Assembly (NCBI GenBank): GCA_023131975.1
Contig: JAGLYV010000029.1
Location: 1 to 64,000 of the forward strand
Source of the DNA: Candidatus Krumholzibacteriia bacterium
GTDB taxonomy: Bacteria; Krumholzibacteriota; Krumholzibacteriia; Krumholzibacteriales; Krumholzibacteriaceae
Length of the DNA stretch: 64,000 bases
Reading direction: 5' to 3'
Both the position numbers and the translations under genes were made by a program. The notes under the pieces are model-generated. The model worked only from the letters and a program-made list of their open reading frames with translations. It was not told the DNA's origin and ran no database searches. Every line of letters starts with the position of its first letter. Positions within the stretch are counted from its first letter, which is position 1. This document shows, piece after piece, positions 1 to 64,000 of this stretch.

Positions 1-272
1 GTCTCGCAAAGAGTCCAGCCACCTTCCACGAAATACTGAACGTAAAGGATCTCATCCTCGATCCATAAGGTAACGGCTCCGATTTCTTCGGTCTGCCCCG
101 CCATCAGGGGAACAGATTCGGTCACACCGGCTGTCAGGACTATACGGTCGGAGTCTTCAGGCGAATCCGGCAATCCGCTGCTGTCAAGCGGCCTCTCCAT
201 CTCGCCGCAGCCGACTGCCAGGCAGGCTACAGAGAACAGGACCATGGTGAAACTGAAAAAGCGTTTCATCAT
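1..272 (-). CDS. Small lipoprotein, C-terminally truncated by the window edge
   Basis: Reverse-strand reading MMKRFFSFTMVLFSVACLAVGCGEMERPLDSSG...: signal peptide plus lipobox-like LAVGC; open to position 1. Confidence 0.65.
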   Translation of the reverse strand, partial: MMKRFFSFTMVLFSVACLAVGCGEMERPLDSSGLPDSPEDSDRIVLTAGVTESVPLMAGQTEEIGAVTLWIEDEILYVQYFVEGGWTLCE

Positions 273-473
273 AGAACCTCCCAAGCTAAACTGTTGGGAA
301 AGATTGATTTATAACGATAGATATCAGCCTGTACTGGATGTGTGACTTGCTATTTTAACTGTGTGAACGACAACAGGGCCCCCAGCTATCGCGTATGGGC
401 GGAATAGTATCAGGCATGTACTTGTCCGTCAAGGTATGTTGTAATAATATTCCGACATCCCGTATAGCATCCT

Positions 474-566
474 CTGGGTGCTGAAGTGGCTCCCGTCTGC
501 CGCGACGCCTTTTAACGACATAAGGCCGCCCCTGAGGCGGTTAGGGGTTCGATTCCCTGAACCAGG
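474..566 (+). other. tRNA-like remnant (class II-like layout, incomplete)
   Basis: T-arm-like GGGGTTCGATTCCCT at 544-558 preceded by hairpin CCGCC-CCTGA-GGCGG (526-540) as in a long variable arm; acceptor and anticodon arms do not fold cleanly. Confidence 0.25.
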
Positions 567-595
567 TCGAACTATTACTGCACCTCAGGTGAAGC

Positions 596-652
596 TACCG
601 TAGCAAAAACGCTACGGTACCCCCTATGTACCGTAGCATAAATGCTACGGTA
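596..652. repeat. Twin identical palindromes TACCGTAGC-N6-GCTACGGTA
   Basis: 596-604/611-619 (loop AAAAAC) and 629-637/644-652 (loop ATAAAT): identical 9-bp arms, 33 bp apart. Confidence 0.9.
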
Positions 653-828
653 TGGGCCTGCATTCCTTCTCGTTCAGCTCTTAATATGCCCAGTAACTCA
701 TTATAATCAAACAAGATAAAAAATAATTCCAGGCAGTGCTGTAAAGTGGCACCGATAATGCCATGTACAAAGGTGCGTTCGCTTGTGATGAAGCGAGAGA
801 GTAGAATGAGAAAACGGAAGCAATAGCG

Positions 829-1368
829 ATGAAGGCAGCTTTGACAATATGGAACGAGAGGATCTCACCGGTCTTCGATACAGCGGTCAGCATACTACTG
901 GTCGATGTCGAGGATCAGAAATGTACCCCCTGCGGGAATATCGACCTGCGCGGCATGTCTCCGAGTGAGAAGGTCCGCGAACTCAAACGTTCCGGTGTCG
1001 AGGTCCTCATATGTGGAGCGGTCTCGAATCTGTACGCGAGGTTGCTGACAGGAGAGAACATCGACCTGGTACCCTGGGTATCGGGGAGAATGGAAACCGT
1101 ACTCGATGCATTCGCCTGTGGAGGACTTGGCCCGACAGAATTTCTGATGCCGGGTTGTTCCAGACGCCGTTGTCGTTACGGGAACAGCTCCGGTTCAGGT
1201 GGTCCTGGACGTGGGATGGGAGGACCGGGAATGGGAGGACCAGGGATGGGAGAAGGTCGAGGAAGGCGTTCCGGCAAAACAGATAGTAGCAGTGGTCGCA
1301 GGGCAGGAAATAACTGGAGAAGGAGAAAAGCAGATGATAATAGCGATAACATCGACAGGACCAACTGA
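829..1368 (+). CDS. NifX/NifB-family (dinitrogenase FeMo-cofactor biosynthesis domain) protein with Gly/Arg-rich tail
   Basis: MKAALTIWNERISPVFDTA... and ..VEVLICGAVSN.. typical of the Nitro_FeMo-Co fold; C-terminal GGPGRGMGGPGMGGPGMGEGRG. Confidence 0.75.
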   Translation: MKAALTIWNERISPVFDTAVSILLVDVEDQKCTPCGNIDLRGMSPSEKVRELKRSGVEVLICGAVSNLYARLLTGENIDLVPWVSGRMETVLDAFACGGLGPTEFLMPGCSRRRCRYGNSSGSGGPGRGMGGPGMGGPGMGEGRGRRSGKTDSSSGRRAGNNWRRRKADDNSDNIDRTN

Positions 1369-1696
1369 AGAGTCCACGATCGACAAACGATTCGGCAGAG
1401 CGAGATATTTTCTGATCTACGATACGGAGAAGGATGAATTCAAGCCGCTGGATAACCTGAGTGGGATGAACGAGATGCAGGGCGCCGGGGTAAGTTCGGG
1501 AGAAAAGATGTTCAAGGCAGGTGTAGAGGTTGTTGTTACCGGACATGTGGGGCCCAAGGCATACAGGACGCTCAATGCTTCGAAGATCAAAGTGGCATTC
1601 TGTAAGGAAGACGTCACCGTAAAGGAAGCGGCTGCGATGTATGTCGATGGCAAACTTACGGTATCGGATGGACCTGATGTAGAGGAACACTGGTAG
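1334..1696 (+). CDS. NifX/ORP-family (Fe-Mo cofactor biosynthesis domain) protein
   Basis: Start trimmed to MIIAITSTGPTEESTIDKRFGRARYFLIYD...; overlaps the previous gene by about 35 nt. Confidence 0.75.
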   Translation: MIIAITSTGPTEESTIDKRFGRARYFLIYDTEKDEFKPLDNLSGMNEMQGAGVSSGEKMFKAGVEVVVTGHVGPKAYRTLNASKIKVAFCKEDVTVKEAAAMYVDGKLTVSDGPDVEEHW

Positions 1697-1808
1697 AGAG
1701 AATATGGACAACGGTTGAGAGGCCAGAGAAAACTGGCTGGTAATACTGATAGAGCGTCAGGAAAAGCAGGGTGGCAAAGTTTTCAGGACACTTTTCAAGG
1801 AGGGTGTT

Positions 1809-2165
1809 ATGCCACGAGGAGACAGGACAGGACCACAGGGTGGAGGTCCCAGAACGGGACGGGCGGCCGGATTTTGCGCCGGATACGATAGTCCGGGATA
1901 TATGAACCAGGCAGAGACTCTGCGTGGTGGTGGCGGTTTTGGAGGTCGTATGGGTATGGCCAATCGCCGGGGCGCTGGTTTCTGGGGTGGTGGCGGTCGT
2001 GGGTACGGAATGAGACTGCGCGGACGCTACTATGAAGGATCTTATGATGGTGGGGTTGCTCCGAACGCGGCGAGTGAACTCGATATTCTTCGAGGCGATG
2101 CCGAGAGGCTCGAGATCGAACTCGCGGCGGTGAAGGAGAGACTGAAGAATCTGGAATCTAAATAA
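1809..2165 (+). CDS. DUF5320-like small Gly-rich protein
   Basis: MPRGDRTGPQGGGPRTGRAAGFCAGYDSPGYMN typical N-terminus plus short C-terminal coiled coil; SD AAGGAGG upstream. Confidence 0.75.
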   Translation: MPRGDRTGPQGGGPRTGRAAGFCAGYDSPGYMNQAETLRGGGGFGGRMGMANRRGAGFWGGGGRGYGMRLRGRYYEGSYDGGVAPNAASELDILRGDAERLEIELAAVKERLKNLESK

Positions 2166-2200
2166 GGATATCTGAGTATAGATATCAAACGGAGAGACGG

Positions 2201-3163
2201 ATGAGAATTGCCTTTGCAAGCGGCAAGGGTGGTGCAGGGAAGACCACCCTTGCGGTAAATCTGGCGGCGGTCGCTGCCGTCAGAGGGATAAAAACTACGT
2301 ATTCTGATTGTGACGTCGAGGAACCGGATGGACATATTTTTCTTCATCCCGAGAACCTCGAAAGGACCGATGTCACCGTTCCCGTTCCCGTTGTAGACGA
2401 GGATCTCTGCGACGGTTGCGGGAAATGCGGGGAGATCTGCAATTTCAACGCAATCAAGGTCCTGGCCGGCCAGGTCGTGTCATTTCCCGAACTGTGCCAT
2501 TCCTGCGGCGGCTGTACGCTCGTATGCCCTCTGGGCGCGATATCGGAGATAGAACGAAAGACAGGCCATATCGCTACGGGAGTATCAGTCGTTAAATCCG
2601 GGAAAGATGCACCTGGCCGGCTACAAAATGGGGAAGAGAAGAATGTGCAGGAGAAACTCGCGAGGGGCGAACTCCGTTTCATGATGGGAACACTTGATGT
2701 CGGCGAACCGAGGTCAGTCCCGATCATCCAGGATCTGCTTACCATGCCCGATGATTCCAGGCTTTTCATTATCGACGCGCCTCCGGGCACCTCCTGCCAG
2801 ATGGTGGAATCGGTGCGGGGAGCGGACTATGTCGTCCTCGTCGCGGAGGCTACACCATTCGGCAAGAATGATTTTCTGCTGGCAGCGGAAGTAGTGAAGA
2901 TGTTCGGGATACCATGCGGCGTAGTGCTGAACAGGGTCATGGACAGCGGGGCATCTGACTCAGAAGGCTCTTCCATGTCGGCGCAGGACGGTATAAAAGA
3001 ATATTGTCGTGAAAATGGACTCGAAATCCTGGCCGAGATCCCCGCGATACGAAAAATAGCAGAGATCTCGTCGACCGGCGGTCTCGTTGCCTTTGAAGTA
3101 CCCGTGGTGGAACAGGCGATTGACGCCATTCTGGACCGGCTGGCAGAGAAACTGGCTGGATAA
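2201..3163 (+). CDS. MinD/ParA-family P-loop ATPase with inserted 2x[4Fe-4S] ferredoxin domain
   Basis: GKGGAGKTTLAVNLA; CDGCGKCGEICNFNAI and CHSCGGCTLVCPLGAI. Confidence 0.9.
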   Translation: MRIAFASGKGGAGKTTLAVNLAAVAAVRGIKTTYSDCDVEEPDGHIFLHPENLERTDVTVPVPVVDEDLCDGCGKCGEICNFNAIKVLAGQVVSFPELCHSCGGCTLVCPLGAISEIERKTGHIATGVSVVKSGKDAPGRLQNGEEKNVQEKLARGELRFMMGTLDVGEPRSVPIIQDLLTMPDDSRLFIIDAPPGTSCQMVESVRGADYVVLVAEATPFGKNDFLLAAEVVKMFGIPCGVVLNRVMDSGASDSEGSSMSAQDGIKEYCRENGLEILAEIPAIRKIAEISSTGGLVAFEVPVVEQAIDAILDRLAEKLAG

Positions 3164-3184
3164 CATGAAAGAAACGATAGTAAT

Positions 3185-4063
3185 ATGAAAGAGATCGTAG
3201 TCATCAGTGGCAAGGGTGGAACGGGAAAGACCAGTATGGTCGCATCGTTCGCGAGGTTGGCCGGACGCGTGGTCTGCGCGGATTGCGATGTGGACGCGGC
3301 GAATCTGCATATAGTGACAAAACCTGTGGTCCGCGAGACGACCGAATTCATCGGAGGAACCGTTGCTGTGATCGATCAGGCAGCCTGCAGCGGCTGTGGC
3401 AAGTGTCACGAAGTGTGTCGCTTTGAATCTGTCCTGCAGGACGGCAGTGTCTATGATATCGACGGGATGGCATGCGAGGGATGTGGGGTATGCGCCGAGT
3501 TCTGTCCTGAGAAAGCAATTACTATGGAACCCGCGGTTAATGGGGAATGGTATATCTCCGATACTGATAACGGGCCGCTGATACATGCCCGGCTCCTGCC
3601 TGGGAGCGAAAATTCCGGAAAACTGGTGACCGAGGTCCGCAGGGCCGCAAGACGCGTGGCCGAAGAAGAAGGTATAAAGACTATTATTGTGGATGGGTCC
3701 CCGGGGATCGGCTGTCCAGTGATCGCGTCGGTAACCGGATCGGACGCGGTACTTGCCGTTACCGAGCCATCGCTGTCGGCGATGCATGACGTGAAAAGGG
3801 TCATCGACCTTGCCCGGCATTTTGAAATAAAGACCTTGATTTGTGTGAACAAATCCGACATTAACGAAGATATTACCGGTCAGATAAGGGAAATGGCCGA
3901 AAAGTCCGGGATACCATTCGCCGGGACCGTCAGATTCGATGAAGATTTTACAAGGGCACAGATCTGCGGTAAAAGTATCTCGGAATTCAGTGATGGGACG
4001 GCCGCGTCGGATGTTTTCGGCGTATGGGAGTTCGTCCGCAGCGAACTTGGACTGGAGGATTGA
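3185..4063 (+). CDS. MinD/ParA-family P-loop ATPase with inserted 2x[4Fe-4S] ferredoxin domain (paralog)
   Basis: SGKGGTGKTSMVASFA; CSGCGKCHEVCRFES and CEGCGVCAEFCPEKAI. Confidence 0.9.
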   Translation: MKEIVVISGKGGTGKTSMVASFARLAGRVVCADCDVDAANLHIVTKPVVRETTEFIGGTVAVIDQAACSGCGKCHEVCRFESVLQDGSVYDIDGMACEGCGVCAEFCPEKAITMEPAVNGEWYISDTDNGPLIHARLLPGSENSGKLVTEVRRAARRVAEEEGIKTIIVDGSPGIGCPVIASVTGSDAVLAVTEPSLSAMHDVKRVIDLARHFEIKTLICVNKSDINEDITGQIREMAEKSGIPFAGTVRFDEDFTRAQICGKSISEFSDGTAASDVFGVWEFVRSELGLED

Positions 4064-5289
4064 TGGCAGAACAGAAGAATGATGACGCGAGACTGGCCCT
4101 GAATCTCTCAAAGATAAAACACAAGGTGCTGGTGCTATCAGGCAAAGGTGGGGTAGGGAAAAGCACCATAGCGGTGAATCTTGCTGTCGCGCTGGCCACG
4201 GCCGGAAAGAAGGTCGGACTGATCGATATCGACCTGCACGGACCGAGTGTGCCGAAGATGCTCGGAATAGAAAATATGCCGCTGGATGGCTCGAAGGACG
4301 GGATCAAACCTTTTGTGGTCGGGGATAATCTCCTTGTCATGTCGATAGGTTTTCTCCTGAAAAACCAGGATGATGCCGTGATATGGCGCGGGCCTCTGAA
4401 GATGGGTGTGATCAAACAGTTCCTCGCCGATGTGGAGTGGGGCGAACTGGACTATATAGTGGTCGATTCACCTCCGGGCACGGGCGACGAGCCGCTGTCG
4501 ATAGCGCAGCTTATCCCTGACGCCGATGGAGCCGTCATCGTGACGACACCACAGAACGTGGCCATTCAGGATGTGAGAAAATGTATCACTTTCTGCAACC
4601 AGGTAAATCTTCCCGTTATCGGGGTTGTCGAGAATATGAGTGGATATGTCTGTCCTCATTGCGGGAAAGAGAGCGATTTCTTCGGCAAGGGTGGAGGAGA
4701 GGAAATGGCCGCGGATATGAGTGTCCCGTTTATGGGGCGGGTACCGTTTGAGCACGGAGTAGTAGAGGCCGGGGACAGCGGGCAGCCTTTTGTCATATCC
4801 AGTCCCGAGACCGAAGCGGGTAAGGTGTTCGCCGCAATGGCAGCATCGCTTCTCACTCTGAAGGGCAGGAAGGCTCCGGTAATAGCCGGACCGGGCAATT
4901 TCAAGATAGCTGTCCCAGTCGATGGTGGAAAGGTAAGCGAGCATTTCGGACATGCCGAGAAGTTTCTTGCTTTCGAGGTCGACAGGACAAAGAATACGGT
5001 TTCCGGACCGGAAGAACTTCAGCCGCCCGAACATGGTGTCGGAGTCATTCCTGAATGGCTGGCCAAAGAAAAGGTAGTCGTGGTCCTGGCCGGCGGTATT
5101 GGTCAGAAGGCAAAAGATATATTTACCAAGCATGGTATAGAAGTAGTTACCGGAGTAGCGGAGAAGGATCCTGCTGAAGCAGTGAAGTCGTTTCTCGGAG
5201 GATCTCTTGATTCTGAGGGAGGGGCCTGTTCGGGACACGGGTATGGTGGTGGATGTTCCACGCCTGGTGGCTGCGGAAGTAATGGTTAA
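4063..5289 (+). CDS. Mrp/NBP35 family ATPase fused to C-terminal NifX/ORP-like domain
   Basis: LSGKGGVGKSTIAVNLA, CPHCGK; C-terminal KIAVPVDGGKVSEHFGHAEKFLAFEVD..; TGATG overlap with upstream stop. Confidence 0.88.
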   Translation: MAEQKNDDARLALNLSKIKHKVLVLSGKGGVGKSTIAVNLAVALATAGKKVGLIDIDLHGPSVPKMLGIENMPLDGSKDGIKPFVVGDNLLVMSIGFLLKNQDDAVIWRGPLKMGVIKQFLADVEWGELDYIVVDSPPGTGDEPLSIAQLIPDADGAVIVTTPQNVAIQDVRKCITFCNQVNLPVIGVVENMSGYVCPHCGKESDFFGKGGGEEMAADMSVPFMGRVPFEHGVVEAGDSGQPFVISSPETEAGKVFAAMAASLLTLKGRKAPVIAGPGNFKIAVPVDGGKVSEHFGHAEKFLAFEVDRTKNTVSGPEELQPPEHGVGVIPEWLAKEKVVVVLAGGIGQKAKDIFTKHGIEVVTGVAEKDPAEAVKSFLGGSLDSEGGACSGHGYGGGCSTPGGCGSNG

Positions 5290-5317
5290 ATTATGAGAAG
5301 TCCGTTGACGCGGACGA

Positions 5318-6526
5318 TTGAAGAAACGGAGAGCAGGAATGCACGACATCGAGAAAAAGTCAAAATCTACGCAATGTGTACACGGCAGTCTCATCCCGGA
5401 TGGTTCGGGCGCTGTTGTCACCCCGATATATCAGACCTCGACATTCAGCTTCAAAGATGTCGATCATGGAGCGGGATTGTTCGCTGGTAAGGGTGAGGGC
5501 TATATTTACACTCGTATCGGTAATCCTACGATCAGGTCGTTGGAGAAGGCAGTGGCCCTTCTGGAGGACGGATATGACGGAGTAGGTTGTGGTTCGGGTA
5601 TGGCGGCGCTTCATCTTGCCTTCGCCTCGATCCTGAAGGCTGGCGATCACGCTATCTGCAGTGAATCCGTATACGGTCCGGTAGTGGGCCTCTTCACCCA
5701 GCAGTTCGGAAACTGGAACGTCGATGTGTCATTCGTAGATACGACCGATGTAGAAAAAGTCAGGGCGGCCCTGAGGCCCGAGACCACGCTCATTCATATT
5801 GAGACTCCGGCCAACCCGACGATGGCAGTGACAGACCTCGCCGTGGTCGCGGAACTTGCGCACTCGCACGGTGCCAAAATGACTGTGGACAATACATTCA
5901 TGAGCCCGATCCTTCAGAGGCCCTTCGAGCATGGCGCCGATATGGTCATCCATTCGATGACGAAGTTCATCAACGGACATGCCGATGTCGTGGCGGGAAT
6001 GGTCGTAGTGAAGGATGAGGAAGATTACAAGCATGTCAGGAAGATGTCGAATGCCTACGGCGGTACGATAGATCCTTTCAACTCGTTCCTCGTAGCCAGG
6101 GGTATCAAGACTCTGGCAATAAGAGTGGAAAAGCAAAACGTGAGCGGGATGAAGGTGGCCGAGTTCCTCGAGAGTCACCCGAAGGTAGCGAAGGTGATGT
6201 ATCCCGGGTTGAAGTCGCACCCGCAGTACGAGACGCACAAGAAGCAGGCTTCGGGGCCCGGTGGCCTCATCAGTTTCGAGCTCAAGGGTGGTCTGGATGC
6301 GGGTAAGGTATTGTTGAACTCTGTTGAGTTATGCGTCCTGGCCGTCAGCCTCGGCGGTGTTGAGACATTGATCCAGCAGCCGGCCGCGATGACGCACGCC
6401 AGCATGGATCCCGCGCTCAGGAAACAGGCAGGGATCACCGACGGCCTGGTAAGGATCTCTGTAGGTATCGAGGAACTGGACGATATCATTGCCGATCTGA
6501 GCCAGGGGTTCGACAAGATCGGATAA
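5318..6526 (+). CDS. Cys/Met metabolism PLP-dependent enzyme (methionine gamma-lyase / cystathionine gamma-synthase-like)
   Basis: YTRIGNPTIRSLEKAVALLE, SMTKFINGHADVVAG (PLP Lys), SLGGVETLIQQPAAMTHASM. Confidence 0.9.
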   Translation: MKKRRAGMHDIEKKSKSTQCVHGSLIPDGSGAVVTPIYQTSTFSFKDVDHGAGLFAGKGEGYIYTRIGNPTIRSLEKAVALLEDGYDGVGCGSGMAALHLAFASILKAGDHAICSESVYGPVVGLFTQQFGNWNVDVSFVDTTDVEKVRAALRPETTLIHIETPANPTMAVTDLAVVAELAHSHGAKMTVDNTFMSPILQRPFEHGADMVIHSMTKFINGHADVVAGMVVVKDEEDYKHVRKMSNAYGGTIDPFNSFLVARGIKTLAIRVEKQNVSGMKVAEFLESHPKVAKVMYPGLKSHPQYETHKKQASGPGGLISFELKGGLDAGKVLLNSVELCVLAVSLGGVETLIQQPAAMTHASMDPALRKQAGITDGLVRISVGIEELDDIIADLSQGFDKIG

Positions 6527-6533
6527 GGCCTGA

Positions 6534-7268
6534 ATGAAATCCAACGGGGGGGCAGATCTGAATCAACAGGGGAGTCTGGAGGAGAGGATGTCTGGTATGA
6601 CCGGCCTTGCGAGATGGACAAACAAGGCGATGGTCTGGGAACCTTTTGAGCCCACGCGAAACCTGATAGATGAATTGAAGGCAACAAGCTCGGAGAAAGA
6701 CAGGTTATTTCTCGATCATGGATTCGACCGGCACGCCGTGACGGATTTTGTCCTCGATTCAGTCGAGCCGATCAGGGGTCCTGTTCTTGATATAGGGACG
6801 GGAAAGGGACTTGCCGCGATCGGGGTCGCGAAACGCGGGCACAAAGTGGTCACGCTGGATCCCGATGAGGAGCAGATCAAGACAGCCATAACGAACACCG
6901 TCGGTGAAGATCTTGCGTCGATGATAGAGTTTCACATAGCCGACGTGAACGATCTTCCGTTCGAGGATGAGAGTTTCAACCTCGCGATCATGGTCGATGT
7001 CATCCACCACCTGGAAAATGCTGACAATCTTCTTTCTGAAGTATCAAGAGTGCTGGTTCATGGAGGAAGATTTGTGTTCTGCGACTTCACCGATGAAGGT
7101 TTCGCGATCCTGGACAGGATCCATGGAGACGACGGGCATTCTCATGCTACCATGGAGGGCGAGACAGTCGACGGCCTGGTGCACGGACTTCACAATCACG
7201 GATTGAGATGTGTCAGCAGGGATACGCGGTTTCACCAGTATCTTGTAATCGCCGAGAAGGTGGGTTGA
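6534..7268 (+). CDS. Class I SAM-dependent methyltransferase
   Basis: VLDIGTGKGLAAIGVAKRGHKVVTLDPD; DVIHHLENADNLLSEVSRVLVHGGRFVF. Confidence 0.82.
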   Translation: MKSNGGADLNQQGSLEERMSGMTGLARWTNKAMVWEPFEPTRNLIDELKATSSEKDRLFLDHGFDRHAVTDFVLDSVEPIRGPVLDIGTGKGLAAIGVAKRGHKVVTLDPDEEQIKTAITNTVGEDLASMIEFHIADVNDLPFEDESFNLAIMVDVIHHLENADNLLSEVSRVLVHGGRFVFCDFTDEGFAILDRIHGDDGHSHATMEGETVDGLVHGLHNHGLRCVSRDTRFHQYLVIAEKVG

Positions 7269-7311
7269 AGGTAAAAGGCCTCCATTTCCCTTGATACAGG
7301 GGGAGTAGAGA

Positions 7312-8343
7312 TTATTTGGTCTCGATCTTCCAGCCGGAGCTTCCCATAAATTCAAAAGAGTCGTCGATCAACGCGAACGCGGCCCTGACACCGGGAAAGG
7401 TCTCCGAGAGCTCACGGCTCGCTTCGGGGCCGAGAACGAAGAGTCCGGTCGAAAGAGCGTCTGACTCGATCGCCGAACGAGCGACGACCGTGACACTGAG
7501 TAGATGGTCTACGGTCATCCCTGTCCTCGGATCGATTATGTGGCCGTACTTCCTGCCGCCCAGAATAACAAAATTCTCGTAATTACCAGACGTTGCTATC
7601 GCCTCATCGGCTATTGTTACTTTTCCGACTATACCGTTTTCGCCGTGAGGTTCCCGTATGCCGATCGACCAGCCCTCGCGTCCGGGAGGAGTGCCGATCG
7701 CGTACATATTACCGCTGAGGTTGACAAGAGCGCTCTTCACGCCGCCGCCGCGGAGGATATCGACGCATCTGTCCACGCCATATCCTTTGCCGATACCGGC
7801 CAGATCTATCTGCATCCCTGCCGGGAGAGTAATGGCCAGTGAGGCGCGGTTCAGGATGACCTTATCCGATCCTGTATGAAGGAGTGTCCGGGATATCGCT
7901 TCGGCAGAGGGGATCTTTTCGAGAAGGAGTTCGCCGTCTTTCCGCTGGAATCCCCAGAGCCTGACCAGCGGGCGCGCCGTCACATCGAAGGCGCCTCCGG
8001 TCAGCCCTGAATAGTGAATAGATCTCTCAATGATTTCGAACAGTTCTTTTGAGACTTCTACAGGAGTGTCTTTCGGCCCATCGTTCAGAAGAGACAATTC
8101 GCTGTCGCCCCGCCAGTTGCTCATCAATCCATCTATCCTGGCCAGTTCGTGAAAGGCCTCGCCGGCGATTGCCGCGGCAGCATCCTCTTCCATCCCGTAG
8201 ATCGAGATGATACATTTCGAGCCCATGACAAAGGTCTCCCGCGTGACCGGCATCTCTTTTCTCGAGCATGATATTGTCAGTGCCGCGATGAAGGCCACCA
8301 TGACCAGAAAGGACAGAACAGCTTTTCGCAGGAAACGTTTCAT
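7312..8343 (-). CDS. apbE: FAD:protein FMN transferase, ApbE family lipoprotein
   Basis: ISCSRKEM lipobox, IDLAGIGKGYGVDRCVDILR, YGHIIDPRTG. Confidence 0.92.
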   Translation of the reverse strand: MKRFLRKAVLSFLVMVAFIAALTISCSRKEMPVTRETFVMGSKCIISIYGMEEDAAAAIAGEAFHELARIDGLMSNWRGDSELSLLNDGPKDTPVEVSKELFEIIERSIHYSGLTGGAFDVTARPLVRLWGFQRKDGELLLEKIPSAEAISRTLLHTGSDKVILNRASLAITLPAGMQIDLAGIGKGYGVDRCVDILRGGGVKSALVNLSGNMYAIGTPPGREGWSIGIREPHGENGIVGKVTIADEAIATSGNYENFVILGGRKYGHIIDPRTGMTVDHLLSVTVVARSAIESDALSTGLFVLGPEASRELSETFPGVRAAFALIDDSFEFMGSSGWKIETK

Positions 8344-8444
8344 GATGGTTTACTCCTGACTCTAACGTTTGAACAGTTCAGATCCACGGGACTTGCCCGG
8401 GTTGCCTGACTTTGAATTCACCTGAAAAGATCGACGCGGACAGA

Positions 8445-9737
8445 TCACGCGCCCGGCTTGCCGAGCAGCTTGAACATCCTGGTCTTATATTCTTCGACAC
8501 CGGGCTGGTCGAAGGGGTTGATACCGAGAAGCCGGCCGGTGACAGATACGACGATCTCGAAAAAGACGAAAAGCGCGCCGACGGTATCGGGTGTGATCGA
8601 CGGCACTTCGATCGTTATCACGGGAAGGCCTCCAGCTTCGTGCGCCGATCTTGTACCCTCGAAAGCTTTCGCGTTCACTTCGCTGACCGATCTTCCTGCC
8701 AGGTAGTTCAGGTTGTCAAGATCCTGCTGGTCGGATGGGATCGTCAGGTCCCGGAGAGGATGTTTTGCCACGAGGAATGTCTCCAGGATATCGCGGGCGC
8801 CCTCCTGGAGGAATTGTCCGAGTGAATGCAGGTCGGTCGTCATGATAGTCGATGCGGGGAAAAGGCCCTTGCCATCTTTTCCCTCCGATTCGCCGGCCAG
8901 CTGTTTCCACCATTCGCAGATCATGGCCAGTTCGGGATGGAATGTGGACAACACCTCTATCTTTGTTCCCCGGTCATGAAGCAGACTCCGCACTACCGCA
9001 TATCTTAACGCGTCATTTGTTCCCGAGGACCTGATGAATGTCTCAAGCGCTCCGAGAGCTCCTGCAAGCATTCCCTTGACCGGGATGCCCGCGGCTGCGC
9101 AGGGGAGGAGTCCCACGGGAGAGAGGATGCTGAATCTGCCGCCGACATCGGGGGGGATCGAAAATGTCTTCCATCCTTCTTTGGTAGCCATTTCCCTCAA
9201 CGCGCCCTTTGCCGGGTCGGTTATAGCTATGATCCTGTTTTTTATCGCGTCGGGGCCGAAAGTCTCGATCAGTTTGCGTTTGAGAAGCCGGAAGGCGATA
9301 GCCGGTTCGGTCGTAGTGCCCGATTTCGAGATTACGCAGATGGTGAATTTTTTCCCATCGAGACGGGACAGGAGAGCATCGAGGTAGACTGGCGAGAGGT
9401 TGTTGCCCGCGAAGTAGACGGGAAAACCGGCTTCGAAAGGCAGAGCCTCGATGGCGGCCCTCGCTCCGATATACGATCCGCCTATTCCCACCACGACCAG
9501 ACAGTCGTTTTCTTCCCGGATAGCCTTTCCAGTATCGGCCAGCTCGTCGATCTCTCTTTCAGACATATGTGGGAGATCGAGCCAGCCCAGCATCCCGGCG
9601 CCCGGCCCTCTTTTTTCAAGCAGGGAATCGAGGGCCTCGATAGCCGCGGGCATCCTGCCCGCGATGTCCTTTTCCTGGAGATGGGGGGACACTTTTTCGG
9701 TATCGATCGTTATCACATCTGCCCTCCTTGGCGGCAT
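8445..9737 (-). CDS. pgi: Glucose-6-phosphate isomerase
   Basis: VVVGIGGSYIGARAAIEALPF, VISKSGTTTEPAIAFR, GGRFSILSPVGLLPCAAAGI. Confidence 0.92.
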   Translation of the reverse strand: MPPRRADVITIDTEKVSPHLQEKDIAGRMPAAIEALDSLLEKRGPGAGMLGWLDLPHMSEREIDELADTGKAIREENDCLVVVGIGGSYIGARAAIEALPFEAGFPVYFAGNNLSPVYLDALLSRLDGKKFTICVISKSGTTTEPAIAFRLLKRKLIETFGPDAIKNRIIAITDPAKGALREMATKEGWKTFSIPPDVGGRFSILSPVGLLPCAAAGIPVKGMLAGALGALETFIRSSGTNDALRYAVVRSLLHDRGTKIEVLSTFHPELAMICEWWKQLAGESEGKDGKGLFPASTIMTTDLHSLGQFLQEGARDILETFLVAKHPLRDLTIPSDQQDLDNLNYLAGRSVSEVNAKAFEGTRSAHEAGGLPVITIEVPSITPDTVGALFVFFEIVVSVTGRLLGINPFDQPGVEEYKTRMFKLLGKPGA

Positions 9738-9759
9738 ACAACATTTCCCGTGCTGAAGG

Positions 9760-11442
9760 CTATTGTTCCAGTATCTTCTCCGTCAGGGCTACAGTCTCTT
9801 CTGTATGAGCGACGACCTCGGACCTGATCCTGTCTGCCTCGGTCTTTGTGACGGTCCTGAATTCTTCGTCCTCTATGCCGGGAAGGTTGATGACGACGTT
9901 GAGCCAGGCCCCTTCGGCGGCTGTCCGCGCTGTCAGGGCGGCTACGGCTGAGTCGCTGGCCGAGTTTTTGTTACCCTTTTCTGCAACGACTCTGGCCAGT
10001 TTTGCCGCGTCCAGTGAACGTTTCAGAACTCCCAGCGGGACGAGGGTGGCTTCTTTCGTACATTCCTCTATGGCGGCGGCTCTGGCAGCCTTTTCCTCGT
10101 CGGTCTTTTTCTTCATCCTCATGGCATCCATCACGCGGTTGAACGTGTCGGTATCCCTGTCGACATCGGTCAGAAATTCTTCCTTGAGACGCTGGGCTTC
10201 GATGCTGAGCTCCTCCATGGCATCGAAGGCGTCTTCGTATCCCTTCTTGCCGTGAGTGAGAGCGGCGACCATCGCCGAGAGAGCTCCGCTCAGCGCGCCG
10301 CAGAGGGCGGCCACACTGCCGCCACCGGGGGCTGGCGAATCGGTCGAGAGGACATCGGCGAACTCGGAAGTCTTCATCGCGACGAGGCTGTCAGCCCTGT
10401 GGAACTGATATTCAATGATCTTCTTGTCCGCCTCGAAAGGATAGAGGTCGCTGAGTCCCATGGAGAGGTCGGCGATATGGACCAGTTCCGATTCGGGTAC
10501 ACCGGTGAGCTTGCCCATTTTTGCCAGATAGTGTTTTCCTGCCTGGACGAGAGCTTCCAGGGGGATAAGGCCGACAAGCTCGCTTCCCGTGACACGGGCT
10601 CCAAGCTCCTGCGCGATCCGGGAACATTCGTCGAAGACGAGATGGGGAGGCGTGATACTGTAGTTTGTGAGATTGATAGAGACCTGGGCCCTTCCAAAAT
10701 CGTCCATGTACCAGCCGACCGCCTTGCATTCCTTGAAGATGCCGGGAGCTCTTACCGATTTATCATTCTCATCTTTTACGATTTTGCCCGCCTTGTCGCG
10801 TGCCAGACGGCCCTTTTCCCGGATAGTGAAGGCGATATCCCTCGCTACCTTCGTGTCGCGGGTATTGAGATTGACATTATAGGCGATGAGGAATTCCCTG
10901 GCGCTGATCGCTGTCGCGCCGGCGCCGGCGTTGAACTCTGCAGGGCCGCAGTCCGGTTTCCACTCTGGGTCTTTCAGTTTTTCGGGGAGGGCCTCGTATT
11001 CACCGGAGCGGACCGTGGCGAGGTTTTTCCATTCGGGTTTCGAGGCGGCGTATTCGTAGAAGTAAACGGGTATTCCCAGCTCGTTCCCTACCCTCTCACC
11101 AAGCCTGTGAGCCAGTTCGACACATTCGTCCATCGTGATCCCGCTTACCGGGACGAAGGGGCATACATCGGTCGCCCCCATACGCGCGTGCGTTCCGGTA
11201 TGGGTCCGCATATCGATGACCTCAGCGGCCTTTCTGATAGCCCTGAAAGCTGCTTCGACCACTTCGTCGGGTGGACCGATCATAGTGACGACTGTCCTGT
11301 TTGTGTCTTTTCCGGGGTCGACGTCGAGAAGTTTCACTCCTTCGACTCCGCTTATCTCATTTGTGATTGCATCGATCTTGGCCATATCAAGGCCTTCACT
11401 GAAATTGGGTACGCATTCGACCAGTTTCATATTCTCGATCAC
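9760..11442 (-). CDS. ftcD: Bifunctional glutamate formiminotransferase / formiminotetrahydrofolate cyclodeaminase
   Basis: N-terminal VECVPNFSEGLD..THTGTHARMGATDVCPFVPV; C-terminal cyclodeaminase DSPAPGGGSVAALCGALSGAL. Confidence 0.93.
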   Translation of the reverse strand: MIENMKLVECVPNFSEGLDMAKIDAITNEISGVEGVKLLDVDPGKDTNRTVVTMIGPPDEVVEAAFRAIRKAAEVIDMRTHTGTHARMGATDVCPFVPVSGITMDECVELAHRLGERVGNELGIPVYFYEYAASKPEWKNLATVRSGEYEALPEKLKDPEWKPDCGPAEFNAGAGATAISAREFLIAYNVNLNTRDTKVARDIAFTIREKGRLARDKAGKIVKDENDKSVRAPGIFKECKAVGWYMDDFGRAQVSINLTNYSITPPHLVFDECSRIAQELGARVTGSELVGLIPLEALVQAGKHYLAKMGKLTGVPESELVHIADLSMGLSDLYPFEADKKIIEYQFHRADSLVAMKTSEFADVLSTDSPAPGGGSVAALCGALSGALSAMVAALTHGKKGYEDAFDAMEELSIEAQRLKEEFLTDVDRDTDTFNRVMDAMRMKKKTDEEKAARAAAIEECTKEATLVPLGVLKRSLDAAKLARVVAEKGNKNSASDSAVAALTARTAAEGAWLNVVINLPGIEDEEFRTVTKTEADRIRSEVVAHTEETVALTEKILEQ

Positions 11443-11607
11443 GCTCCTTGTTCTTATCTTCGGAAATCATATTCTTCGGGAAGGATAATCAGAGAGGCAT
11501 GAGAGGTCAAGACACTTTGCTTTCGAGAGAGAGGTTAAGACCCGGAGATTCGGCCGGTATCTCCAACATTCTTGTAATATACTTCCGAATCTGGCAGTAT
11601 AACCTTC

Positions 11608-12381
11608 ATGGAGTATCACCTGAGCATACCACTGAGCAGAATCGAGGAATATATCGGTTTCGCCAGGGAGAACGGCTTTCAGCCGGAAGTCCGGATGACA
11701 GATGTCGATCATATGATGGGCCTGAAGACGGATGATCTGAAGCGTCTCGGAGAGATCTTCGAGAAGAACAGGTTCAGGCCTTTTACTCATGGTCCCTTTT
11801 TCGGACTCGATGTGGCCAGTATAGACAGGAACATATCGGAATATTCCATCCGCGCGCTTATCCATGGGCTCGAAATCACACGAGGGCTCGGTGGAAATGT
11901 GATGGTGATGCATACAGGCTATCTGCCCCAGTTCTCGAGGGGTGGGCGGAGGCACTGGTTCAGAAACTGGGCGGAGAGGATGCCGGTGGTCCTGGAACGC
12001 GCGAACAATCTCGGGGTGACTCTCGCGCTGGAAAACACATGGGACGACAGACCGGAAGTGTTGCTTCACCTGGCCGACCTTCTGCCGGGCGACTCGTTGC
12101 GGTTCTGCATAGATACGGGGCATGTGAACGCGTTCTCGAGACTTCATATATCCAGATGGTGGAATGCGCTCGAAGGCAGGATCGTTGCCCTGCATCTGCA
12201 TGATAACGACGGGATCTCGGACGATCATCTGGTGCCGGGCAGGGGGACATTCGATTTTTCCGCACTGGCGAAATTGATGAAAGAATCGAAGGACACACCT
12301 CTTCTTGACCTGGAAGTGGATATCCCCAATGCGGTCCTGGCGAGAGAGGTACTCGATGGCGTTTTTAACATTGGACGGTAG
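11608..12381 (+). CDS. Sugar phosphate isomerase/epimerase-like TIM barrel protein
   Basis: LALENTWDD, CIDTGHVNAFS, ALHLHDNDGISDDHLVPGRGTFDF. Confidence 0.85.
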   Translation: MEYHLSIPLSRIEEYIGFARENGFQPEVRMTDVDHMMGLKTDDLKRLGEIFEKNRFRPFTHGPFFGLDVASIDRNISEYSIRALIHGLEITRGLGGNVMVMHTGYLPQFSRGGRRHWFRNWAERMPVVLERANNLGVTLALENTWDDRPEVLLHLADLLPGDSLRFCIDTGHVNAFSRLHISRWWNALEGRIVALHLHDNDGISDDHLVPGRGTFDFSALAKLMKESKDTPLLDLEVDIPNAVLAREVLDGVFNIGR

Positions 12382-12417
12382 TGCGTCGGCTGTTGCCGGC
12401 GGGACGGAGGGAATGAC

Positions 12418-13725
12418 TTGCTTCTACCTGGCGTATTGATAGCTGTTCTGCTCATTGCGATAATCGTACTTCTTGTCAATATCATCCGAAGATTTTCAGC
12501 CGGTGGACCGGATCTGGAGAAAAGTGTAAGGGACGAGTTCCGCCAGGCTCGGGAGGAAGCTCGAAGGGCGGCGAAGGATCTGAGGGTGGAAGTATCGGGA
12601 ACGCAGAAAAGCACTACGGAGACGATGGTCAAATCGATAGAGGCGATCGGCAAGGGACAAAAGGACAATCTGGAAAATATATCGAAACGGATCGAGGAGC
12701 TTACCAGGTCAAATGAGGATATTCTCGGGAAGCTGCGCGGGACCATAGACGACAAATTAAGGGAGCTGCAGGAGAGTAACGAGAAGAAGCTTGAACAGAT
12801 GCGAAAGACGGTGGACGAAAAGCTCCAGGACACCCTGGAAAAAAGACTTGGCGAATCGTTCAAACTGGTCAGTGAAAGGCTTGAAGCGGTCCAGAAAGGC
12901 CTCGGCGAGATGAAGAGCCTGGCCACAGGAGTCGGAGACCTGAAAAAGGTCCTGACAAACGTGAAGGCGAGAGGGACATGGGGTGAGGTCCAGCTGGGCG
13001 CCCTCCTCGAACAGGTGTTGATCCCGGAACAGTATGGCACGAATATAGCGACGAAGAAAGATTCGACGGACAGAGTGGAGTTTGCCATCAGGCTGCCCGG
13101 ACCTGATAACGATCCGGACGAGTGTGTGTGGCTGCCGATAGATTCGAAATTCCCCCAGGAAGATTATCTGCGGCTTGTCAACGCGTCCGAGGCGGCTGAC
13201 TCGGACGCCGTGCAGCAGGCGTCGGCGGCACTGGTGCGAGCGATACACAAATCCGCGAAGGATATCAGGGATAAATATCTGGACCCTCCGAATACGACCG
13301 ACTTTGCGATCATGTTCCTGCCGACCGAGGGACTTTATGCCGAGATCCTCCGCCAGCCTGGAGAAGTCGAACGCCTTCAGAATGAGTTCCGTATAGTGGT
13401 GACAGGGCCGACTACCCTTGCCGCGACTCTCAGCAGTCTCAGAATGGGTTTCCGGACCCTCGCGATCGAGAAACGTTCCAGCGAGGTCTGGAAGGTGCTT
13501 TCGGCGGTCAAGACGGAGTTCGGGAAATTCGGGACGGTCCTCGACAAGGTCAAGAAACAGCTCAATGCTGCCTCGAACACTATCGAAAGCACCGGCGTCA
13601 GGACGAGGGTCATGGAGAGGAAGTTGAGAGAAGTCGAGGCCCTGCCCGAAAGTGAATCGGGCAGACTCCTCGAACTTTCTCCCGGCGCGCTGGATGAAGC
13701 TGAAGAAGTCGACCCTGAAGAATAA
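12418..13725 (+). CDS. rmuC: DNA recombination protein RmuC
   Basis: Coiled coil then RGTWGEVQLGALLEQVLIPEQY, PIDSKFPQEDYLRL, FLPTEGLYAEIL; TTG start. Confidence 0.92.
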   Translation: MLLPGVLIAVLLIAIIVLLVNIIRRFSAGGPDLEKSVRDEFRQAREEARRAAKDLRVEVSGTQKSTTETMVKSIEAIGKGQKDNLENISKRIEELTRSNEDILGKLRGTIDDKLRELQESNEKKLEQMRKTVDEKLQDTLEKRLGESFKLVSERLEAVQKGLGEMKSLATGVGDLKKVLTNVKARGTWGEVQLGALLEQVLIPEQYGTNIATKKDSTDRVEFAIRLPGPDNDPDECVWLPIDSKFPQEDYLRLVNASEAADSDAVQQASAALVRAIHKSAKDIRDKYLDPPNTTDFAIMFLPTEGLYAEILRQPGEVERLQNEFRIVVTGPTTLAATLSSLRMGFRTLAIEKRSSEVWKVLSAVKTEFGKFGTVLDKVKKQLNAASNTIESTGVRTRVMERKLREVEALPESESGRLLELSPGALDEAEEVDPEE

Positions 13726-13807
13726 AGAAGTCTCGGTGAACGGGAAAGAAGCCTCGATGAACAGAAAAGAGGCTTCGATGAACCGAAAAAAGGCCCTGAC
13801 GAACAGG
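13724..13807 (+). repeat. 4 x 21-bp degenerate tandem repeat overlapping the rmuC stop
   Basis: aaagaagtctcggtgaacggg / aaagaagcctcgatgaacaga / aaagaggcttcgatgaaccga / aaaaaggccctgacgaacagg. Confidence 0.9.
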
Positions 13808-13960
13808 CGGATCGATGCGACGCGGTCCCCAAAAAACCCGGAAATATTAAAAAAACATTTAGGATTATTCGTAAAAGTGATACTATCCCCTAACTTCGGA
13901 ATTAGCCGATGACTGATTTATAATCTGCTTCCTATTCACTTCAGCTCGGGAGGGCACATC

Positions 13961-15436
13961 TTGGTAGAAGCTGCCAGAAGAAAACTCAATGAGTCCGCTG
14001 GAATGCGATGGTTCGCTCTGATACTGATCAGTACGCTACTCTTCAGTACTTACTGGTTCCAGGACTGTCTCGGCCCGCTCAAGGGCCTGATGGAGTCCGA
14101 GCTGGGACTGAACAGTGATCAGTTCGGGCGTATCGCCTCCTCGACGACCTGGGCGAATCTTGCCCTGATGATCATCGTGGGTGGTATAGCTCTCGACAAA
14201 TGGGGGATACGCAAAACCGGTACGCTCTTCGGTATTCTGGCCGTGGCCGGAGCCGCTATCGTTGCCCTGGCAGCTAAGGGGGTGTTCGGATCCGATGAAA
14301 GATCTACGATGATCTGGATGATCGTCGGGAGGATCCTGTTTGGCACCGGGCTAGAGACCGTCTGCGTTATGGTCTCGCGGACGGTGGTGAAGTGGTTTAA
14401 GGGCTACGAACTTGCTCTTGCCATGGGTATCAACGTGGGGTTCGGCCGTCTCGGTTCGGCCGGTACGAACTTCTTCGGCATCGAGATAGCGAACAACAGC
14501 GTGTTTACTGGAGTATCGTTCGCGGCGACGCTGATCGGCCTTTCGCTCATATGCTTCCTCGTCTACCTGATCCTGGACGTCAAGTTTGACAAGGCGGCCG
14601 GCATCCAGGCGGGAGAAGGGGACGGCGACAAGTTCAAGTTCAAGGATCTCACCGATCTGATCACCAATCATTCGTTTATATTCATCGCTCTTCTCTGCGT
14701 GGCGTTCTACTCGGCAGTATTCCCGTTCGTGCAGTACGCGCCAGACCTCCTGATCAACAAGTTCGGGTTTACATCGACACTGCCCGATATGACGGGGTGG
14801 TCGTTCGCTGCGAAGTTCAAGGCCTTCTTCCATAACGGTCCGAAGGTGACGAGCCTCATTCCTCTCGGAACGATACTCTTCACCCCGATCTTCGGTCGAC
14901 TGGTCGACAAGAAGGGCAAGGCCGCGACACTGATGATCATCGGTTCGCTTCTGCTTATCTTCGCCCATCTTTCGCTTTCGGTCTTTAATAACGTAATTCT
15001 CGGGTACTTCGGTCTGTTCGCTCTCGGTATCGCTTTTTCTCTGGTACCGGCCGCGATGTGGCCTTCTGTCGCAAAGATCGTTCCCGAGAACAGGCTGGGA
15101 ACAGCATACGCGACCATGTTTACCATCCAGAACTACGGCCTTGCCGCATTCTTCTGGGGGATCGGAAAGGTCCTGAACATGGTCAACCCCGCGGTCGTCA
15201 ATCAGATCAGGGAGACGAGGGAGAGTCTTATCGCGAGCGGCATGAGCATGAACGAGGTTCCCGTAAGGATCGAGGAACTCAAGCTCGCAGGGGAGATTCC
15301 TCCCTACAACTACACGATGCCTATCCTCATGCTCGTGGTCCTCGGCATCATATCGATCTTCCTTGCCTTCCAGCTCAAACGGGCTGACAAGAGACAGGGA
15401 TACGGGCTGGAGATGCCGACGGGGCATGAAGGTTGA
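13961..15436 (+). CDS. MFS transporter
   Basis: About 12 hydrophobic segments; GGIALDKWGIRKTG, GRLVDKKGKAA loops; TTG start. Confidence 0.85.
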   Translation: MVEAARRKLNESAGMRWFALILISTLLFSTYWFQDCLGPLKGLMESELGLNSDQFGRIASSTTWANLALMIIVGGIALDKWGIRKTGTLFGILAVAGAAIVALAAKGVFGSDERSTMIWMIVGRILFGTGLETVCVMVSRTVVKWFKGYELALAMGINVGFGRLGSAGTNFFGIEIANNSVFTGVSFAATLIGLSLICFLVYLILDVKFDKAAGIQAGEGDGDKFKFKDLTDLITNHSFIFIALLCVAFYSAVFPFVQYAPDLLINKFGFTSTLPDMTGWSFAAKFKAFFHNGPKVTSLIPLGTILFTPIFGRLVDKKGKAATLMIIGSLLLIFAHLSLSVFNNVILGYFGLFALGIAFSLVPAAMWPSVAKIVPENRLGTAYATMFTIQNYGLAAFFWGIGKVLNMVNPAVVNQIRETRESLIASGMSMNEVPVRIEELKLAGEIPPYNYTMPILMLVVLGIISIFLAFQLKRADKRQGYGLEMPTGHEG

Positions 15437-15486
15437 TCGAGCAAATCGGATTGCTGCCTGTGTCTGTGTGGACACAGGATGAGATA

Positions 15487-15518
15487 ACGGCCCGGGGAGC
15501 ATACGCTCTTCGGGCCGT
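15487..15518. terminator. Long hairpin downstream of MFS gene (possible terminator)
   Basis: ACGGCCCG-GG-GAGC-ATAC-GCTC-TT-CGGGCCGT; no clear U tract. Confidence 0.5.
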
Positions 15519-15564
15519 GCGGGTTTAAAGTCCGTGCACTTTTGCGGGCCATGTACTTTGGAAA

Positions 15565-16548
15565 GTGGGCATGAAGACTCCCGGTGAAAGAGATCTTTCT
15601 CTCGATATCCTGCGCTCCGGAGCCATATTGTATGTCGTCGGGTTCTGGCACCTTCAGGAATACTCTTCATCTCTGAATTTCTTTAGTGATATCACCCTTC
15701 TTCTCACGGATATCGTGCTTGCCCTGTTCGTTTATATTTCCGGATACCTTCTTTCCAGCCGTTATGATCTTATCGGGGTCACCGACCTGTTTCCCTTTTT
15801 CAGAAAAAGGATGCTGAGGATATATCCCATGTACCTCGGGGCGCTGACCATCTTTGCTGTCATACATCTGATAAGTCCCGGTGTGGCACTGAGGGCATCG
15901 TTTCTCGCGAATATGATCACCGGTGAGACACTCAGGACACTCTGGTTCGTCGGTCTCATTCTATGCTTTTACCTGATAACGCCCATTTTCCTGTACCGGT
16001 TCAGCCCTGTGAAGACTGTGGCATACTCAGCCGGATTATTCACCCTTCTGCTTGTCATCGATCACAGGACCGGATATATAGATCTCAGACTTGCCCAATA
16101 CCTTCCCGCTTTTGTTATGGGAATCCTGGTGGCAAGAGTCAGCGCGATGGAGGGTCTTCTGAAAAGCAGGGTCCTGCTGGTCCTTTCTCTGGTACCCTTG
16201 GTCGGCGGGTTTTTCGCTTTTTCCAGGTTCGCGGATCAATACTTTCGTCTCTTTATCTCGATAGTCACTTTTCTGGCAGCTCTCGGTATCCTTCTGTACC
16301 TCGGACGGGTATTCAGCCGGTTTTGCGGCAGGAGACTTGTCGGGTTTTTCGCGTATTCGAGTTATGCTGTATATCTTCTTCACCGGATCAGTTTCGCGGT
16401 GGGGAAAAGGTTTTTCAGGCCGGAAGGACTTGTTCCATCATTCCTGTATCTGGTCGGATTGATCCTGCCGTTGACCATTATCATGGGCTATTTTATTCAG
16501 AAGGCTTACGATCGCCTGATAGTCGACCGGCTTACCGGCCGTAGTTGA
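15565..16548 (+). CDS. Acyltransferase family (acyltransferase 3-like) membrane protein
   Basis: RDLSLDILRSGAILYVVGFWH..; multi-TM; FFRKRMLRIYPMYLGAL; TLWFVGLILCFYLITPIF. Confidence 0.8.
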   Translation: MGMKTPGERDLSLDILRSGAILYVVGFWHLQEYSSSLNFFSDITLLLTDIVLALFVYISGYLLSSRYDLIGVTDLFPFFRKRMLRIYPMYLGALTIFAVIHLISPGVALRASFLANMITGETLRTLWFVGLILCFYLITPIFLYRFSPVKTVAYSAGLFTLLLVIDHRTGYIDLRLAQYLPAFVMGILVARVSAMEGLLKSRVLLVLSLVPLVGGFFAFSRFADQYFRLFISIVTFLAALGILLYLGRVFSRFCGRRLVGFFAYSSYAVYLLHRISFAVGKRFFRPEGLVPSFLYLVGLILPLTIIMGYFIQKAYDRLIVDRLTGRS

Positions 16549-16800
16549 TTCAGCTTCCGTTCATGAACTGTCAAGTCGTACGATGGATCGCTGATTCTTC
16601 CAGTTTCTTATAATTCTTCATAATTCTCTATGATTTCCCATGATTGTGAATAGTTCTTGCAGATTTCTTTATGGAATAATCGATGAAGATGGGTTTTGTG
16701 ATGTTGTAACGTAAATAGTAGTAGATAGATAACGTATTATGGCTCGGGCGGGCAGAATCGGCCGGGATGCGGTCGATCTGGTAATTCTATAATAGACAGG

Positions 16801-19800
16801 ATGATAACTGGTCAGGCAGAACAGAGTATGAAATCGTTGAAATGCATGGTCAAGCGCGGTTTATCTCGCAAAATGAGAGAAAGCGGGAAGATACTTCTCT
16901 CTTTTATCCGGGTGACCGGGGTATTCATCCTGTTTTATGTGGTGGCCGCCCTGCCTGCCGGAGCAGCGACGGATGACGGCACTATTCCGATTTGTATTGA
17001 CCAGTCAAGAGACCTTCTTCTTGCTTCCGTTGGGGATCTGGTCATCCAGACGATTCAATGTTCTTTTGATACTGTGAGGGTGGGTAATACAGGAATACCT
17101 CTGACCGTACGTCTCCAGAACCGTAGCGATACTCCCATAATCATGGACTTTGTCTCGATCAATTTTACCCTTTCGAGCGGGGGGGACCGCAACGGCGATT
17201 ATCTTGTCATATCAGAACTGATTGTCAACGATACTATCTATCCATCGGATAATGTTCCATTTGAATTTCTCGTCGATGTTTTTCCTGACGCGTTGACAGA
17301 AGAGACTATAAGGATAAGTGCCTTTGCTGTGGGAGAGCGTGTTGATAACGGCGAGACTGTCACAGCGGAAAGCTCCAATACATGGAACATTCTCGATGAA
17401 TTCGAGAATGTCGCCTGGAACAACGACAACGGAAGCGAGGCATGGTCCGGACCGTGGGGTGAGATCGGGGAATCTGATGGCCCGGATGCCGGGGTCGTTT
17501 CGATCGGGATGGTACCCATGCTGGGCATCAACGTACTTCGAGTCGGCAGTGACCAGGTATTTGCCGATGCCGGCATCGAAAGGGGAGCGGACCTGTCAAA
17601 TGCCCTTGTCGCCACACTGAACTACATGTGGGGGATCGATCCGACCCACACATTCTACGGCAAGTTTCTGATACAGATATCTGCCGATGGAGGTGAAAGC
17701 TGGATAGATCTGAGCATAATCGAAGGTGAGGGCTCGCTTGTATCAGGCATCGAAAGTTACGATATCACCGAATGGGCGGGGCCGGAAACGAGGATCCGTT
17801 TCGTGTCGAACGGTTTCAGCCAGGGATTTATCTATATCGACGATGTCGAGATCGTTTTTGAGAAAGTTTCGTCAAGTCATGCCTGGGTCGTTCTGAACGA
17901 GGGCGGCATTCAGGCATCGATAGCCTTGTTTGACACACGTTCGACCTCCGACCGGGCCGACGATTCCCTGATGGTGTTTCTAGAAAGAGAAAGTACTTCT
18001 CTCGGTGTCGTACATGTGACCAACAATGGGTTTCCCGCTGGAAGCATACCGTATGAGCATGGTGGGGAGTACCGGCTCGTAGTCCAATACAGGAATCTGG
18101 AGGAATGGGAATGGGAGCCGAAAGACTCAGAAAGAGGGTATTTCGCCTTCAAAGATATTTCCAGTGGTTTCGGCCGTGAATCGGCGCCCCGCGTTGGACT
18201 GAAGGAATTTCTCCTGACAGAAACGAATATCAGTGATGAGGAGGACGACTCCGTCGATTGTGTGATCGGGGCTACGGTCCATTCCGACCCTCCCGGGTCC
18301 TGGGATGTCATGACCGATCCCTGGTCGGACCCCGAAGTAGATGACGGCAAGCTCGGTGAATACGGGAGCGTCATAGAGGGGCTGGATCCTCCCCGATGGA
18401 TCCTGGACTGCAGGGACGGAGGAAAGGACTGGGAAGTCACGGGAAAAGCAGAGGACGACAGGTCGTATTTCCACGAAATATGGTTCAGGCCCGATCAGGA
18501 ATGGGAGCATGGAGACCTGGCCGATATTTATCTGCATTATGACGGGAATTCGCCGGAAAACTCACTCGATGAATTTCACATGATATTCAGGATGGTGGAC
18601 GACGATACACTGGGGCCGGAATTCTCGGATTATTCTCCCGGGACCATACCGGAAGGGAACGAAATATATATCGGTGTCCACATCTTTGATCCGAGCGGAG
18701 TCTATGATGACGATACGGACGAAGGAGGACAGGGAGTATATATCATCTGGGACGACGACGGCAGTCTCTCGGGCGACTACAATATTATGCAGATGGCCTC
18801 GATCGTGGAAGGGGCTTTTGAGACTGCCGGGTCACTTGGAGTCTACGCGGCTGGAACAGAGATACTTTACAGGGTATACGCCTACGATGACGATGCCGAC
18901 TTCGGGCCAGATGACCGGAGCCAGTCAGTCAGCGAAGTGCATTCCGTTCAGGTCATCGGATCGAGCCCCGTCTATGAAACCACTTCTTCGATATCACCTG
19001 ACGAGATATGCCCGGGGATGCGGGTAGACGGTTTCCAGTTGCGGATATCGAATCCCAACGCAGAGGAAATAGTCCTGATGCCGGCAGTGTCGTATCTCGA
19101 GTTCAGCGACGGTACCCATACTGTGAATGTAAATCTTGTCAACGAGACTGTTCTAAGACCGGGAGTCAGTGATTACACGATAGTCTTCGGACAGGCGGAT
19201 ATCCCGGAGACATTCAACGCTCCCGATACTATCGAAGTCGACTTGTATCTCGAGGGGACCATCCAGGGATCGTTGTTCTGGAGCCAGGAATGGACTCTCT
19301 CTGAATCGAACCGGATAATCGTCGATGCTCCGGCAGTCTTTGTCGAGACCTATCCGCTGCCTTCCCCTCCGGTCAACCCGGGTGAACGTAAAGCCGAGAT
19401 GCTCCGTCTCAAATTCACGAACGAAGGTATGACCGGTGTTCTGGTCGACAGTCTTGTCATCGACAACCTTACGACCGGGTCACGGACAGCGCCCGGGAAC
19501 GACGTCGATTTCGAGACTCTTTATCTTTACCGGCAGAATGGACCCGTCACCGTGATTTCGATTCTCGCTGGAGGCGGGGGTGGAGAGCTTTTACAAAGTC
19601 GACCTTTCGATGTGGGTGATTCGCTTGCCGCGATGGCGGTCTTCTCCGATGGAAGAGCTGTTTTCAGATTGTCGGAGGCGAAGGGCATTCCGGTCGGTGA
19701 AGAGATCTATTACTATATCATGGCCGATATCGATTCGTTTCTTGCCTGCGATGGAGATATCCTCGATATTGCGGTGATGTCGACAGATTCGATCTTTCTT

Positions 19801-22800
19801 GCCGGAAACGCGCTGATCGAATCAGACCGGTCCGTATTGAATTCCGAGGGAACGGTAGCCGTAGACGGGTTCGTCCGTTTCCAGGCGTCGATCGTCGATG
19901 TTCTGCCGGACACGCTCTGGTCGGGCATTTCGCATCAGCCTGTCTTTGCCGTCGAACTACCGTCTAACGGATATGCTCCTGATCTGCTGACCGCGCTGAC
20001 TCTTCGCAACTATGGTAGTGAATCGGCGAACGCTTTGATCTCGGATCTTATGCTATGGGTGGATAACGGAGACAGGGTCTTTTTCTCCGATGAAGATGAA
20101 CAGGTCGGAGAGCTGGTGTTTACCGGAGACAGGTTCGAGATATCAGGGATATCGGTGCCGGTCGTCGAGTCAGGTCTTTTTTTCGTTACAGCATCGTTTG
20201 CCGGGGATTTCTCGGGTGGGTTCACCGTCCGGATGGGGCTGCCCGTCAATGGAGTGAGCTATGTTTCCGGAAACGATGGGCCGATCGACATGGAGATCCT
20301 TTCACTCCTGTCCCAGGTTCTGGCGAAAAGAGAATTTGTTTTTGTTTCAACCGTGCCGCGAGAGGATCCCGAATATCTCTGCCACCCCGGTGACAGGGCA
20401 GTCGAACTCGCGGGGCTTTCCCTGGAAAACAGCACGTTGACGTCACTCACCCTGGAATCGTTGTCTCTTCGCGGAAACACCGATCTTTTCGAGTGTGTTC
20501 CGGGACAGGAAATAGACCTCTATCTGGATGACGGAGACATGGTATTCGATACAAACGACGATACCTGGTTGATCTCGTCCGCGATCCTGTCAGGCGTCTG
20601 TGAATTTTCCGGGCTGTCCACCGGGATAGATCCGGGGGATCGCGCGGTTATTTTTGCCGCAGTCGATGTCGATTCATTTTTTACTCCTGACGGGGATACA
20701 CTTATGCTTCGGCTGGATTCCGCGTCAGATATAGTTTTCTCTTTGTCTTACGAAGACGAGTTCGCAATAGAGGGCGAATTCCCTCTTGTACCGGAAACAA
20801 GCTTCATAACTGACGGGCTGATGTCGCACCAGCTCGGCGTATATTCGGGGTCCGACAGCACCGTCACCGGACGGTTAAAAGATATTCTGGCGATGGAACT
20901 CGTAGTGCCCGGGAACGGTTGCCGGGACGATATCCTGGAATCGGTCAGGGTCGTGAACATCGGTACCGCTCGCGCGGAGCATATCAAAAACGTATGGCTC
21001 TGGACAGACGATGGTGACGGGGAGTTCTCTACGACCGACGATCTCAGGATCGGGCCGATGGACAGCGATGATTACAGGAACTTTACCATAGATGGATTGT
21101 CTGAGGCCGTTAGTGGCGATGGGAACAGCACATTCTATATCACTGTCGATCTAAATGAGGGATTTACTTCGGGCGCGGACATATGGCTGCGGGTACCGGT
21201 GAACGGTATATCGATGTCATCGGGCAATGACGGCCCGATAGACGCGGGAGTGTCGACTGGACAGGGAGTGATCATTCCGGTCCCCGACAGGGTGACGGTA
21301 TATTCGAGTCTTCTCGGGAACAAGAGGGTCAGGTGCGGAGACCGAAACATACTGAATATCGTACTGGGAGTCTATAACAGCTATCTGGATGACAAGATGC
21401 TCAGATCCCTGACTCTTCTCAAAGAAGGAACGGTGCGTATCGACGAGATCGAGACGGTCAGTGCCTGGGCGGATGCCGACGGTAACGGTCTTTTCGACGA
21501 AAAGAACGATCTTCTTCTCGAAACGGTCGAGCCCGGTGGGGCGATAATAGTCCTCGACGGCCTCGACCTGGCGCTTGGCTCGTTCAGGAGCAGCCTGCTC
21601 TTTATCACCTACGACCTTCCCGCGCACGGTGTCCGTGATTCGGTCTCGGTCGATTTTACTATTTCCGACAGGGCTTTTCTCGAATTCAATGATCCTTACA
21701 TAAAGGTGGAAGGTGTATTTCCACTCGAATCGGCTGGCACGGATTATACAGATGGAATGAAAGGGTCACAGATATCGATTCCATCCGTGACCGAAATACT
21801 GGTTTCCCCCGATGATGAGAATGTCCGGGCGTATTCCCTGATAATCCCATGTAACGGGTCGGAGGGTGACACCCTTAGAAACATCTCGTTCGAGAACGAA
21901 GGTTCCGCTCTGGTCGGAATGGATATCGGATATCTGCGGTTATGGAGGGAGACCGGTGGCACAAGCCCCGGCTTCGACGAAGGCGAGGAAGAATTGATCT
22001 CCTATCTGTCCTGGAATGGTAGCAGCTGGAGTTCTTTTTCGGGGCTGGACGAGTATATAGACTGTTCCGGACTTCCTCTTCATGTGACGGCGGATATCAC
22101 CGCCACCGCGTCAGATGGAAGAATGTTGATACTTGACGTGCCGGTAAATGGAATAGAAGTAGCCTCGGGCAACGATGGCCCGATAGACGGACTACTCGGT
22201 CAGACAGTAAGGGTCGTTATAACGACCGATCCTCTGGTGGCCGGATTCGAAAGCCTTTCTCCTGTGACCTCGGGCCAGGAATTCGATCTTGGGTTGAGGG
22301 TGACCAATGTCACCGATACCGCGATCGTGGCCATCATGCCCACGGGGTTCGGCTGGTCCGGGACTGGAACATTCACCATTGAATCGGGGCCTTCCCCTGG
22401 TTTCATCGATCTTTCCGGTCAGGCAGACAGTGTGTTCGACTGGTCGATGACTGCCGGAGTCCCGGGATTCATCGTCTTCGAGGGGATGGTGGAAGGGGAT
22501 CATGGCGCCGGAAGTATGATCAGTCATTCGGATACCCTGTTTATTCAGGGTGTTCCCAACGGATTCAATATGACTCTGGACGACCTGGCTCCGGTAAGTC
22601 TCAACAGGGGGACGACGGATGTCGGGATGATAGAGCTCACGATGATATACAGCGGTTCCTGCGAACAATGCGCACCGATCGATTTGAGATCGGTCGAGCT
22701 GACCTTGACGGACGCGGAAGGGCAGCCTGTCGGAGCAGGTGAGATAACTACTGCTATTTACCTCAGAAATGAAGTGATGCTGGTTGCCAGCATCAACACG

Positions 22801-24822
22801 ACAGGGGTCGAGGAGTCGTCAGTCATGCTTGTGCCTGTCGAACCGGTGATGGTGTGGCCAGGGGAGATGAAGACTTTCAGAGTGTACATCGATGTCGGAC
22901 CAGAAACACACGGGAATGATTTCAGGATTTCCCTCGGGTCGGTCTCGGCGTTCGATCTGACCGATCACAATACCGGGATTCCAGTGGATATAGGCGGCAT
23001 AGAGTTTCCGTGGACGACTAACGCGGTGGATATCAGAGAGCCGGCGCTGGAACTGTTGGTCGGTATGGACGGCATGGCGCCGGAATCGATCAACAGGGGC
23101 CAGGAGGATGTCCGGGTATTCAGCCTGGCCCTGACAAATGCGGGGATCAGCTTTGGAGCGGACATCAGTATTTCCTCGATATATCTCGAAGTGGAGGATA
23201 TCTCCGGTAATGGTGCCGAAGCAGCCGGTATATTCTCGGAATTCCGTCTTCAGGACGGACCGGGTTATCGTTATTCTACAGTTTCCGTCTTTGGTACTTC
23301 GCAGACTGTCGAGTGTGTGTTTCAGCCCGAGATAGTCATTTCTCCCGGAATACCGCTTGTCCTCGATGGATATGTTGATTTTGTGTCTGATCCCGTTCCC
23401 GCAGGATTCAGGTTGGTACTACAGGATTCATTATGTCTGGGCGCGAGGGACGCCAATTCCGGAGAGACGGTGACGGTACGAGGCGATCAGTCCGGTGGGT
23501 ATGATTTTCCGATGGATTCGGGAGGGACCCTGTTTCTGAATCCATTATCCGGGCTTTCTGTCTCCGGCACGCCGATGTTGCCGAATGCTGTTGTGGCATC
23601 CTCCCTGGACATCAATGCTTTTGATGTAGTCATCCGGCACACTGGCAGTCAGGGAGAATCAAATGCATTGATAAGCTCGTTGTCGATCAGGTTACTTGAC
23701 AGTTCAGGTTCAGGAATTCCGTGGAATTCCACGATCGAGGGATTGAGAGCGACAGCGGGAGACAGTATCGTGGGGTCAGTATATCCGGCCGCGGGAGATA
23801 CCTCTTCATACATGGCGATCGTCTTTCCAGGCGGTATACAGGTTTCTCCGGGAGATTCGATCGATGTTGATATCTCGGTCGACCTGGAGGGCGTATCGTT
23901 GCCCCCGGATTTTCAGATGCAGATAGCACAGAGTGGGATCGAGATATATGATGCGACCTCGATGGAAAGATATACTTCCGTTCAGGGGGATTTTCCTCTT
24001 ACCAGCGGAATCGCGGAAATAGTGCACCCCGCCGATGGTATCACTTTCGGCGCGGGATCGATCATGCCGTCCAATATAGTGCCAGGTGAAAAAATCGGGG
24101 TGTTCGAACTCAGATTCTCAAGAAGCGAGTCATCGGAAGGTTCTCAAGTGATCGTATCACGCTTCGATATCGAGTTCGAAGACAGATACGGCATGCCGAT
24201 AGATCCTTCATCGATAGTAGAAAAAATCATAATAGAGAACGACGGGATCGGTGTTGGATTATCGACGGAGATCGTATCTGGTGCCATCAGGATAGATCTT
24301 GCGGATCCTGTCACGGTGAATAAGGGACAGTCCATAGTTCTTAAGGTGTCAACCAGGACAACAGAATCAATATCGGTCGAGGCGCTGCGGGCTGAGATCC
24401 CTTCGGTCTCGAGCATCGTATGTGTGGATGGCGTATCGGATGTGCCGGTGTCTGTATCCCTGGAGGAAGGCTTCGCATTACCCTTCGTATCCGGTATGGC
24501 CGCTGTCCTTGCCGGGGAGACGGAGGCTTCGTTCTCGAATTATCCGAATCCCTTTATCGCGAGTCAGGAGAAGACAAGAATAACATTCTTCCTTTCATCC
24601 AGTTCCGAAGTCTCTCTCGATGTATATACGATGACCGGGAAACTGGTCAAAAAGATAATTAATAACGAGGACATGACGTCAGGACTTCACCAGGATATCT
24701 GGTGGGACGGCAGAAATGGCCGGGGTGAGAAAGTATTGAACGGTGTCTATTTTCTGGTTTTGAGAACTAAAACAGGTGGAAGTGAGAAAGTGTTCAGGAG
24801 AAAGGCAGCGCTGGTACGCTGA
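16801..24822 (+). CDS. Giant (2673 aa) modular secreted/surface protein with C-terminal FlgD-Ig/T9SS-like domain
   Basis: N-terminal TM/signal; repeated PVNG[VI]xxxSGNDGPID modules; C-terminus SNYPNPFIASQEKTRITFFLSSSSEVSLDVYTMTGKLVKK...GLHQDIWWDGRNGRGEKVLNGVYFLVLRTKTGG. Confidence 0.85.
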   Translation: MITGQAEQSMKSLKCMVKRGLSRKMRESGKILLSFIRVTGVFILFYVVAALPAGAATDDGTIPICIDQSRDLLLASVGDLVIQTIQCSFDTVRVGNTGIPLTVRLQNRSDTPIIMDFVSINFTLSSGGDRNGDYLVISELIVNDTIYPSDNVPFEFLVDVFPDALTEETIRISAFAVGERVDNGETVTAESSNTWNILDEFENVAWNNDNGSEAWSGPWGEIGESDGPDAGVVSIGMVPMLGINVLRVGSDQVFADAGIERGADLSNALVATLNYMWGIDPTHTFYGKFLIQISADGGESWIDLSIIEGEGSLVSGIESYDITEWAGPETRIRFVSNGFSQGFIYIDDVEIVFEKVSSSHAWVVLNEGGIQASIALFDTRSTSDRADDSLMVFLERESTSLGVVHVTNNGFPAGSIPYEHGGEYRLVVQYRNLEEWEWEPKDSERGYFAFKDISSGFGRESAPRVGLKEFLLTETNISDEEDDSVDCVIGATVHSDPPGSWDVMTDPWSDPEVDDGKLGEYGSVIEGLDPPRWILDCRDGGKDWEVTGKAEDDRSYFHEIWFRPDQEWEHGDLADIYLHYDGNSPENSLDEFHMIFRMVDDDTLGPEFSDYSPGTIPEGNEIYIGVHIFDPSGVYDDDTDEGGQGVYIIWDDDGSLSGDYNIMQMASIVEGAFETAGSLGVYAAGTEILYRVYAYDDDADFGPDDRSQSVSEVHSVQVIGSSPVYETTSSISPDEICPGMRVDGFQLRISNPNAEEIVLMPAVSYLEFSDGTHTVNVNLVNETVLRPGVSDYTIVFGQADIPETFNAPDTIEVDLYLEGTIQGSLFWSQEWTLSESNRIIVDAPAVFVETYPLPSPPVNPGERKAEMLRLKFTNEGMTGVLVDSLVIDNLTTGSRTAPGNDVDFETLYLYRQNGPVTVISILAGGGGGELLQSRPFDVGDSLAAMAVFSDGRAVFRLSEAKGIPVGEEIYYYIMADIDSFLACDGDILDIAVMSTDSIFLAGNALIESDRSVLNSEGTVAVDGFVRFQASIVDVLPDTLWSGISHQPVFAVELPSNGYAPDLLTALTLRNYGSESANALISDLMLWVDNGDRVFFSDEDEQVGELVFTGDRFEISGISVPVVESGLFFVTASFAGDFSGGFTVRMGLPVNGVSYVSGNDGPIDMEILSLLSQVLAKREFVFVSTVPREDPEYLCHPGDRAVELAGLSLENSTLTSLTLESLSLRGNTDLFECVPGQEIDLYLDDGDMVFDTNDDTWLISSAILSGVCEFSGLSTGIDPGDRAVIFAAVDVDSFFTPDGDTLMLRLDSASDIVFSLSYEDEFAIEGEFPLVPETSFITDGLMSHQLGVYSGSDSTVTGRLKDILAMELVVPGNGCRDDILESVRVVNIGTARAEHIKNVWLWTDDGDGEFSTTDDLRIGPMDSDDYRNFTIDGLSEAVSGDGNSTFYITVDLNEGFTSGADIWLRVPVNGISMSSGNDGPIDAGVSTGQGVIIPVPDRVTVYSSLLGNKRVRCGDRNILNIVLGVYNSYLDDKMLRSLTLLKEGTVRIDEIETVSAWADADGNGLFDEKNDLLLETVEPGGAIIVLDGLDLALGSFRSSLLFITYDLPAHGVRDSVSVDFTISDRAFLEFNDPYIKVEGVFPLESAGTDYTDGMKGSQISIPSVTEILVSPDDENVRAYSLIIPCNGSEGDTLRNISFENEGSALVGMDIGYLRLWRETGGTSPGFDEGEEELISYLSWNGSSWSSFSGLDEYIDCSGLPLHVTADITATASDGRMLILDVPVNGIEVASGNDGPIDGLLGQTVRVVITTDPLVAGFESLSPVTSGQEFDLGLRVTNVTDTAIVAIMPTGFGWSGTGTFTIESGPSPGFIDLSGQADSVFDWSMTAGVPGFIVFEGMVEGDHGAGSMISHSDTLFIQGVPNGFNMTLDDLAPVSLNRGTTDVGMIELTMIYSGSCEQCAPIDLRSVELTLTDAEGQPVGAGEITTAIYLRNEVMLVASINTTGVEESSVMLVPVEPVMVWPGEMKTFRVYIDVGPETHGNDFRISLGSVSAFDLTDHNTGIPVDIGGIEFPWTTNAVDIREPALELLVGMDGMAPESINRGQEDVRVFSLALTNAGISFGADISISSIYLEVEDISGNGAEAAGIFSEFRLQDGPGYRYSTVSVFGTSQTVECVFQPEIVISPGIPLVLDGYVDFVSDPVPAGFRLVLQDSLCLGARDANSGETVTVRGDQSGGYDFPMDSGGTLFLNPLSGLSVSGTPMLPNAVVASSLDINAFDVVIRHTGSQGESNALISSLSIRLLDSSGSGIPWNSTIEGLRATAGDSIVGSVYPAAGDTSSYMAIVFPGGIQVSPGDSIDVDISVDLEGVSLPPDFQMQIAQSGIEIYDATSMERYTSVQGDFPLTSGIAEIVHPADGITFGAGSIMPSNIVPGEKIGVFELRFSRSESSEGSQVIVSRFDIEFEDRYGMPIDPSSIVEKIIIENDGIGVGLSTEIVSGAIRIDLADPVTVNKGQSIVLKVSTRTTESISVEALRAEIPSVSSIVCVDGVSDVPVSVSLEEGFALPFVSGMAAVLAGETEASFSNYPNPFIASQEKTRITFFLSSSSEVSLDVYTMTGKLVKKIINNEDMTSGLHQDIWWDGRNGRGEKVLNGVYFLVLRTKTGGSEKVFRRKAALVR

Positions 24823-26834
24823 TGAACCGACTATATAGAATAATCATCCTTGCTTCGCTGACGGCGGTTATGACCGCTATCGCGCCGCCGTGCGGCCTGG
24901 TCGCCGAAGATGGGACGGGTGGCACTATAAGTCCGTTTGCTCTGGGAGCAGGAGGAAGGAACACGGCACTCGGCGGAGCGTCTGCGGCGGTATGGGGAGG
25001 TTCCTATTCCCTTGTCTGGAATCCGGCGGGACTCGTTTCCGTGGAGAGGGGCGAACTGGCCCTGTTCCATACACCACTGTTCGATGGATTATGTTCCTAT
25101 TCCACGGTCCTGGTATCATGGCCCCTACTCGACATGGGTGTGATCTCTGCTGGAATCATGCATCTGAAAATAGGTGATATCGAGAGGCGCGATTATGGCA
25201 ATATGATGACAGGCAGCGATCTGTCGAACAGACAGACCAGGTATATACTCGGTTTTGGCAAGACTATCCACGGAGGCCTGTCGGGAGGAATCAGTCTTAA
25301 GCTGGACAGATATGCCCAGGGAGAATACAGCGCCAACGGATTCGGGATGGACGCGGGCCTGGGGGTGCGGGGAAAAATCAATTCGCCGCTCATCGACGGT
25401 ATGGCCGCGGGAATTAATTTTTTCAATATTGTGGAGCCCGTCTATACGATCGTCAGTGAGGAATCGGGCGATCCTTCAGGAGCCAGGGGTGGCATTGCCA
25501 TGTGGCGTTCGATGCCGGGAACCCTGGACGATCGACTGCTATTCGCCTCTGACCTGGTGAAATCCAGATACAGCGAGACCGGGCTGCATGTGGGGATCGA
25601 GTACAGCATAAACGGGATGTTTGCTGTCAGGGCCGGATATGACGAAGGAAATGCTACTCTCGGGGCCGGGTTCCGTATTCACACTGTCGAGGTGGACTAT
25701 GCCTTCAGAGATTCTGACCTCGAGAGCTACCACCTGTTTTCGATATCATATGGATATGGCGAAACGAGCAGCCAGAGGCTTGCCAGACGTAGAAAAGCAA
25801 GAGATGAGGAAATTCAGCGAAAACTCGTTATTGAGACAGACAGGTATGAGACAGATCTTATTTCATCCTCAATGGAAAGTGGAAAACGAGCGCTTGAAAA
25901 TGGTCGTTACGACAAAGCTACCGTGTATTTCGAGGCGGCCCTGCTCTGGGATCCTGCCAATACGGAAGCAAGGGATGGTAGAAACAGGGCAGAGGGTCTC
26001 ATCCATATAAAACGTGCGGACTCTCTTTTTGCCGGGCAGATGTACCCGGAAGCGTTGTTCGAGTACAGACTTGGCAGTCAGTATTCCGAGCATGAAGAAG
26101 TCAGGGCGCGGATCGAAGCCTGCGAGAAATCGATTGGGGAAGCCGAGAACAGCAGAGCCATTCTCGACAGGATGATCTCACATTCACTTGAGCTCTATAC
26201 CAGCCGACAATGGGCCGATGCTTCTCGGGCGTTCGAAGAGATCCTTTTGATCGATCCTGAGAATGGCATAGCGATACAGTACCATGAGAAATCTATTTTC
26301 AGGAACAGGGAGTATTACGATTCGATTATCAGGGACGTCGAGCAGACAGTTTCCAGAATGCATTACGAGAAGGCAGCGGGGCTTGTCCACACGGGGCTGG
26401 AGGATTTCCCCCGGGACAAGGGCCTTATGTCGAGATTATCCGAAATCGAAAGATTGAAGAAAAATGCCGAAAAAAAAGACCTTGCCGCGACGGAACTGTC
26501 GACTTTCTCGCCGGTATTGTCTTCGACAAAGATCAAAAGCCTGAGGCCCGACTACGAAATGGGAGTGGCTTTCTTTACCGAAGGGAAATACGAGGATGCG
26601 ATCGATTCCTGGGAAAAGGTATGGAAGGTGTGGAACAGTTTCGAGAAGGTAGAGGAATATCTTGTCAAGGCGTACCAGTTCAGAGGCATGGATCTGTATG
26701 CAGACCACAGATATGAAGAAGCTCTTGAGGCGTGGCAGAAGATCCTTGTGATAGATCCTCGAAATGAAAAGGCCGCGCGGTATATCAGGCGGACCAGAGA
26801 AGAGATGGGCCTCCTTGAAGGAACGAGAGGATGA
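24822..26834 (+). CDS. PorV/PorQ-like (UPF0164) outer-membrane protein with C-terminal TPR region
   Basis: ISPFALGAGGRNTALGGASAAVWGGSYSLVWNPAGLV plus beta-barrel-like segments; C-terminal TPRs (ALENGRYDKATVYFEAALLWDPANTEA). TGATG overlap with upstream gene. Confidence 0.8.
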   Translation: MNRLYRIIILASLTAVMTAIAPPCGLVAEDGTGGTISPFALGAGGRNTALGGASAAVWGGSYSLVWNPAGLVSVERGELALFHTPLFDGLCSYSTVLVSWPLLDMGVISAGIMHLKIGDIERRDYGNMMTGSDLSNRQTRYILGFGKTIHGGLSGGISLKLDRYAQGEYSANGFGMDAGLGVRGKINSPLIDGMAAGINFFNIVEPVYTIVSEESGDPSGARGGIAMWRSMPGTLDDRLLFASDLVKSRYSETGLHVGIEYSINGMFAVRAGYDEGNATLGAGFRIHTVEVDYAFRDSDLESYHLFSISYGYGETSSQRLARRRKARDEEIQRKLVIETDRYETDLISSSMESGKRALENGRYDKATVYFEAALLWDPANTEARDGRNRAEGLIHIKRADSLFAGQMYPEALFEYRLGSQYSEHEEVRARIEACEKSIGEAENSRAILDRMISHSLELYTSRQWADASRAFEEILLIDPENGIAIQYHEKSIFRNREYYDSIIRDVEQTVSRMHYEKAAGLVHTGLEDFPRDKGLMSRLSEIERLKKNAEKKDLAATELSTFSPVLSSTKIKSLRPDYEMGVAFFTEGKYEDAIDSWEKVWKVWNSFEKVEEYLVKAYQFRGMDLYADHRYEEALEAWQKILVIDPRNEKAARYIRRTREEMGLLEGTRG

Positions 26835-26850
26835 CAGTCAGCGGTGTGAT

Positions 26851-28425
26851 ATGAAAGCGATAAACCTGAAACTTCAGATCACTATTTTTGTGATCCTTCT
26901 CATCGCGGGACTTGTAACAGCGTTTTCGCTGACCTCCGCCCGGATCCAGCAGGCGACCCTTCTTGAGGAGGTAAGGCAGAAAGTGGTCCTGCAGGGAAGG
27001 AACCTTGCGTTGAATTACGCCAAGCCTCTGCTGCACGAAGATCCCGAATTCGAGCTTCATCCGCATATCAGGAGAGTCCTGAGGGGAGACAGGAATATTA
27101 AAAAGATCGTTGTAGTGGACAGGGAAGGGAATATCAAGGGGCATCGTGAGATGAAGATGATCGATGTACCTTTCAAAGAGGATGCGGGGTTCACGATTGT
27201 CGGCGACATGTCGGGGCTTGCCTCCGATGAATCCCTGAAGATCCGTGATGATGTGTTGCTGGTGTCGACGCCGATCACGGATCAGGATGAGACCATCGGT
27301 ACAGTGTTCATCGAGTACTCTACTGCCGGGATGGCGCGGACTCTGGCAGAGGGAAGAAAACGGATTATGTGGATCGGCCTGATCGCGTTAGGAGTGGGCG
27401 CTTTGATGTCCCTGCTTCTCGCTGTTCTTATAGCCAGGCCAGTAAATCACCTGACCAGGGGTGCCGAATTGATCGGTCAGGGGCGATTGGATACCAGAAT
27501 AAATGTAAAATCGGTCCGGGAGATGAATATTCTGGCAGATACATTCAACAGGATGGCTTCCAGTCTCGAGAAAAGCCGTAATGTCATGAAAGAAAAGGAA
27601 CGGCTCGACAAGGAGCTTGAGATCGCGAGATCGATACAGAAGACTCTTCTTCCCTCTGATATACCCGAGGCTGAAAAATTCGATATCGACGCGTATTACA
27701 ATTCCGCGGAACTCGTGGGGGGCGACTATTACGATATTATCCCCCTGGTAAATAATCGGATCATGTTCGTAGTCGGTGACGTGGCGGGCAAGGGCGTGCC
27801 GGGCCTGGTAGTGATGGCGATGGCGAGGATGATGGTCAGGGACCTTGCTCAGCGGGGAGAAAATCCCGCGAGACTGCTCAGGCATCTGAACGCTCTTTTA
27901 TTAAAGGACATTCGCAATAATATGTTTCTGACGATGTTTTGTGGTGTCCTCGATCTGGAATCTAACGGTTTTGTCTGGGCGAGCGCGGCTCATATGCCGT
28001 TCGTATATTTCAGGGGACGGGATCAAAGCGTACGGATGCTGAGAACGAAAGCCAAACCCCTGGGTATCTTTCATGACGAAATCTTTAATAAAGGTCTGGA
28101 GGAATATCGATTGACGTTTGAGCCCGGAGATATGCTGCTGCAGTATACCGACGGATTGAATGAGATGCGCGATCGGGAAGGCGCGGAATTTGGACTGGAA
28201 AGGGTCGAGGAGATAGTAAAGAGGGTAGCGCCCAGGGGTGCAGCGGATCTGCTCGCGGCCATTAAAGAGAGCCTTGATGAATTCAGGGGGGAAGTGCCTC
28301 AGAGCGATGATCTGACGTTATTGGCATTGAGGATGCGGCAGCCTGTCGAAGCAGGTGTCCCGTCGGATGGGGATGAGGATCATGGGAAGGTCAGCCCCGG
28401 GATCCGGAACTGGAGTGGTGTATAG
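26851..28425 (+). CDS. SpoIIE/RsbU-type PP2C phosphatase with periplasmic sensor and HAMP domain
   Basis: N-terminal TM, HAMP (ARPVNHLTRGAELIGQGRLDTRI), then GGDYYDIIPLVNNRIMFVVGDVAGKGVPG, YTDGLNEMRDREGAEFG. Confidence 0.9.
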   Translation: MKAINLKLQITIFVILLIAGLVTAFSLTSARIQQATLLEEVRQKVVLQGRNLALNYAKPLLHEDPEFELHPHIRRVLRGDRNIKKIVVVDREGNIKGHREMKMIDVPFKEDAGFTIVGDMSGLASDESLKIRDDVLLVSTPITDQDETIGTVFIEYSTAGMARTLAEGRKRIMWIGLIALGVGALMSLLLAVLIARPVNHLTRGAELIGQGRLDTRINVKSVREMNILADTFNRMASSLEKSRNVMKEKERLDKELEIARSIQKTLLPSDIPEAEKFDIDAYYNSAELVGGDYYDIIPLVNNRIMFVVGDVAGKGVPGLVVMAMARMMVRDLAQRGENPARLLRHLNALLLKDIRNNMFLTMFCGVLDLESNGFVWASAAHMPFVYFRGRDQSVRMLRTKAKPLGIFHDEIFNKGLEEYRLTFEPGDMLLQYTDGLNEMRDREGAEFGLERVEEIVKRVAPRGAADLLAAIKESLDEFRGEVPQSDDLTLLALRMRQPVEAGVPSDGDEDHGKVSPGIRNWSGV

Positions 28426-28427
28426 CG

Positions 28428-29510
28428 ATGATACTGGAGAAGATCAATTTCATGTCATCGACGATGACCGTAAGGTGCGGGGAGGAGCCATATCTCAACG
28501 CTCTTGGGATGGTTACGGGTGTGATCCTCTTGTCGGTCGAATCTGGATTTGACTCGCTCAACATGATCAAATCGGAAAAATGTGATGATTCGGTCAGGCC
28601 TGTCCTTGATCTGATCATGTCGAATAATCCTTTTGTCAGTATCGTTGAACCCGACGAAAATAAACCCGACCTAAGCGATAACAGGAGAATATGCGAACAT
28701 CCTTCCATCTCGGTCATAAGAGAAGGTTACGGACGTCGGTACAGGATCAGGGCCAGGGCGACGTTCGAAGGAACTGCCCTTGCTTCCAGGGCTGCAGGCA
28801 TCATTACCGGGATATTCGGGTTTCCCGGATTCATGTCGTTCGGAACAAGATTCGCCTCCTACGAGCTCCTTATGAATATATTCGAGCACGGCAGCGGGCC
28901 GGGAGAAAATGGATGGGTCGATATTATTCTGGAAAAGAGAGAAGGTAGCATTTTCATGACGATCATCGATGATGGTCCCATGTTCGATCCCATAATTGAC
29001 AGCAATTTCGATCTGACGAAATACCTCGGAAGCGGCGCGAACAGAGGCCTTGGGTTGATAATGCTGAAGAATATGAATCAGAAGATGACATACACGAGAG
29101 TAGACGGACTAAACACGACCGTCATCGAAAGCATGGCGGCAATCGATATTTCAGAGGGAAAGGAGAACGGAATGGCAGGTTTCAGAATCGACGAAAGAAG
29201 CCCTGGGACAGATGGAATGAGCGAGATCATGTTGGAGGGAGAACTGGATGCAAAGGGGGCGCTCAGGCTCGAGGAATTAATGAACGATCTGATCGGCAGG
29301 AAAATCCACAGAGTCGTCCTCAATTTCAGGGATGTCAGTTTCATTTCGAGCGCTGGTGTCGGAATGCTCCTGGGCCTGGTCTCGTCGCTGCGCAGAGAGG
29401 GTGGCGAAGTATACATCGCGGAGCTGACGAGCGGGGTAGAATCTATCTTCAAACTACTCAACCTGGATGACTATTTCAAGGTCATCACGGAACAGAGTGG
29501 AAAACTTTAA
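28428..29510 (+). CDS. RsbW-like HATPase_c_2 fused to C-terminal STAS domain
   Basis: ASYELLMNIFEHG...MTIIDDGPMFDP...GLGLIMLKNM; then VVLNFRDVSFISSAGVGMLLGLVSSLRREGGEV. Confidence 0.85.
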   Translation: MILEKINFMSSTMTVRCGEEPYLNALGMVTGVILLSVESGFDSLNMIKSEKCDDSVRPVLDLIMSNNPFVSIVEPDENKPDLSDNRRICEHPSISVIREGYGRRYRIRARATFEGTALASRAAGIITGIFGFPGFMSFGTRFASYELLMNIFEHGSGPGENGWVDIILEKREGSIFMTIIDDGPMFDPIIDSNFDLTKYLGSGANRGLGLIMLKNMNQKMTYTRVDGLNTTVIESMAAIDISEGKENGMAGFRIDERSPGTDGMSEIMLEGELDAKGALRLEELMNDLIGRKIHRVVLNFRDVSFISSAGVGMLLGLVSSLRREGGEVYIAELTSGVESIFKLLNLDDYFKVITEQSGKL

Positions 29511-29531
29511 CCCGGTATTGTTGCGGGGTGG

Positions 29532-31019
29532 ATGAGCCCTGTGTCAGGACAGGCCATGGAAGTGACGAATAAATCCAGCGAGGCAAATGGAGCCACAGAC
29601 GTTTCCTCGATGCTCGAACAGGAGCTCGAGAGGAAAAACATGGCTTTCGAGGCCCTTTTCAGGCTGATGGAGAGGATCGGCACGACGCTTGATCTGGAGA
29701 CCATAGTACGTCTGTTTCTTATGACCCTGGCTGGTCAGCTGAGCCTCGACCAGATCGCGTTTTATCTGGTATCCTCGAAAGACAATATTTTTAGAGCATA
29801 TTATTCACTGGGGATCGGTACGGGAGAACTGCCTCCCACAATGGACAGATCCTCATATATCGTCCGGACACTGGGTAAAAAACTCGATCTTGTGGAGATC
29901 AGCGAGTCTCAGGACCTGGAGGCGTACACCGACCCTTCGGACGATGGGACCCTGTTCTCGATGAATGGATTCAGCTATGCCTTTCCACTGATCGGGAAAA
30001 TGGGGGTGCTTGGTATAATCCTCATGAGCCGGAAGATCGATGGAAGCGGGTTTACCCGGTTCAACGGGGAGATCCTTCATGTTCTGACAAGAGCGACAGC
30101 CATGGCTGTCGGTAACGCTATGTTGTATAACGAAGTTCTACTGTCAAACATGGAAATGGAAGATTTCGCCAGAGTTAAGAAGGAATTTCTCTCTCACACG
30201 TCCCACGAGCTCAGGACCCCCCTGACTATCCTTAAGAGTTCTCTCTGGTCTATCGAAGAGAAGAGTGGAAATGATGGTGTACTGATGGAACTGGCCTGTA
30301 AGGCGGTGACCCGGCTCGGTGGTGTGGTGGACCAGCTGCTGTCCCTGAACGATATCGGGACAAACGCGTCATCGCTCAGCCTTGTCCGCACAAATATCCT
30401 GCAATTACTGGAATCGTCTTTTGTGGAAAGGATCTCCGAGATCAGCGAGATGGGAGTCACCTTCAAACTGGATAAGATGAATACTCCGGAAGACTTGTAC
30501 ATAGACGCGACCAAGATGAGGATCGTATTCAAGAGCATAATCGATAACGCGGTCAGTTCGGTGGAGAGTGGAGGAAACATCTATCTTAGTGTCTCCACGC
30601 GGGCTCTCCCTCCTGATGAACTGGAAGGTGTGGAGATCATCTGCAGTGAATGTCGCAAAGAATGTCCAGTCGAATTCGCGGTTCCGGACACCCATGGATC
30701 TGGATTTTCAGAAGAAACGTCAACCGGCAATGAAAGAAAAAGTGGAAATCCTGTCGAAAAGTGGGTCGTGATCAGGGTGAGTGACAACGGTATCGGGATA
30801 CCCGAGGAGGAGATCAGGACTCTGAGCGAACCTTTCACGAGAGCGTCTAACTCAAAAATGGCCGATGTAAAAGGGTTGGGGCTCGGGCTCTCTGTCTCGT
30901 CGAAGATCATCTACTCTCACGGTGGTAGATTCTTCTGTAAAAGCGAAAAAGGGAAAGGGGCTGAATTCGCAATCTGGCTTCCGGTCTCTTCTGAGAGAGA
31001 AAAGGATCAAATCACTTGA
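29532..31019 (+). CDS. GAF-domain sensor histidine kinase
   Basis: SHTSHELRTPLTILKSS (H box), VIRVSDNGIGIPEEEI, GLGLGLSVSSKIIYSHGGRF. Confidence 0.88.
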   Translation: MSPVSGQAMEVTNKSSEANGATDVSSMLEQELERKNMAFEALFRLMERIGTTLDLETIVRLFLMTLAGQLSLDQIAFYLVSSKDNIFRAYYSLGIGTGELPPTMDRSSYIVRTLGKKLDLVEISESQDLEAYTDPSDDGTLFSMNGFSYAFPLIGKMGVLGIILMSRKIDGSGFTRFNGEILHVLTRATAMAVGNAMLYNEVLLSNMEMEDFARVKKEFLSHTSHELRTPLTILKSSLWSIEEKSGNDGVLMELACKAVTRLGGVVDQLLSLNDIGTNASSLSLVRTNILQLLESSFVERISEISEMGVTFKLDKMNTPEDLYIDATKMRIVFKSIIDNAVSSVESGGNIYLSVSTRALPPDELEGVEIICSECRKECPVEFAVPDTHGSGFSEETSTGNERKSGNPVEKWVVIRVSDNGIGIPEEEIRTLSEPFTRASNSKMADVKGLGLGLSVSSKIIYSHGGRFFCKSEKGKGAEFAIWLPVSSEREKDQIT

Positions 31020-31110
31020 ATAATGAGGAAGATTGGCTGAGAATATCTGGTACGCTCGCCATAGAAACTGTTTTTCCGGTCTTGCAATATTGGGGGGGAT
31101 GGAGGTTGAA

Positions 31111-31668
31111 ATGGAAATAAAAGGTATGATCTTTCATTCAAGGAAAGAGTTCGTCATCGAGAATTTCGGTGAAGAAGGATGGGATAGTGTAGTAGCTTCA
31201 CTTTCCAAAGAAGATCAGGAACTTTTCGATGAGACCATCCTCACGGCGAAATGGTATCCGTTCGAAGTAGGTGAAAGACTGGATAAGGCTATCGTCGGTA
31301 TACTCGGTGGTGGAGACGGTGGCATATTCAGGAAGATAGGGGTGCAGTCTGCTCAGAGAAGCCTGACCAAGGTTCACAAGGCTTTCCTGACCCCCGGCGA
31401 TCCGCAGGCCTTCATGAAGAAATCGAGTATCATCTACAAGTTCTACTATGATACGGGATATCGCGAATATCAGGAGACCGGGCCGAATTCCGGCATAGTG
31501 ACCACCTACGAAGCAGAGACCTTTTCACACCCCGACTGTCTCACTGTCATCGGGTGGTATGAGGAAGCTCTGAGGATGTGCGGAGCCAAAAGGGTGGCCG
31601 GTGTGGAAGAAGAATGCAGGGCAAAAGGCGGAAAAGTCTGCCGTTACAGATTCAGCTGGGATATCTAG
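31111..31668 (+). CDS. HNOB/V4R-like sensory domain protein
   Basis: GMIFHSRKEFVIENFGEEGWDSVV resembles heme-NO-binding N-termini; C-terminal EECRAKGGKVCRYRFSW resembles V4R; SD GGAGG 5 nt before ATG 31111. Confidence 0.5.
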   Translation: MEIKGMIFHSRKEFVIENFGEEGWDSVVASLSKEDQELFDETILTAKWYPFEVGERLDKAIVGILGGGDGGIFRKIGVQSAQRSLTKVHKAFLTPGDPQAFMKKSSIIYKFYYDTGYREYQETGPNSGIVTTYEAETFSHPDCLTVIGWYEEALRMCGAKRVAGVEEECRAKGGKVCRYRFSWDI

Positions 31669-31872
31669 GCAGGGCAGGGTCTGCCCCCGGACAGGATACG
31701 GACAGTCAGCTTTTTCCAGAGGCTGCGTCTCGCCTCGTAGATTGAGATAATCAACCGCTTAAAAACCTTGATTTGTGACTGGGGAATGGTCTAAACTCGC
31801 TGGGCTTGTTCTCGAAACGTCCCCACTTCCTGCCGGGAAGCAGGGGTTCAGCCCGAATGATTGGAGTAAGTC

Positions 31873-33975
31873 ATGCGCAGACCTATTTTCCTGGTTGTCC
31901 TGGCCGTAATGCTGGTCATTTCCTGTGCTCAGCAGGTCGGTATCGACAATCCCCTGCTGTCGGAGTTCGATACGCCTTTCGGGGTCCCTCCTTTTGAGGA
32001 GATCAAAGAAGCACATTACGTCCCTGCCTTTCAGGAAGGGATCAGAATGCATAATGAAGAAATAGCCGCGATAGTCGAAGATACCGAATCGCCGACTTTC
32101 GAGAATACGATTGCGGCGATGGAAGGTTCCGGGAGGCTTCTCGACAGTGTCGCCAGTATTTTCTTCAGCCTCAACTCGGCCAATACGAACGAGGAGATGC
32201 AGGCGATTGCCAAAGAGATAGCGCCACTTCTGGCAGCTCATGGCGACAACATCGCTCTCAATAGTGATCTTTTTCAGAAGGTCAAGACCGTTTACCTTCA
32301 GAAGGACGATCTGGGACTGAACACCGAGCAGAACAAGGTCCTGACCGATTATTACAAGAACTTTATTCGGGGTGGTGCCGATCTGGGTGGGGAAGATAAG
32401 GCCACGCTTCGCGAGATAAATCAGGAATTGTCGGTTCTCAGTCTTCAGTTCGGCGAAAATATACTGAAGGAGACCAACAGGTTCGAATTGATCATCGATA
32501 ACGAGAAAGACCTTGCCGGGCTTCCCGAGGCCTCTATTGTCGGAGCTGCCGAGACAGCCACCAGCAGAGGTTATGAGGGTAAGTGGGTTTTCACGACCTC
32601 CAAACCCAGCATGGTCCCATTTATCCAGTACGCGGAGAATCGAGATCTGAGAGAAAAAATCTATAAGGCTTACATAAACCGTGGTGATAACGACGACGAA
32701 TTCGACAACAAGAAGATCCTTTCCCGGATGGCGGCTCTCAGAGTCAAAAAAGCCAATCTCCTCGGGTACGAGACCCACGCTCATTTCATCCTTGAACAGG
32801 GAATGGCGAAGAACCCCGCGAATGTCTATATCTTCCTCGACAAGATATGGTTGCCGGCTCTCGCGAAGGCCAAGGAAGAAAGAGCGATGATGCAGAAGAT
32901 GATCGACGATGAAGGTGATGATTTCAAACTGCAGAGTTGGGACTGGTGGTATTACGCCGAAAAGGTGAAGAAGGTAAAGTATGATCTCGATGAAGAGATG
33001 ATAAAACCCTATTTTCAGCTTGATAATGTCATTAACGGTGCTTTTGCCGTTGCCAACAAGCTGTGGGGGATCACCTTCGAAGAACGGACCGATATTCCAA
33101 AATATCACCCTGACGTCAAGACCTTCGAAGTGAAGGAGGCGGATGGCACGCACATAGGTATCCTGCTTGCCGATTATTTCCCCAGGGAGAGCAAGAGGGG
33201 GGGAGCCTGGTGCGGTACATACAGGCAGCAGTGCAGGATCGACGGCAAGATGATCACTCCGATAGTCAATAACGTAGGTAATTTCCAGAAACCTACAGCC
33301 GACAAACCGGCATTGTTGACATGGGACGATGTCCTGACTCTCTTCCACGAGTTCGGTCATGGGCTGCACAACCTTCTGTCTGCCGGCACCTATCCTTCGG
33401 TGACAGCCACAAACGTCGCGACCGACTTTGTCGAACTGCCATCTCAGATCATGGAGAACTGGGCCGGTGAGCCGGAAGTGCTGGCGATGTACGCGACACA
33501 TTACGAGACCGGCGAGGTCATCCCCGAAGAACTGGTCACGAAGATGAAGAATGCCAGCAAGTTCAACCAGGGATTCGCGGCGACGGAGTATCTTGCGGCG
33601 TCTTATCTCGATATGGACTGGCATACTCTGAGAGACACGGTCGAACAGGACGTGGATGATTTCGAGACTGCCTCGCTTTCGAGGATAGGGCTCATACCGG
33701 AGATCATCAGCCGTTACAGAAGTACCTATTACCGGCATATCTTTACGAGCGGCTATTCCGCCGGGTATTTCAGCTACATGTGGGCCGAAGTCCTCGATGC
33801 CGATGCGTTCCAGGCGTTCAAGGAAGCCGGCATTTTCGACCAGGAACTGGCACAGTCGTTCAGAGTCAATATCCTGGCAGCCGGTGGTTCGGAAGATCCG
33901 ATGACCCTCTACAAGAAGTTCAGGGGCAAGGAGCCTGGAATCGAGCCTCTTTTGAAGAAGAGGGGCCTGATCTAG
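31873..33975 (+). CDS. dcp: M3 family metallopeptidase (peptidyl-dipeptidase Dcp-like lipoprotein)
   Basis: LVISCAQQ lipobox; TLFHEFGHGLHNLLS zinc motif; FNQGFAATEYLAAS. Confidence 0.92.
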   Translation: MRRPIFLVVLAVMLVISCAQQVGIDNPLLSEFDTPFGVPPFEEIKEAHYVPAFQEGIRMHNEEIAAIVEDTESPTFENTIAAMEGSGRLLDSVASIFFSLNSANTNEEMQAIAKEIAPLLAAHGDNIALNSDLFQKVKTVYLQKDDLGLNTEQNKVLTDYYKNFIRGGADLGGEDKATLREINQELSVLSLQFGENILKETNRFELIIDNEKDLAGLPEASIVGAAETATSRGYEGKWVFTTSKPSMVPFIQYAENRDLREKIYKAYINRGDNDDEFDNKKILSRMAALRVKKANLLGYETHAHFILEQGMAKNPANVYIFLDKIWLPALAKAKEERAMMQKMIDDEGDDFKLQSWDWWYYAEKVKKVKYDLDEEMIKPYFQLDNVINGAFAVANKLWGITFEERTDIPKYHPDVKTFEVKEADGTHIGILLADYFPRESKRGGAWCGTYRQQCRIDGKMITPIVNNVGNFQKPTADKPALLTWDDVLTLFHEFGHGLHNLLSAGTYPSVTATNVATDFVELPSQIMENWAGEPEVLAMYATHYETGEVIPEELVTKMKNASKFNQGFAATEYLAASYLDMDWHTLRDTVEQDVDDFETASLSRIGLIPEIISRYRSTYYRHIFTSGYSAGYFSYMWAEVLDADAFQAFKEAGIFDQELAQSFRVNILAAGGSEDPMTLYKKFRGKEPGIEPLLKKRGLI

Positions 33976-34005
33976 ATTCAGGGTTTTCCGCGTTTAGAGA
34001 ATACA

Positions 34006-34039
34006 GGGGGCTTTCCGGTGATTCCGGGCGCCCCCTTTT
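34006..34039 (+). terminator. Rho-independent terminator after dcp
   Basis: GGGGGC...CCGG..CCGG..GCCCCC followed by TTTT. Confidence 0.75.
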
Positions 34040-34078
34040 GTTATCCTGTACGGGCGAGCCGGAGAGGATGAAGATGGA

Positions 34079-34543
34079 ATGAATGGAAAAGAGACGCGGA
34101 TACGGCCATTTGCGCAGCGGGACAGAGAATCCGTTATAAGGCTGTGGGAAGCCTGTGATCTCATCGTCCCATGGAACGATCCTTCGAAGGATATCGACAG
34201 AAAGCTCCTGGTCGATCCCGATCTTTTTCTTGTCCTGGTCAGTCCGGCAGCTGATGGCCTGGACGGAGAAGAACTGATCGCTTCGGTGATGGGTGGATAC
34301 GAGGGACACAGGGGGTGGATCAACTATCTGGCCGTCGATCCGCGGCACCGTGGCAGGGGATACGCCCGGATGATCATGGATGAGGTGGAGGAGAGGATCA
34401 GGGCGAAGGGATGCCCGAAGATAAATCTCCAGATACGGGAGACTAACAAAGCGGTGATCGAATTCTACGAGCACATCGGCTATACCGACGATCATATAAT
34501 AAGTCTCGGCAAAAAGCTGGTCGATGACGAGAAAAGAGATTGA
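34079..34543 (+). CDS. GNAT family acetyltransferase (YpeA-like)
   Basis: IRPFAQRDRESVIRLWEACDL, NYLAVDPRHRGRGYARMIMDEVEERI, NLQIRETNKAVIEFYEHIGY. Confidence 0.88.
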   Translation: MNGKETRIRPFAQRDRESVIRLWEACDLIVPWNDPSKDIDRKLLVDPDLFLVLVSPAADGLDGEELIASVMGGYEGHRGWINYLAVDPRHRGRGYARMIMDEVEERIRAKGCPKINLQIRETNKAVIEFYEHIGYTDDHIISLGKKLVDDEKRD

Positions 34544-34626
34544 TGACGGGAAAAAGGATGATCATGCCTGAACGATGTTCCGCGGGGGGGGGCTTCGGTC
34601 GACCTTGGTATGTCAGTGAGAATATA

Positions 34627-34830
34627 TTATCCTCCGTGCGCAAGATGGAAGACTACCACATTCGAACCACTTTCCAGTTCGTATGAATCATAATCTTCTT
34701 CCGGTATGAGGATCTCGTTTACCGTCACGGTGATCAGTACGTAGTCATAGCCCATCTCGTCGAGCAGGTCCTGGACCGTCATCCCTTCGCGCCATTCAAG
34801 TCTGTCCCTGTTATTGACGGTTATCATCAC
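34627..34830 (-). CDS. thiS: ThiS/MoaD-like sulfur carrier protein
   Basis: Beta-grasp-size protein with C-terminal GG (..VVFHLAHGG). Confidence 0.8.
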   Translation of the reverse strand: MMITVNNRDRLEWREGMTVQDLLDEMGYDYVLITVTVNEILIPEEDYDSYELESGSNVVVFHLAHGG

Positions 34831-35445
34831 TTATACCTCCCCGCCCGTTATCAGCGCGATCGCCGTATTGGCCTGGATCGCGGCCGCGATGGCGACTCGT
34901 GCGCCGCAGAGGCCGATCTGTGGGTCGGATCGTTCGTCACCGACGATATGGATATTACCCGAAGTCCTGAGCTCGATCGACGCGTTGTTTCCGATACCCG
35001 CGATGCCGCTGACTCCGATCACCGGCCTGTCAGGGCGCGCGGAACACCATTTTTCCAGGAGCCAGTGTTTGTCTTCGGCCCTGTCAAATGCTTCGATCAG
35101 TATCTGGGCATCTCCATATATCTCAATAAGATTATCGGCTGTGAGCCTTGTGTCGTGCAGCTTTAGACGGATAGACGGATTGATAGCGCGTAGATGGTCG
35201 GCGAGAGCTTCTACCTTGACTCTGCCGATATCGTTCTGGAAAAAATGTTGTCTGTTGAGATTCGACTCCTCGATGGAGTCGTGATCGACGAGGATGAGAT
35301 TTCCCACTCCCGCTCTCGTCAGGTACACGGCAGTGTTCGACCCTATACCTCCGCATCCGGCTATACCGACAGTCGCGGCAGCGAGTCTTTTCGTAGAGCC
35401 GGAGACGTTTCTTTTGAAAATGCCGCTTTCCATATCCATGATCAT
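34831..35445 (-). CDS. thiF: ThiF/MoeB-like sulfur-carrier adenylyltransferase
   Basis: VGIAGCGGIGSNTAVYLTRAGVGNLILVDHDSIEESNLNRQHFF. Confidence 0.88.
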   Translation of the reverse strand: MIMDMESGIFKRNVSGSTKRLAAATVGIAGCGGIGSNTAVYLTRAGVGNLILVDHDSIEESNLNRQHFFQNDIGRVKVEALADHLRAINPSIRLKLHDTRLTADNLIEIYGDAQILIEAFDRAEDKHWLLEKWCSARPDRPVIGVSGIAGIGNNASIELRTSGNIHIVGDERSDPQIGLCGARVAIAAAIQANTAIALITGGEV

Positions 35446-35531
35446 TAAAGCCTTGTTATCACGTTTATTCAGAGACAGCGGTCAGAAAGCGAGACGGTCA
35501 CCAATGAATGATGACCGTCACAAATAAGGGT

Positions 35532-37532
35532 TTATTCCTGATCGTCTTTTATGATCTCGACAAGCTCCGGCAGGTCGATGCCGAGTTCTTTCAGGCGTTC
35601 GATCTTCGGAACGCCGTTTCTTGTCCAGCCGCGACGGTCGTACGCCGCGTCGACTACTTTGTTGTACTGCTCTACCCTGTGTTTTCTGGTAATCTCCATC
35701 TTTTCTTCGGTGCTTTTGCCTGTCGGGTCGATGCCGATGATCTCTTTCATCTGTTTGTCGTAGAGCTTTTCGGCGCGTGACTCATACTCTTCCCCGGTCA
35801 CAGGGCCGACAGCTCTGTATGGGGGCATATCGTCTTTGCGCGTGCCGTATCCGAGCATACGGGACATCACCCGCTGAAGGTTGTGTACACGCGCGGACTG
35901 ATCCAGCATCTTTTCCTCGTCGAGTGGCTCTCCGGTCATTCCCTCGAAGAACTTGAAGAAATCCTCTACATGCTCGGGCACCTTTGCCGCCTGCTGCGGA
36001 GGGAAATTCTTGTTGGTCGCCGGGACCACATCGTTCCAGATCAGCTTGCAGAGGCCATTGAGGCCGAACCATGTACGCCAGAGCGGGTAGTAGTAGAGAG
36101 CTTCGGCCTTGTCATCGAAAGATGGTATCTGATTGTTCACCATATCCATGAAGATCAACCAGGCTTCGTCATGCTGCGGCCCCTTGACTGCCATCGTGTA
36201 ACCGGCCTGCTGGGCGAGTGATTCCTTGCACACATATTCGGAATACTCGAGCCCCTTGACTTCCATGCCGATATCCTGCATGAAATCGGCATCGGCGCCC
36301 AGTTCCCTGGCCCATTTTCCCTTGAGGTAGCGGATGCCCATTCCGACATCTACTCCGAATCCTTCACCGAGCGCCATCTCGTGCAGGCACTGAAGGACCT
36401 CGGCGGTAGCGCCGAATTTGAGTTCCTTGCCACCGGTAACTTCCTTGTCTATCAGCCCGTTTTCGAAACACTCCATGACGAATGCCATACATGTACCGAC
36501 CGATATAGTATCGACTCCGTAGGTATCGCAGTAGAAGTTGTATTCCATAAGGAAATCGCCGTCGAAGCATCCCATGTTCGCCGCCGCTGCGGCAGTCTCG
36601 TATTCCGGTCCATCGACAGTGACCTTCGAGCCTTTGTAGGGGCCGGTCTTCAGTTCGAAGCCGTCGACCGTCTTGGCGCAGGCCATCGAACATCCCTTCC
36701 AGCAACCGTCCGGCAGTCCCTGTGTCACGTACTTTGCCTTGAGCATCTTCGAGTCGATGTTGGGCGTGTCCACATGCTGGCCGAATTTGTAGTTGTGTAC
36801 GGGCAACAGGTCGTACGCGTCCATCACATCGACGATGTTGGCTGTCCCGACTTCGCGCATCCTGCACTGTGATTTGTCGAGGGTGGCCATCTCGGCGTTG
36901 ATCTTCATCCCGTAGTCGCGGATGAGCTTTGCGTCATGGGGCCCGTTCATATCGTCCACTATCTCAATGGCCCCGGTGGGGCAGACGTAGGCGCAGGACG
37001 TACAGCCAATACAATGCGGATCGACCTCGCCGAAGGGCATCGTCATGTGTCTCTTGATGCCGCGTCCCGCGAAATCAAGGATCTTTTCCATAACGAATTC
37101 CTCGCAGGCGTGGACACAATGTCCACAGAGTATGCAGGCCTTCTCATTCTCGTCGGTCAACTCTGATTTGTATTTGTCCTTGTCGGTGGCGCCGCAGATG
37201 GCCGCGATCTCCTGGATGATGGGAACCTTGGGCCAGCGGCCCAGGTACATCTCGGCAAGGGTCTTTCGGTGTTTTTTCACCCTTTCAGATGTAGTGTCGA
37301 CACTGATCTCACCGCGGATCGGGAAGTTACAGGAGGTGACCAGTTTTTTCTTTCCGTTCTGTTCGATCTCCACGACACAAAGGCGGCATGTGCCCTGAGG
37401 TGTGAGATCCTTGTGATGACAGAGGGTAGGGACCGCTACCCCGTTATCCCTGAGTACTCCAAGCAGGAAGCTGTCTTTTATTACCTCGGTCTCTCTACCA
37501 TCGATCTTTATCGTGATTTTCTTTGTAGCCAT
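35532..37532 (-). CDS. HydA/NuoG-type [2Fe-2S]/[4Fe-4S] ferredoxin module fused to the C-terminal (domain 2/3) half of an aldehyde:ferredoxin oxidoreductase
   Basis: CHHKDLTPQGTCRLCVVEI; CILCGHCVHACEEF; CIGCTSCAYVCPTGAI; then AOR-like CWKGCSMACAKTVDG, KGPQHDEAW, FGLNGLCKLIW. SD GGAGGTGAT directly before ATG 37532. Confidence 0.85.
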   Translation of the reverse strand: MATKKITIKIDGRETEVIKDSFLLGVLRDNGVAVPTLCHHKDLTPQGTCRLCVVEIEQNGKKKLVTSCNFPIRGEISVDTTSERVKKHRKTLAEMYLGRWPKVPIIQEIAAICGATDKDKYKSELTDENEKACILCGHCVHACEEFVMEKILDFAGRGIKRHMTMPFGEVDPHCIGCTSCAYVCPTGAIEIVDDMNGPHDAKLIRDYGMKINAEMATLDKSQCRMREVGTANIVDVMDAYDLLPVHNYKFGQHVDTPNIDSKMLKAKYVTQGLPDGCWKGCSMACAKTVDGFELKTGPYKGSKVTVDGPEYETAAAAANMGCFDGDFLMEYNFYCDTYGVDTISVGTCMAFVMECFENGLIDKEVTGGKELKFGATAEVLQCLHEMALGEGFGVDVGMGIRYLKGKWARELGADADFMQDIGMEVKGLEYSEYVCKESLAQQAGYTMAVKGPQHDEAWLIFMDMVNNQIPSFDDKAEALYYYPLWRTWFGLNGLCKLIWNDVVPATNKNFPPQQAAKVPEHVEDFFKFFEGMTGEPLDEEKMLDQSARVHNLQRVMSRMLGYGTRKDDMPPYRAVGPVTGEEYESRAEKLYDKQMKEIIGIDPTGKSTEEKMEITRKHRVEQYNKVVDAAYDRRGWTRNGVPKIERLKELGIDLPELVEIIKDDQE

Positions 37533-40500
37533 TTATATCACCTCCACAGCGTCGAAATTGCAGGTCTCGAAACAGATCCCGCACTTGATGCATTTATCTG
37601 CCTCGATCACATGGAGTCTTTTCGACTCTCCCGTGATAACCTGCACCGGGCAGGCTCTCGCGCAGAGGGTGCAGCCGGTACATTTGTCGTTTATCCTGTA
37701 TGTGATCAGCGCCTTGCAGACACCGGCGCCGCATTTCTTTTCCTTTATATGCTGTTCGTACTCTTCTCTGAAGTATTTCAGAGTGGAGAGTACCGGGTTC
37801 GGAGCCGAGCCGCCGAGCTGACAGAGGCTCGTGTCCCGAACGGTGTCACAGAGTTCCTCCAGCGTCTCGATATCACCTTCCTTCCCTTCACCAGCGCATA
37901 TTCGTGTCAGGATGTTGTTCATCAGGTGTAATCCCTCGCGGCAGGCCGTACATTTGCCGCACGATTCGTCCATCAGGAAATCGATGAAATATCTCGCTAC
38001 ATCGACCATGCAGGTATTCTCGTTCATCACGATCATACCGCCCGAACCCATCATCGATCCCGCTTCGGTCAATGAGTCGAAGTCGACCGGCATGTCGAGC
38101 ATCGACGCGGGGATGCATCCTCCTGAAGGTCCGCCGGTCTGTACCGCCTTGAACTTCTTTCCGCCGGGGATGCCTCCGCCGATCTCCTCGACGATCTCAC
38201 GGAGCGTGATGCCCATCGAGACCTCTACAAGTCCGGTGTTCGTTATGTCTCCAACGAGTGAGAATACCTTTGTGCCTGATGAGCCGCCCCACGGGTTTCC
38301 GGAAACGTCTCCCGAACCTATCGAGGCAAACCAGTGAGCGCCCTTCTCGATGATCACAGGGATATTGGCCCATGTCTCGACGTTGTTCAATACCGTCGGC
38401 TTGTCGCGAAATCCGTATTCGACGTTGTGAACATACTTGGCTCTCGGTTCTCCGGCCTTGCCGGCCATCGATGCCATCAGCGCGCTTGACTCACCGCATA
38501 CGAAAGCTCCCGCGCCCCGGTGAATGTGTATTTCGAAGGAGAATCCCTTGCCCATGACGTCGTTTCCGAGGATGCCGTATTCGTGGCACTGCTCGATCGC
38601 CTTCTGGAGTCTGTCAAGGGCGAGAGGGTATTCTTTCCTGATGTAGATGTATCCCTCTTTCGCGCCGGTCGCGTACGCGCCTATCAGCATACCCTCTATC
38701 ACCGAATGGGGGTCGGTCTCGATGATCGACCTGTCCATGAAGGCTCCCGGATCACCTTCGTCGGCGTTACAGACGACGAAGATCTCCTCACCGCGTTCCA
38801 GCGCTGCCTTGCGTCCCGATTCCCATTTGACGCCCGCGGGGAATCCGCCGCCGCCGCGGCCCCGGATACCGGAGACGATCACTTCCCTGATCACGCCCTC
38901 GGGATCTCCACTGCCGATCACGGTACGAAGCGAGGTGTACCCGCCGCGCGCGATGTAATGGTCTATATTCTCGGGGTCTATAAGGCCCTTGTTCCTCAGG
39001 GCGATAAGCTGCTGTTTGCTGAAGAAGGTGATGTCGTCCATCTTCTCGTTCACGGCGCCCGATACCGGGTCGGTATGCAGGAGTCTTTCGACCACCTTTC
39101 CAGTAGCGAGGCTGTCTACGAGTTCTTCTATGTCTTCTTTCTGGACCTTCTGGTAAAAGGTGCCCGAAGGCTGGATGACCACGATAGGCCCCATAGCGCA
39201 GAAACCGTTACAGCCGGTACCTACGACAAGAAAATCTTTCTCCAACCCTTTTTCCCTGATCACCGAAATCAGGCTGTCGCGGATATCGAAGCCTTTCGCC
39301 GACACGCAACCGGTCCCGGTGCATACCATCAGCATATTTTTATAACCGGCTGTTTTCTCTTTTTCCGCCGAGGCGATCTTTTCCAGATCGTCAGAAGATA
39401 TTCTGGCGGATTTTTTCGAAGCACTTTTTCCGGCGGTCTTTTTCTTCTTTTCGGCCTTGCCAGCTTTCTCGAGGAGTTTCTCGACGTCCATGGCCCTTAC
39501 ATTGCCGAATACCTCTTCTCCGATCTTGACGACCGGAGCGATAGAGCATGCTCCGAGGCATGCGACCGCCTCGAGAGAATACTTGCTGTCTTCCGTAGTC
39601 TGGCCAGTCTTCACGCCAAGGACCCTTTCGAACGAGTCGAGTATCTTCGCCGAGCCCTTTACGTGGCAGGCTGTGCCCATGCAGACCTGGACTATCGTCT
39701 CACCTTTTGGCTCCAGGCTGAAAGCCTTGTAGAATGTGGCGATGTGGTAGAGGTGTGATTTTGGCTTGCCGGTCTTTTTGCACAGTTCATCGATGGCTGT
39801 TTTGGATATATGACGGAACCGTTCCTGGATGTCCTGCATCATCTCGATGACGTATTCGGGGTCGTTGTCCCATTTGTCTATGATGGAGTGGATCTCTTTG
39901 ATCTCGCCCGCGCACTGCAGGGAGAGTATTTTCGGTTTGATCTGCTCGGCGACCTTATTTTCCTCTATGCGCCACGCGGGGTTTATCTGACGGTTTTTAA
40001 GTACGAGAGCCTTTAATTTTTTATCGCGGAAGACCGTTCCCGTACCGCCTCGGCCGGCCTGTTTGATCCGTGGGACGTTCCTGCGCCAGTCCCAGAAGGA
40101 GAAGTTGAGAACACCCATGTGAGTGTGCTCGGCTCCCCGGCCCGCGGAGACACAGGCGATGTTTCTGAGGTCGAGTTCGTCGGCCGCGTACATCACGGCG
40201 AGTTCCTCGGCGAGAAGATGGGAATCGACACTTTCCATGGGAGCAGTCTCGATGGTCACTTTTCCCGCGACCGCGTCTATAAGCACGATGACTTCTCTGT
40301 CGGCCTTTCCGGTGACCATCAGCGCGTCAAAACCGGCGAATTTCAGGTATGGTCCGAAATATCCACCGACATTACAGTCCATCATCGATTTTGTGAGAGG
40401 GGAGAGGGCCGTTACTATGGTCTTTCCCGATCCTGGAAATGAAGTCGCTCCGCCCAGGGGGCCCGAGGAAAAACAGAGCGGGTTTTCGGGGCTGTCCCAC

Positions 40501-40730
40501 TTCGTGTCTTTCGAGATCTCCTGGAAAGTGAGCCAGAGATCGAAACCCTTTCCTCCAGTCCACAGTTTTTTCATCTCGTCGCTGACCGGAAGGATGCTGA
40601 TCTTGTTCTCTCCGATATCCACTCTCAGGGTCCTGCCCGCGTAGCCTTTTTGGAGCGGGATGACATCGAACGGGAACTCGCAGAGGACCTCGTGTGCTTC
40701 TTTCATTTTCAGGATACGCTTGTCTACCAT
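37533..40730 (-). CDS. N-terminal domain of aldehyde:ferredoxin oxidoreductase fused to NuoE/HydC- and NuoF/HydB-type diaphorase modules with C-terminal 2x[4Fe-4S]
   Basis: GYAGRTLRVDIGENKISILP...FSSGPLGGATSFPGSGK...NVGGYFGPYLKFAGFDALMVTGKA...AGRGGTGTVFRDKKLKAL; NuoE TACHVKG..ACLGACSIAP; NuoF SGIRGRGGGGFPAGVKWE, CNADEGDPGAFMDR, ESCGKCTACREG; CTGCTLCARACP, CIKCGICFETCNF. ORF track start 40784; AAGGAGG favours ATG 40730. Confidence 0.88.
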   Translation of the reverse strand: MVDKRILKMKEAHEVLCEFPFDVIPLQKGYAGRTLRVDIGENKISILPVSDEMKKLWTGGKGFDLWLTFQEISKDTKWDSPENPLCFSSGPLGGATSFPGSGKTIVTALSPLTKSMMDCNVGGYFGPYLKFAGFDALMVTGKADREVIVLIDAVAGKVTIETAPMESVDSHLLAEELAVMYAADELDLRNIACVSAGRGAEHTHMGVLNFSFWDWRRNVPRIKQAGRGGTGTVFRDKKLKALVLKNRQINPAWRIEENKVAEQIKPKILSLQCAGEIKEIHSIIDKWDNDPEYVIEMMQDIQERFRHISKTAIDELCKKTGKPKSHLYHIATFYKAFSLEPKGETIVQVCMGTACHVKGSAKILDSFERVLGVKTGQTTEDSKYSLEAVACLGACSIAPVVKIGEEVFGNVRAMDVEKLLEKAGKAEKKKKTAGKSASKKSARISSDDLEKIASAEKEKTAGYKNMLMVCTGTGCVSAKGFDIRDSLISVIREKGLEKDFLVVGTGCNGFCAMGPIVVIQPSGTFYQKVQKEDIEELVDSLATGKVVERLLHTDPVSGAVNEKMDDITFFSKQQLIALRNKGLIDPENIDHYIARGGYTSLRTVIGSGDPEGVIREVIVSGIRGRGGGGFPAGVKWESGRKAALERGEEIFVVCNADEGDPGAFMDRSIIETDPHSVIEGMLIGAYATGAKEGYIYIRKEYPLALDRLQKAIEQCHEYGILGNDVMGKGFSFEIHIHRGAGAFVCGESSALMASMAGKAGEPRAKYVHNVEYGFRDKPTVLNNVETWANIPVIIEKGAHWFASIGSGDVSGNPWGGSSGTKVFSLVGDITNTGLVEVSMGITLREIVEEIGGGIPGGKKFKAVQTGGPSGGCIPASMLDMPVDFDSLTEAGSMMGSGGMIVMNENTCMVDVARYFIDFLMDESCGKCTACREGLHLMNNILTRICAGEGKEGDIETLEELCDTVRDTSLCQLGGSAPNPVLSTLKYFREEYEQHIKEKKCGAGVCKALITYRINDKCTGCTLCARACPVQVITGESKRLHVIEADKCIKCGICFETCNFDAVEVI

Positions 40731-40852
40731 CGATATGGCCTCCTTGATCATATTGATTAGTTTAACAGGGGTTTGAATATACACCTTCCTCCTTCAGATA
40801 TGAAGGAAAAACAGGAAGAAATCGTGGCTAAAATGGTGCATGTTCCGACCTT

Positions 40853-40880
40853 ACCGTTATGTTCGAACAGACATAACGGT
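40853..40880. promoter_or_regulatory. Putative ModE-type operator ACCGTTATGT-N8-ACATAACGGT
   Basis: Perfect 10-bp inverted repeat, 8-nt spacer, between divergent AOR and wtp operons; resembles the recalled E. coli modA ModE site CGTTATAT-N8-ACATAACG. Confidence 0.75.
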
Positions 40881-40908
40881 TGACAGGGGTGGTGTGGGCA
40901 TGTTTATT
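40880..40908 (+). promoter_or_regulatory. Putative sigma70 promoter for wtpA
   Basis: TTGACA (40880-40885), 17-nt spacer, TTTATT (40903-40908); -35 abuts the palindrome. Confidence 0.55.
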
Positions 40909-40971
40909 CTCTGTATCTGACTGATTGACAGGGTATTCGGCCTGTCTGGTAGATTTACGGGAAATTCCGGC

Positions 40972-42012
40972 ATGATGGTCGGGTTACGGGACATTCAGGG
41001 TGGTTTGAAAGCGGGTAGGCAGATGCGATCTATGACAGGGTCTTTATTGATTCTGATGGTGTTCTTTCTCGCGGTTATCTCGTCGTGCGGAGATGGTGGA
41101 GGGGATGGTGGAAAGACCGACCTGGTGATATTCCACGCGGGGTCGTTGTCGGTGCCGCTCAAACGGATGGCGGCTCTTTACATGGAGAAGAATCCAGAGG
41201 TGAACGTCCTTCTGGAAGCTGCCGGCAGTCGGGCGTGCGCGAGAAAGATATCAGAGCTTGGAAGAGAATGCGATGTCATGGCCTCCGCCGACTATACGGT
41301 GATCGATCAATTACTTATTCCTGACCATGCATCGTGGAACATAAAGTTTGCCGGCAACGAGATGACGATCGTCTACCATGAAGAGTCGATGAGGTCCGAC
41401 GAGATCGACGCGGATAACTGGTTCATGATACTGATGGAGGACAATGTCGCTTTCGGCAGATCCGATCCGAACTCGGACCCATGCGGGTACAGGGCCGTGT
41501 TTACGATGCGGCTGGCAGAGACGCATTACGGAATGGCCGGGCTGGCGGATGGATTTCTGGAAAAAGATAAACGCTACATAAGGCCGAAGGAGACAGACCT
41601 GATCGCCCTGCTCGAATCGGGCGTGATCGACTATATCTTTCTGTACAGGTCGGTTGCTCAGCAGCATGGCCTGGATTATCTGATCCTTCCCAGTGAGATC
41701 AACCTGGGGGATCTGGAAATGGCCGGGACCTATGGAAAAGTCTCGGTGGAGATATCGGGGAAAAAGCCGGGGCACTGGATAGTCAAAAAGGGCGCGCCGA
41801 TGGTATATGGTGTGACCATACCTTCGAACGCTCCGCATCCGGAGATCGCCCGTTCGTTTATCGAGTACCTGCTGACCGAAGATATGGGTATGGCCGTGAT
41901 GACAGAATGCGGCCAGCCATCTGTACTTCCCTCGTATACGGATACCTACGATGCCCTGCCGGAGAGACTGAGACGATTTGCCCTGCCGGAGAAGCCGGGG
42001 AATCAATTATGA
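40972..42012 (+). CDS. wtpA: Tungstate/molybdate ABC transporter substrate-binding lipoprotein (WtpA-like)
   Basis: VISSCGDGG lipobox; LVIFHAGSLSVPLKRMAALYMEKNPEV; GRSDPNSDPCGYRAVFTMRLAE. Confidence 0.9.
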   Translation: MMVGLRDIQGGLKAGRQMRSMTGSLLILMVFFLAVISSCGDGGGDGGKTDLVIFHAGSLSVPLKRMAALYMEKNPEVNVLLEAAGSRACARKISELGRECDVMASADYTVIDQLLIPDHASWNIKFAGNEMTIVYHEESMRSDEIDADNWFMILMEDNVAFGRSDPNSDPCGYRAVFTMRLAETHYGMAGLADGFLEKDKRYIRPKETDLIALLESGVIDYIFLYRSVAQQHGLDYLILPSEINLGDLEMAGTYGKVSVEISGKKPGHWIVKKGAPMVYGVTIPSNAPHPEIARSFIEYLLTEDMGMAVMTECGQPSVLPSYTDTYDALPERLRRFALPEKPGNQL

Positions 42013-42803
42013 GAATATTCCGCGGGGAGATGACGCATCTTGTGTTTGCGGCGCTGGGCGGGCTCGTGCTGCTCTTTATCATAGCGCCTCTCGCGGGGAT
42101 GTTTCTGAGCGTCACCCCTGGAGATCTCTCGGAATCAGCCAGCGATCCAGAGGTGTCGAGAAGTGTCAGGGTCACTCTGTTCACTTCGATGGGAGCCACC
42201 CTTATCATGGCTCTTGGTTCCGTGCCGCTCGCCTGGCTGCTGGCCAGGAAAGATTTTCCACTGAAGCAATTGATAAACGGGATAATCGATCTTCCCATAG
42301 TGATACCGCATTCCGCGGCCGGGATAGCTCTGCTCGGGGTGATAGCGAGAGGGACTCCCATGGGACGTCTCGCCGAAAAAGCGGGGTTCGAGTTTGTCGG
42401 TGGTTACGCGGGGATCATGGCGGCGATGGCGTTTGTCAGCGTTCCTTTTCTTGTAAACTCCGCGAGAGACGGGTTTGCCGCGGTGCCCAGGCAGCTGGAA
42501 AAGGCAGCTCTCAATCTCGGCGCTTCTCCCGTGAGAGTCTTTTTTACCATATCGGTACCGCTTGCCTGGCGGTCGATCCTGTCCGGACTGATCCTGATGT
42601 GGGCCCGCGGGATGAGCGAGTTCGGTGCGGTCCTTGTCGTCGCGTATCATCCTATGATCACGCCGGTCCTGATCTATGAAAGGTTCGGAGCCTTCGGCCT
42701 GAAATACGCGCGGCCTGTCTCGGTCCTGTTCGTCACGATATGCCTTCTCTTTTTCATCACGCTCAGGGTGATAGCGGGAAGGAGAAGAGATGCTCAGAGT
42801 TGA
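42009..42803 (+). CDS. wtpB: Tungstate/molybdate ABC transporter permease
   Basis: LPIVIPHSAAGIALLG..., ARGMSEFGAVLVVAYHP (EAA-like loop); ATGA overlap with wtpA. Confidence 0.88.
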   Translation: MRIFRGEMTHLVFAALGGLVLLFIIAPLAGMFLSVTPGDLSESASDPEVSRSVRVTLFTSMGATLIMALGSVPLAWLLARKDFPLKQLINGIIDLPIVIPHSAAGIALLGVIARGTPMGRLAEKAGFEFVGGYAGIMAAMAFVSVPFLVNSARDGFAAVPRQLEKAALNLGASPVRVFFTISVPLAWRSILSGLILMWARGMSEFGAVLVVAYHPMITPVLIYERFGAFGLKYARPVSVLFVTICLLFFITLRVIAGRRRDAQS

Positions 42804-43905
42804 GGGATTGTCGAAAAGTTTCGGAGCATTTTCGATGAGCGATGTTTCATTCGAAGTCTCCGAAGGAGAATATTTTGTCCTCCTCGGTCCTTCAGGTACG
42901 GGCAAGACTGTCCTTCTGGAGACACTGGCCGGTATGATGGAGGCTGACGATGGCAGGATCATCCTCCGCGGGAGGGATATCACAAGAGAACGGGTACAGA
43001 AGCGGGGAATAGGCCTGGTCTTTCAGGATCAGGCTCTTTTTCCGCATATGACGGCGCGGGCGAATATAGCGTATGGACTACACGGAAGGGTCGCCGGAAA
43101 AGCTGCTATTCAGGCGAGAGTGGAGCAGCTGGCTGAAGAGATGGAAATATCTCATCTCCTCGAAAGGATGCCGGGTACCCTGTCCGGCGGTGAAGCCCAG
43201 AGGGTGGCACTGGCCAGGGCCCTCGGGGCCGAACCGGACTGCCTTCTGCTCGACGAGCCGCTCTCTTCCCTTGACACGGGCGGCCGTTCGAGGATGAGAG
43301 GGTTGCTCCGAAGACTGAACCGGAAGAAGATGACGATAATACATGTGACTCATGACTATGAGGAGGCCCTTTCGCTCGCGTCGAGAGTCGGGATAATGGA
43401 GGACGGCCGTATCGTTCAGGTCGATTCTCCCGAGAGGATATTTCGCGATCCCGGTTCCGAATTCGTGGCAAGGTTCATAGGGATAAAGAATTTTTTCAGG
43501 GGACGGATAGAGAGGCGGGCAGTCGCGGGTGGAGGAGATCCTGCCGCAGGAGGAGACATCGTGGCTGGACGGGTTACTACCGCAGGAGCCGAACCGGTCT
43601 TCATATCGGAGGGAATAAAGCTTGATGTCCTGACATCACTGGACGCGGGAGACGCAGTCGCGGTGATAAGATCCGAGGACATAGTCGTCTCTATCGAACC
43701 GGTATCCTCAAGCGCGCGAAATGTGATCGCCGGTGTCATTATAGATATCGTGCCTGTCCGTGGCGGGGTCGAGATATTGATCGACGCCGGGGTGGAACTG
43801 GCCGCCATGGTCACTCCCCGTTCTGTGGAGAGACTCGGGCTTGAGATAGGTACAAAGATATATTCTTCGATAAAGGCCAGCGCCATAAGGGTGCTCGACG
43901 GCTGA
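42790..43905 (+). CDS. wtpC: Tungstate/molybdate ABC transporter ATP-binding protein
   Basis: LGPSGTGKTVLLETLAG, LSGGEAQRVALARALGAEPDCLLLDEPLSSLD; C-terminal TOBE-like region. Confidence 0.9.
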   Translation: MLRVEGLSKSFGAFSMSDVSFEVSEGEYFVLLGPSGTGKTVLLETLAGMMEADDGRIILRGRDITRERVQKRGIGLVFQDQALFPHMTARANIAYGLHGRVAGKAAIQARVEQLAEEMEISHLLERMPGTLSGGEAQRVALARALGAEPDCLLLDEPLSSLDTGGRSRMRGLLRRLNRKKMTIIHVTHDYEEALSLASRVGIMEDGRIVQVDSPERIFRDPGSEFVARFIGIKNFFRGRIERRAVAGGGDPAAGGDIVAGRVTTAGAEPVFISEGIKLDVLTSLDAGDAVAVIRSEDIVVSIEPVSSSARNVIAGVIIDIVPVRGGVEILIDAGVELAAMVTPRSVERLGLEIGTKIYSSIKASAIRVLDG

Positions 43906-43947
43906 GAGTACGGGTGAGTAAGACTGGACCTCTTCATGGTGAAGGGG

Positions 43948-43979
43948 CCGGGAGAACGATAAGGGTCCGGGAGAACGAT
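43948..43979 (+). repeat. Direct repeat of ccgggagaacgat (2 copies, 19-bp period) upstream of the ModE-like gene
   Basis: 43948-43960 and 43967-43979; second copy supplies the SD before ATG 43981. Confidence 0.85.
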
Positions 43980-43980
43980 C

Positions 43981-44352
43981 ATGGAACCTGGAGTAAAACT
44001 ATATATCAATACAGACGAGAGGGAAGGCCTTTTCGGCGACGGGAAGTATCTTCTACTCAAAGCGGTAAGCGAACTTGGTTCACTGAGAAAAGCTTCGATC
44101 AAACTGGGCAGGGGATACAGGAAAGCCTGGGACGATATTCGGAGAACGGAAGAAGGCCTCGGCAGAAAGATCGTCCTGAGGTCGAGAGGGGGATCCGATG
44201 GCGGATCGACGAGGCTGACCACTTTTGGGTCCGAACTGCTTGAAGCCTGGGAAAGATACAGGAACGAAGTCTCGGCATGTCTTGAAAAAGCCTGGGACGA
44301 ACAACTGCGCGGCCTGCTGGAAAAAGCGGACGAAAACGGACGGGATGCGTAG
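43981..44352 (+). CDS. ModE N-terminal-like winged-helix regulator
   Basis: YLLLKAVSELGSLRKASIKLGRGYRKAWDDIRRTEEGLGRKIVLRSRGGSDGGSTRLTTFGSELLEAW; no Mop domain. Confidence 0.85.
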   Translation: MEPGVKLYINTDEREGLFGDGKYLLLKAVSELGSLRKASIKLGRGYRKAWDDIRRTEEGLGRKIVLRSRGGSDGGSTRLTTFGSELLEAWERYRNEVSACLEKAWDEQLRGLLEKADENGRDA

Positions 44353-44380
44353 TGTCGAGGGAGGATAAGGAAGGACTGAT

Positions 44381-44569
44381 ATGGACAGGGAAAAACTGAC
44401 AGAATTGATTCGGGAAAATGCTCTGGAGAGAGACGGAAAAAAAGTGATGCCGTGCCCGAAGGCGTTTATGTTGTCCAGAGAATACGGGGTGTCTCTGAAA
44501 CAGATCGGTGAATGCTGCAATGAGGCCGATATAAGGATATCGAACTGCCAGCTTGGGTGTTTTAAGTAA
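44381..44569 (+). CDS. Conserved-looking 62-aa Cys-containing protein
   Basis: MDREKLTELIRENALERDGKKVMPCPKAFMLSREYGVSLKQIGECCNEADIRISNCQLGCFK; ends flush with moeA start. Confidence 0.65.
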   Translation: MDREKLTELIRENALERDGKKVMPCPKAFMLSREYGVSLKQIGECCNEADIRISNCQLGCFK

Positions 44570-46185
44570 TGAAGACGATTGTGATCGCCGGCGCGCATTC
44601 GAACGTAGGCAAGACGGGGCTGGCCGGTCGGATATGTTCGATCGTGAAGGGCGCCGTTCATATAAAGATCGGACATGGCCCTGTAAAGAAGGATATGGAC
44701 AATATCTTTTTTCCCCAGGGTACGCCATTTCGAGAGATACTGGAGAGATACGATGACGCGCCGTTTCTTGTGATAGAAAGTGGAGCGATCACCGCGGAGT
44801 TCGAACCGGACTGCCTTATCTATCTTCCCGGTGGTGAACCGAAGCCGGGCGCGGATGAGATCAGAAAGGTCGCTGATCTTGTCCGGGGCGAGTCGGCCGG
44901 ATCGGGCAGGTTCGCTGTCCTGGCTGGAAGGCTGGGCCTGTCGCTGGATACTATCGGCCGGATCGCGGATGCCGCGGAAGTTCAGACAGAGGTGGATAAA
45001 ACTGTGAAAGAGATGATTACGTTCGATGAAGCGTTTGCGGCAGTCATGACTTCGGCATCACCGCTCGGAAGCGAGGAGGTATCCCTCGATGATGCTGCCG
45101 GCAGGGTTCTTTTTGAAGATATTCTCTCCGATATGGATATGCCGCCCTTCGACAAGTCGGCGATGGACGGGTACGCCTGCAGGAAGATCGATCTTGCTGC
45201 CCCGATGAAGATCGTCGCCACGCTTCCCGCAGGAGAACTCCCAACGGTTGAGATCGATTCTGGCGAATGTGTGAAAATAATGACAGGGGCCGCCGTTCCG
45301 GCAGGAGCGGATGTGGTAGTGAAGGTGGAGGACACGGAAGAGTCCGGCGGGATGATGACGGTCACAGGAAAAAGCAACGCGATAAACATATGTTACAGGG
45401 CAGAAGATGTCTCGGCCGGGGATACGGTCCTTCGCTCCGGCAGCTTGATCGGGCCGGTGGAGATAGCGGTGCTGGCCGCCGTCGGCCGAACGACCATAAA
45501 GGTCTTCAGAAAACCAAGGATCGGGATCATCGCTACCGGCAGCGAGCTGGTGGAGCCCGGAGAAAAGCCGTCGGGAGCACAGATCAGAAACAGCAACAGC
45601 TATCAGCTTGTTGCGCAGGCAACCCTCGCCGGGTTTGATGCCGCATATATGGGAATCGCGGGAGATTCTCCGGAAGAGATTGCCACAGCTCTTGATGGAG
45701 CCGCGGCTTCATCTGACATCGTGATCCTGTCTGGAGGCGTCTCCATGGGAGACTATGATTACGTTCCCGGAGTGATAGAGAAGAACGGTTTCGATATCCT
45801 TTTTCGCAAGGTCGCCATAAAGCCCGGCAAGCCCACTGTCTTTGCCAGGGGAAAGGATAAGTTTATTTTCGGCCTGCCCGGCAACCCCGTGTCGACCTTC
45901 GTACTCTTCGAGATACTTGTGAGACCGTTCGCGTCGCTGTTGATGGGGATGGATTATGATCCCGTAAAGGCGATGGTCAGGCTGTCTGTTCCGGTCACAA
46001 GGAAAAAGGCCGTGAGGAAATCTTATATCCCAGTTGTTCTGGATGGCACCGGGACTGCCGGTCCGGTCGAGTATCATGGTTCCGCGCATATCCACGCCTA
46101 CGCGGGCGCCGACGGTATCATCTCGATGGAGCCGGGAGTGAGCCGTCTGGAAAAGGGCGAAGAAGTGGATGTGATCCTGCTATGA
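44569..46185 (+). CDS. moeA: MobB-like P-loop domain fused to MoeA (molybdopterin molybdenumtransferase)
   Basis: N-terminal GAHSNVGKTGLAGRI; MoeA motifs PPFDKSAMDGYA, IMTGAAVPAGADVVVKVE, GVSMGDYDYV, FGLPGNPVSTFVLFE. Confidence 0.9.
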   Translation: MKTIVIAGAHSNVGKTGLAGRICSIVKGAVHIKIGHGPVKKDMDNIFFPQGTPFREILERYDDAPFLVIESGAITAEFEPDCLIYLPGGEPKPGADEIRKVADLVRGESAGSGRFAVLAGRLGLSLDTIGRIADAAEVQTEVDKTVKEMITFDEAFAAVMTSASPLGSEEVSLDDAAGRVLFEDILSDMDMPPFDKSAMDGYACRKIDLAAPMKIVATLPAGELPTVEIDSGECVKIMTGAAVPAGADVVVKVEDTEESGGMMTVTGKSNAINICYRAEDVSAGDTVLRSGSLIGPVEIAVLAAVGRTTIKVFRKPRIGIIATGSELVEPGEKPSGAQIRNSNSYQLVAQATLAGFDAAYMGIAGDSPEEIATALDGAAASSDIVILSGGVSMGDYDYVPGVIEKNGFDILFRKVAIKPGKPTVFARGKDKFIFGLPGNPVSTFVLFEILVRPFASLLMGMDYDPVKAMVRLSVPVTRKKAVRKSYIPVVLDGTGTAGPVEYHGSAHIHAYAGADGIISMEPGVSRLEKGEEVDVILL

Positions 46186-46994
46186 CGATCGATGGACATG
46201 GAAGAAATATCGATTACCTGAGGATATCGGTGACGGACAGGTGCAACTACCGTTGTGTCTACTGCATGCCCGAAGAGGGGGTAAGGTTGAAGGGACACGA
46301 TGAGATCCTCACTTTCGAGGAGATCGTCAGGATAGCGGGTGCTGCCGGAGAACTCGGTTTCAGAAAGCTCAGGCTCACCGGTGGCGAACCGCTTGTAAGA
46401 AAAAATATAGAACGGCTCGTGGGGATGATCAGCAACACCGGGTACTATGACGATATTTCGATGACGACCAACGGCACGATGCTCAGCCCTGTCCTCGCCC
46501 TGACTCTCAGAGACGTGGGACTCAGCAGGGTCAATATTTCTCTCGATACCCTCGATTCCGGGCGGTTTGCGGAGATTACGAGGGGCGGCGACATCGATGA
46601 TGTATTTGCCGGAATCGAAGCGGCGAAGAGGGCCAGGTTCGATCCCGTGAAGATAAATATGATCATATTCGATACGACTACGATGGAGGAAGTCGAATCG
46701 ATGAGGGCCTTCTGCGGGGAGCACGATCTCCTGCTTCAGACGATAAAGCATTTTTCCCTGTACAGGATGGTCGACAGCGGGCAGGTCCATTCGTTCGACA
46801 GGCCGATGCCCTGCAGCAGGTGCGACAGGCTCAGGTTGACGGCCGATGGTTATTTCAAGCCCTGTCTGTTTTCGGATCACGAGATCAAGGTAGACATGGA
46901 CGATATAAAGGGATCGATACTGAAGTCCGTCAGGGAGAAACCTCTTGAGGGGAGCTCCTGCTGCAACAGGTCGATGTATCAGATCGGAGGGTGA
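46182..46994 (+). CDS. moaA: Short GTP 3',8-cyclase MoaA
   Basis: ISVTDRCNYRCVYCMPEEG; C-terminal CSRCDRLRLTADGYFKPCLF; C-terminal GG. Confidence 0.88.
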   Translation: MTIDGHGRNIDYLRISVTDRCNYRCVYCMPEEGVRLKGHDEILTFEEIVRIAGAAGELGFRKLRLTGGEPLVRKNIERLVGMISNTGYYDDISMTTNGTMLSPVLALTLRDVGLSRVNISLDTLDSGRFAEITRGGDIDDVFAGIEAAKRARFDPVKINMIIFDTTTMEEVESMRAFCGEHDLLLQTIKHFSLYRMVDSGQVHSFDRPMPCSRCDRLRLTADGYFKPCLFSDHEIKVDMDDIKGSILKSVREKPLEGSSCCNRSMYQIGG

Positions 46995-47036
46995 TCCACG
47001 CGGGGGACCCTGGTAAAACGTTGACTGGAGGACAGC

Positions 47037-47489
47037 ATGAAGAAATTTTCGCATATTGGTCAGACCGGAGAAGTGAAGATGGTAGATATCTCCGGCAAGG
47101 AGATCGAGAAACGTACGGCGGTCGCCGCCGGAGCCATCCTGATGTCGAAAGAGACTGTCGCCATGATAGGTGAGGGCCTGCTGAAGAAGGGCGACCCGCT
47201 GGCGACCGCGAGGATAGCGGGGATAATGGCTGCGAAGAAGACATCCGACCTGATCCCTCTCTGTCATCCGCTTCCGATAGCAAAAGTCGGAATCGATTTC
47301 AATGTGGGTGTGGACAGGATCGATATCGAGGCGACGGTAGTGACGACGGCGAGGACAGGTATCGAGATGGAAGCGCTTACAGCGGTCGCGGTCGCGGGAC
47401 TTGCCATATATGATATGTGCAAGGCTGTGGACAAGTCCATGACGGTCTGCGAGATCAGGCTTGTAAGCAAAAAGAAGGAAAAGAAGTGA
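47037..47489 (+). CDS. moaC: Cyclic pyranopterin monophosphate synthase MoaC
   Basis: IPLCHPLPIAKVGIDF, GIEMEALTAVAVAGLAIYDMCKAVDKSM. Confidence 0.95.
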   Translation: MKKFSHIGQTGEVKMVDISGKEIEKRTAVAAGAILMSKETVAMIGEGLLKKGDPLATARIAGIMAAKKTSDLIPLCHPLPIAKVGIDFNVGVDRIDIEATVVTTARTGIEMEALTAVAVAGLAIYDMCKAVDKSMTVCEIRLVSKKKEKK

Positions 47490-47926
47490 AAAAGAGATTC
47501 AGGGTATTGTCGGTGAATATTTCCGCCGAAAAGGGCACGGTGAAAAAACCGGCCGAAGAGGTGAAGGTCATCGCCGGTCAGGGGATGGAGGATGACGCTC
47601 ACGCGGGGGACTGGCACAGGCAGGTCTCCCTTCTCGCCATAGAGGACATCGATACGATGCGGGCGAAGTTACCGGAGATCTCTCCCGGGGATTTTGCGGA
47701 AAACATCACCACCGAGGGAGTCGAGCTCCCCACACTTCCGATAGGCACGGTCCTTTCGATAGGAGATGTGAAACTCGAAGTGACGCAGATCGGAAAGGAC
47801 TGCCACGCGGGTTGTGAGATACTGGCAAAGACCGGCGAATGTGTCATGCCGAAGAGAGGCATCTTTGCCAGAGTGCTTGAAGGCGGGGTGATCTCAAGTG
47901 AAAGTGTTGGTTCTTACGATATCTGA
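47486..47926 (+). CDS. MOSC domain protein
   Basis: GTG start overlapping the moaC stop; MEDDAHAGDWHRQVSLLAIEDID, PGDFAENITTEG, GKDCHAGC. Confidence 0.88.
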   Translation: MKKRFRVLSVNISAEKGTVKKPAEEVKVIAGQGMEDDAHAGDWHRQVSLLAIEDIDTMRAKLPEISPGDFAENITTEGVELPTLPIGTVLSIGDVKLEVTQIGKDCHAGCEILAKTGECVMPKRGIFARVLEGGVISSESVGSYDI

Positions 47927-48365
47927 CAGGGCGCACAGGGGAGAGTACGAGGACCTCTCGGGGCCGGCCGTAGAAAAGATCCTTCTGGAGGGTATGGAAG
48001 ATACCATTGTGGAGAGAGCGATCGTTTCAGATGACGAGCCTGATATCGAAAATGTTCTCAGGGCTTCGGGGACCTTCGACATCATACTCACCACCGGTGG
48101 GACCGGTCTTGGGCCCCGCGACGTCACCCCGGAAGCGACCCAGCGAGCCTGCGACAGGATCATTCCCGGGATAGGAGAATATCTGCGCGGCGAATCTCTC
48201 CGTGAGACGAAGTCGGCTGTCGTGTCGAGGGGGACAGCCGGGATGATAGGAAAAACGATAGTAGTAAACATGCCCGGTTCTGTAAAAGGTGCTTCGTTCT
48301 GTGCCGGGCTTCTTGTGGACATTCTTCCCCATGCCCTGGCTATGGCCAGGGGAGAGGGGCATTGA
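47898..48365 (+). CDS. mogA: Molybdopterin adenylyltransferase MogA/MoaB family
   Basis: TISDRAHRGEYEDLSGPAV, ILTTGGTGLGPRDVTPEAT, VNMPGSVKGASFC; GTG start. Confidence 0.92.
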   Translation: MKVLVLTISDRAHRGEYEDLSGPAVEKILLEGMEDTIVERAIVSDDEPDIENVLRASGTFDIILTTGGTGLGPRDVTPEATQRACDRIIPGIGEYLRGESLRETKSAVVSRGTAGMIGKTIVVNMPGSVKGASFCAGLLVDILPHALAMARGEGH

Positions 48366-48386
48366 AACAGTGAAAAGGAGATAAAG

Positions 48387-48791
48387 ATGGAAAAGATCAG
48401 ACTGTGTATAGGTTCGAACGACGGGGTCACAGTCGCAGGCACGCACATGGGCGACACGGAGTTTTTTCACATCTACGACATCTTCGAGGATTCCAAAAGT
48501 GAGTTCATCGAAAAAAGGGCCAACTCGACCATAGGAATGGACCACGCCGCGCCTGACAAGATAAAAGCAGTTCTGAAGATAGTCCACGACGCAGAGGTGC
48601 TTGTGGCGAAAAAGAACAGCCCCAATTTTGTCAAGATAGCTGGCAAGACAAGTTATCAGCCAATAGTCGTCAGTGCCGGGGCCATGCCGGAAGTCCTGGA
48701 GATCATTCATGGATCTTTCGATCTGATCGGCGGCCTTGTCGCCAGAAGAAAAAATGGAGAGATCTTCGGGGATATCCCTGAACTGGGGTAG
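48387..48791 (+). CDS. NifX/NifB-family Fe-Mo cofactor biosynthesis domain protein
   Basis: Size and layout of the Nitro_FeMo-Co family (RLCIGSNDGVTVAGTHMGDTEFFHIYDI..). Confidence 0.6.
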   Translation: MEKIRLCIGSNDGVTVAGTHMGDTEFFHIYDIFEDSKSEFIEKRANSTIGMDHAAPDKIKAVLKIVHDAEVLVAKKNSPNFVKIAGKTSYQPIVVSAGAMPEVLEIIHGSFDLIGGLVARRKNGEIFGDIPELG

Positions 48792-48793
48792 AG

Positions 48794-49597
48794 GTGCCTA
48801 TGGATACCACTGGCGACCGAAACGCGTATGATAGTCATGAACCGGCCAGGTATCGTGCCAGTTTCCGCTTCTACGCGGAACTGAACGATTTTCTTCCCGT
48901 TCAGCGACGGCAACGGCCCTTCGATTATTCTTTTGGTGGCAGGCCGGGGATCAAGGATGCCATAGAAGCCATCGGAGTGCCGCATCCCGAGGTAGATCTG
49001 ATAATCGTAAACGGTGTGTCGGTCGATTTCAGTTACAGGCTTTCTGAGGGTGACACAGTCTCGGTATATCCTGTGTTCGAGGCTCTCGATATTACTCCGA
49101 TTGTCAGACTCAGGCCGACGCCCTTGCGGGAGACACGTTTCATACTCGACGTCCATCTTGGAAAACTCGTCCGCAGGCTCAGGCTTCTGGGGTTCGATTG
49201 CGCGTACGACCGTCAGGCGGACGACCGGGAGATAATCACCCGCTCGATCTCCGAATACCGCATAATCCTGACCAGAGATGTTGCTCTGCTGAAGTCCGGG
49301 GATGTGACGCACGGATACTGGGTCAGGGCGACCGACCCCCGTGTCCAGGTGCGGGAAGTCGTCGATCGTCTCGATCTTCACCGGCAGGTCCGCCCCTTTA
49401 CGCGCTGTACAGTCTGTAACGGGTTTGTCGTACCTGCCGACAGGGAAGAAGCGATGAGCGAAGCTCCCGAAAAAGTCAGAACTTGGTGCGAAGAATATTT
49501 CAGGTGCAGTGGATGCGGAAAGCTCTACTGGAAGGGAACACACTTCGACAGTCTCGAAAAGTTTGTCAGGGATGTCACGGAGTCAGATTGTTCCTGA
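48794..49597 (+). CDS. Mut7-C RNase domain protein with N-terminal ubiquitin-like domain
   Basis: VDLIIVNGVSVDFSYRLSEGDTVSVYP; FILDVHLGKLVRRLRLLGFDCAYDR..REIITRSISEYRIILTRD; CTVCNGF..CSGCGKLYWKGTH zinc ribbon. Confidence 0.88.
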   Translation: MPMDTTGDRNAYDSHEPARYRASFRFYAELNDFLPVQRRQRPFDYSFGGRPGIKDAIEAIGVPHPEVDLIIVNGVSVDFSYRLSEGDTVSVYPVFEALDITPIVRLRPTPLRETRFILDVHLGKLVRRLRLLGFDCAYDRQADDREIITRSISEYRIILTRDVALLKSGDVTHGYWVRATDPRVQVREVVDRLDLHRQVRPFTRCTVCNGFVVPADREEAMSEAPEKVRTWCEEYFRCSGCGKLYWKGTHFDSLEKFVRDVTESDCS

Positions 49598-49639
49598 TGG
49601 ATATGCTGGGCTGGATCGTTTTTGAACGGGCATCCTGGA

Positions 49640-50755
49640 TCAGGTGGTTGCCGCCAGCACAGCCTGCTCATAACCGGACTTCAATTCATCGAGAAGTTCC
49701 TTAACAGCCATGATCCTGTCGACTCTCCACGCGTTGGAGCCGGCGAACGTCACTCCGTCCTGCATGTGACCCTTCGCCGCGTCTGTAAGGGCCAGAGCTA
49801 TGCAGTAACGGGCATTTTTGATATCGCAGTTCCTGATGCACTGGTACATACAGGTGTACGGTTTTTTAATCCCATTAGCTACATCGGAGATATACTGGTT
49901 CAGGATCGCGCGGCCCGGCAGGCCGACGGGGCTGTCTATGATCCGCAGTTCTCCCTCTTTACAATCGACATAGGCCTGTTTGAAGTTGGGGTGGGCGTCG
50001 CATTCGTCGGTAGCGACGAACCTCGTACCCATCATCACTCCGGAGGCATTCATCGTTTCAAAGGCTTCGAAGATGTCCTCGCCCGTGTAGATTCCGCCAG
50101 CCGCGATCACCGGGATGTCCTTTCCGAATTTTTCACGGAAAGGGATCATTGCCTCGACCACAGCAGGGACGAGTTTCTGAATGGAAAAATCGGGATCATC
50201 GATGTCGGGTTTTTTGAACCCGATGTGACCCCCGGCCATAGGGCCTTCCACGACGACCGCGTCGGGGATACGTTTGAAGTTTTTCGCCCAGTAAGTAAAT
50301 ATCAGTTTCGCCGCGCGGGCCGATGAGATCTTGGGGACCATCTTGATCCTGAAGTTCTGGAATTCCTCGACGGAAACGTTACATGGCCTGGTCAGCGGCA
50401 GACCCGCGCTGAGAAACACGATATCGGCGCCGCTGTTTTCGGAGGTAAGGATCAATTCGCCGTAGTCGGAGAGGGCCAGCATGATATTGACGCCGACAAG
50501 GCCGCCTCCCGATATCTCCTTGGCTCTCTTGATCTCTTTTGCCAGTGCCCTGTTATTTGCTGCCGAGACATCCTCGATGAAGTTGGGTTCCAGCCTGCCG
50601 ATCCCGGCGGTGGCGATGGTGCCGATCCCGCCCTCTTTCGCAACGGCTCCGGCCAGCCCGGAGAGAGAAATGCCTACACCCATGCCACCCTGGACGACCG
50701 GGATCCTTGCGGTCAGGTCATCTATACGGAGTTCGGGCATATTTATTGTTGACAT
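49640..50755 (-). CDS. Nitronate monooxygenase / 2-nitropropane dioxygenase-like flavoprotein
   Basis: IPVVQGGMGVGISLSGLAGAVAKEGGIGTIATAGIG; VEGPMAGGHIGF; VIAAGGIYTGEDI. Confidence 0.9.
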   Translation of the reverse strand: MSTINMPELRIDDLTARIPVVQGGMGVGISLSGLAGAVAKEGGIGTIATAGIGRLEPNFIEDVSAANNRALAKEIKRAKEISGGGLVGVNIMLALSDYGELILTSENSGADIVFLSAGLPLTRPCNVSVEEFQNFRIKMVPKISSARAAKLIFTYWAKNFKRIPDAVVVEGPMAGGHIGFKKPDIDDPDFSIQKLVPAVVEAMIPFREKFGKDIPVIAAGGIYTGEDIFEAFETMNASGVMMGTRFVATDECDAHPNFKQAYVDCKEGELRIIDSPVGLPGRAILNQYISDVANGIKKPYTCMYQCIRNCDIKNARYCIALALTDAAKGHMQDGVTFAGSNAWRVDRIMAVKELLDELKSGYEQAVLAATT

Positions 50756-50773
50756 TCCTTTATCTCCAATCTT

Positions 50774-50792
50774 ATGTTAACAGCGTTAACAT
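50774..50792. promoter_or_regulatory. Putative TetR-type operator ATGTTAAC-AGC-GTTAACAT
   Basis: Perfect 8-bp arms, 3-nt spacer, between divergent nitronate monooxygenase and TetR genes. Confidence 0.75.
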
Positions 50793-50872
50793 CAAAGTAT
50801 ATTACTGAAATTGACCAGTCAACAAAATAAGTCAGGTTTTTAGGCAATAAGCCAGAGATTTGTTGTAAGACG

Positions 50873-51526
50873 ATGAAAAATAACAAAAAGAGCTATCATC
50901 ACGGAAATCTCAAGGCCGCACTAATCGAGGAAGCTACGCGGATCGTCATCGAAGAAGGCATAGATAGTGTGACCGTACGTGCTGTCAGCGAGAATGTCGG
51001 AGTATCGAGACCGGCCCTCTACAGGCATTTCAGGGGCAAGAATCACCTGCTCTGTATGGTGGCGGAAGATGGTTATAAAAGGTTGAATGAAGAACTTGCA
51101 CGGGCAATGGACAGGGAAGATGCAGACGCCCTCTCAAGATTCCAGGGAATAGCAGTCGCGTATGTCAGGTTCGCGGTGATGAACGCTCCCTTCTATAGAT
51201 TGATGTTCGGGAAGAGTGTGGTGACGCGGCATCCTACTGAAGAACTTCAGGATGCTGCCAGGGAGACTTTCAGGGTCGGGTTTTCCGTTGTCGAGGAATG
51301 CAGCAGGAAGGGTCTGATAGAGGGAGATCCCCATGATCTTATAAATGTCGCGTGGGCGATGGTCCACGGCCTGTCGGTACTGATGATAGACGGCCAGGTC
51401 GACAGGGGGAAGGGTATGCACACTCTTCTCGGTGAATCGGGAGTGGGGACCTCGTTCGACAGTGAGAAGATCATTGAATTTGCTGTCAATACCATGATAA
51501 CGGGGATGAAGGCGTCAGGCGAGTGA
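50873..51526 (+). CDS. TetR/AcrR family transcriptional regulator
   Basis: YHHGNLKAALIEEATRIVIEEGIDSVTVRAVSENVGVSRPALYRHFRGKNHLL. Confidence 0.93.
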   Translation: MKNNKKSYHHGNLKAALIEEATRIVIEEGIDSVTVRAVSENVGVSRPALYRHFRGKNHLLCMVAEDGYKRLNEELARAMDREDADALSRFQGIAVAYVRFAVMNAPFYRLMFGKSVVTRHPTEELQDAARETFRVGFSVVEECSRKGLIEGDPHDLINVAWAMVHGLSVLMIDGQVDRGKGMHTLLGESGVGTSFDSEKIIEFAVNTMITGMKASGE

Positions 51527-51703
51527 ATGAATTCTTTCTGGAACCATCCTTCCTCTGGTTCCTACAAGAGAAAGCAGCAGGGAGGGCACAGGTTTTTTAA
51601 TTGACCAGACATTCCCCTCCGAAAGATACTGCAGATGACAGTTCAATCCGCAGGAAAGTTCCCGTCCGACCGCCGGGGAGGACAACCGGAAAGAGGAGAG
51701 GGT

Positions 51704-52429
51704 ATGAAAAAAATCATTGGTCTGCTTCTGGTCCTGGCCATCTGGTCGTTGCCCGCTATGGCCGATTCATACATCAAGATGCAGGACCACACAGATGCGA
51801 GTTATGGCCATGGCAATCAGGTACCGGCTAGAGACTCGGAGAGCGAACTATGGATTGGAGATGGCAGGATCGCATTTGTCACAGAGACTCGTCGCTATAT
51901 TCTCGACGTGGAAAACGGCAAAGCATATATCATGGAAATGGCTGATACCGCATATGTCGAGACAGATCTGCCGTTGGACAACACGAAGATATTCCCGCCT
52001 GATTATGTTCAGCGTCTCGCGATGTTTCCGATAACAGGCGAACTGAAGCTACTTGACGGGAAGAAGGAGATCGCCGGGAAAAGCTGCCGAAGCCACATGA
52101 TCCATTTCTGGGTCGATTACATGAACGTGAAATATCACGAGACCGAACACACGGTCTGGGTCACCGACGATGTTCCTTTCGACAAGAAATATATCGACGT
52201 GTTTATCGAGACATTCCTCACCCTGCACAATTTCAAGCCTGAGCTTATCGCGCAGATCCTGGAAGCCGGAGGCTGGGAGATGCTTTCGGAAAGCGTCCGA
52301 TTCTCCGAAGGGCAGCAGATTCTGTCGAACAGCGGGGTCATAGAATTCGAGGAGAGGGAACCGGAGGCCGATACCTACACGATTCCCGATGGATACAGGA
52401 AAAAGGAATTTCTCAATCCCAGGGGATAA
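51704..52429 (+). CDS. Exported protein of unknown function
   Basis: MKKIIGLLLVLAIWSLPAMADSYIKMQDH signal peptide; start trimmed to ATG 51704 with AGGAGAGGGT SD. Confidence 0.7.
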   Translation: MKKIIGLLLVLAIWSLPAMADSYIKMQDHTDASYGHGNQVPARDSESELWIGDGRIAFVTETRRYILDVENGKAYIMEMADTAYVETDLPLDNTKIFPPDYVQRLAMFPITGELKLLDGKKEIAGKSCRSHMIHFWVDYMNVKYHETEHTVWVTDDVPFDKKYIDVFIETFLTLHNFKPELIAQILEAGGWEMLSESVRFSEGQQILSNSGVIEFEEREPEADTYTIPDGYRKKEFLNPRG

Positions 52430-52468
52430 AAGAAACATATGGATAGCAGGATCCAACGGAGGTAAAGG

Positions 52469-53680
52469 ATGAAAAAAAACGAGAAGAAGCAGGGGCGTCG
52501 TGATTTTATCAAGATAGGCCTGGCAGGTATCGCGGGTGCCGCGGTCGCGCCATCATTGCTCAGTGCGGACGAGGAAAAGAAAAAGAACAAGAAAAAACTG
52601 GTCAACAGGACTCTCGGCAAAACCGGCCTGAAGTGTCCCATCGTGAGTATCGGCGCGCAGGCGAAGGACCCGGCTGTGTACAGGGCAGCCATGGATATGG
52701 GGCTCACTCATTTCGATACGGCCAACAGTTACGATAATGGAAACCACGAAGTAATGGTCGGTGAGGTGATCAAGGGAAGACCGAGAGATTCGTATATAAT
52801 CACGACCAAGGTCCACCTTCCGATGGATCAGAGAACGGGTCAGTTCATTCCGGGCGCGGCAACGACAGAGGCATTTATCAGCGCCTTCGAGACGAGCCTG
52901 GGAAGGCTTGGTATCGAGTACGTAGATATTCTCCACATGCATGCGTTATCGGCCGGAGCGGCAGTGACATACGAGCCGATCGTTCTTGCTCTCGAAAAGA
53001 TGAAGAAAGAGGGCAAGACCCGTTTCGTCGGAGTCTCGGTGCATACCAACGAACCGGAAGTGATCGACGCGGCGGTGGACAGCAAGTTTCACGATGTGGT
53101 CCTTACAGCTTACAACTTCAAGCAGCCCCATATGAAGGAAGTGAGGAAGTCGATCGCAAGAGCGGCGAAGGCGGGACTGGGAGTCGTCGCCATGAAGACC
53201 CAGGCTGGCGTATACTGGGACAGGGAGCGCCAGAAGAAGATCAATATGACAGCCGCTCTCAAGTGGGTCCTCAGGGATGAGAACGTGCACACGTCGATCC
53301 CCGGGTTTACCAGCATGGAACAACTCGAAGAAGATATGGCCGCTATGGAGAACCTGAACTTCTCCGATCAGGAGAAGAAGGATCTCGAACTCGGTATGCT
53401 CGATGGGATGCAGGGACTCTATTGCGCGCAGTGTCGCAGATGCGTGGATACCTGCAGGCACCACATAGAGATTCCAACGATGATGAGAAGTTTCATGTAT
53501 GCCTACGGTTACAGGAATCTCGCGAAGGCCAAGGATACGATCCGTCCGCTTCTCGCGGAAACTGGTAAATGCAGGGAATGCGGAAGCTGTACTGTAGACT
53601 GCGCTATGGGATTCGATGTAAAAGAGAAGATAGCGGATATCGCCAGGATCGAGAACGTGCCCGACGATTTCCTTGCCTAG
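52469..53680 (+). CDS. Aldo/keto reductase with Tat-like leader and C-terminal Cys-rich (4Fe-4S-like) region
   Basis: RRDFIKIGLAGIAGAAVAPSLL; RTLGKTGLKCPIVSIGA, HFDTANSYDNGNHEVMVGE; CAQCRRCVDTC, CRECGSCTVDC. Confidence 0.9.
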   Translation: MKKNEKKQGRRDFIKIGLAGIAGAAVAPSLLSADEEKKKNKKKLVNRTLGKTGLKCPIVSIGAQAKDPAVYRAAMDMGLTHFDTANSYDNGNHEVMVGEVIKGRPRDSYIITTKVHLPMDQRTGQFIPGAATTEAFISAFETSLGRLGIEYVDILHMHALSAGAAVTYEPIVLALEKMKKEGKTRFVGVSVHTNEPEVIDAAVDSKFHDVVLTAYNFKQPHMKEVRKSIARAAKAGLGVVAMKTQAGVYWDRERQKKINMTAALKWVLRDENVHTSIPGFTSMEQLEEDMAAMENLNFSDQEKKDLELGMLDGMQGLYCAQCRRCVDTCRHHIEIPTMMRSFMYAYGYRNLAKAKDTIRPLLAETGKCRECGSCTVDCAMGFDVKEKIADIARIENVPDDFLA

Positions 53681-53735
53681 AAAAAACGGGTCAGGGGGAG
53701 AAATGAAAATGGGGGGGCAGGGCATGAGGAGAGAT

Positions 53736-53960
53736 ATGAAAGTGACGATCGAGTATTGTGTCCAGTGAGACTACCTGCCAAAGGCTTCCGGTCTGGAAGC
53801 TGAACTCAGAGAGGTCTTCGATAATATCGATGTGGAATTGATCGGTGGCAGGGGTGGTGTCTTCGATGTACATGTCGACGAAGAGCTGATCTACTCCAAG
53901 CATGAGACCGGCAGGTTCCCCGATGATGATGAGATAGCCGGGATCATCGAGAGTGTCTGA
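53736..53960 (+). CDS. SelW/Rdx-family selenoprotein (CxxU), UGA-encoded selenocysteine at 53766-53768
   Basis: ATG-to-TGA with one internal UGA: MKVTIEYCVQ-U-DYLPKASGLEAELREVFDNIDVELIGGRGGVFDVHVDEELIYSKHETGRFPDDDEIAGIIESV; SECIS-like hairpin follows; absent from the ORF track. Confidence 0.88.
53783..53801 (+). promoter_or_regulatory. Putative bacterial SECIS hairpin
   Basis: GGCTTCC-GGTCT-GGAAGCT, starting 14 nt after the UGA. Confidence 0.75.
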
Positions 53961-53994
53961 TTCGATTCGGCGAGGCCATTTATTCTGGCCCGGT

Positions 53995-54023
53995 TTGACA
54001 AAAATAGATTTCATGATTATATT
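53995..54023 (+). promoter_or_regulatory. Putative sigma70 promoter
   Basis: TTGACA-17 nt-TATATT. Confidence 0.6.
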
Positions 54024-54232
54024 GTAAATAGACGCGGGCGTTGCCGGACAACAAATGCCCGGCAGCCTCAGAACTACTTTTCTTTCGCCACCCGAAGATG
54101 CCGCTCTCGGCAATCAGCTATTGTGAAACGACTTCCGATACCGCCCGGATTGATTGTGATTCGGGGTCGATGCGCCGGTCTATTCGAACCGCAAGATTTG
54201 CGGCACAAAAATGGATCGGACAGGGAACATTT

Positions 54233-54259
54233 CTGAGACTTTACCTGTCAAAGTCTCAG
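54233..54259 (+). other. 5' leader hairpin upstream of VWA gene
   Basis: CTGAGACTTT-ACCTGTC-AAAGTCTCAG, perfect 10-bp stem, no U tract. Confidence 0.7.
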
Positions 54260-54292
54260 AGAAAGAAATTGTCCCTGACGAAAGGAGTCGTA

Positions 54293-56416
54293 ATGCGATG
54301 CAAGACTGAAGTAATCGCCACGGCAGCAAAACCCCACATCAATCCCACCATTCACATCGGAACTGTCATTCTGGTGGTAGCCGCTTTTCTTATGGTTGCT
54401 TCTTCGGTTTTTTCTCACCCCGCAGAAGGCGATGAGATAAGAACGGTGATGCGGGCCACGGGGAATATCTCCGGCACCGTCACCGACGCCAGTGACGGGA
54501 AGCCTTTGCCCTATGCCAATGTCGTCCTGGTCGGGACGAAGATGGGAGGGATGACTCTATTGGACGGGTCGTTCCTGATCACCAGAGTGCCGTATGGAAA
54601 ATATACGGTCAAAGTGATGATGATGGGATACAAGGTCGCCGATAAAACAAAGGTGAGAGTAAAAATCGGGAAGACGACAGAAGTCCATTTCAAGCTCACC
54701 GAGGAGATCGTCGGGCAGACGCAGGAGATACTGGTCGAGGCGGAAGTGAAGCGGATCGAAATCAGGGACAGTGACGTTTCTTATAAAGTGTCGAGCCATG
54801 AGATCGAGGAACTCCCGTGTAATGATATGGTCCAGGCTCTCGCCCTCAAGGGCGGGATCGTCAGGACAGGTGACGGTCTTCATGTGCGGGGTGGGCGCAT
54901 CAGCGGGTCCGTTAGTTATAAGAGGCATTGCCGACCTGTTCCAAACCGATATGTCAGGCCCGACAATACGGAGGAATACGCGCATATAGAGGAAAACCGT
55001 TTTATGGACGCGATGACCAGCCCCCAGTCGACTTTTTCGATCGACGTCGATGCCGCATCGTACGCCAACGTGAGAAGATTCATAAATCAGGAGATGTTTC
55101 CCTACAGGGACGCGGTCCGGATCGAGGAACTTATAAACTATTTTGATTACGACTACGAAAGCCCCGATGGAGACGTCCCCTTTTCGGTAGCTCTCGAGTA
55201 CGGCGATTGCCCGTGGAACGAGGACCACAAGCTTGTCCACATCGGTCTTCAGGGCAAGGAACTTACCGATGAAGAGCGCAGGCCGAGCAACCTGGTCTTT
55301 CTGATCGATGTCTCTGGTTCGATGGATTCGCCGAACAAGCTTCCGTTGTTGAGAAAAGCATTCAAGCTTCTCGCGGCTCAGCTTGACGCGGACGATCAGG
55401 TATCGATAGTAGTATACGCGGGTTCCGCGGGGCTGGTCCTTCCCCCTACAAGCGGAGGATGCACCAGGACTATCAGGGATGCCATCGACAGGCTTCAGGC
55501 CGGCGGCTCGACGGCCGGGGGCCAGGGGATCAAGCTCGCGTACAAGGTGGCGAAAGACAACTTCATCGAAGATGGCAACAACAGGGTCATACTCGCGACC
55601 GACGGCGATTTCAATGTCGGGATCTCCAACACGAGCGAACTGGTCCAGTATATCGAGGGCAAACGGGACGAGGGGATATTCCTCACCGTCCTTGGGTTCG
55701 GTATGGGTAATTACAAGGACAACAGGCTCGAACAGCTGGCCGATAAGGGAAACGGCAACCACGCCTATATCGACAACCTCATGGAGGCCAGAAAAGTCCT
55801 CGTCAATGAAGTGACATCGACTCTCTATACGATAGCCAGAGATGTGAAGATACAGGTCGAGTTCAATCCGGCGAAGGTAGAGTCCTACCGCCTCATCGGA
55901 TACGAGAACAGAAAACTCGCAACCGAGGATTTCAAAGATGACAAAAAAGACGCCGGTGAGATCGGCGCGGGGCACACTGTGACTGCCCTGTACGAGATCC
56001 TGCCCGCTTCGGGCACATCGGCAAAGAAAGATGAACTCCGCTACCAGGAGCGCAGGATCAGCGGTGACGGCAGGGTCAAGGATGAAGTCCTTCTGGTGAA
56101 GATCCGCTACAAGGAGCTTGATAGCGATTCCAGTATAGAGATAAGTAAAGTCCTTCGGGACAGGCCTTCCAGGTTCTCTCGTACATCTGATGCCTTCAGG
56201 TTCTCCGCCGCTGTCACCATGTACGGAATGATCCTGAGGAATTCCGAACACAGGGGCGAGGTAGATCTGGATGATGTGGCCAGGATCGCCAGAGGCGCGA
56301 AAGGAAAAGACCACTTCCAGTACAGGGCCGAATTCATTAGTATGGTCGAGAAGACCATGACCCTGATGGAACTCGGGGCTACTAACGAGGCTATGAACAG
56401 GCAGCAGGCAAGGTAG
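54293..56416 (+). CDS. VWA domain protein (YfbK-like) with N-terminal carboxypeptidase-regulatory-like and plug-like segments
   Basis: ISGTVTDASDGKPLPYANVVLVGTKMGG; SSHEIEELPCNDMVQALALKGGIVRTGDGLHVRGGR; VFLIDVSGSMDSPNKLPLLR. SD AAAGGAG before ATG 54293. Confidence 0.88.
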   Translation: MRCKTEVIATAAKPHINPTIHIGTVILVVAAFLMVASSVFSHPAEGDEIRTVMRATGNISGTVTDASDGKPLPYANVVLVGTKMGGMTLLDGSFLITRVPYGKYTVKVMMMGYKVADKTKVRVKIGKTTEVHFKLTEEIVGQTQEILVEAEVKRIEIRDSDVSYKVSSHEIEELPCNDMVQALALKGGIVRTGDGLHVRGGRISGSVSYKRHCRPVPNRYVRPDNTEEYAHIEENRFMDAMTSPQSTFSIDVDAASYANVRRFINQEMFPYRDAVRIEELINYFDYDYESPDGDVPFSVALEYGDCPWNEDHKLVHIGLQGKELTDEERRPSNLVFLIDVSGSMDSPNKLPLLRKAFKLLAAQLDADDQVSIVVYAGSAGLVLPPTSGGCTRTIRDAIDRLQAGGSTAGGQGIKLAYKVAKDNFIEDGNNRVILATDGDFNVGISNTSELVQYIEGKRDEGIFLTVLGFGMGNYKDNRLEQLADKGNGNHAYIDNLMEARKVLVNEVTSTLYTIARDVKIQVEFNPAKVESYRLIGYENRKLATEDFKDDKKDAGEIGAGHTVTALYEILPASGTSAKKDELRYQERRISGDGRVKDEVLLVKIRYKELDSDSSIEISKVLRDRPSRFSRTSDAFRFSAAVTMYGMILRNSEHRGEVDLDDVARIARGAKGKDHFQYRAEFISMVEKTMTLMELGATNEAMNRQQAR

Positions 56417-56481
56417 GAAGCGCCTGACGATAGAGACGCGCGTATACGGGGTCATGGAGACAGTGTGAACGGGAAGTCTCC

Positions 56482-56967
56482 ATGGCTCCGTTTATTTATC
56501 AGATTCCGGAATGGACCGGGCAGGAAGGGTTGATCGAGATCCAGCAAAGGACCAGGATACTGTTTCTCTGTACCGGCAATTCATGCAGGTCGCAGATGGC
56601 CGAGGGTTGGGTCCGGCATCTGAAGGATGATGTCATCGAGGCACGTTCCGCGGGTATAGAAGTCCATGGACTCAATCAGCGGGCCGTCGCGGTGATGGCC
56701 GAGGCAGGCGTGGATATATCCGGGCACGAATCCACACATGTAAATGATCATCTTTCGATACGATTCGATTACGTGATAACGGTGTGTGGACATGCCGACG
56801 AAAATTGTCCCGCATTCCCCGGTGATACGAAAGTAGTTTATCGTGGGTTCGACGATCCGCCGAAACTGGCTGAAAACGAGACCGATGAGGAGAAGATACT
56901 CGGTCATTACCGCAGGGTGAGGGACGAGATACGCGAATATATCGAGACTCTTCCGGAATCTCTTTGA
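56482..56967 (+). CDS. arsC: Low-MW phosphatase-type arsenate reductase ArsC
   Basis: ILFLCTGNSCRSQMAEGWVRHL; VITVCGHADENCPAFPG. Start uncertain. Confidence 0.88.
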   Translation: MAPFIYQIPEWTGQEGLIEIQQRTRILFLCTGNSCRSQMAEGWVRHLKDDVIEARSAGIEVHGLNQRAVAVMAEAGVDISGHESTHVNDHLSIRFDYVITVCGHADENCPAFPGDTKVVYRGFDDPPKLAENETDEEKILGHYRRVRDEIREYIETLPESL

Positions 56968-56999
56968 CAACTGCACCGAAAGTGTGGAAAATCGTCCGC

Positions 57000-58067
57000 A
57001 TGGAAGCAACAGACAACAGATCGAGGACCGCGCAGATACTTCTCACCTTCGCGTCGTTCGTGGTGGTCGTGGCGGGAATAAAAGCCGCTGCCGCCATCGT
57101 CGTACCCTTTCTGCTTGCCCTCTTCATATCTATAGTATGCTCTTCGCCTCTTTTCTGGCTCAAGGGCAGGGGGCTGTCGACCTGGCTGGCCATTCTGATC
57201 GTGATACTCGGAATAATTCTGGCTGGCTATATAATCGCTGCCCTTCTCGGTTCGTCGATAGACGATTTCTCGAAAAACCTGCCAGCATACTCTACGAAGC
57301 TCAACGAGCAGTATGTAGGAATGATCTCCTGGCTGGAGTCGCGCGGCATTGACATGTCGAGATTCGAGCTGGTGGAGGTGATGGATCCCGACAAGGCGAT
57401 GCAACTGGTCGCGATGCTTTTCAACGGACTCGGAGATGTGCTGGCGAACGGCCTGCTGATCCTCCTCACAGTCATATTCATCCTTATGGAAGCTTCCGGT
57501 TTTCCGGGTAAGCTTAAGGCGATCTTCCGCGACCCGGACAGGTCGCTGGCACAGATAGGCAGGATGACAGAGAACGTTAAACATTATCTGGCGATCAAGA
57601 CCCTGATAAGCCTCGTGACGGGGCTTCTTGTGGCTGTTTTTCTTTTCATCATGCGGATAGACTATCCCCTTCTCTGGGGACTGCTTGCGTTTCTTCTGAA
57701 CTATGTCCCAAACATCGGTTCGATAATCGCGGCACTTCCAGCCATACTTCAGGCGCTGATCCAGTTCGGTCCGGGAAGGGCCCTCGGAGTGGCGGCCGGG
57801 TATGTAGTGATAAATATGTTGATCGGAAATTTCATCGAACCCCGATTTATGGGGAAAGGTCTGGGTCTGTCCACTCTGGTAGTTTTTCTTTCCCTTATCT
57901 TCTGGGGGTGGGTCCTCGGGCCGGTGGGTATGTTGCTTTCCGTCGTGCTGACTGTTACGGTGAAGATCGGTCTGGAAAGCCGTGAGGATACACGGTGGAT
58001 GGCGATCCTGCTCGGATCGGGAGTGCCGGGCAAGACGGAAACAGCCCGGGAGGAGCCCGGCCGGTGA
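57000..58067 (+). CDS. AI-2E family transporter (PerM/YdiK-like)
   Basis: Multi-TM; LLWGLLAFLLNYVPNIGSIIAALPAIL; GNFIEPRFMGKGLGLSTLVVFLSLIFWGWVLGPVGMLLSVVLT. Confidence 0.92.
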   Translation: MEATDNRSRTAQILLTFASFVVVVAGIKAAAAIVVPFLLALFISIVCSSPLFWLKGRGLSTWLAILIVILGIILAGYIIAALLGSSIDDFSKNLPAYSTKLNEQYVGMISWLESRGIDMSRFELVEVMDPDKAMQLVAMLFNGLGDVLANGLLILLTVIFILMEASGFPGKLKAIFRDPDRSLAQIGRMTENVKHYLAIKTLISLVTGLLVAVFLFIMRIDYPLLWGLLAFLLNYVPNIGSIIAALPAILQALIQFGPGRALGVAAGYVVINMLIGNFIEPRFMGKGLGLSTLVVFLSLIFWGWVLGPVGMLLSVVLTVTVKIGLESREDTRWMAILLGSGVPGKTETAREEPGR

Positions 58068-58137
58068 TGTGAAAGGCCCGTCTGTCCAGCCGGACCTGAG
58101 GTTTTTTTTGTGTTGATCGCGGGCCGTTCCTGACGGG

Positions 58138-59160
58138 TCAGCCCTGTTCCCTCAGAATAGCCCTTGCTCTGCCTACCACCGCTTTTGTCGCGGGGAATTC
58201 CCCGCATTCATCGAGTCCCTCTTCGAGAAGGTTCAGGCCGTTTGGAATGGAATCGAGAAAATGTTTCTTCCCCATCTTTGTTCCCAGCCTGACGAACGCG
58301 GCAAGAGCCTGCATATTTCTCTGGATGCCGGCGTGGAGAAAATCGTCATAGTACATTTCGAATCCGGGAGACACCTCAACGCCCGCTTCGTCGAGTCTGT
58401 AATAAAGTTCCATCAGCAGTGTCCTTCTCGTGCCGGGGAGTATCGGATGGTAGGGGTCTTTGAGAAAGGAGACAGTATCGTAGAGCCCCGGTCCCTTGTG
58501 AGCGCTCTGAAAATCGATCAGCCTGAACCTGCCGTCCTTGAGGACGATGTTCCTGCTCTGAAAATCGCGGTGCATGAAGACAGGTGGAAGAGAGGCCAGC
58601 CGATCGGCCAGCAGTTCGCATTCTTCCCTCCATCCGGGTGGAGGTGTCATATCACAGTATCCGTTGATGAATTCCACGGCAAAATATTCTGTCTCTCCGA
58701 GGAGTACGTCGCGGTCGAACGTGGCGATCCGTGGATGACCAGATTCCTGCATCGCGGACGTGACACTTGTCTGAAGTTCGAACAGGATGTCTATACCTTC
58801 TCTGTAGAACGACAATTCCTCGTCCGGACCAGCTTTTTCGAGCATCGATTCGAGGCTGTCAGGACCCAGGTCTTCCATCAGCAGGATTCCCTTGCGGTTG
58901 TCGGAGATATAGAATTCCGGTACGCCGATATTGTTTTCCCGAAGGAAGTTTCCTACCTCCAGGTAGTTTTCAAATTCTTCTCCTCCCCCCGGTTGGAAGA
59001 GCGCGACGATCGACCGTTCCCCGTCCTCCAGTCTGGCGAAAAATCTCAGGGAACCACCAGTCAGCAGCGTCACCTGGGATTTCATGGGGAAGGCCCCCCC
59101 GGGGAAGGTATCCGTAAGTTCGATTGCCGATTCTATCAACGGGATGAGATTGGGATCCAA
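58138..59160 (-). CDS. amgK: Aminoglycoside phosphotransferase-fold kinase, AmgK-like
   Basis: FMHRDFQSRNIVLKDGRFRLIDFQSAHKGPGLYDTVSFLKDPY; adjacent to murU-like gene. Confidence 0.75.
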   Translation of the reverse strand: MDPNLIPLIESAIELTDTFPGGAFPMKSQVTLLTGGSLRFFARLEDGERSIVALFQPGGGEEFENYLEVGNFLRENNIGVPEFYISDNRKGILLMEDLGPDSLESMLEKAGPDEELSFYREGIDILFELQTSVTSAMQESGHPRIATFDRDVLLGETEYFAVEFINGYCDMTPPPGWREECELLADRLASLPPVFMHRDFQSRNIVLKDGRFRLIDFQSAHKGPGLYDTVSFLKDPYHPILPGTRRTLLMELYYRLDEAGVEVSPGFEMYYDDFLHAGIQRNMQALAAFVRLGTKMGKKHFLDSIPNGLNLLEEGLDECGEFPATKAVVGRARAILREQG

Positions 59161-59161
59161 A

Positions 59162-60145
59162 CTATTCTCCTTCGATCATTCCATCCGGGTATATTATCGA
59201 TCTAATGCATTCCGTTCCAGAATCCACGACAGTATCATCCAATATCACGCAGTCTTCAAGCACGGTGTTGCTTTTGACGACAGAATTTTTCCCGATAGAC
59301 AGGAATCCCTTCCATCGCGTATCAGGAGCTATGTCTGTGCCTTTTCCCGCGAACAGTGACATAGAGGCTGCCGGGATCGAAGGTGTGAATCTTTCTCCAC
59401 CCACAAGTATGCGCCTGTGCAGATCCAGCAGCAGGGATGGCGTGCCGGCTTCCGCCCAGGCGACAGGGGTTCTATCCTGCAGGATGGCTGCTCCTTCGCT
59501 TGCCCTGAAGCCGATGACCGAACCGGGATCTGCGGATGCCATTTCAAGGAGAATCTCGATGAGTCCAGCCTTTTCACCACGGGGGAAATAGTTGAATGCC
59601 CCGGGAGAGATGATGGCCAGGCCGGTATAACCTGCGCGCGCAGTTCCTTTCGCGTCATCCCGCGGATCGCCTCCTATCGAGACAAGGTGCCCATCAGGAT
59701 CTGTGACGACCTGCGGGGGAGGGTGTATGACATTTGTCCCCGCGTCCAGGAGGATCATGGTGAACAGGGCTCCCGAATCAATATGTGCCTCTATCGCGGG
59801 GCCGTAGCTGATATCTGTGAGTATGTCTCCATTATGCAGCAGGACCAGGTCGGTCTCACGGCACGAGTCAGCCATATTTCCGATTCCACCCCCCGTATCG
59901 AGCAGGATCTTTTCCCTGTGGAAGGTGACCGGCAGGTCTTCGTGTTCGGCATACGACTCTATCTTTTCAGGAAGATGATGGATATTGGAATGAATATGGC
60001 CGGCTCCTTCTCTCACCAGCTTATCCGCGATCAGACCGAAGAGAGGGCGCCCCAGCACGGGAACGAGCGGCTTCGGTAGAAAGGAGGACAATTTACCCAT
60101 CCTCGTGCCCAGCCCTGCCGCCAGTATCATTCCCGTCATCTTCAT
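59162..60145 (-). CDS. murU: Sugar-phosphate nucleotidyltransferase, MurU-like
   Basis: GMILAAGLGTRMGKLSSFLPKPLVPVLGRPLF; VLLHNGDILTDI. Confidence 0.75.
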   Translation of the reverse strand: MKMTGMILAAGLGTRMGKLSSFLPKPLVPVLGRPLFGLIADKLVREGAGHIHSNIHHLPEKIESYAEHEDLPVTFHREKILLDTGGGIGNMADSCRETDLVLLHNGDILTDISYGPAIEAHIDSGALFTMILLDAGTNVIHPPPQVVTDPDGHLVSIGGDPRDDAKGTARAGYTGLAIISPGAFNYFPRGEKAGLIEILLEMASADPGSVIGFRASEGAAILQDRTPVAWAEAGTPSLLLDLHRRILVGGERFTPSIPAASMSLFAGKGTDIAPDTRWKGFLSIGKNSVVKSNTVLEDCVILDDTVVDSGTECIRSIIYPDGMIEGE

Positions 60146-60171
60146 TCAATGCTCCCCGGTCCGTGGCCGGT

Positions 60172-61395
60172 TTAATACAGAAGGAAGGGAGACCTTGTCT
60201 TTATGAATCTTTCCTCGTCATCGCTCCAGCGATCGAAAAGGGTACCCAGGCCCCCTGGCAGACCGGATGGCTCGTTCATCTCGATATATTCGTCATGTCG
60301 GTTTTTTATTCCTGACGCCGCATCGACTGTTTCCCTGAGTTGGGGCCCTCCCGAGAGAATGTCTATCGGCATGTGGATCTCGTCATATTCGTACGGTGGG
60401 TCGAGCCATTCGAAGTTGTCCGGGTAGAGCCGGGCGATCGTCTGGATAAGTACCGCCGCCGCCCTGACAGGTCGGAATGCTTTCCGGTCCGTCACATGTA
60501 TCTGGACCCCTCCGCACAATTGTTTTTCGTACTTGTCCCAGGCCGGCGTGAATTCCAGGGGGCGGAATACGGCTCCATCGATTCCGCTCTCCGACAGGGC
60601 TCCTGCCAGATTCTTCCCGTCGATCCATGGCGCTCCGAGGATCTCAAAAGGCCTGGTCGTACCCCGGCCCTCGGAGATGTTCGTCGCCTCCAAGAATACC
60701 ATTCCCGGGTAGACGGTACTTGTATCGGGGGTCGGCATGTTCGGCGAGGGAAGTACCCAGGGCTGCCCGGTGTCATCCCAGGACATATCCCTGTCCCAAC
60801 CTTCCATCTTTACGATCTCGAGATCGCATCCGAGATTTTCGGTCGTGTTTATCATCGAGAGGATCTCTCCGATCGTCATGCCGTGCCGCAGGAGTAGAGG
60901 GAACAGGCCGACGAAAGACCGGTACTCATCTTCGAGTATCTGACCCTCCACAATCGTTCCGCCGAGAGGGTTCGGCCTGTCAGCTACCATTACAGAGATT
61001 CCCAGTCTCGCGCATTCTTTCATCATCAACGCGGCGGTCCATATATAGGTGTATGGCCTCGCGCCGATATCGGGCAGGTCTATCAAGACGGTGTCCAGGC
61101 CGGCAAGCATTTCCGGTGTGGGGACGCGTGTCTTTCCGTAGAGCGAATGGACCGGGACGGAGGCTTTTGGATGGGTGTATCCTTCCCACTCGATCATGTT
61201 CGCCTGCGTGTCTCCCTTCAGGCCATGCTGGGGGCCGAAGAGACAGACGAGGCTGACGTCGTTTTCAAGGCAGCGATCTATGATGTGAGCGAGGTCATGG
61301 CAGACAGAGGCCGGGTTCGAGAGAAGGCTCGTCTTTTTTCCTTTCAGCCGTAGAAATCCTTCCGAGGTCAGGATATCGCATCCCGTCTTTACCAA
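60172..61395 (-). CDS. namZ: DUF1343 protein (NamZ-like exo-N-acetylmuramidase)
   Basis: SLLSNPASVCHDLAHIIDRC, LFGPQHGLKGDTQANM, VLIDLPDIGARPYTYIWTAALMMKEC, VADRPNPLGG. Confidence 0.88.
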   Translation of the reverse strand: MVKTGCDILTSEGFLRLKGKKTSLLSNPASVCHDLAHIIDRCLENDVSLVCLFGPQHGLKGDTQANMIEWEGYTHPKASVPVHSLYGKTRVPTPEMLAGLDTVLIDLPDIGARPYTYIWTAALMMKECARLGISVMVADRPNPLGGTIVEGQILEDEYRSFVGLFPLLLRHGMTIGEILSMINTTENLGCDLEIVKMEGWDRDMSWDDTGQPWVLPSPNMPTPDTSTVYPGMVFLEATNISEGRGTTRPFEILGAPWIDGKNLAGALSESGIDGAVFRPLEFTPAWDKYEKQLCGGVQIHVTDRKAFRPVRAAAVLIQTIARLYPDNFEWLDPPYEYDEIHMPIDILSGGPQLRETVDAASGIKNRHDEYIEMNEPSGLPGGLGTLFDRWSDDEERFIKTRSPFLLY

Positions 61396-61410
61396 TATAG
61401 ACTCTCCTCG

Positions 61411-61450
61411 ATAAAACGGCGGACCGGAACCGCGGTTCCAGCCCGCCGGA
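61411..61450 (-). terminator. Rho-independent-like terminator downstream of the Ig-like lipoprotein gene
   Basis: Minus strand CCGGCGGGCTGGAACCGCGGTTCCGGTCCGCCGTTTTAT; contains palindrome GGAACCGCGGTTCC. Confidence 0.65.
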
Positions 61451-61470
61451 TGATTCAGGTTCTGTATCTT

Positions 61471-63216
61471 TTATTTATCGGCTCCTACAGCCATAAAGGT
61501 CCAGTATACAACTGATATGGTGCGATTTCCAAACGTATATTCATCGTCCACCTCTGTCATCATAACAGGGCCGACTCCCTCGGCCAGATACATTATCTGG
61601 TGGACCTCGTCCGTACCGCTCAGGACCCCGCCTTCGTACATCTGGACCGTGATCCGAAGATGATGGACGTAGCATTCACGGAAGACACCTTCCATGTAGG
61701 GGGCGCTGACCGTCACTGTCCTCGATTCGATCTCACATGTGCCAGAGATCGACAGGACCACCTGCTCTCCGACAGTCATAGTGGCGGATACCGGCCAGGA
61801 TTCTCCCGCATGGTCGGGAACGGGAAGCTTGACATATGGCATCGGGTCGTCCCAGACCATGGTCCCTGCCATGACTCCTTCGTTGTATTCGGCCCTGCCG
61901 ACATGGTAAACGGTATTACCGGTGAGTCTGAGAAATGTCTTTTCCTCGATTGTTCCATCGTAGCGCTGAATAAATTCCTCGAAATCTCCCGTGGGCATAT
62001 TGAAGTTCATCAGCCGTCTCAATACATCGAACTCCGGCCCAATGGATGCTTTCGATGTGGATACGGGGGGAAGATGTTCCTCACCGTAGTACCATGTGTA
62101 GTAATACTCGATCGGGTAATATGAGGTCTCTCCAGCCGTGGAGAAGTAATAGTGAGTGGGGTCGGGGTCGATGAGGTTGCCTGCCATGTCGGTGGCGCCT
62201 TCGAAATAGACCCAGTAGGTACATCCGGGGAGGAGGCTGTTATTAAGTGAGATATCCAGGACTGTATAATTTTCGCTCCAGTCCGGTTCACCCGCGAATA
62301 GATAGTAGATCCTCGCGTCCACATTTTCCTCGGGCATGTACATGTCCGGTTCCATCGATTCGCTGAAAGTAAGATTAATGGTCTCCAGCCCGATCGATAC
62401 TCCGGTCTCGCGGTTCGATGGCGCGGCGCTGGCCAGGTATGGCCTTACATCGTCGGTCATCGTGGTAAACGAGAAATTGTACGGCGCCGCAAGATTGTTT
62501 CCTGACAGGTCCGCGATGCCGGTAGTCAGCTCTATGTTCACTACAGTCTCAGGCGGGAACGGGGTGTGATAGATGAAGACAGAGTTGCCCTCATAGGTGA
62601 AATATCCCTCGTCCGGCAGCGGAGTGATCACCATGTAATATTCCACATCCCAGCCGTGGAACTGATGGATCGGCTCGCTGAAGATGATCTCCAGTGCTTC
62701 GCCGGGATCGATCCCTGTCGCGGTGTTCGCCGGGGATACAGATACGACCGTGGGAGGAGTCATGTCTACATCGAGAGTCGTAGTGAATGAAAGAGAGAAA
62801 TCGTTCCCCATCGTGTTGGCGGCCAGGTCCTCGGCGTCACCACCGACCACGACATTGTAGGTCGTGTTGGCGGTAAGAAGATAAGTCGCCGCGAAAAACA
62901 GGGTATCACTGGCATCGCTCCAATAGTAATCAAAGGAGGAAGATCCGCTCCCGCTGATGTTGTTTTCGACCGATTCCTCGTCCATCGGCTCGCTGAAGGC
63001 GATCCAGAACGGGCCGGTCCTTGATACGTTAGTAGCTGCATCGGCGGGATATGTTCCGACGACCGTCGGCGCTGTCTTGTCCGGATCCGGACCGCTGCTG
63101 TCGTCATCCGAACCGAAACATCCGGTCAACGAGATTGTGAAAAACAATGAAAGGACAATAACGGTACGGGATAGAAATCGTACGCTCATTACACGCCTCC
63201 TGCCTGAATCTGACAA
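61471..63216 (-). CDS. Lipoprotein with tandem SbsA/Big_5-type Ig-like domains
   Basis: SLTGCFGSDDD lipobox; three repeats like TAPTVVGTYPADAATNVSRTGPFWIAFSEPMDEESV; likely start 63189. Confidence 0.82.
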   Translation of the reverse strand: MSDSGRRRVMSVRFLSRTVIVLSLFFTISLTGCFGSDDDSSGPDPDKTAPTVVGTYPADAATNVSRTGPFWIAFSEPMDEESVENNISGSGSSSFDYYWSDASDTLFFAATYLLTANTTYNVVVGGDAEDLAANTMGNDFSLSFTTTLDVDMTPPTVVSVSPANTATGIDPGEALEIIFSEPIHQFHGWDVEYYMVITPLPDEGYFTYEGNSVFIYHTPFPPETVVNIELTTGIADLSGNNLAAPYNFSFTTMTDDVRPYLASAAPSNRETGVSIGLETINLTFSESMEPDMYMPEENVDARIYYLFAGEPDWSENYTVLDISLNNSLLPGCTYWVYFEGATDMAGNLIDPDPTHYYFSTAGETSYYPIEYYYTWYYGEEHLPPVSTSKASIGPEFDVLRRLMNFNMPTGDFEEFIQRYDGTIEEKTFLRLTGNTVYHVGRAEYNEGVMAGTMVWDDPMPYVKLPVPDHAGESWPVSATMTVGEQVVLSISGTCEIESRTVTVSAPYMEGVFRECYVHHLRITVQMYEGGVLSGTDEVHQIMYLAEGVGPVMMTEVDDEYTFGNRTISVVYWTFMAVGADK

Positions 63217-63365
63217 AAAAACAACCGGAATTCACACCTTTCCATTCCTTTTCCCTCGAAGATTCAATTTTTGTTCCGTTTTAGACCTTTCGTCAAGGAT
63301 ATTCTCGTCGCTTTTTCGGCATTCTTCAGGGGCTTCGGGGTGGGGAAAGATGAAGTACATCCATC

Positions 63366-63407
63366 GATTGACCCGTGGATGTTCAGGATTGACTCGTGGA
63401 TATCCAG
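63366..63407. repeat. 2 x 21-bp tandem duplication
   Basis: gattgacccgtggatgttcag / gattgactcgtggatatccag, 18/21 identical. Confidence 0.85.
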
Positions 63408-63482
63408 TTTTTCCTTTTCCTGCAGCCGTAGATTGCTATAATGAACCAAAATGCAGGCGGGCGTTTTCAAGGATGGTACAGA

Positions 63483-64000
63483 ATGCGAAATAGCAAACGG
63501 ATGTGGATATCTGTCTCGATGATACTGACAGTGGTGCTGGCTGCCATGTTCCTTTCCTGTTCCGAAGTGTGGAAGAAGACAAGGAGTGGAGGAACGATCA
63601 TCATCGGGGAGACGAGCGATTATGAATCGCTGAACCCGATGCAGACCACGGACGCTCATGCCCGTGACATTTACAATCAGCTGTTTCTTCTGTTGATGGA
63701 CGAGAATCCGGACCTGCTTACATTCTCTCCAAGGCTGGCTGAATCGTACGAGTTCTCCGGGGACAGGAAGAAACTGACATTCCATCTGAGGAAGGATGCG
63801 TCATGGAGCGACGGGGTCGGAATCACCTCGCGCGACGTGCTTGCCACCTTCAGTGTGCAGAAAGATACGACAGTGGTGTGGGCCAGCATTCACCTCAAGG
63901 ACCATATCGACAGCGTCACGGCACCGGACGACTATACGGTGGTCTATCATTTCAATCATGTCTATCCCTACCAGGTGATGGACGCGGTGGATGGCCCGAT
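63483..64000 (+). CDS. Family 5 extracellular solute-binding lipoprotein, truncated by the window end
   Basis: MRNSKRMWISVSMILTVVLAAMFLSCSEVWKKTRSGGTIIIGETSDYESLNPMQTT...LTFHLRKDASWSDGVGITSRDVLATF; open to window end. Confidence 0.85.
   Translation, partial: MRNSKRMWISVSMILTVVLAAMFLSCSEVWKKTRSGGTIIIGETSDYESLNPMQTTDAHARDIYNQLFLLLMDENPDLLTFSPRLAESYEFSGDRKKLTFHLRKDASWSDGVGITSRDVLATFSVQKDTTVVWASIHLKDHIDSVTAPDDYTVVYHFNHVYPYQVMDAVDGP

Follow-up and report, generated by a model that had tools for sequence, protein, structure and literature searches.

Halves of a tungstopterin-type aldehyde oxidoreductase are encoded on two polypeptides fused to BfuCBA-like modules in a Krumholzibacteriia bacterium

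Results

Two abutting genes carry the split enzyme

The window, that is the whole analysed stretch of 64,000 nucleotides from contig JAGLYV010000029.1 of a Candidatus Krumholzibacteriia bacterium (GCA_023131975.1), contains two adjoining genes, P0001 and P0002, in which domains of an aldehyde oxidoreductase (AOR) are combined with Bfu (NuoEFG-like) modules:

37533..40730 (-): P0001, 1065 aa; AFOR domain 1 + BfuC (NuoE) + BfuB (HydB/NuoF)
39996..40637 (-): AFOR_N (AOR domain 1) in P0001, aligned to residues 3-210 of 1AOR; K103, N120 and R227 conserved
39465..39890 (-): BfuC/NuoE thioredoxin-like [2Fe-2S] domain; cluster C1 (C350, C355, C391, C395)
39051..39344 (-): BfuB N-terminal thioredoxin-like [2Fe-2S] domain; cluster B5 (C470, C475, C507, C511)
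37731..38978 (-): BfuB/NuoF FMN-NADH domain; B1 [4Fe-4S]; B2 ligands C907, C945, H994, C1000, with C1005 just outside
37545..37697 (-): BfuB C-terminal 2x[4Fe-4S] ferredoxin domain; clusters B3 and B4
37530..37545 (-): translational coupling of P0001 and P0002; GGAGGTGAT within the final codons of P0001, TAA followed at once by ATG
35532..37532 (-): P0002, 666 aa; BfuA (NuoG/HydA N-terminal) + AFOR domains 2/3
36951..37523 (-): BfuA module in P0002; [2Fe-2S] A1 (C38, C49, C52, C68) and two [4Fe-4S]
35577..36908 (-): AFOR_C (AOR domains 2/3) in P0002; cluster C277, C281, C285, C495; E312, E330, D336, D341, H454

Both open reading frames had been described at these coordinates in a sequence-only reading of the region, and Pfam confirms the domain content. 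P0001 matches AFOR_N (residues 32-245, E 4e-45), 2Fe-2S_thioredx (281-422, 8e-51), Complex1_51K (620-791, 1e-43), NADH_4Fe-4S (910-994, 2e-33) and a Fer4 pair from about residue 1012; P0002 matches Fer2_4 (4-82, 3e-14), a Fer4 dicluster (133-188) and AFOR_C (209-652, 1e-83). The domain order in the window is thus AFOR_N, E, F, G, AFOR_C from 5' to 3', and the folds of AF2 models of the split enzyme match AOR, 9mqx_A and 9mqx_B. The start codon of P0001 (ATG at 40730) is preceded by its own AAGGAGG, and that of P0002 follows directly on the stop codon of P0001 (GTGGAGGTGATATAAATGGCT), so that the abutting genes with an SD sequence in the last codons of the first, as previously proposed, were indeed found.

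The split arrangement recurs widely and its coding sequence is under selection

The genome search that had been suggested as a check retrieved the split architecture from 46 public loci in more than 15 phyla, in versions of four, three and two genes and with identical domain order wherever the locus reaches far enough. Start and stop codons overlap or are separated by no more than 2 nt in 29 of 44 loci. Many relatives share the architecture, two of them in genomes of only 2 and 4 contigs. Because of these 46 loci and the many relatives, the split is neither a chance event nor an assembly artefact; mis-assembly or a frameshift is ruled out by the recurrence together with the low-contig genomes. 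No cultured member was seen among the split-enzyme family, and no Rfam elements were found. A 1785-aa open frame in one genome (G005) was considered as a natural one-chain fusion and rejected, since NuoF lies in another frame and it is an open frame only.

When P0002 was compared between the window and a genome of the same genus, 155 codons differed synonymously and 28 non-synonymously, and 167 of the 199 base differences fell at third positions. The pattern is that of purifying selection on the coding sequence. This bears on the view that the locus is only a relic without function, in which the halves of a disrupted AOR have lost the ability to assemble and a complete AOR of the same genome comes to the rescue. 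A complete AOR of 600 aa is in fact encoded in the window's genome, and such a gene had been named beforehand as a possible refutation; it is, however, a distant paralogue. Four near-complete relatives (G002, G010, G023 and G042, at 93-97% completeness) have no AFOR_C protein besides the split enzyme, which rules out for these genomes that a complete AOR supplies the catalytic chain in trans. Given also the strong purifying selection, the invariant ligands and the wide recurrence, the relic view is already disfavoured and hardly credible.

The active-site residues of AOR are kept in the two halves

The AOR ligands of the pterin and of the [4Fe-4S] cluster are retained (N120, R227, C277/281/285/495, E312, E330, D336, D341 and H454), and the alignment therefore does not reveal the loss of pterin-binding residues that would have spoken against the proposed enzyme. 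Exceptions relative to 1AOR are R76->K103, R182->K223, K450->E456 and the Asp of DxxGLC, all of them common to unsplit sister enzymes; the second pterin-binding Asp motif, DxxGLC in 1AOR, is GxxGLC in the window and likewise in the unsplit sisters. The cluster motif CWKGCSMAC is present as reported, but its spacing has to be corrected to CX3CX3C, unlike the CX2CX3C of Pyrococcus AOR, and is again shared with the unsplit sisters.

Neighbouring genes belong to metal uptake and cofactor synthesis

The surroundings of the split enzyme comprise the following features:

34627..34830 (-): ThiS/MoaD-family sulfur carrier, 67 aa, ending in GG
34831..35445 (-): ThiF/MoeB-like adenylyltransferase; follows next in the cluster and is the family's most frequent neighbour
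40854..40879 (strand not assigned): ModE-like palindrome CCGTTATGTTCGAACAGACATAACGG, putative operator in the divergent intergenic region
40972..43905 (+): wtpABC-type ABC transporter for tungstate/molybdate, transcribed divergently from the split enzyme
43981..44352 (+): protein with ModE-type DNA-binding domain
44569..47489 (+): moeA, moaA, moaC (pterin cofactor synthesis)

The adjacent WtpA scores 310 bits against a TIGR03730 cut-off of 243, which is only indirect evidence regarding tungsten. When 107 ORFs flanking about 20 of the loci were scanned with Pfam and NCBIfam, ThiF and W/Mo transport were the only meaningful recurrent neighbours, and no metabolic partner gene that would hint at the substrate recurred.

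The same neighbourhoods bear on the idea that the enzyme is a reductase resembling BamB of class II benzoyl-CoA reductase, in which the W site would reduce an activated ring or an acid with NADH and ferredoxin. BamBCDEFGHI likewise combines an AFOR protein with NuoEFG-like subunits, and BamB is among the fold matches. However, no BamD/BamE (Hdr-type) or BamC-like genes are present around the window cluster or recur among the sampled neighbours, and BamB is a weaker match than the AORs in both sequence and fold. We regard this alternative as very improbable.

The Bfu core is complete in the window and decays in some other lineages

The defining trait of the Bfu family is a BfuBC core that is invariant and holds six Fe-S clusters, of which five belong to BfuB and one to BfuC (PMC9304861). 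All C1 and B1-B5 ligands of this core are found in P0001. The B2 site (C907, C945, H994, C1000, C1005) aligns to C438, C476, H525, C531 and C536 of 7t2r_B, and the FMN/NADH motifs are intact (GRGGGGFP..K, CNADEGDPG, GAGAFVCGES). The ferredoxin module of P0002 is NuoG/HydA-like, as had been stated; its cluster set (A1, A2, A4; no A3/A5, as in WorA) is nevertheless that of a Type 2 (Wor-Bfu) BfuA and not of HydA, and among solved chains 9mqx_A matches it best. Type 2 is also defined by catalytic subunits that are separate, whereas the fusion of half of the catalytic chain to BfuA is a Type 1 trait.

In the family as a whole, the NADH/FMN loop is intact in 22 of 36 scorable lineages and altered or missing in the remaining 14, and on the AOR tree the loop has changed at least 10 times, with the AOR core intact. 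Some lineages are without any E/F domain, and some have also lost B3-B5 yet keep the AOR residues; L064 retains only AFOR_N and BfuA-AFOR_C, and L057 only an N3-like remnant of NuoF. Thus, the split family can function without NAD coupling.

Two alternatives draw on this decay. The enzyme could be an AOR linked to NAD(H) and ferredoxin in which electrons are only distributed, or pass to NAD alone, and are not truly bifurcated. The repeated decay of the loop and the lineages without B3-B5 would fit, as would the caution published for the relative Wor1, where bifurcation has been described as a distribution of electrons whose endergonic step is unproven (PMC12096430). The window protein, by contrast, keeps the full set of BfuBC ligands including the B2 His, which is absent from non-bifurcating homologues (PMC9304861), and we consider this alternative unlikely, though not to be dismissed. 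The NAD/FMN part could also serve chiefly as scaffold or wire, with ferredoxin (via B3/B4) or another partner as acceptor, the window member simply not yet having lost its flavin site. The loop changes alongside an intact AOR core and the reduced forms L064 and L057 can be cited for it. Arguing against it, the window and the 22 lineages mentioned retain an intact flavin loop, which thus appears to be under selection there, and this explanation seems rather improbable to us.

The AOR gene appears to have been interrupted by a bfuCBA operon

Comparison with the unsplit sisters places the junction: homology of the N half stops at ..KALVVK and that of the C half resumes at DLNHPAD, so no AOR segment is missing. 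From this alignment it is inferred that the AOR gene was cut at the linker between domains 1 and 2 by a complete bfuCBA (nuoEFG-like) operon, the insertion as a historical event being itself an inference. Such an interruption of an AOR gene by electron-splitting genes means that the catalytic chain is produced as two proteins which need to come together for a single active site to form. It also accounts better for the origin of the locus than the earlier suggestion that a bisected AOR replaced the H-cluster part of a HydABC architecture.

The best tree constrained to a single clade of split AORs lies 26.7 log units above the free tree (p-AU 0.80), and the BfuB of split enzymes form one clade (SH-aLRT 96-97) when compared with BfuB from the same phylum and four PDB BfuB. 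These trees were made by quick methods only, and the AOR tree has little resolution at its base; a single origin is favoured by them, not proven. The N and C halves co-vary (r = 0.84, Mantel p 0.001, shared ancestry included). Distances of BfuB fail to follow those of AOR when degenerate NuoF are included (r about 0.1 to 0.2); r is about 0.64 without them.

Discussion

Starting from the observed domain content and order, the junction, the conserved ligands, the wide recurrence, the co-variation of the halves and the cofactor-supply context, we propose with a probability of roughly 0.7 that P0001 and P0002 are the two subunits of a tungstopterin oxidoreductase belonging to the AOR/WOR superfamily. 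Its assembly, tungsten, electron path, bifurcation, aldehyde substrate and origin by insertion are all inferred. The bfuCBA operon would have been inserted whole at the domain 1/2 linker, with gene fusions following. AFOR domain 1, carried by the BfuC-BfuB chain, and domains 2/3, carried by the BfuA chain, would then make up one ordinary bis-pterin W site with its [4Fe-4S] cluster. An aldehyde and water would yield the acid, the electrons entering the covalently attached BfuA clusters directly from the AOR cluster without a separate WorS; from BfuA they would reach the BfuBC core, in which FMN, together with B2 and C1, may share them out to NAD+ and ferredoxin. Running backwards, the enzyme could use NADH and reduced ferredoxin to drive acid reduction. 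In its most likely role, this tungstopterin oxidoreductase would couple the oxidation of aldehydes, or the reduction of acids, to NAD(H) and ferredoxin, with substrate, metal and bifurcation inferred. The sequence-only reading, a two-polypeptide, cross-fused and NAD(H)-linked AOR that is possibly bifurcating, is supported to this extent, bifurcation itself remaining an inference.

A further-reaching scenario, which we put forward tentatively and do not hold to be the probable one, is that a whole bifurcation operon, inserted once within an AOR gene, gave rise to a new class of split-active-site tungstoenzymes across many phyla of uncultured bacteria, with a two-chain pterin site covalently wired to a bifurcation core, and that the NAD site was then repeatedly disabled, switching the enzymes between NAD/ferredoxin-coupled and NAD-independent modes.

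The split arrangement appears to be undescribed: no published family with the identical split, which would have refuted the claim of novelty, was found in the open-access literature. In a 2026 classification of WORs, only proteins carrying both IPR013983 (N) and IPR001203 (C) were taken as WorL (PMC13328260). As both domains were required in one protein, the split clade, in which they are located on different proteins, would not have been selected, widespread as it is among uncultured lineages. The arrangement suggests how a simple ferredoxin enzyme could have turned directly into an energy-coupled complex, and the repeated changes of the NADH loop offer a ready comparison for which parts of the Bfu core electron coupling needs.

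Comparison with known systems

For most of the catalytic and cofactor residues there is a one-to-one counterpart in Pyrococcus furiosus AOR (1AOR), which differs as a single-chain ferredoxin enzyme of distant sequence. Closer are unsplit AORs of about 720 aa from Clostridia, Bacteroidales and Lokiarchaeota (L069-L102), with about 60% identity in the C half and 48-57% in the N half, the same CX3CX3C motif and the same active-site residues. These are single chains encoded beside ferredoxin and FAD oxidoreductase genes, and no NuoE/F/G genes were found in their flanks. With the bifurcating HydABC/BfuABC [FeFe]-hydrogenases the split enzyme shares the BfuB and BfuC modules, all cluster ligands and the FMN and NADH motifs; unlike HydABC it has no H-cluster and a BfuA without A3/A5, and the third-substrate site is a tungstopterin-type AOR. 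Class II benzoyl-CoA reductase also joins an AFOR-family catalytic chain to BfuABC-like subunits (BamGHI), but with an intact BamB, a polyferredoxin BamC and Hdr-like BamD/E, none of which was found for the split enzyme.

Class IV WOR, or Wor-Bfu (WorLSABC; AmWOR1 of Acetomicrobium mobile, PDB 9mqx), likewise couples an AOR chain to BfuABC. The two have the BfuA without A3/A5 in common, 9mqx_A (WorA) being the closest solved BfuA and 9mqx_B the top structural match of BfuB; the AOR part of the split enzyme is not specially close to 9mqx_D. Wor-Bfu is a five-subunit enzyme with WorL as one intact chain and WorS as a four-cluster nanowire subunit. No WorS (four [4Fe-4S]) was found in the window cluster, and the order is AFOR_N, BfuC, BfuB, BfuA, AFOR_C instead of SLCBA or CBASL. 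In the split enzyme, WorL comes in two pieces, one fused to BfuC-BfuB and the other to BfuA, and WorS is absent: the catalytic chain of a metal-cofactor enzyme is cut by a functioning operon, and what would be separate subunits in Wor-Bfu become one interlocked pair.

The two genes and their distribution

Both genes of the AOR that the sequence-only reading had described as divided between two polypeptides are present, with exactly the boundaries and domains it had proposed:

37533-40730, minus strand: P0001, AFOR_N, a NuoE-type [2Fe-2S] domain and a complete HydB-type chain
35532-37532, minus strand: P0002, a NuoG/HydA-type ferredoxin module and AFOR_C

No whole-protein NCBIfam model scored above its cut-off for either protein; the sole NCBIfam pass was a NuoE-domain model, by a narrow margin. 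At the junction, TAA is followed directly by ATG, with GGAGGTGAT within the codons before the stop. The intergenic gap amounts to -1 to 2 nt in 29 of 44 homologous loci, and these usually carry the same Shine-Dalgarno sequence within the upstream reading frame. Judged from the sequence, the genes look translationally coupled. Selection on the coding sequence is strongly purifying.

The BfuA-AFOR_C fusion was found in at least 46 loci (L023-L068). The scan covered one genome per species and its counts are lower bounds. These loci belong to Krumholzibacteriota, Acidobacteriota, Aminicenantes, KSB1, Cloacimonadota, Myxococcota/Deltaproteobacteria, Sumerlaeota, Eisenbacteria, Bdellovibrionota, Muiribacteriota, Elusimicrobia, Planctomycetota, Armatimonadota, Coatesbacteria, Fermentibacteria, Bacillota and one Thermoplasmatota archaeon. 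By title, nearly all sources are MAGs and wrong bin labels are possible; two loci (L042 and L044) look identical, yet their bins are labelled Clostridia and Dojkabacteria, indicating mis-binning in at least one. Within the window's order, P0002 occurs whole or mostly in 14 of the 25 genomes searched (the window's counted) at an identity of at least 74%, sometimes in pieces at contig ends. One Krumholzibacteriia genome carries an in-frame TAA within the NuoG part of the fused gene (L012 and L027).

Origin of the split

Wherever a locus reaches far enough for a judgement, the modules follow one another as AFOR_N, NuoE, NuoF, NuoG, AFOR_C (5' to 3'). This order is realized with four genes (L060, L063, L065), with three genes and AFOR_N-NuoE fused in other lineages, or with two genes and AFOR_N-NuoE-NuoF fused, as in the window and further lineages. 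The next best 34 loci among the matches listed are unsplit AORs of about 720 aa (Clostridia, Bacteroidales, Lokiarchaeota and others), about 60% identical to the C-terminal half and 48-57% to the N-terminal half; no NuoE/F/G hits were found in the flanks of these 34 loci. The unsplit sisters (L069-L102) often stand beside a ferredoxin, a DAO-type FAD oxidoreductase, a Pyr_redox_2 protein and a Fer2_4 protein, an HcnABC-like set offering a lead to the substrate of the unsplit AOR.

The N-terminal half aligns with residues 3-210 of Pyrococcus AOR, which Chan et al. in 1995 are said to have assigned to domain 1. Homology to the unsplit sisters stops at ..KALVVK and is resumed in the C-terminal half at DLNHPAD; thus, no AOR segment was lost. 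The simplest history has a bfuCBA operon inserting itself into an AOR gene at the linker; this remains an inference. With the split enzymes constrained to one clade, the AOR tree scored 26.7 log units better than without the constraint (p-AU 0.80). The BfuB chains of the split enzymes also group as a single clade (SH-aLRT 96-97) when compared with same-phylum BfuB and four BfuB chains from the PDB. Quick methods and limited comparison sets were used; these trees are compatible with one origin of the split enzymes but do not prove it.

Can the halves form one active site?

Loss of pterin-binding residues would have spoken against a joint active site. Residues N93, R186 and R76 of Pyrococcus furiosus AOR (1AOR) map to N120, R227 and K103 of P0001; E313, E332, D338, D343 and H448 map to E312, E330, D336, D341 and H454 of P0002. 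The cluster cysteines C288/291/295 correspond to C277/281/285, and C495 lies in the GLCK motif. These positions are invariant in alignments of 32 and 16 rows, and the unsplit sisters have the same residues. Distances of the two halves are correlated (0.84, Mantel p 0.001), shared ancestry included. The AF2 models are monomers only (pLDDT 78, shallow alignments); P0001 matches HydB/WorB chains, and P0002 matches AORs and WorA of Acetomicrobium mobile (9mqx_A).

A complete AOR elsewhere might instead supply the catalytic chain. The window genome does contain a second, complete AOR of 600 aa, distant from the split one (G000:C102:18605-19720, L001). In four relatives (G002, G010, G023, G042; 93-97% complete), however, no AFOR_C protein exists besides the split enzyme, which therefore cannot rely on another AOR. 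The interpretation of the sequence-only reading stands; the finding is real and its origin is now clearer.

Genomic context

Downstream, same direction: ThiF
Downstream, same direction: ThiS/MoaD-family protein, 67 aa
Divergent: wtpABC, WtpA above the TIGR03730 cut-off
Divergent: ModE-type protein, moeA, moaA, moaC
40854-40879, between split enzyme and wtpA: perfect palindrome CCGTTATGT-N8-ACATAACGG

The palindrome, putatively an operator resembling a ModE-like site, occurs once in the window, with none expected in shuffles; similar palindromes lie upstream of five other split loci (L023, L024, L025, L027, L055). MoeA (44569-46185) carries an N-terminal P-loop extension of about 140 aa (GAHSNVGKTGL) outside the MoeA domains, possibly MobB-like. 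MoaA (46182-46994) is short (270 aa), scores below the MoaA equivalog cut-off and apparently lacks a stretch of its C-terminal half. No recurrent metabolic partner was found among 107 scanned neighbouring proteins, and the substrate of the split enzyme can therefore not be assigned.

Inferred electron path and relation to known enzymes

The Bfu core is defined by six clusters, including the B2 [2Fe-2S] cluster with a His ligand that is absent from non-bifurcating homologues (PMC9304861). All Bfu-core cluster ligands and the FMN and NADH motifs are present in P0001. NAD coupling looks intact in the window enzyme. Electrons would pass from the W-pterin via the AOR [4Fe-4S] cluster and the BfuA clusters to BfuB/FMN and on to NAD+ and ferredoxin, a path inferred without bifurcation having been shown and possibly run in reverse.

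Across the family, changes of the NADH/FMN loop (NADEGDPG) provide a natural experiment. Of 36 scorable lineages, 14 have the loop altered, deleted or gone with the whole domain, and a minimum of 10 changes on the AOR tree is needed to explain this; some of these lineages have also lost the BfuC [2Fe-2S] or C-terminal ferredoxin domain. In a Coatesbacteria locus (L064, 7192-9974), AFOR_N is followed directly by BfuA-AFOR_C without NuoE/NuoF nearby in the locus, and in L057 only an N3-cluster remnant of NuoF is left. The changes were read from MAGs, but none of the deletions breaks the reading frame, and related genomes share several of them. The AOR residues are conserved in these lineages. 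NAD coupling is therefore dispensable in places.

A published family with the same split fusion was not found: the Bfu survey describes Wor-Bfu enzymes with intact SL subunits (PMC9304861), a term search within a 2025 review returned no split form (PMC12096430), and further literature searches, with subscription journals and preprints outside their scope, found no split AOR. The 2026 classification of tungsten oxidoreductases defines WorL as proteins in which IPR013983 and IPR001203 occur together, and its Class IV is restricted to WorLSABC (PMC13328260). P0002 contains A1 and two [4Fe-4S] clusters and lacks A3 and A5, the Type 2 set also found in WorA. WorS, part of Class IV WorLSABC, is absent. 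Because WorS is missing and WorL is split, the enzyme falls outside the definition of Class IV WOR; we file it as one that works like a Wor-Bfu enzyme.
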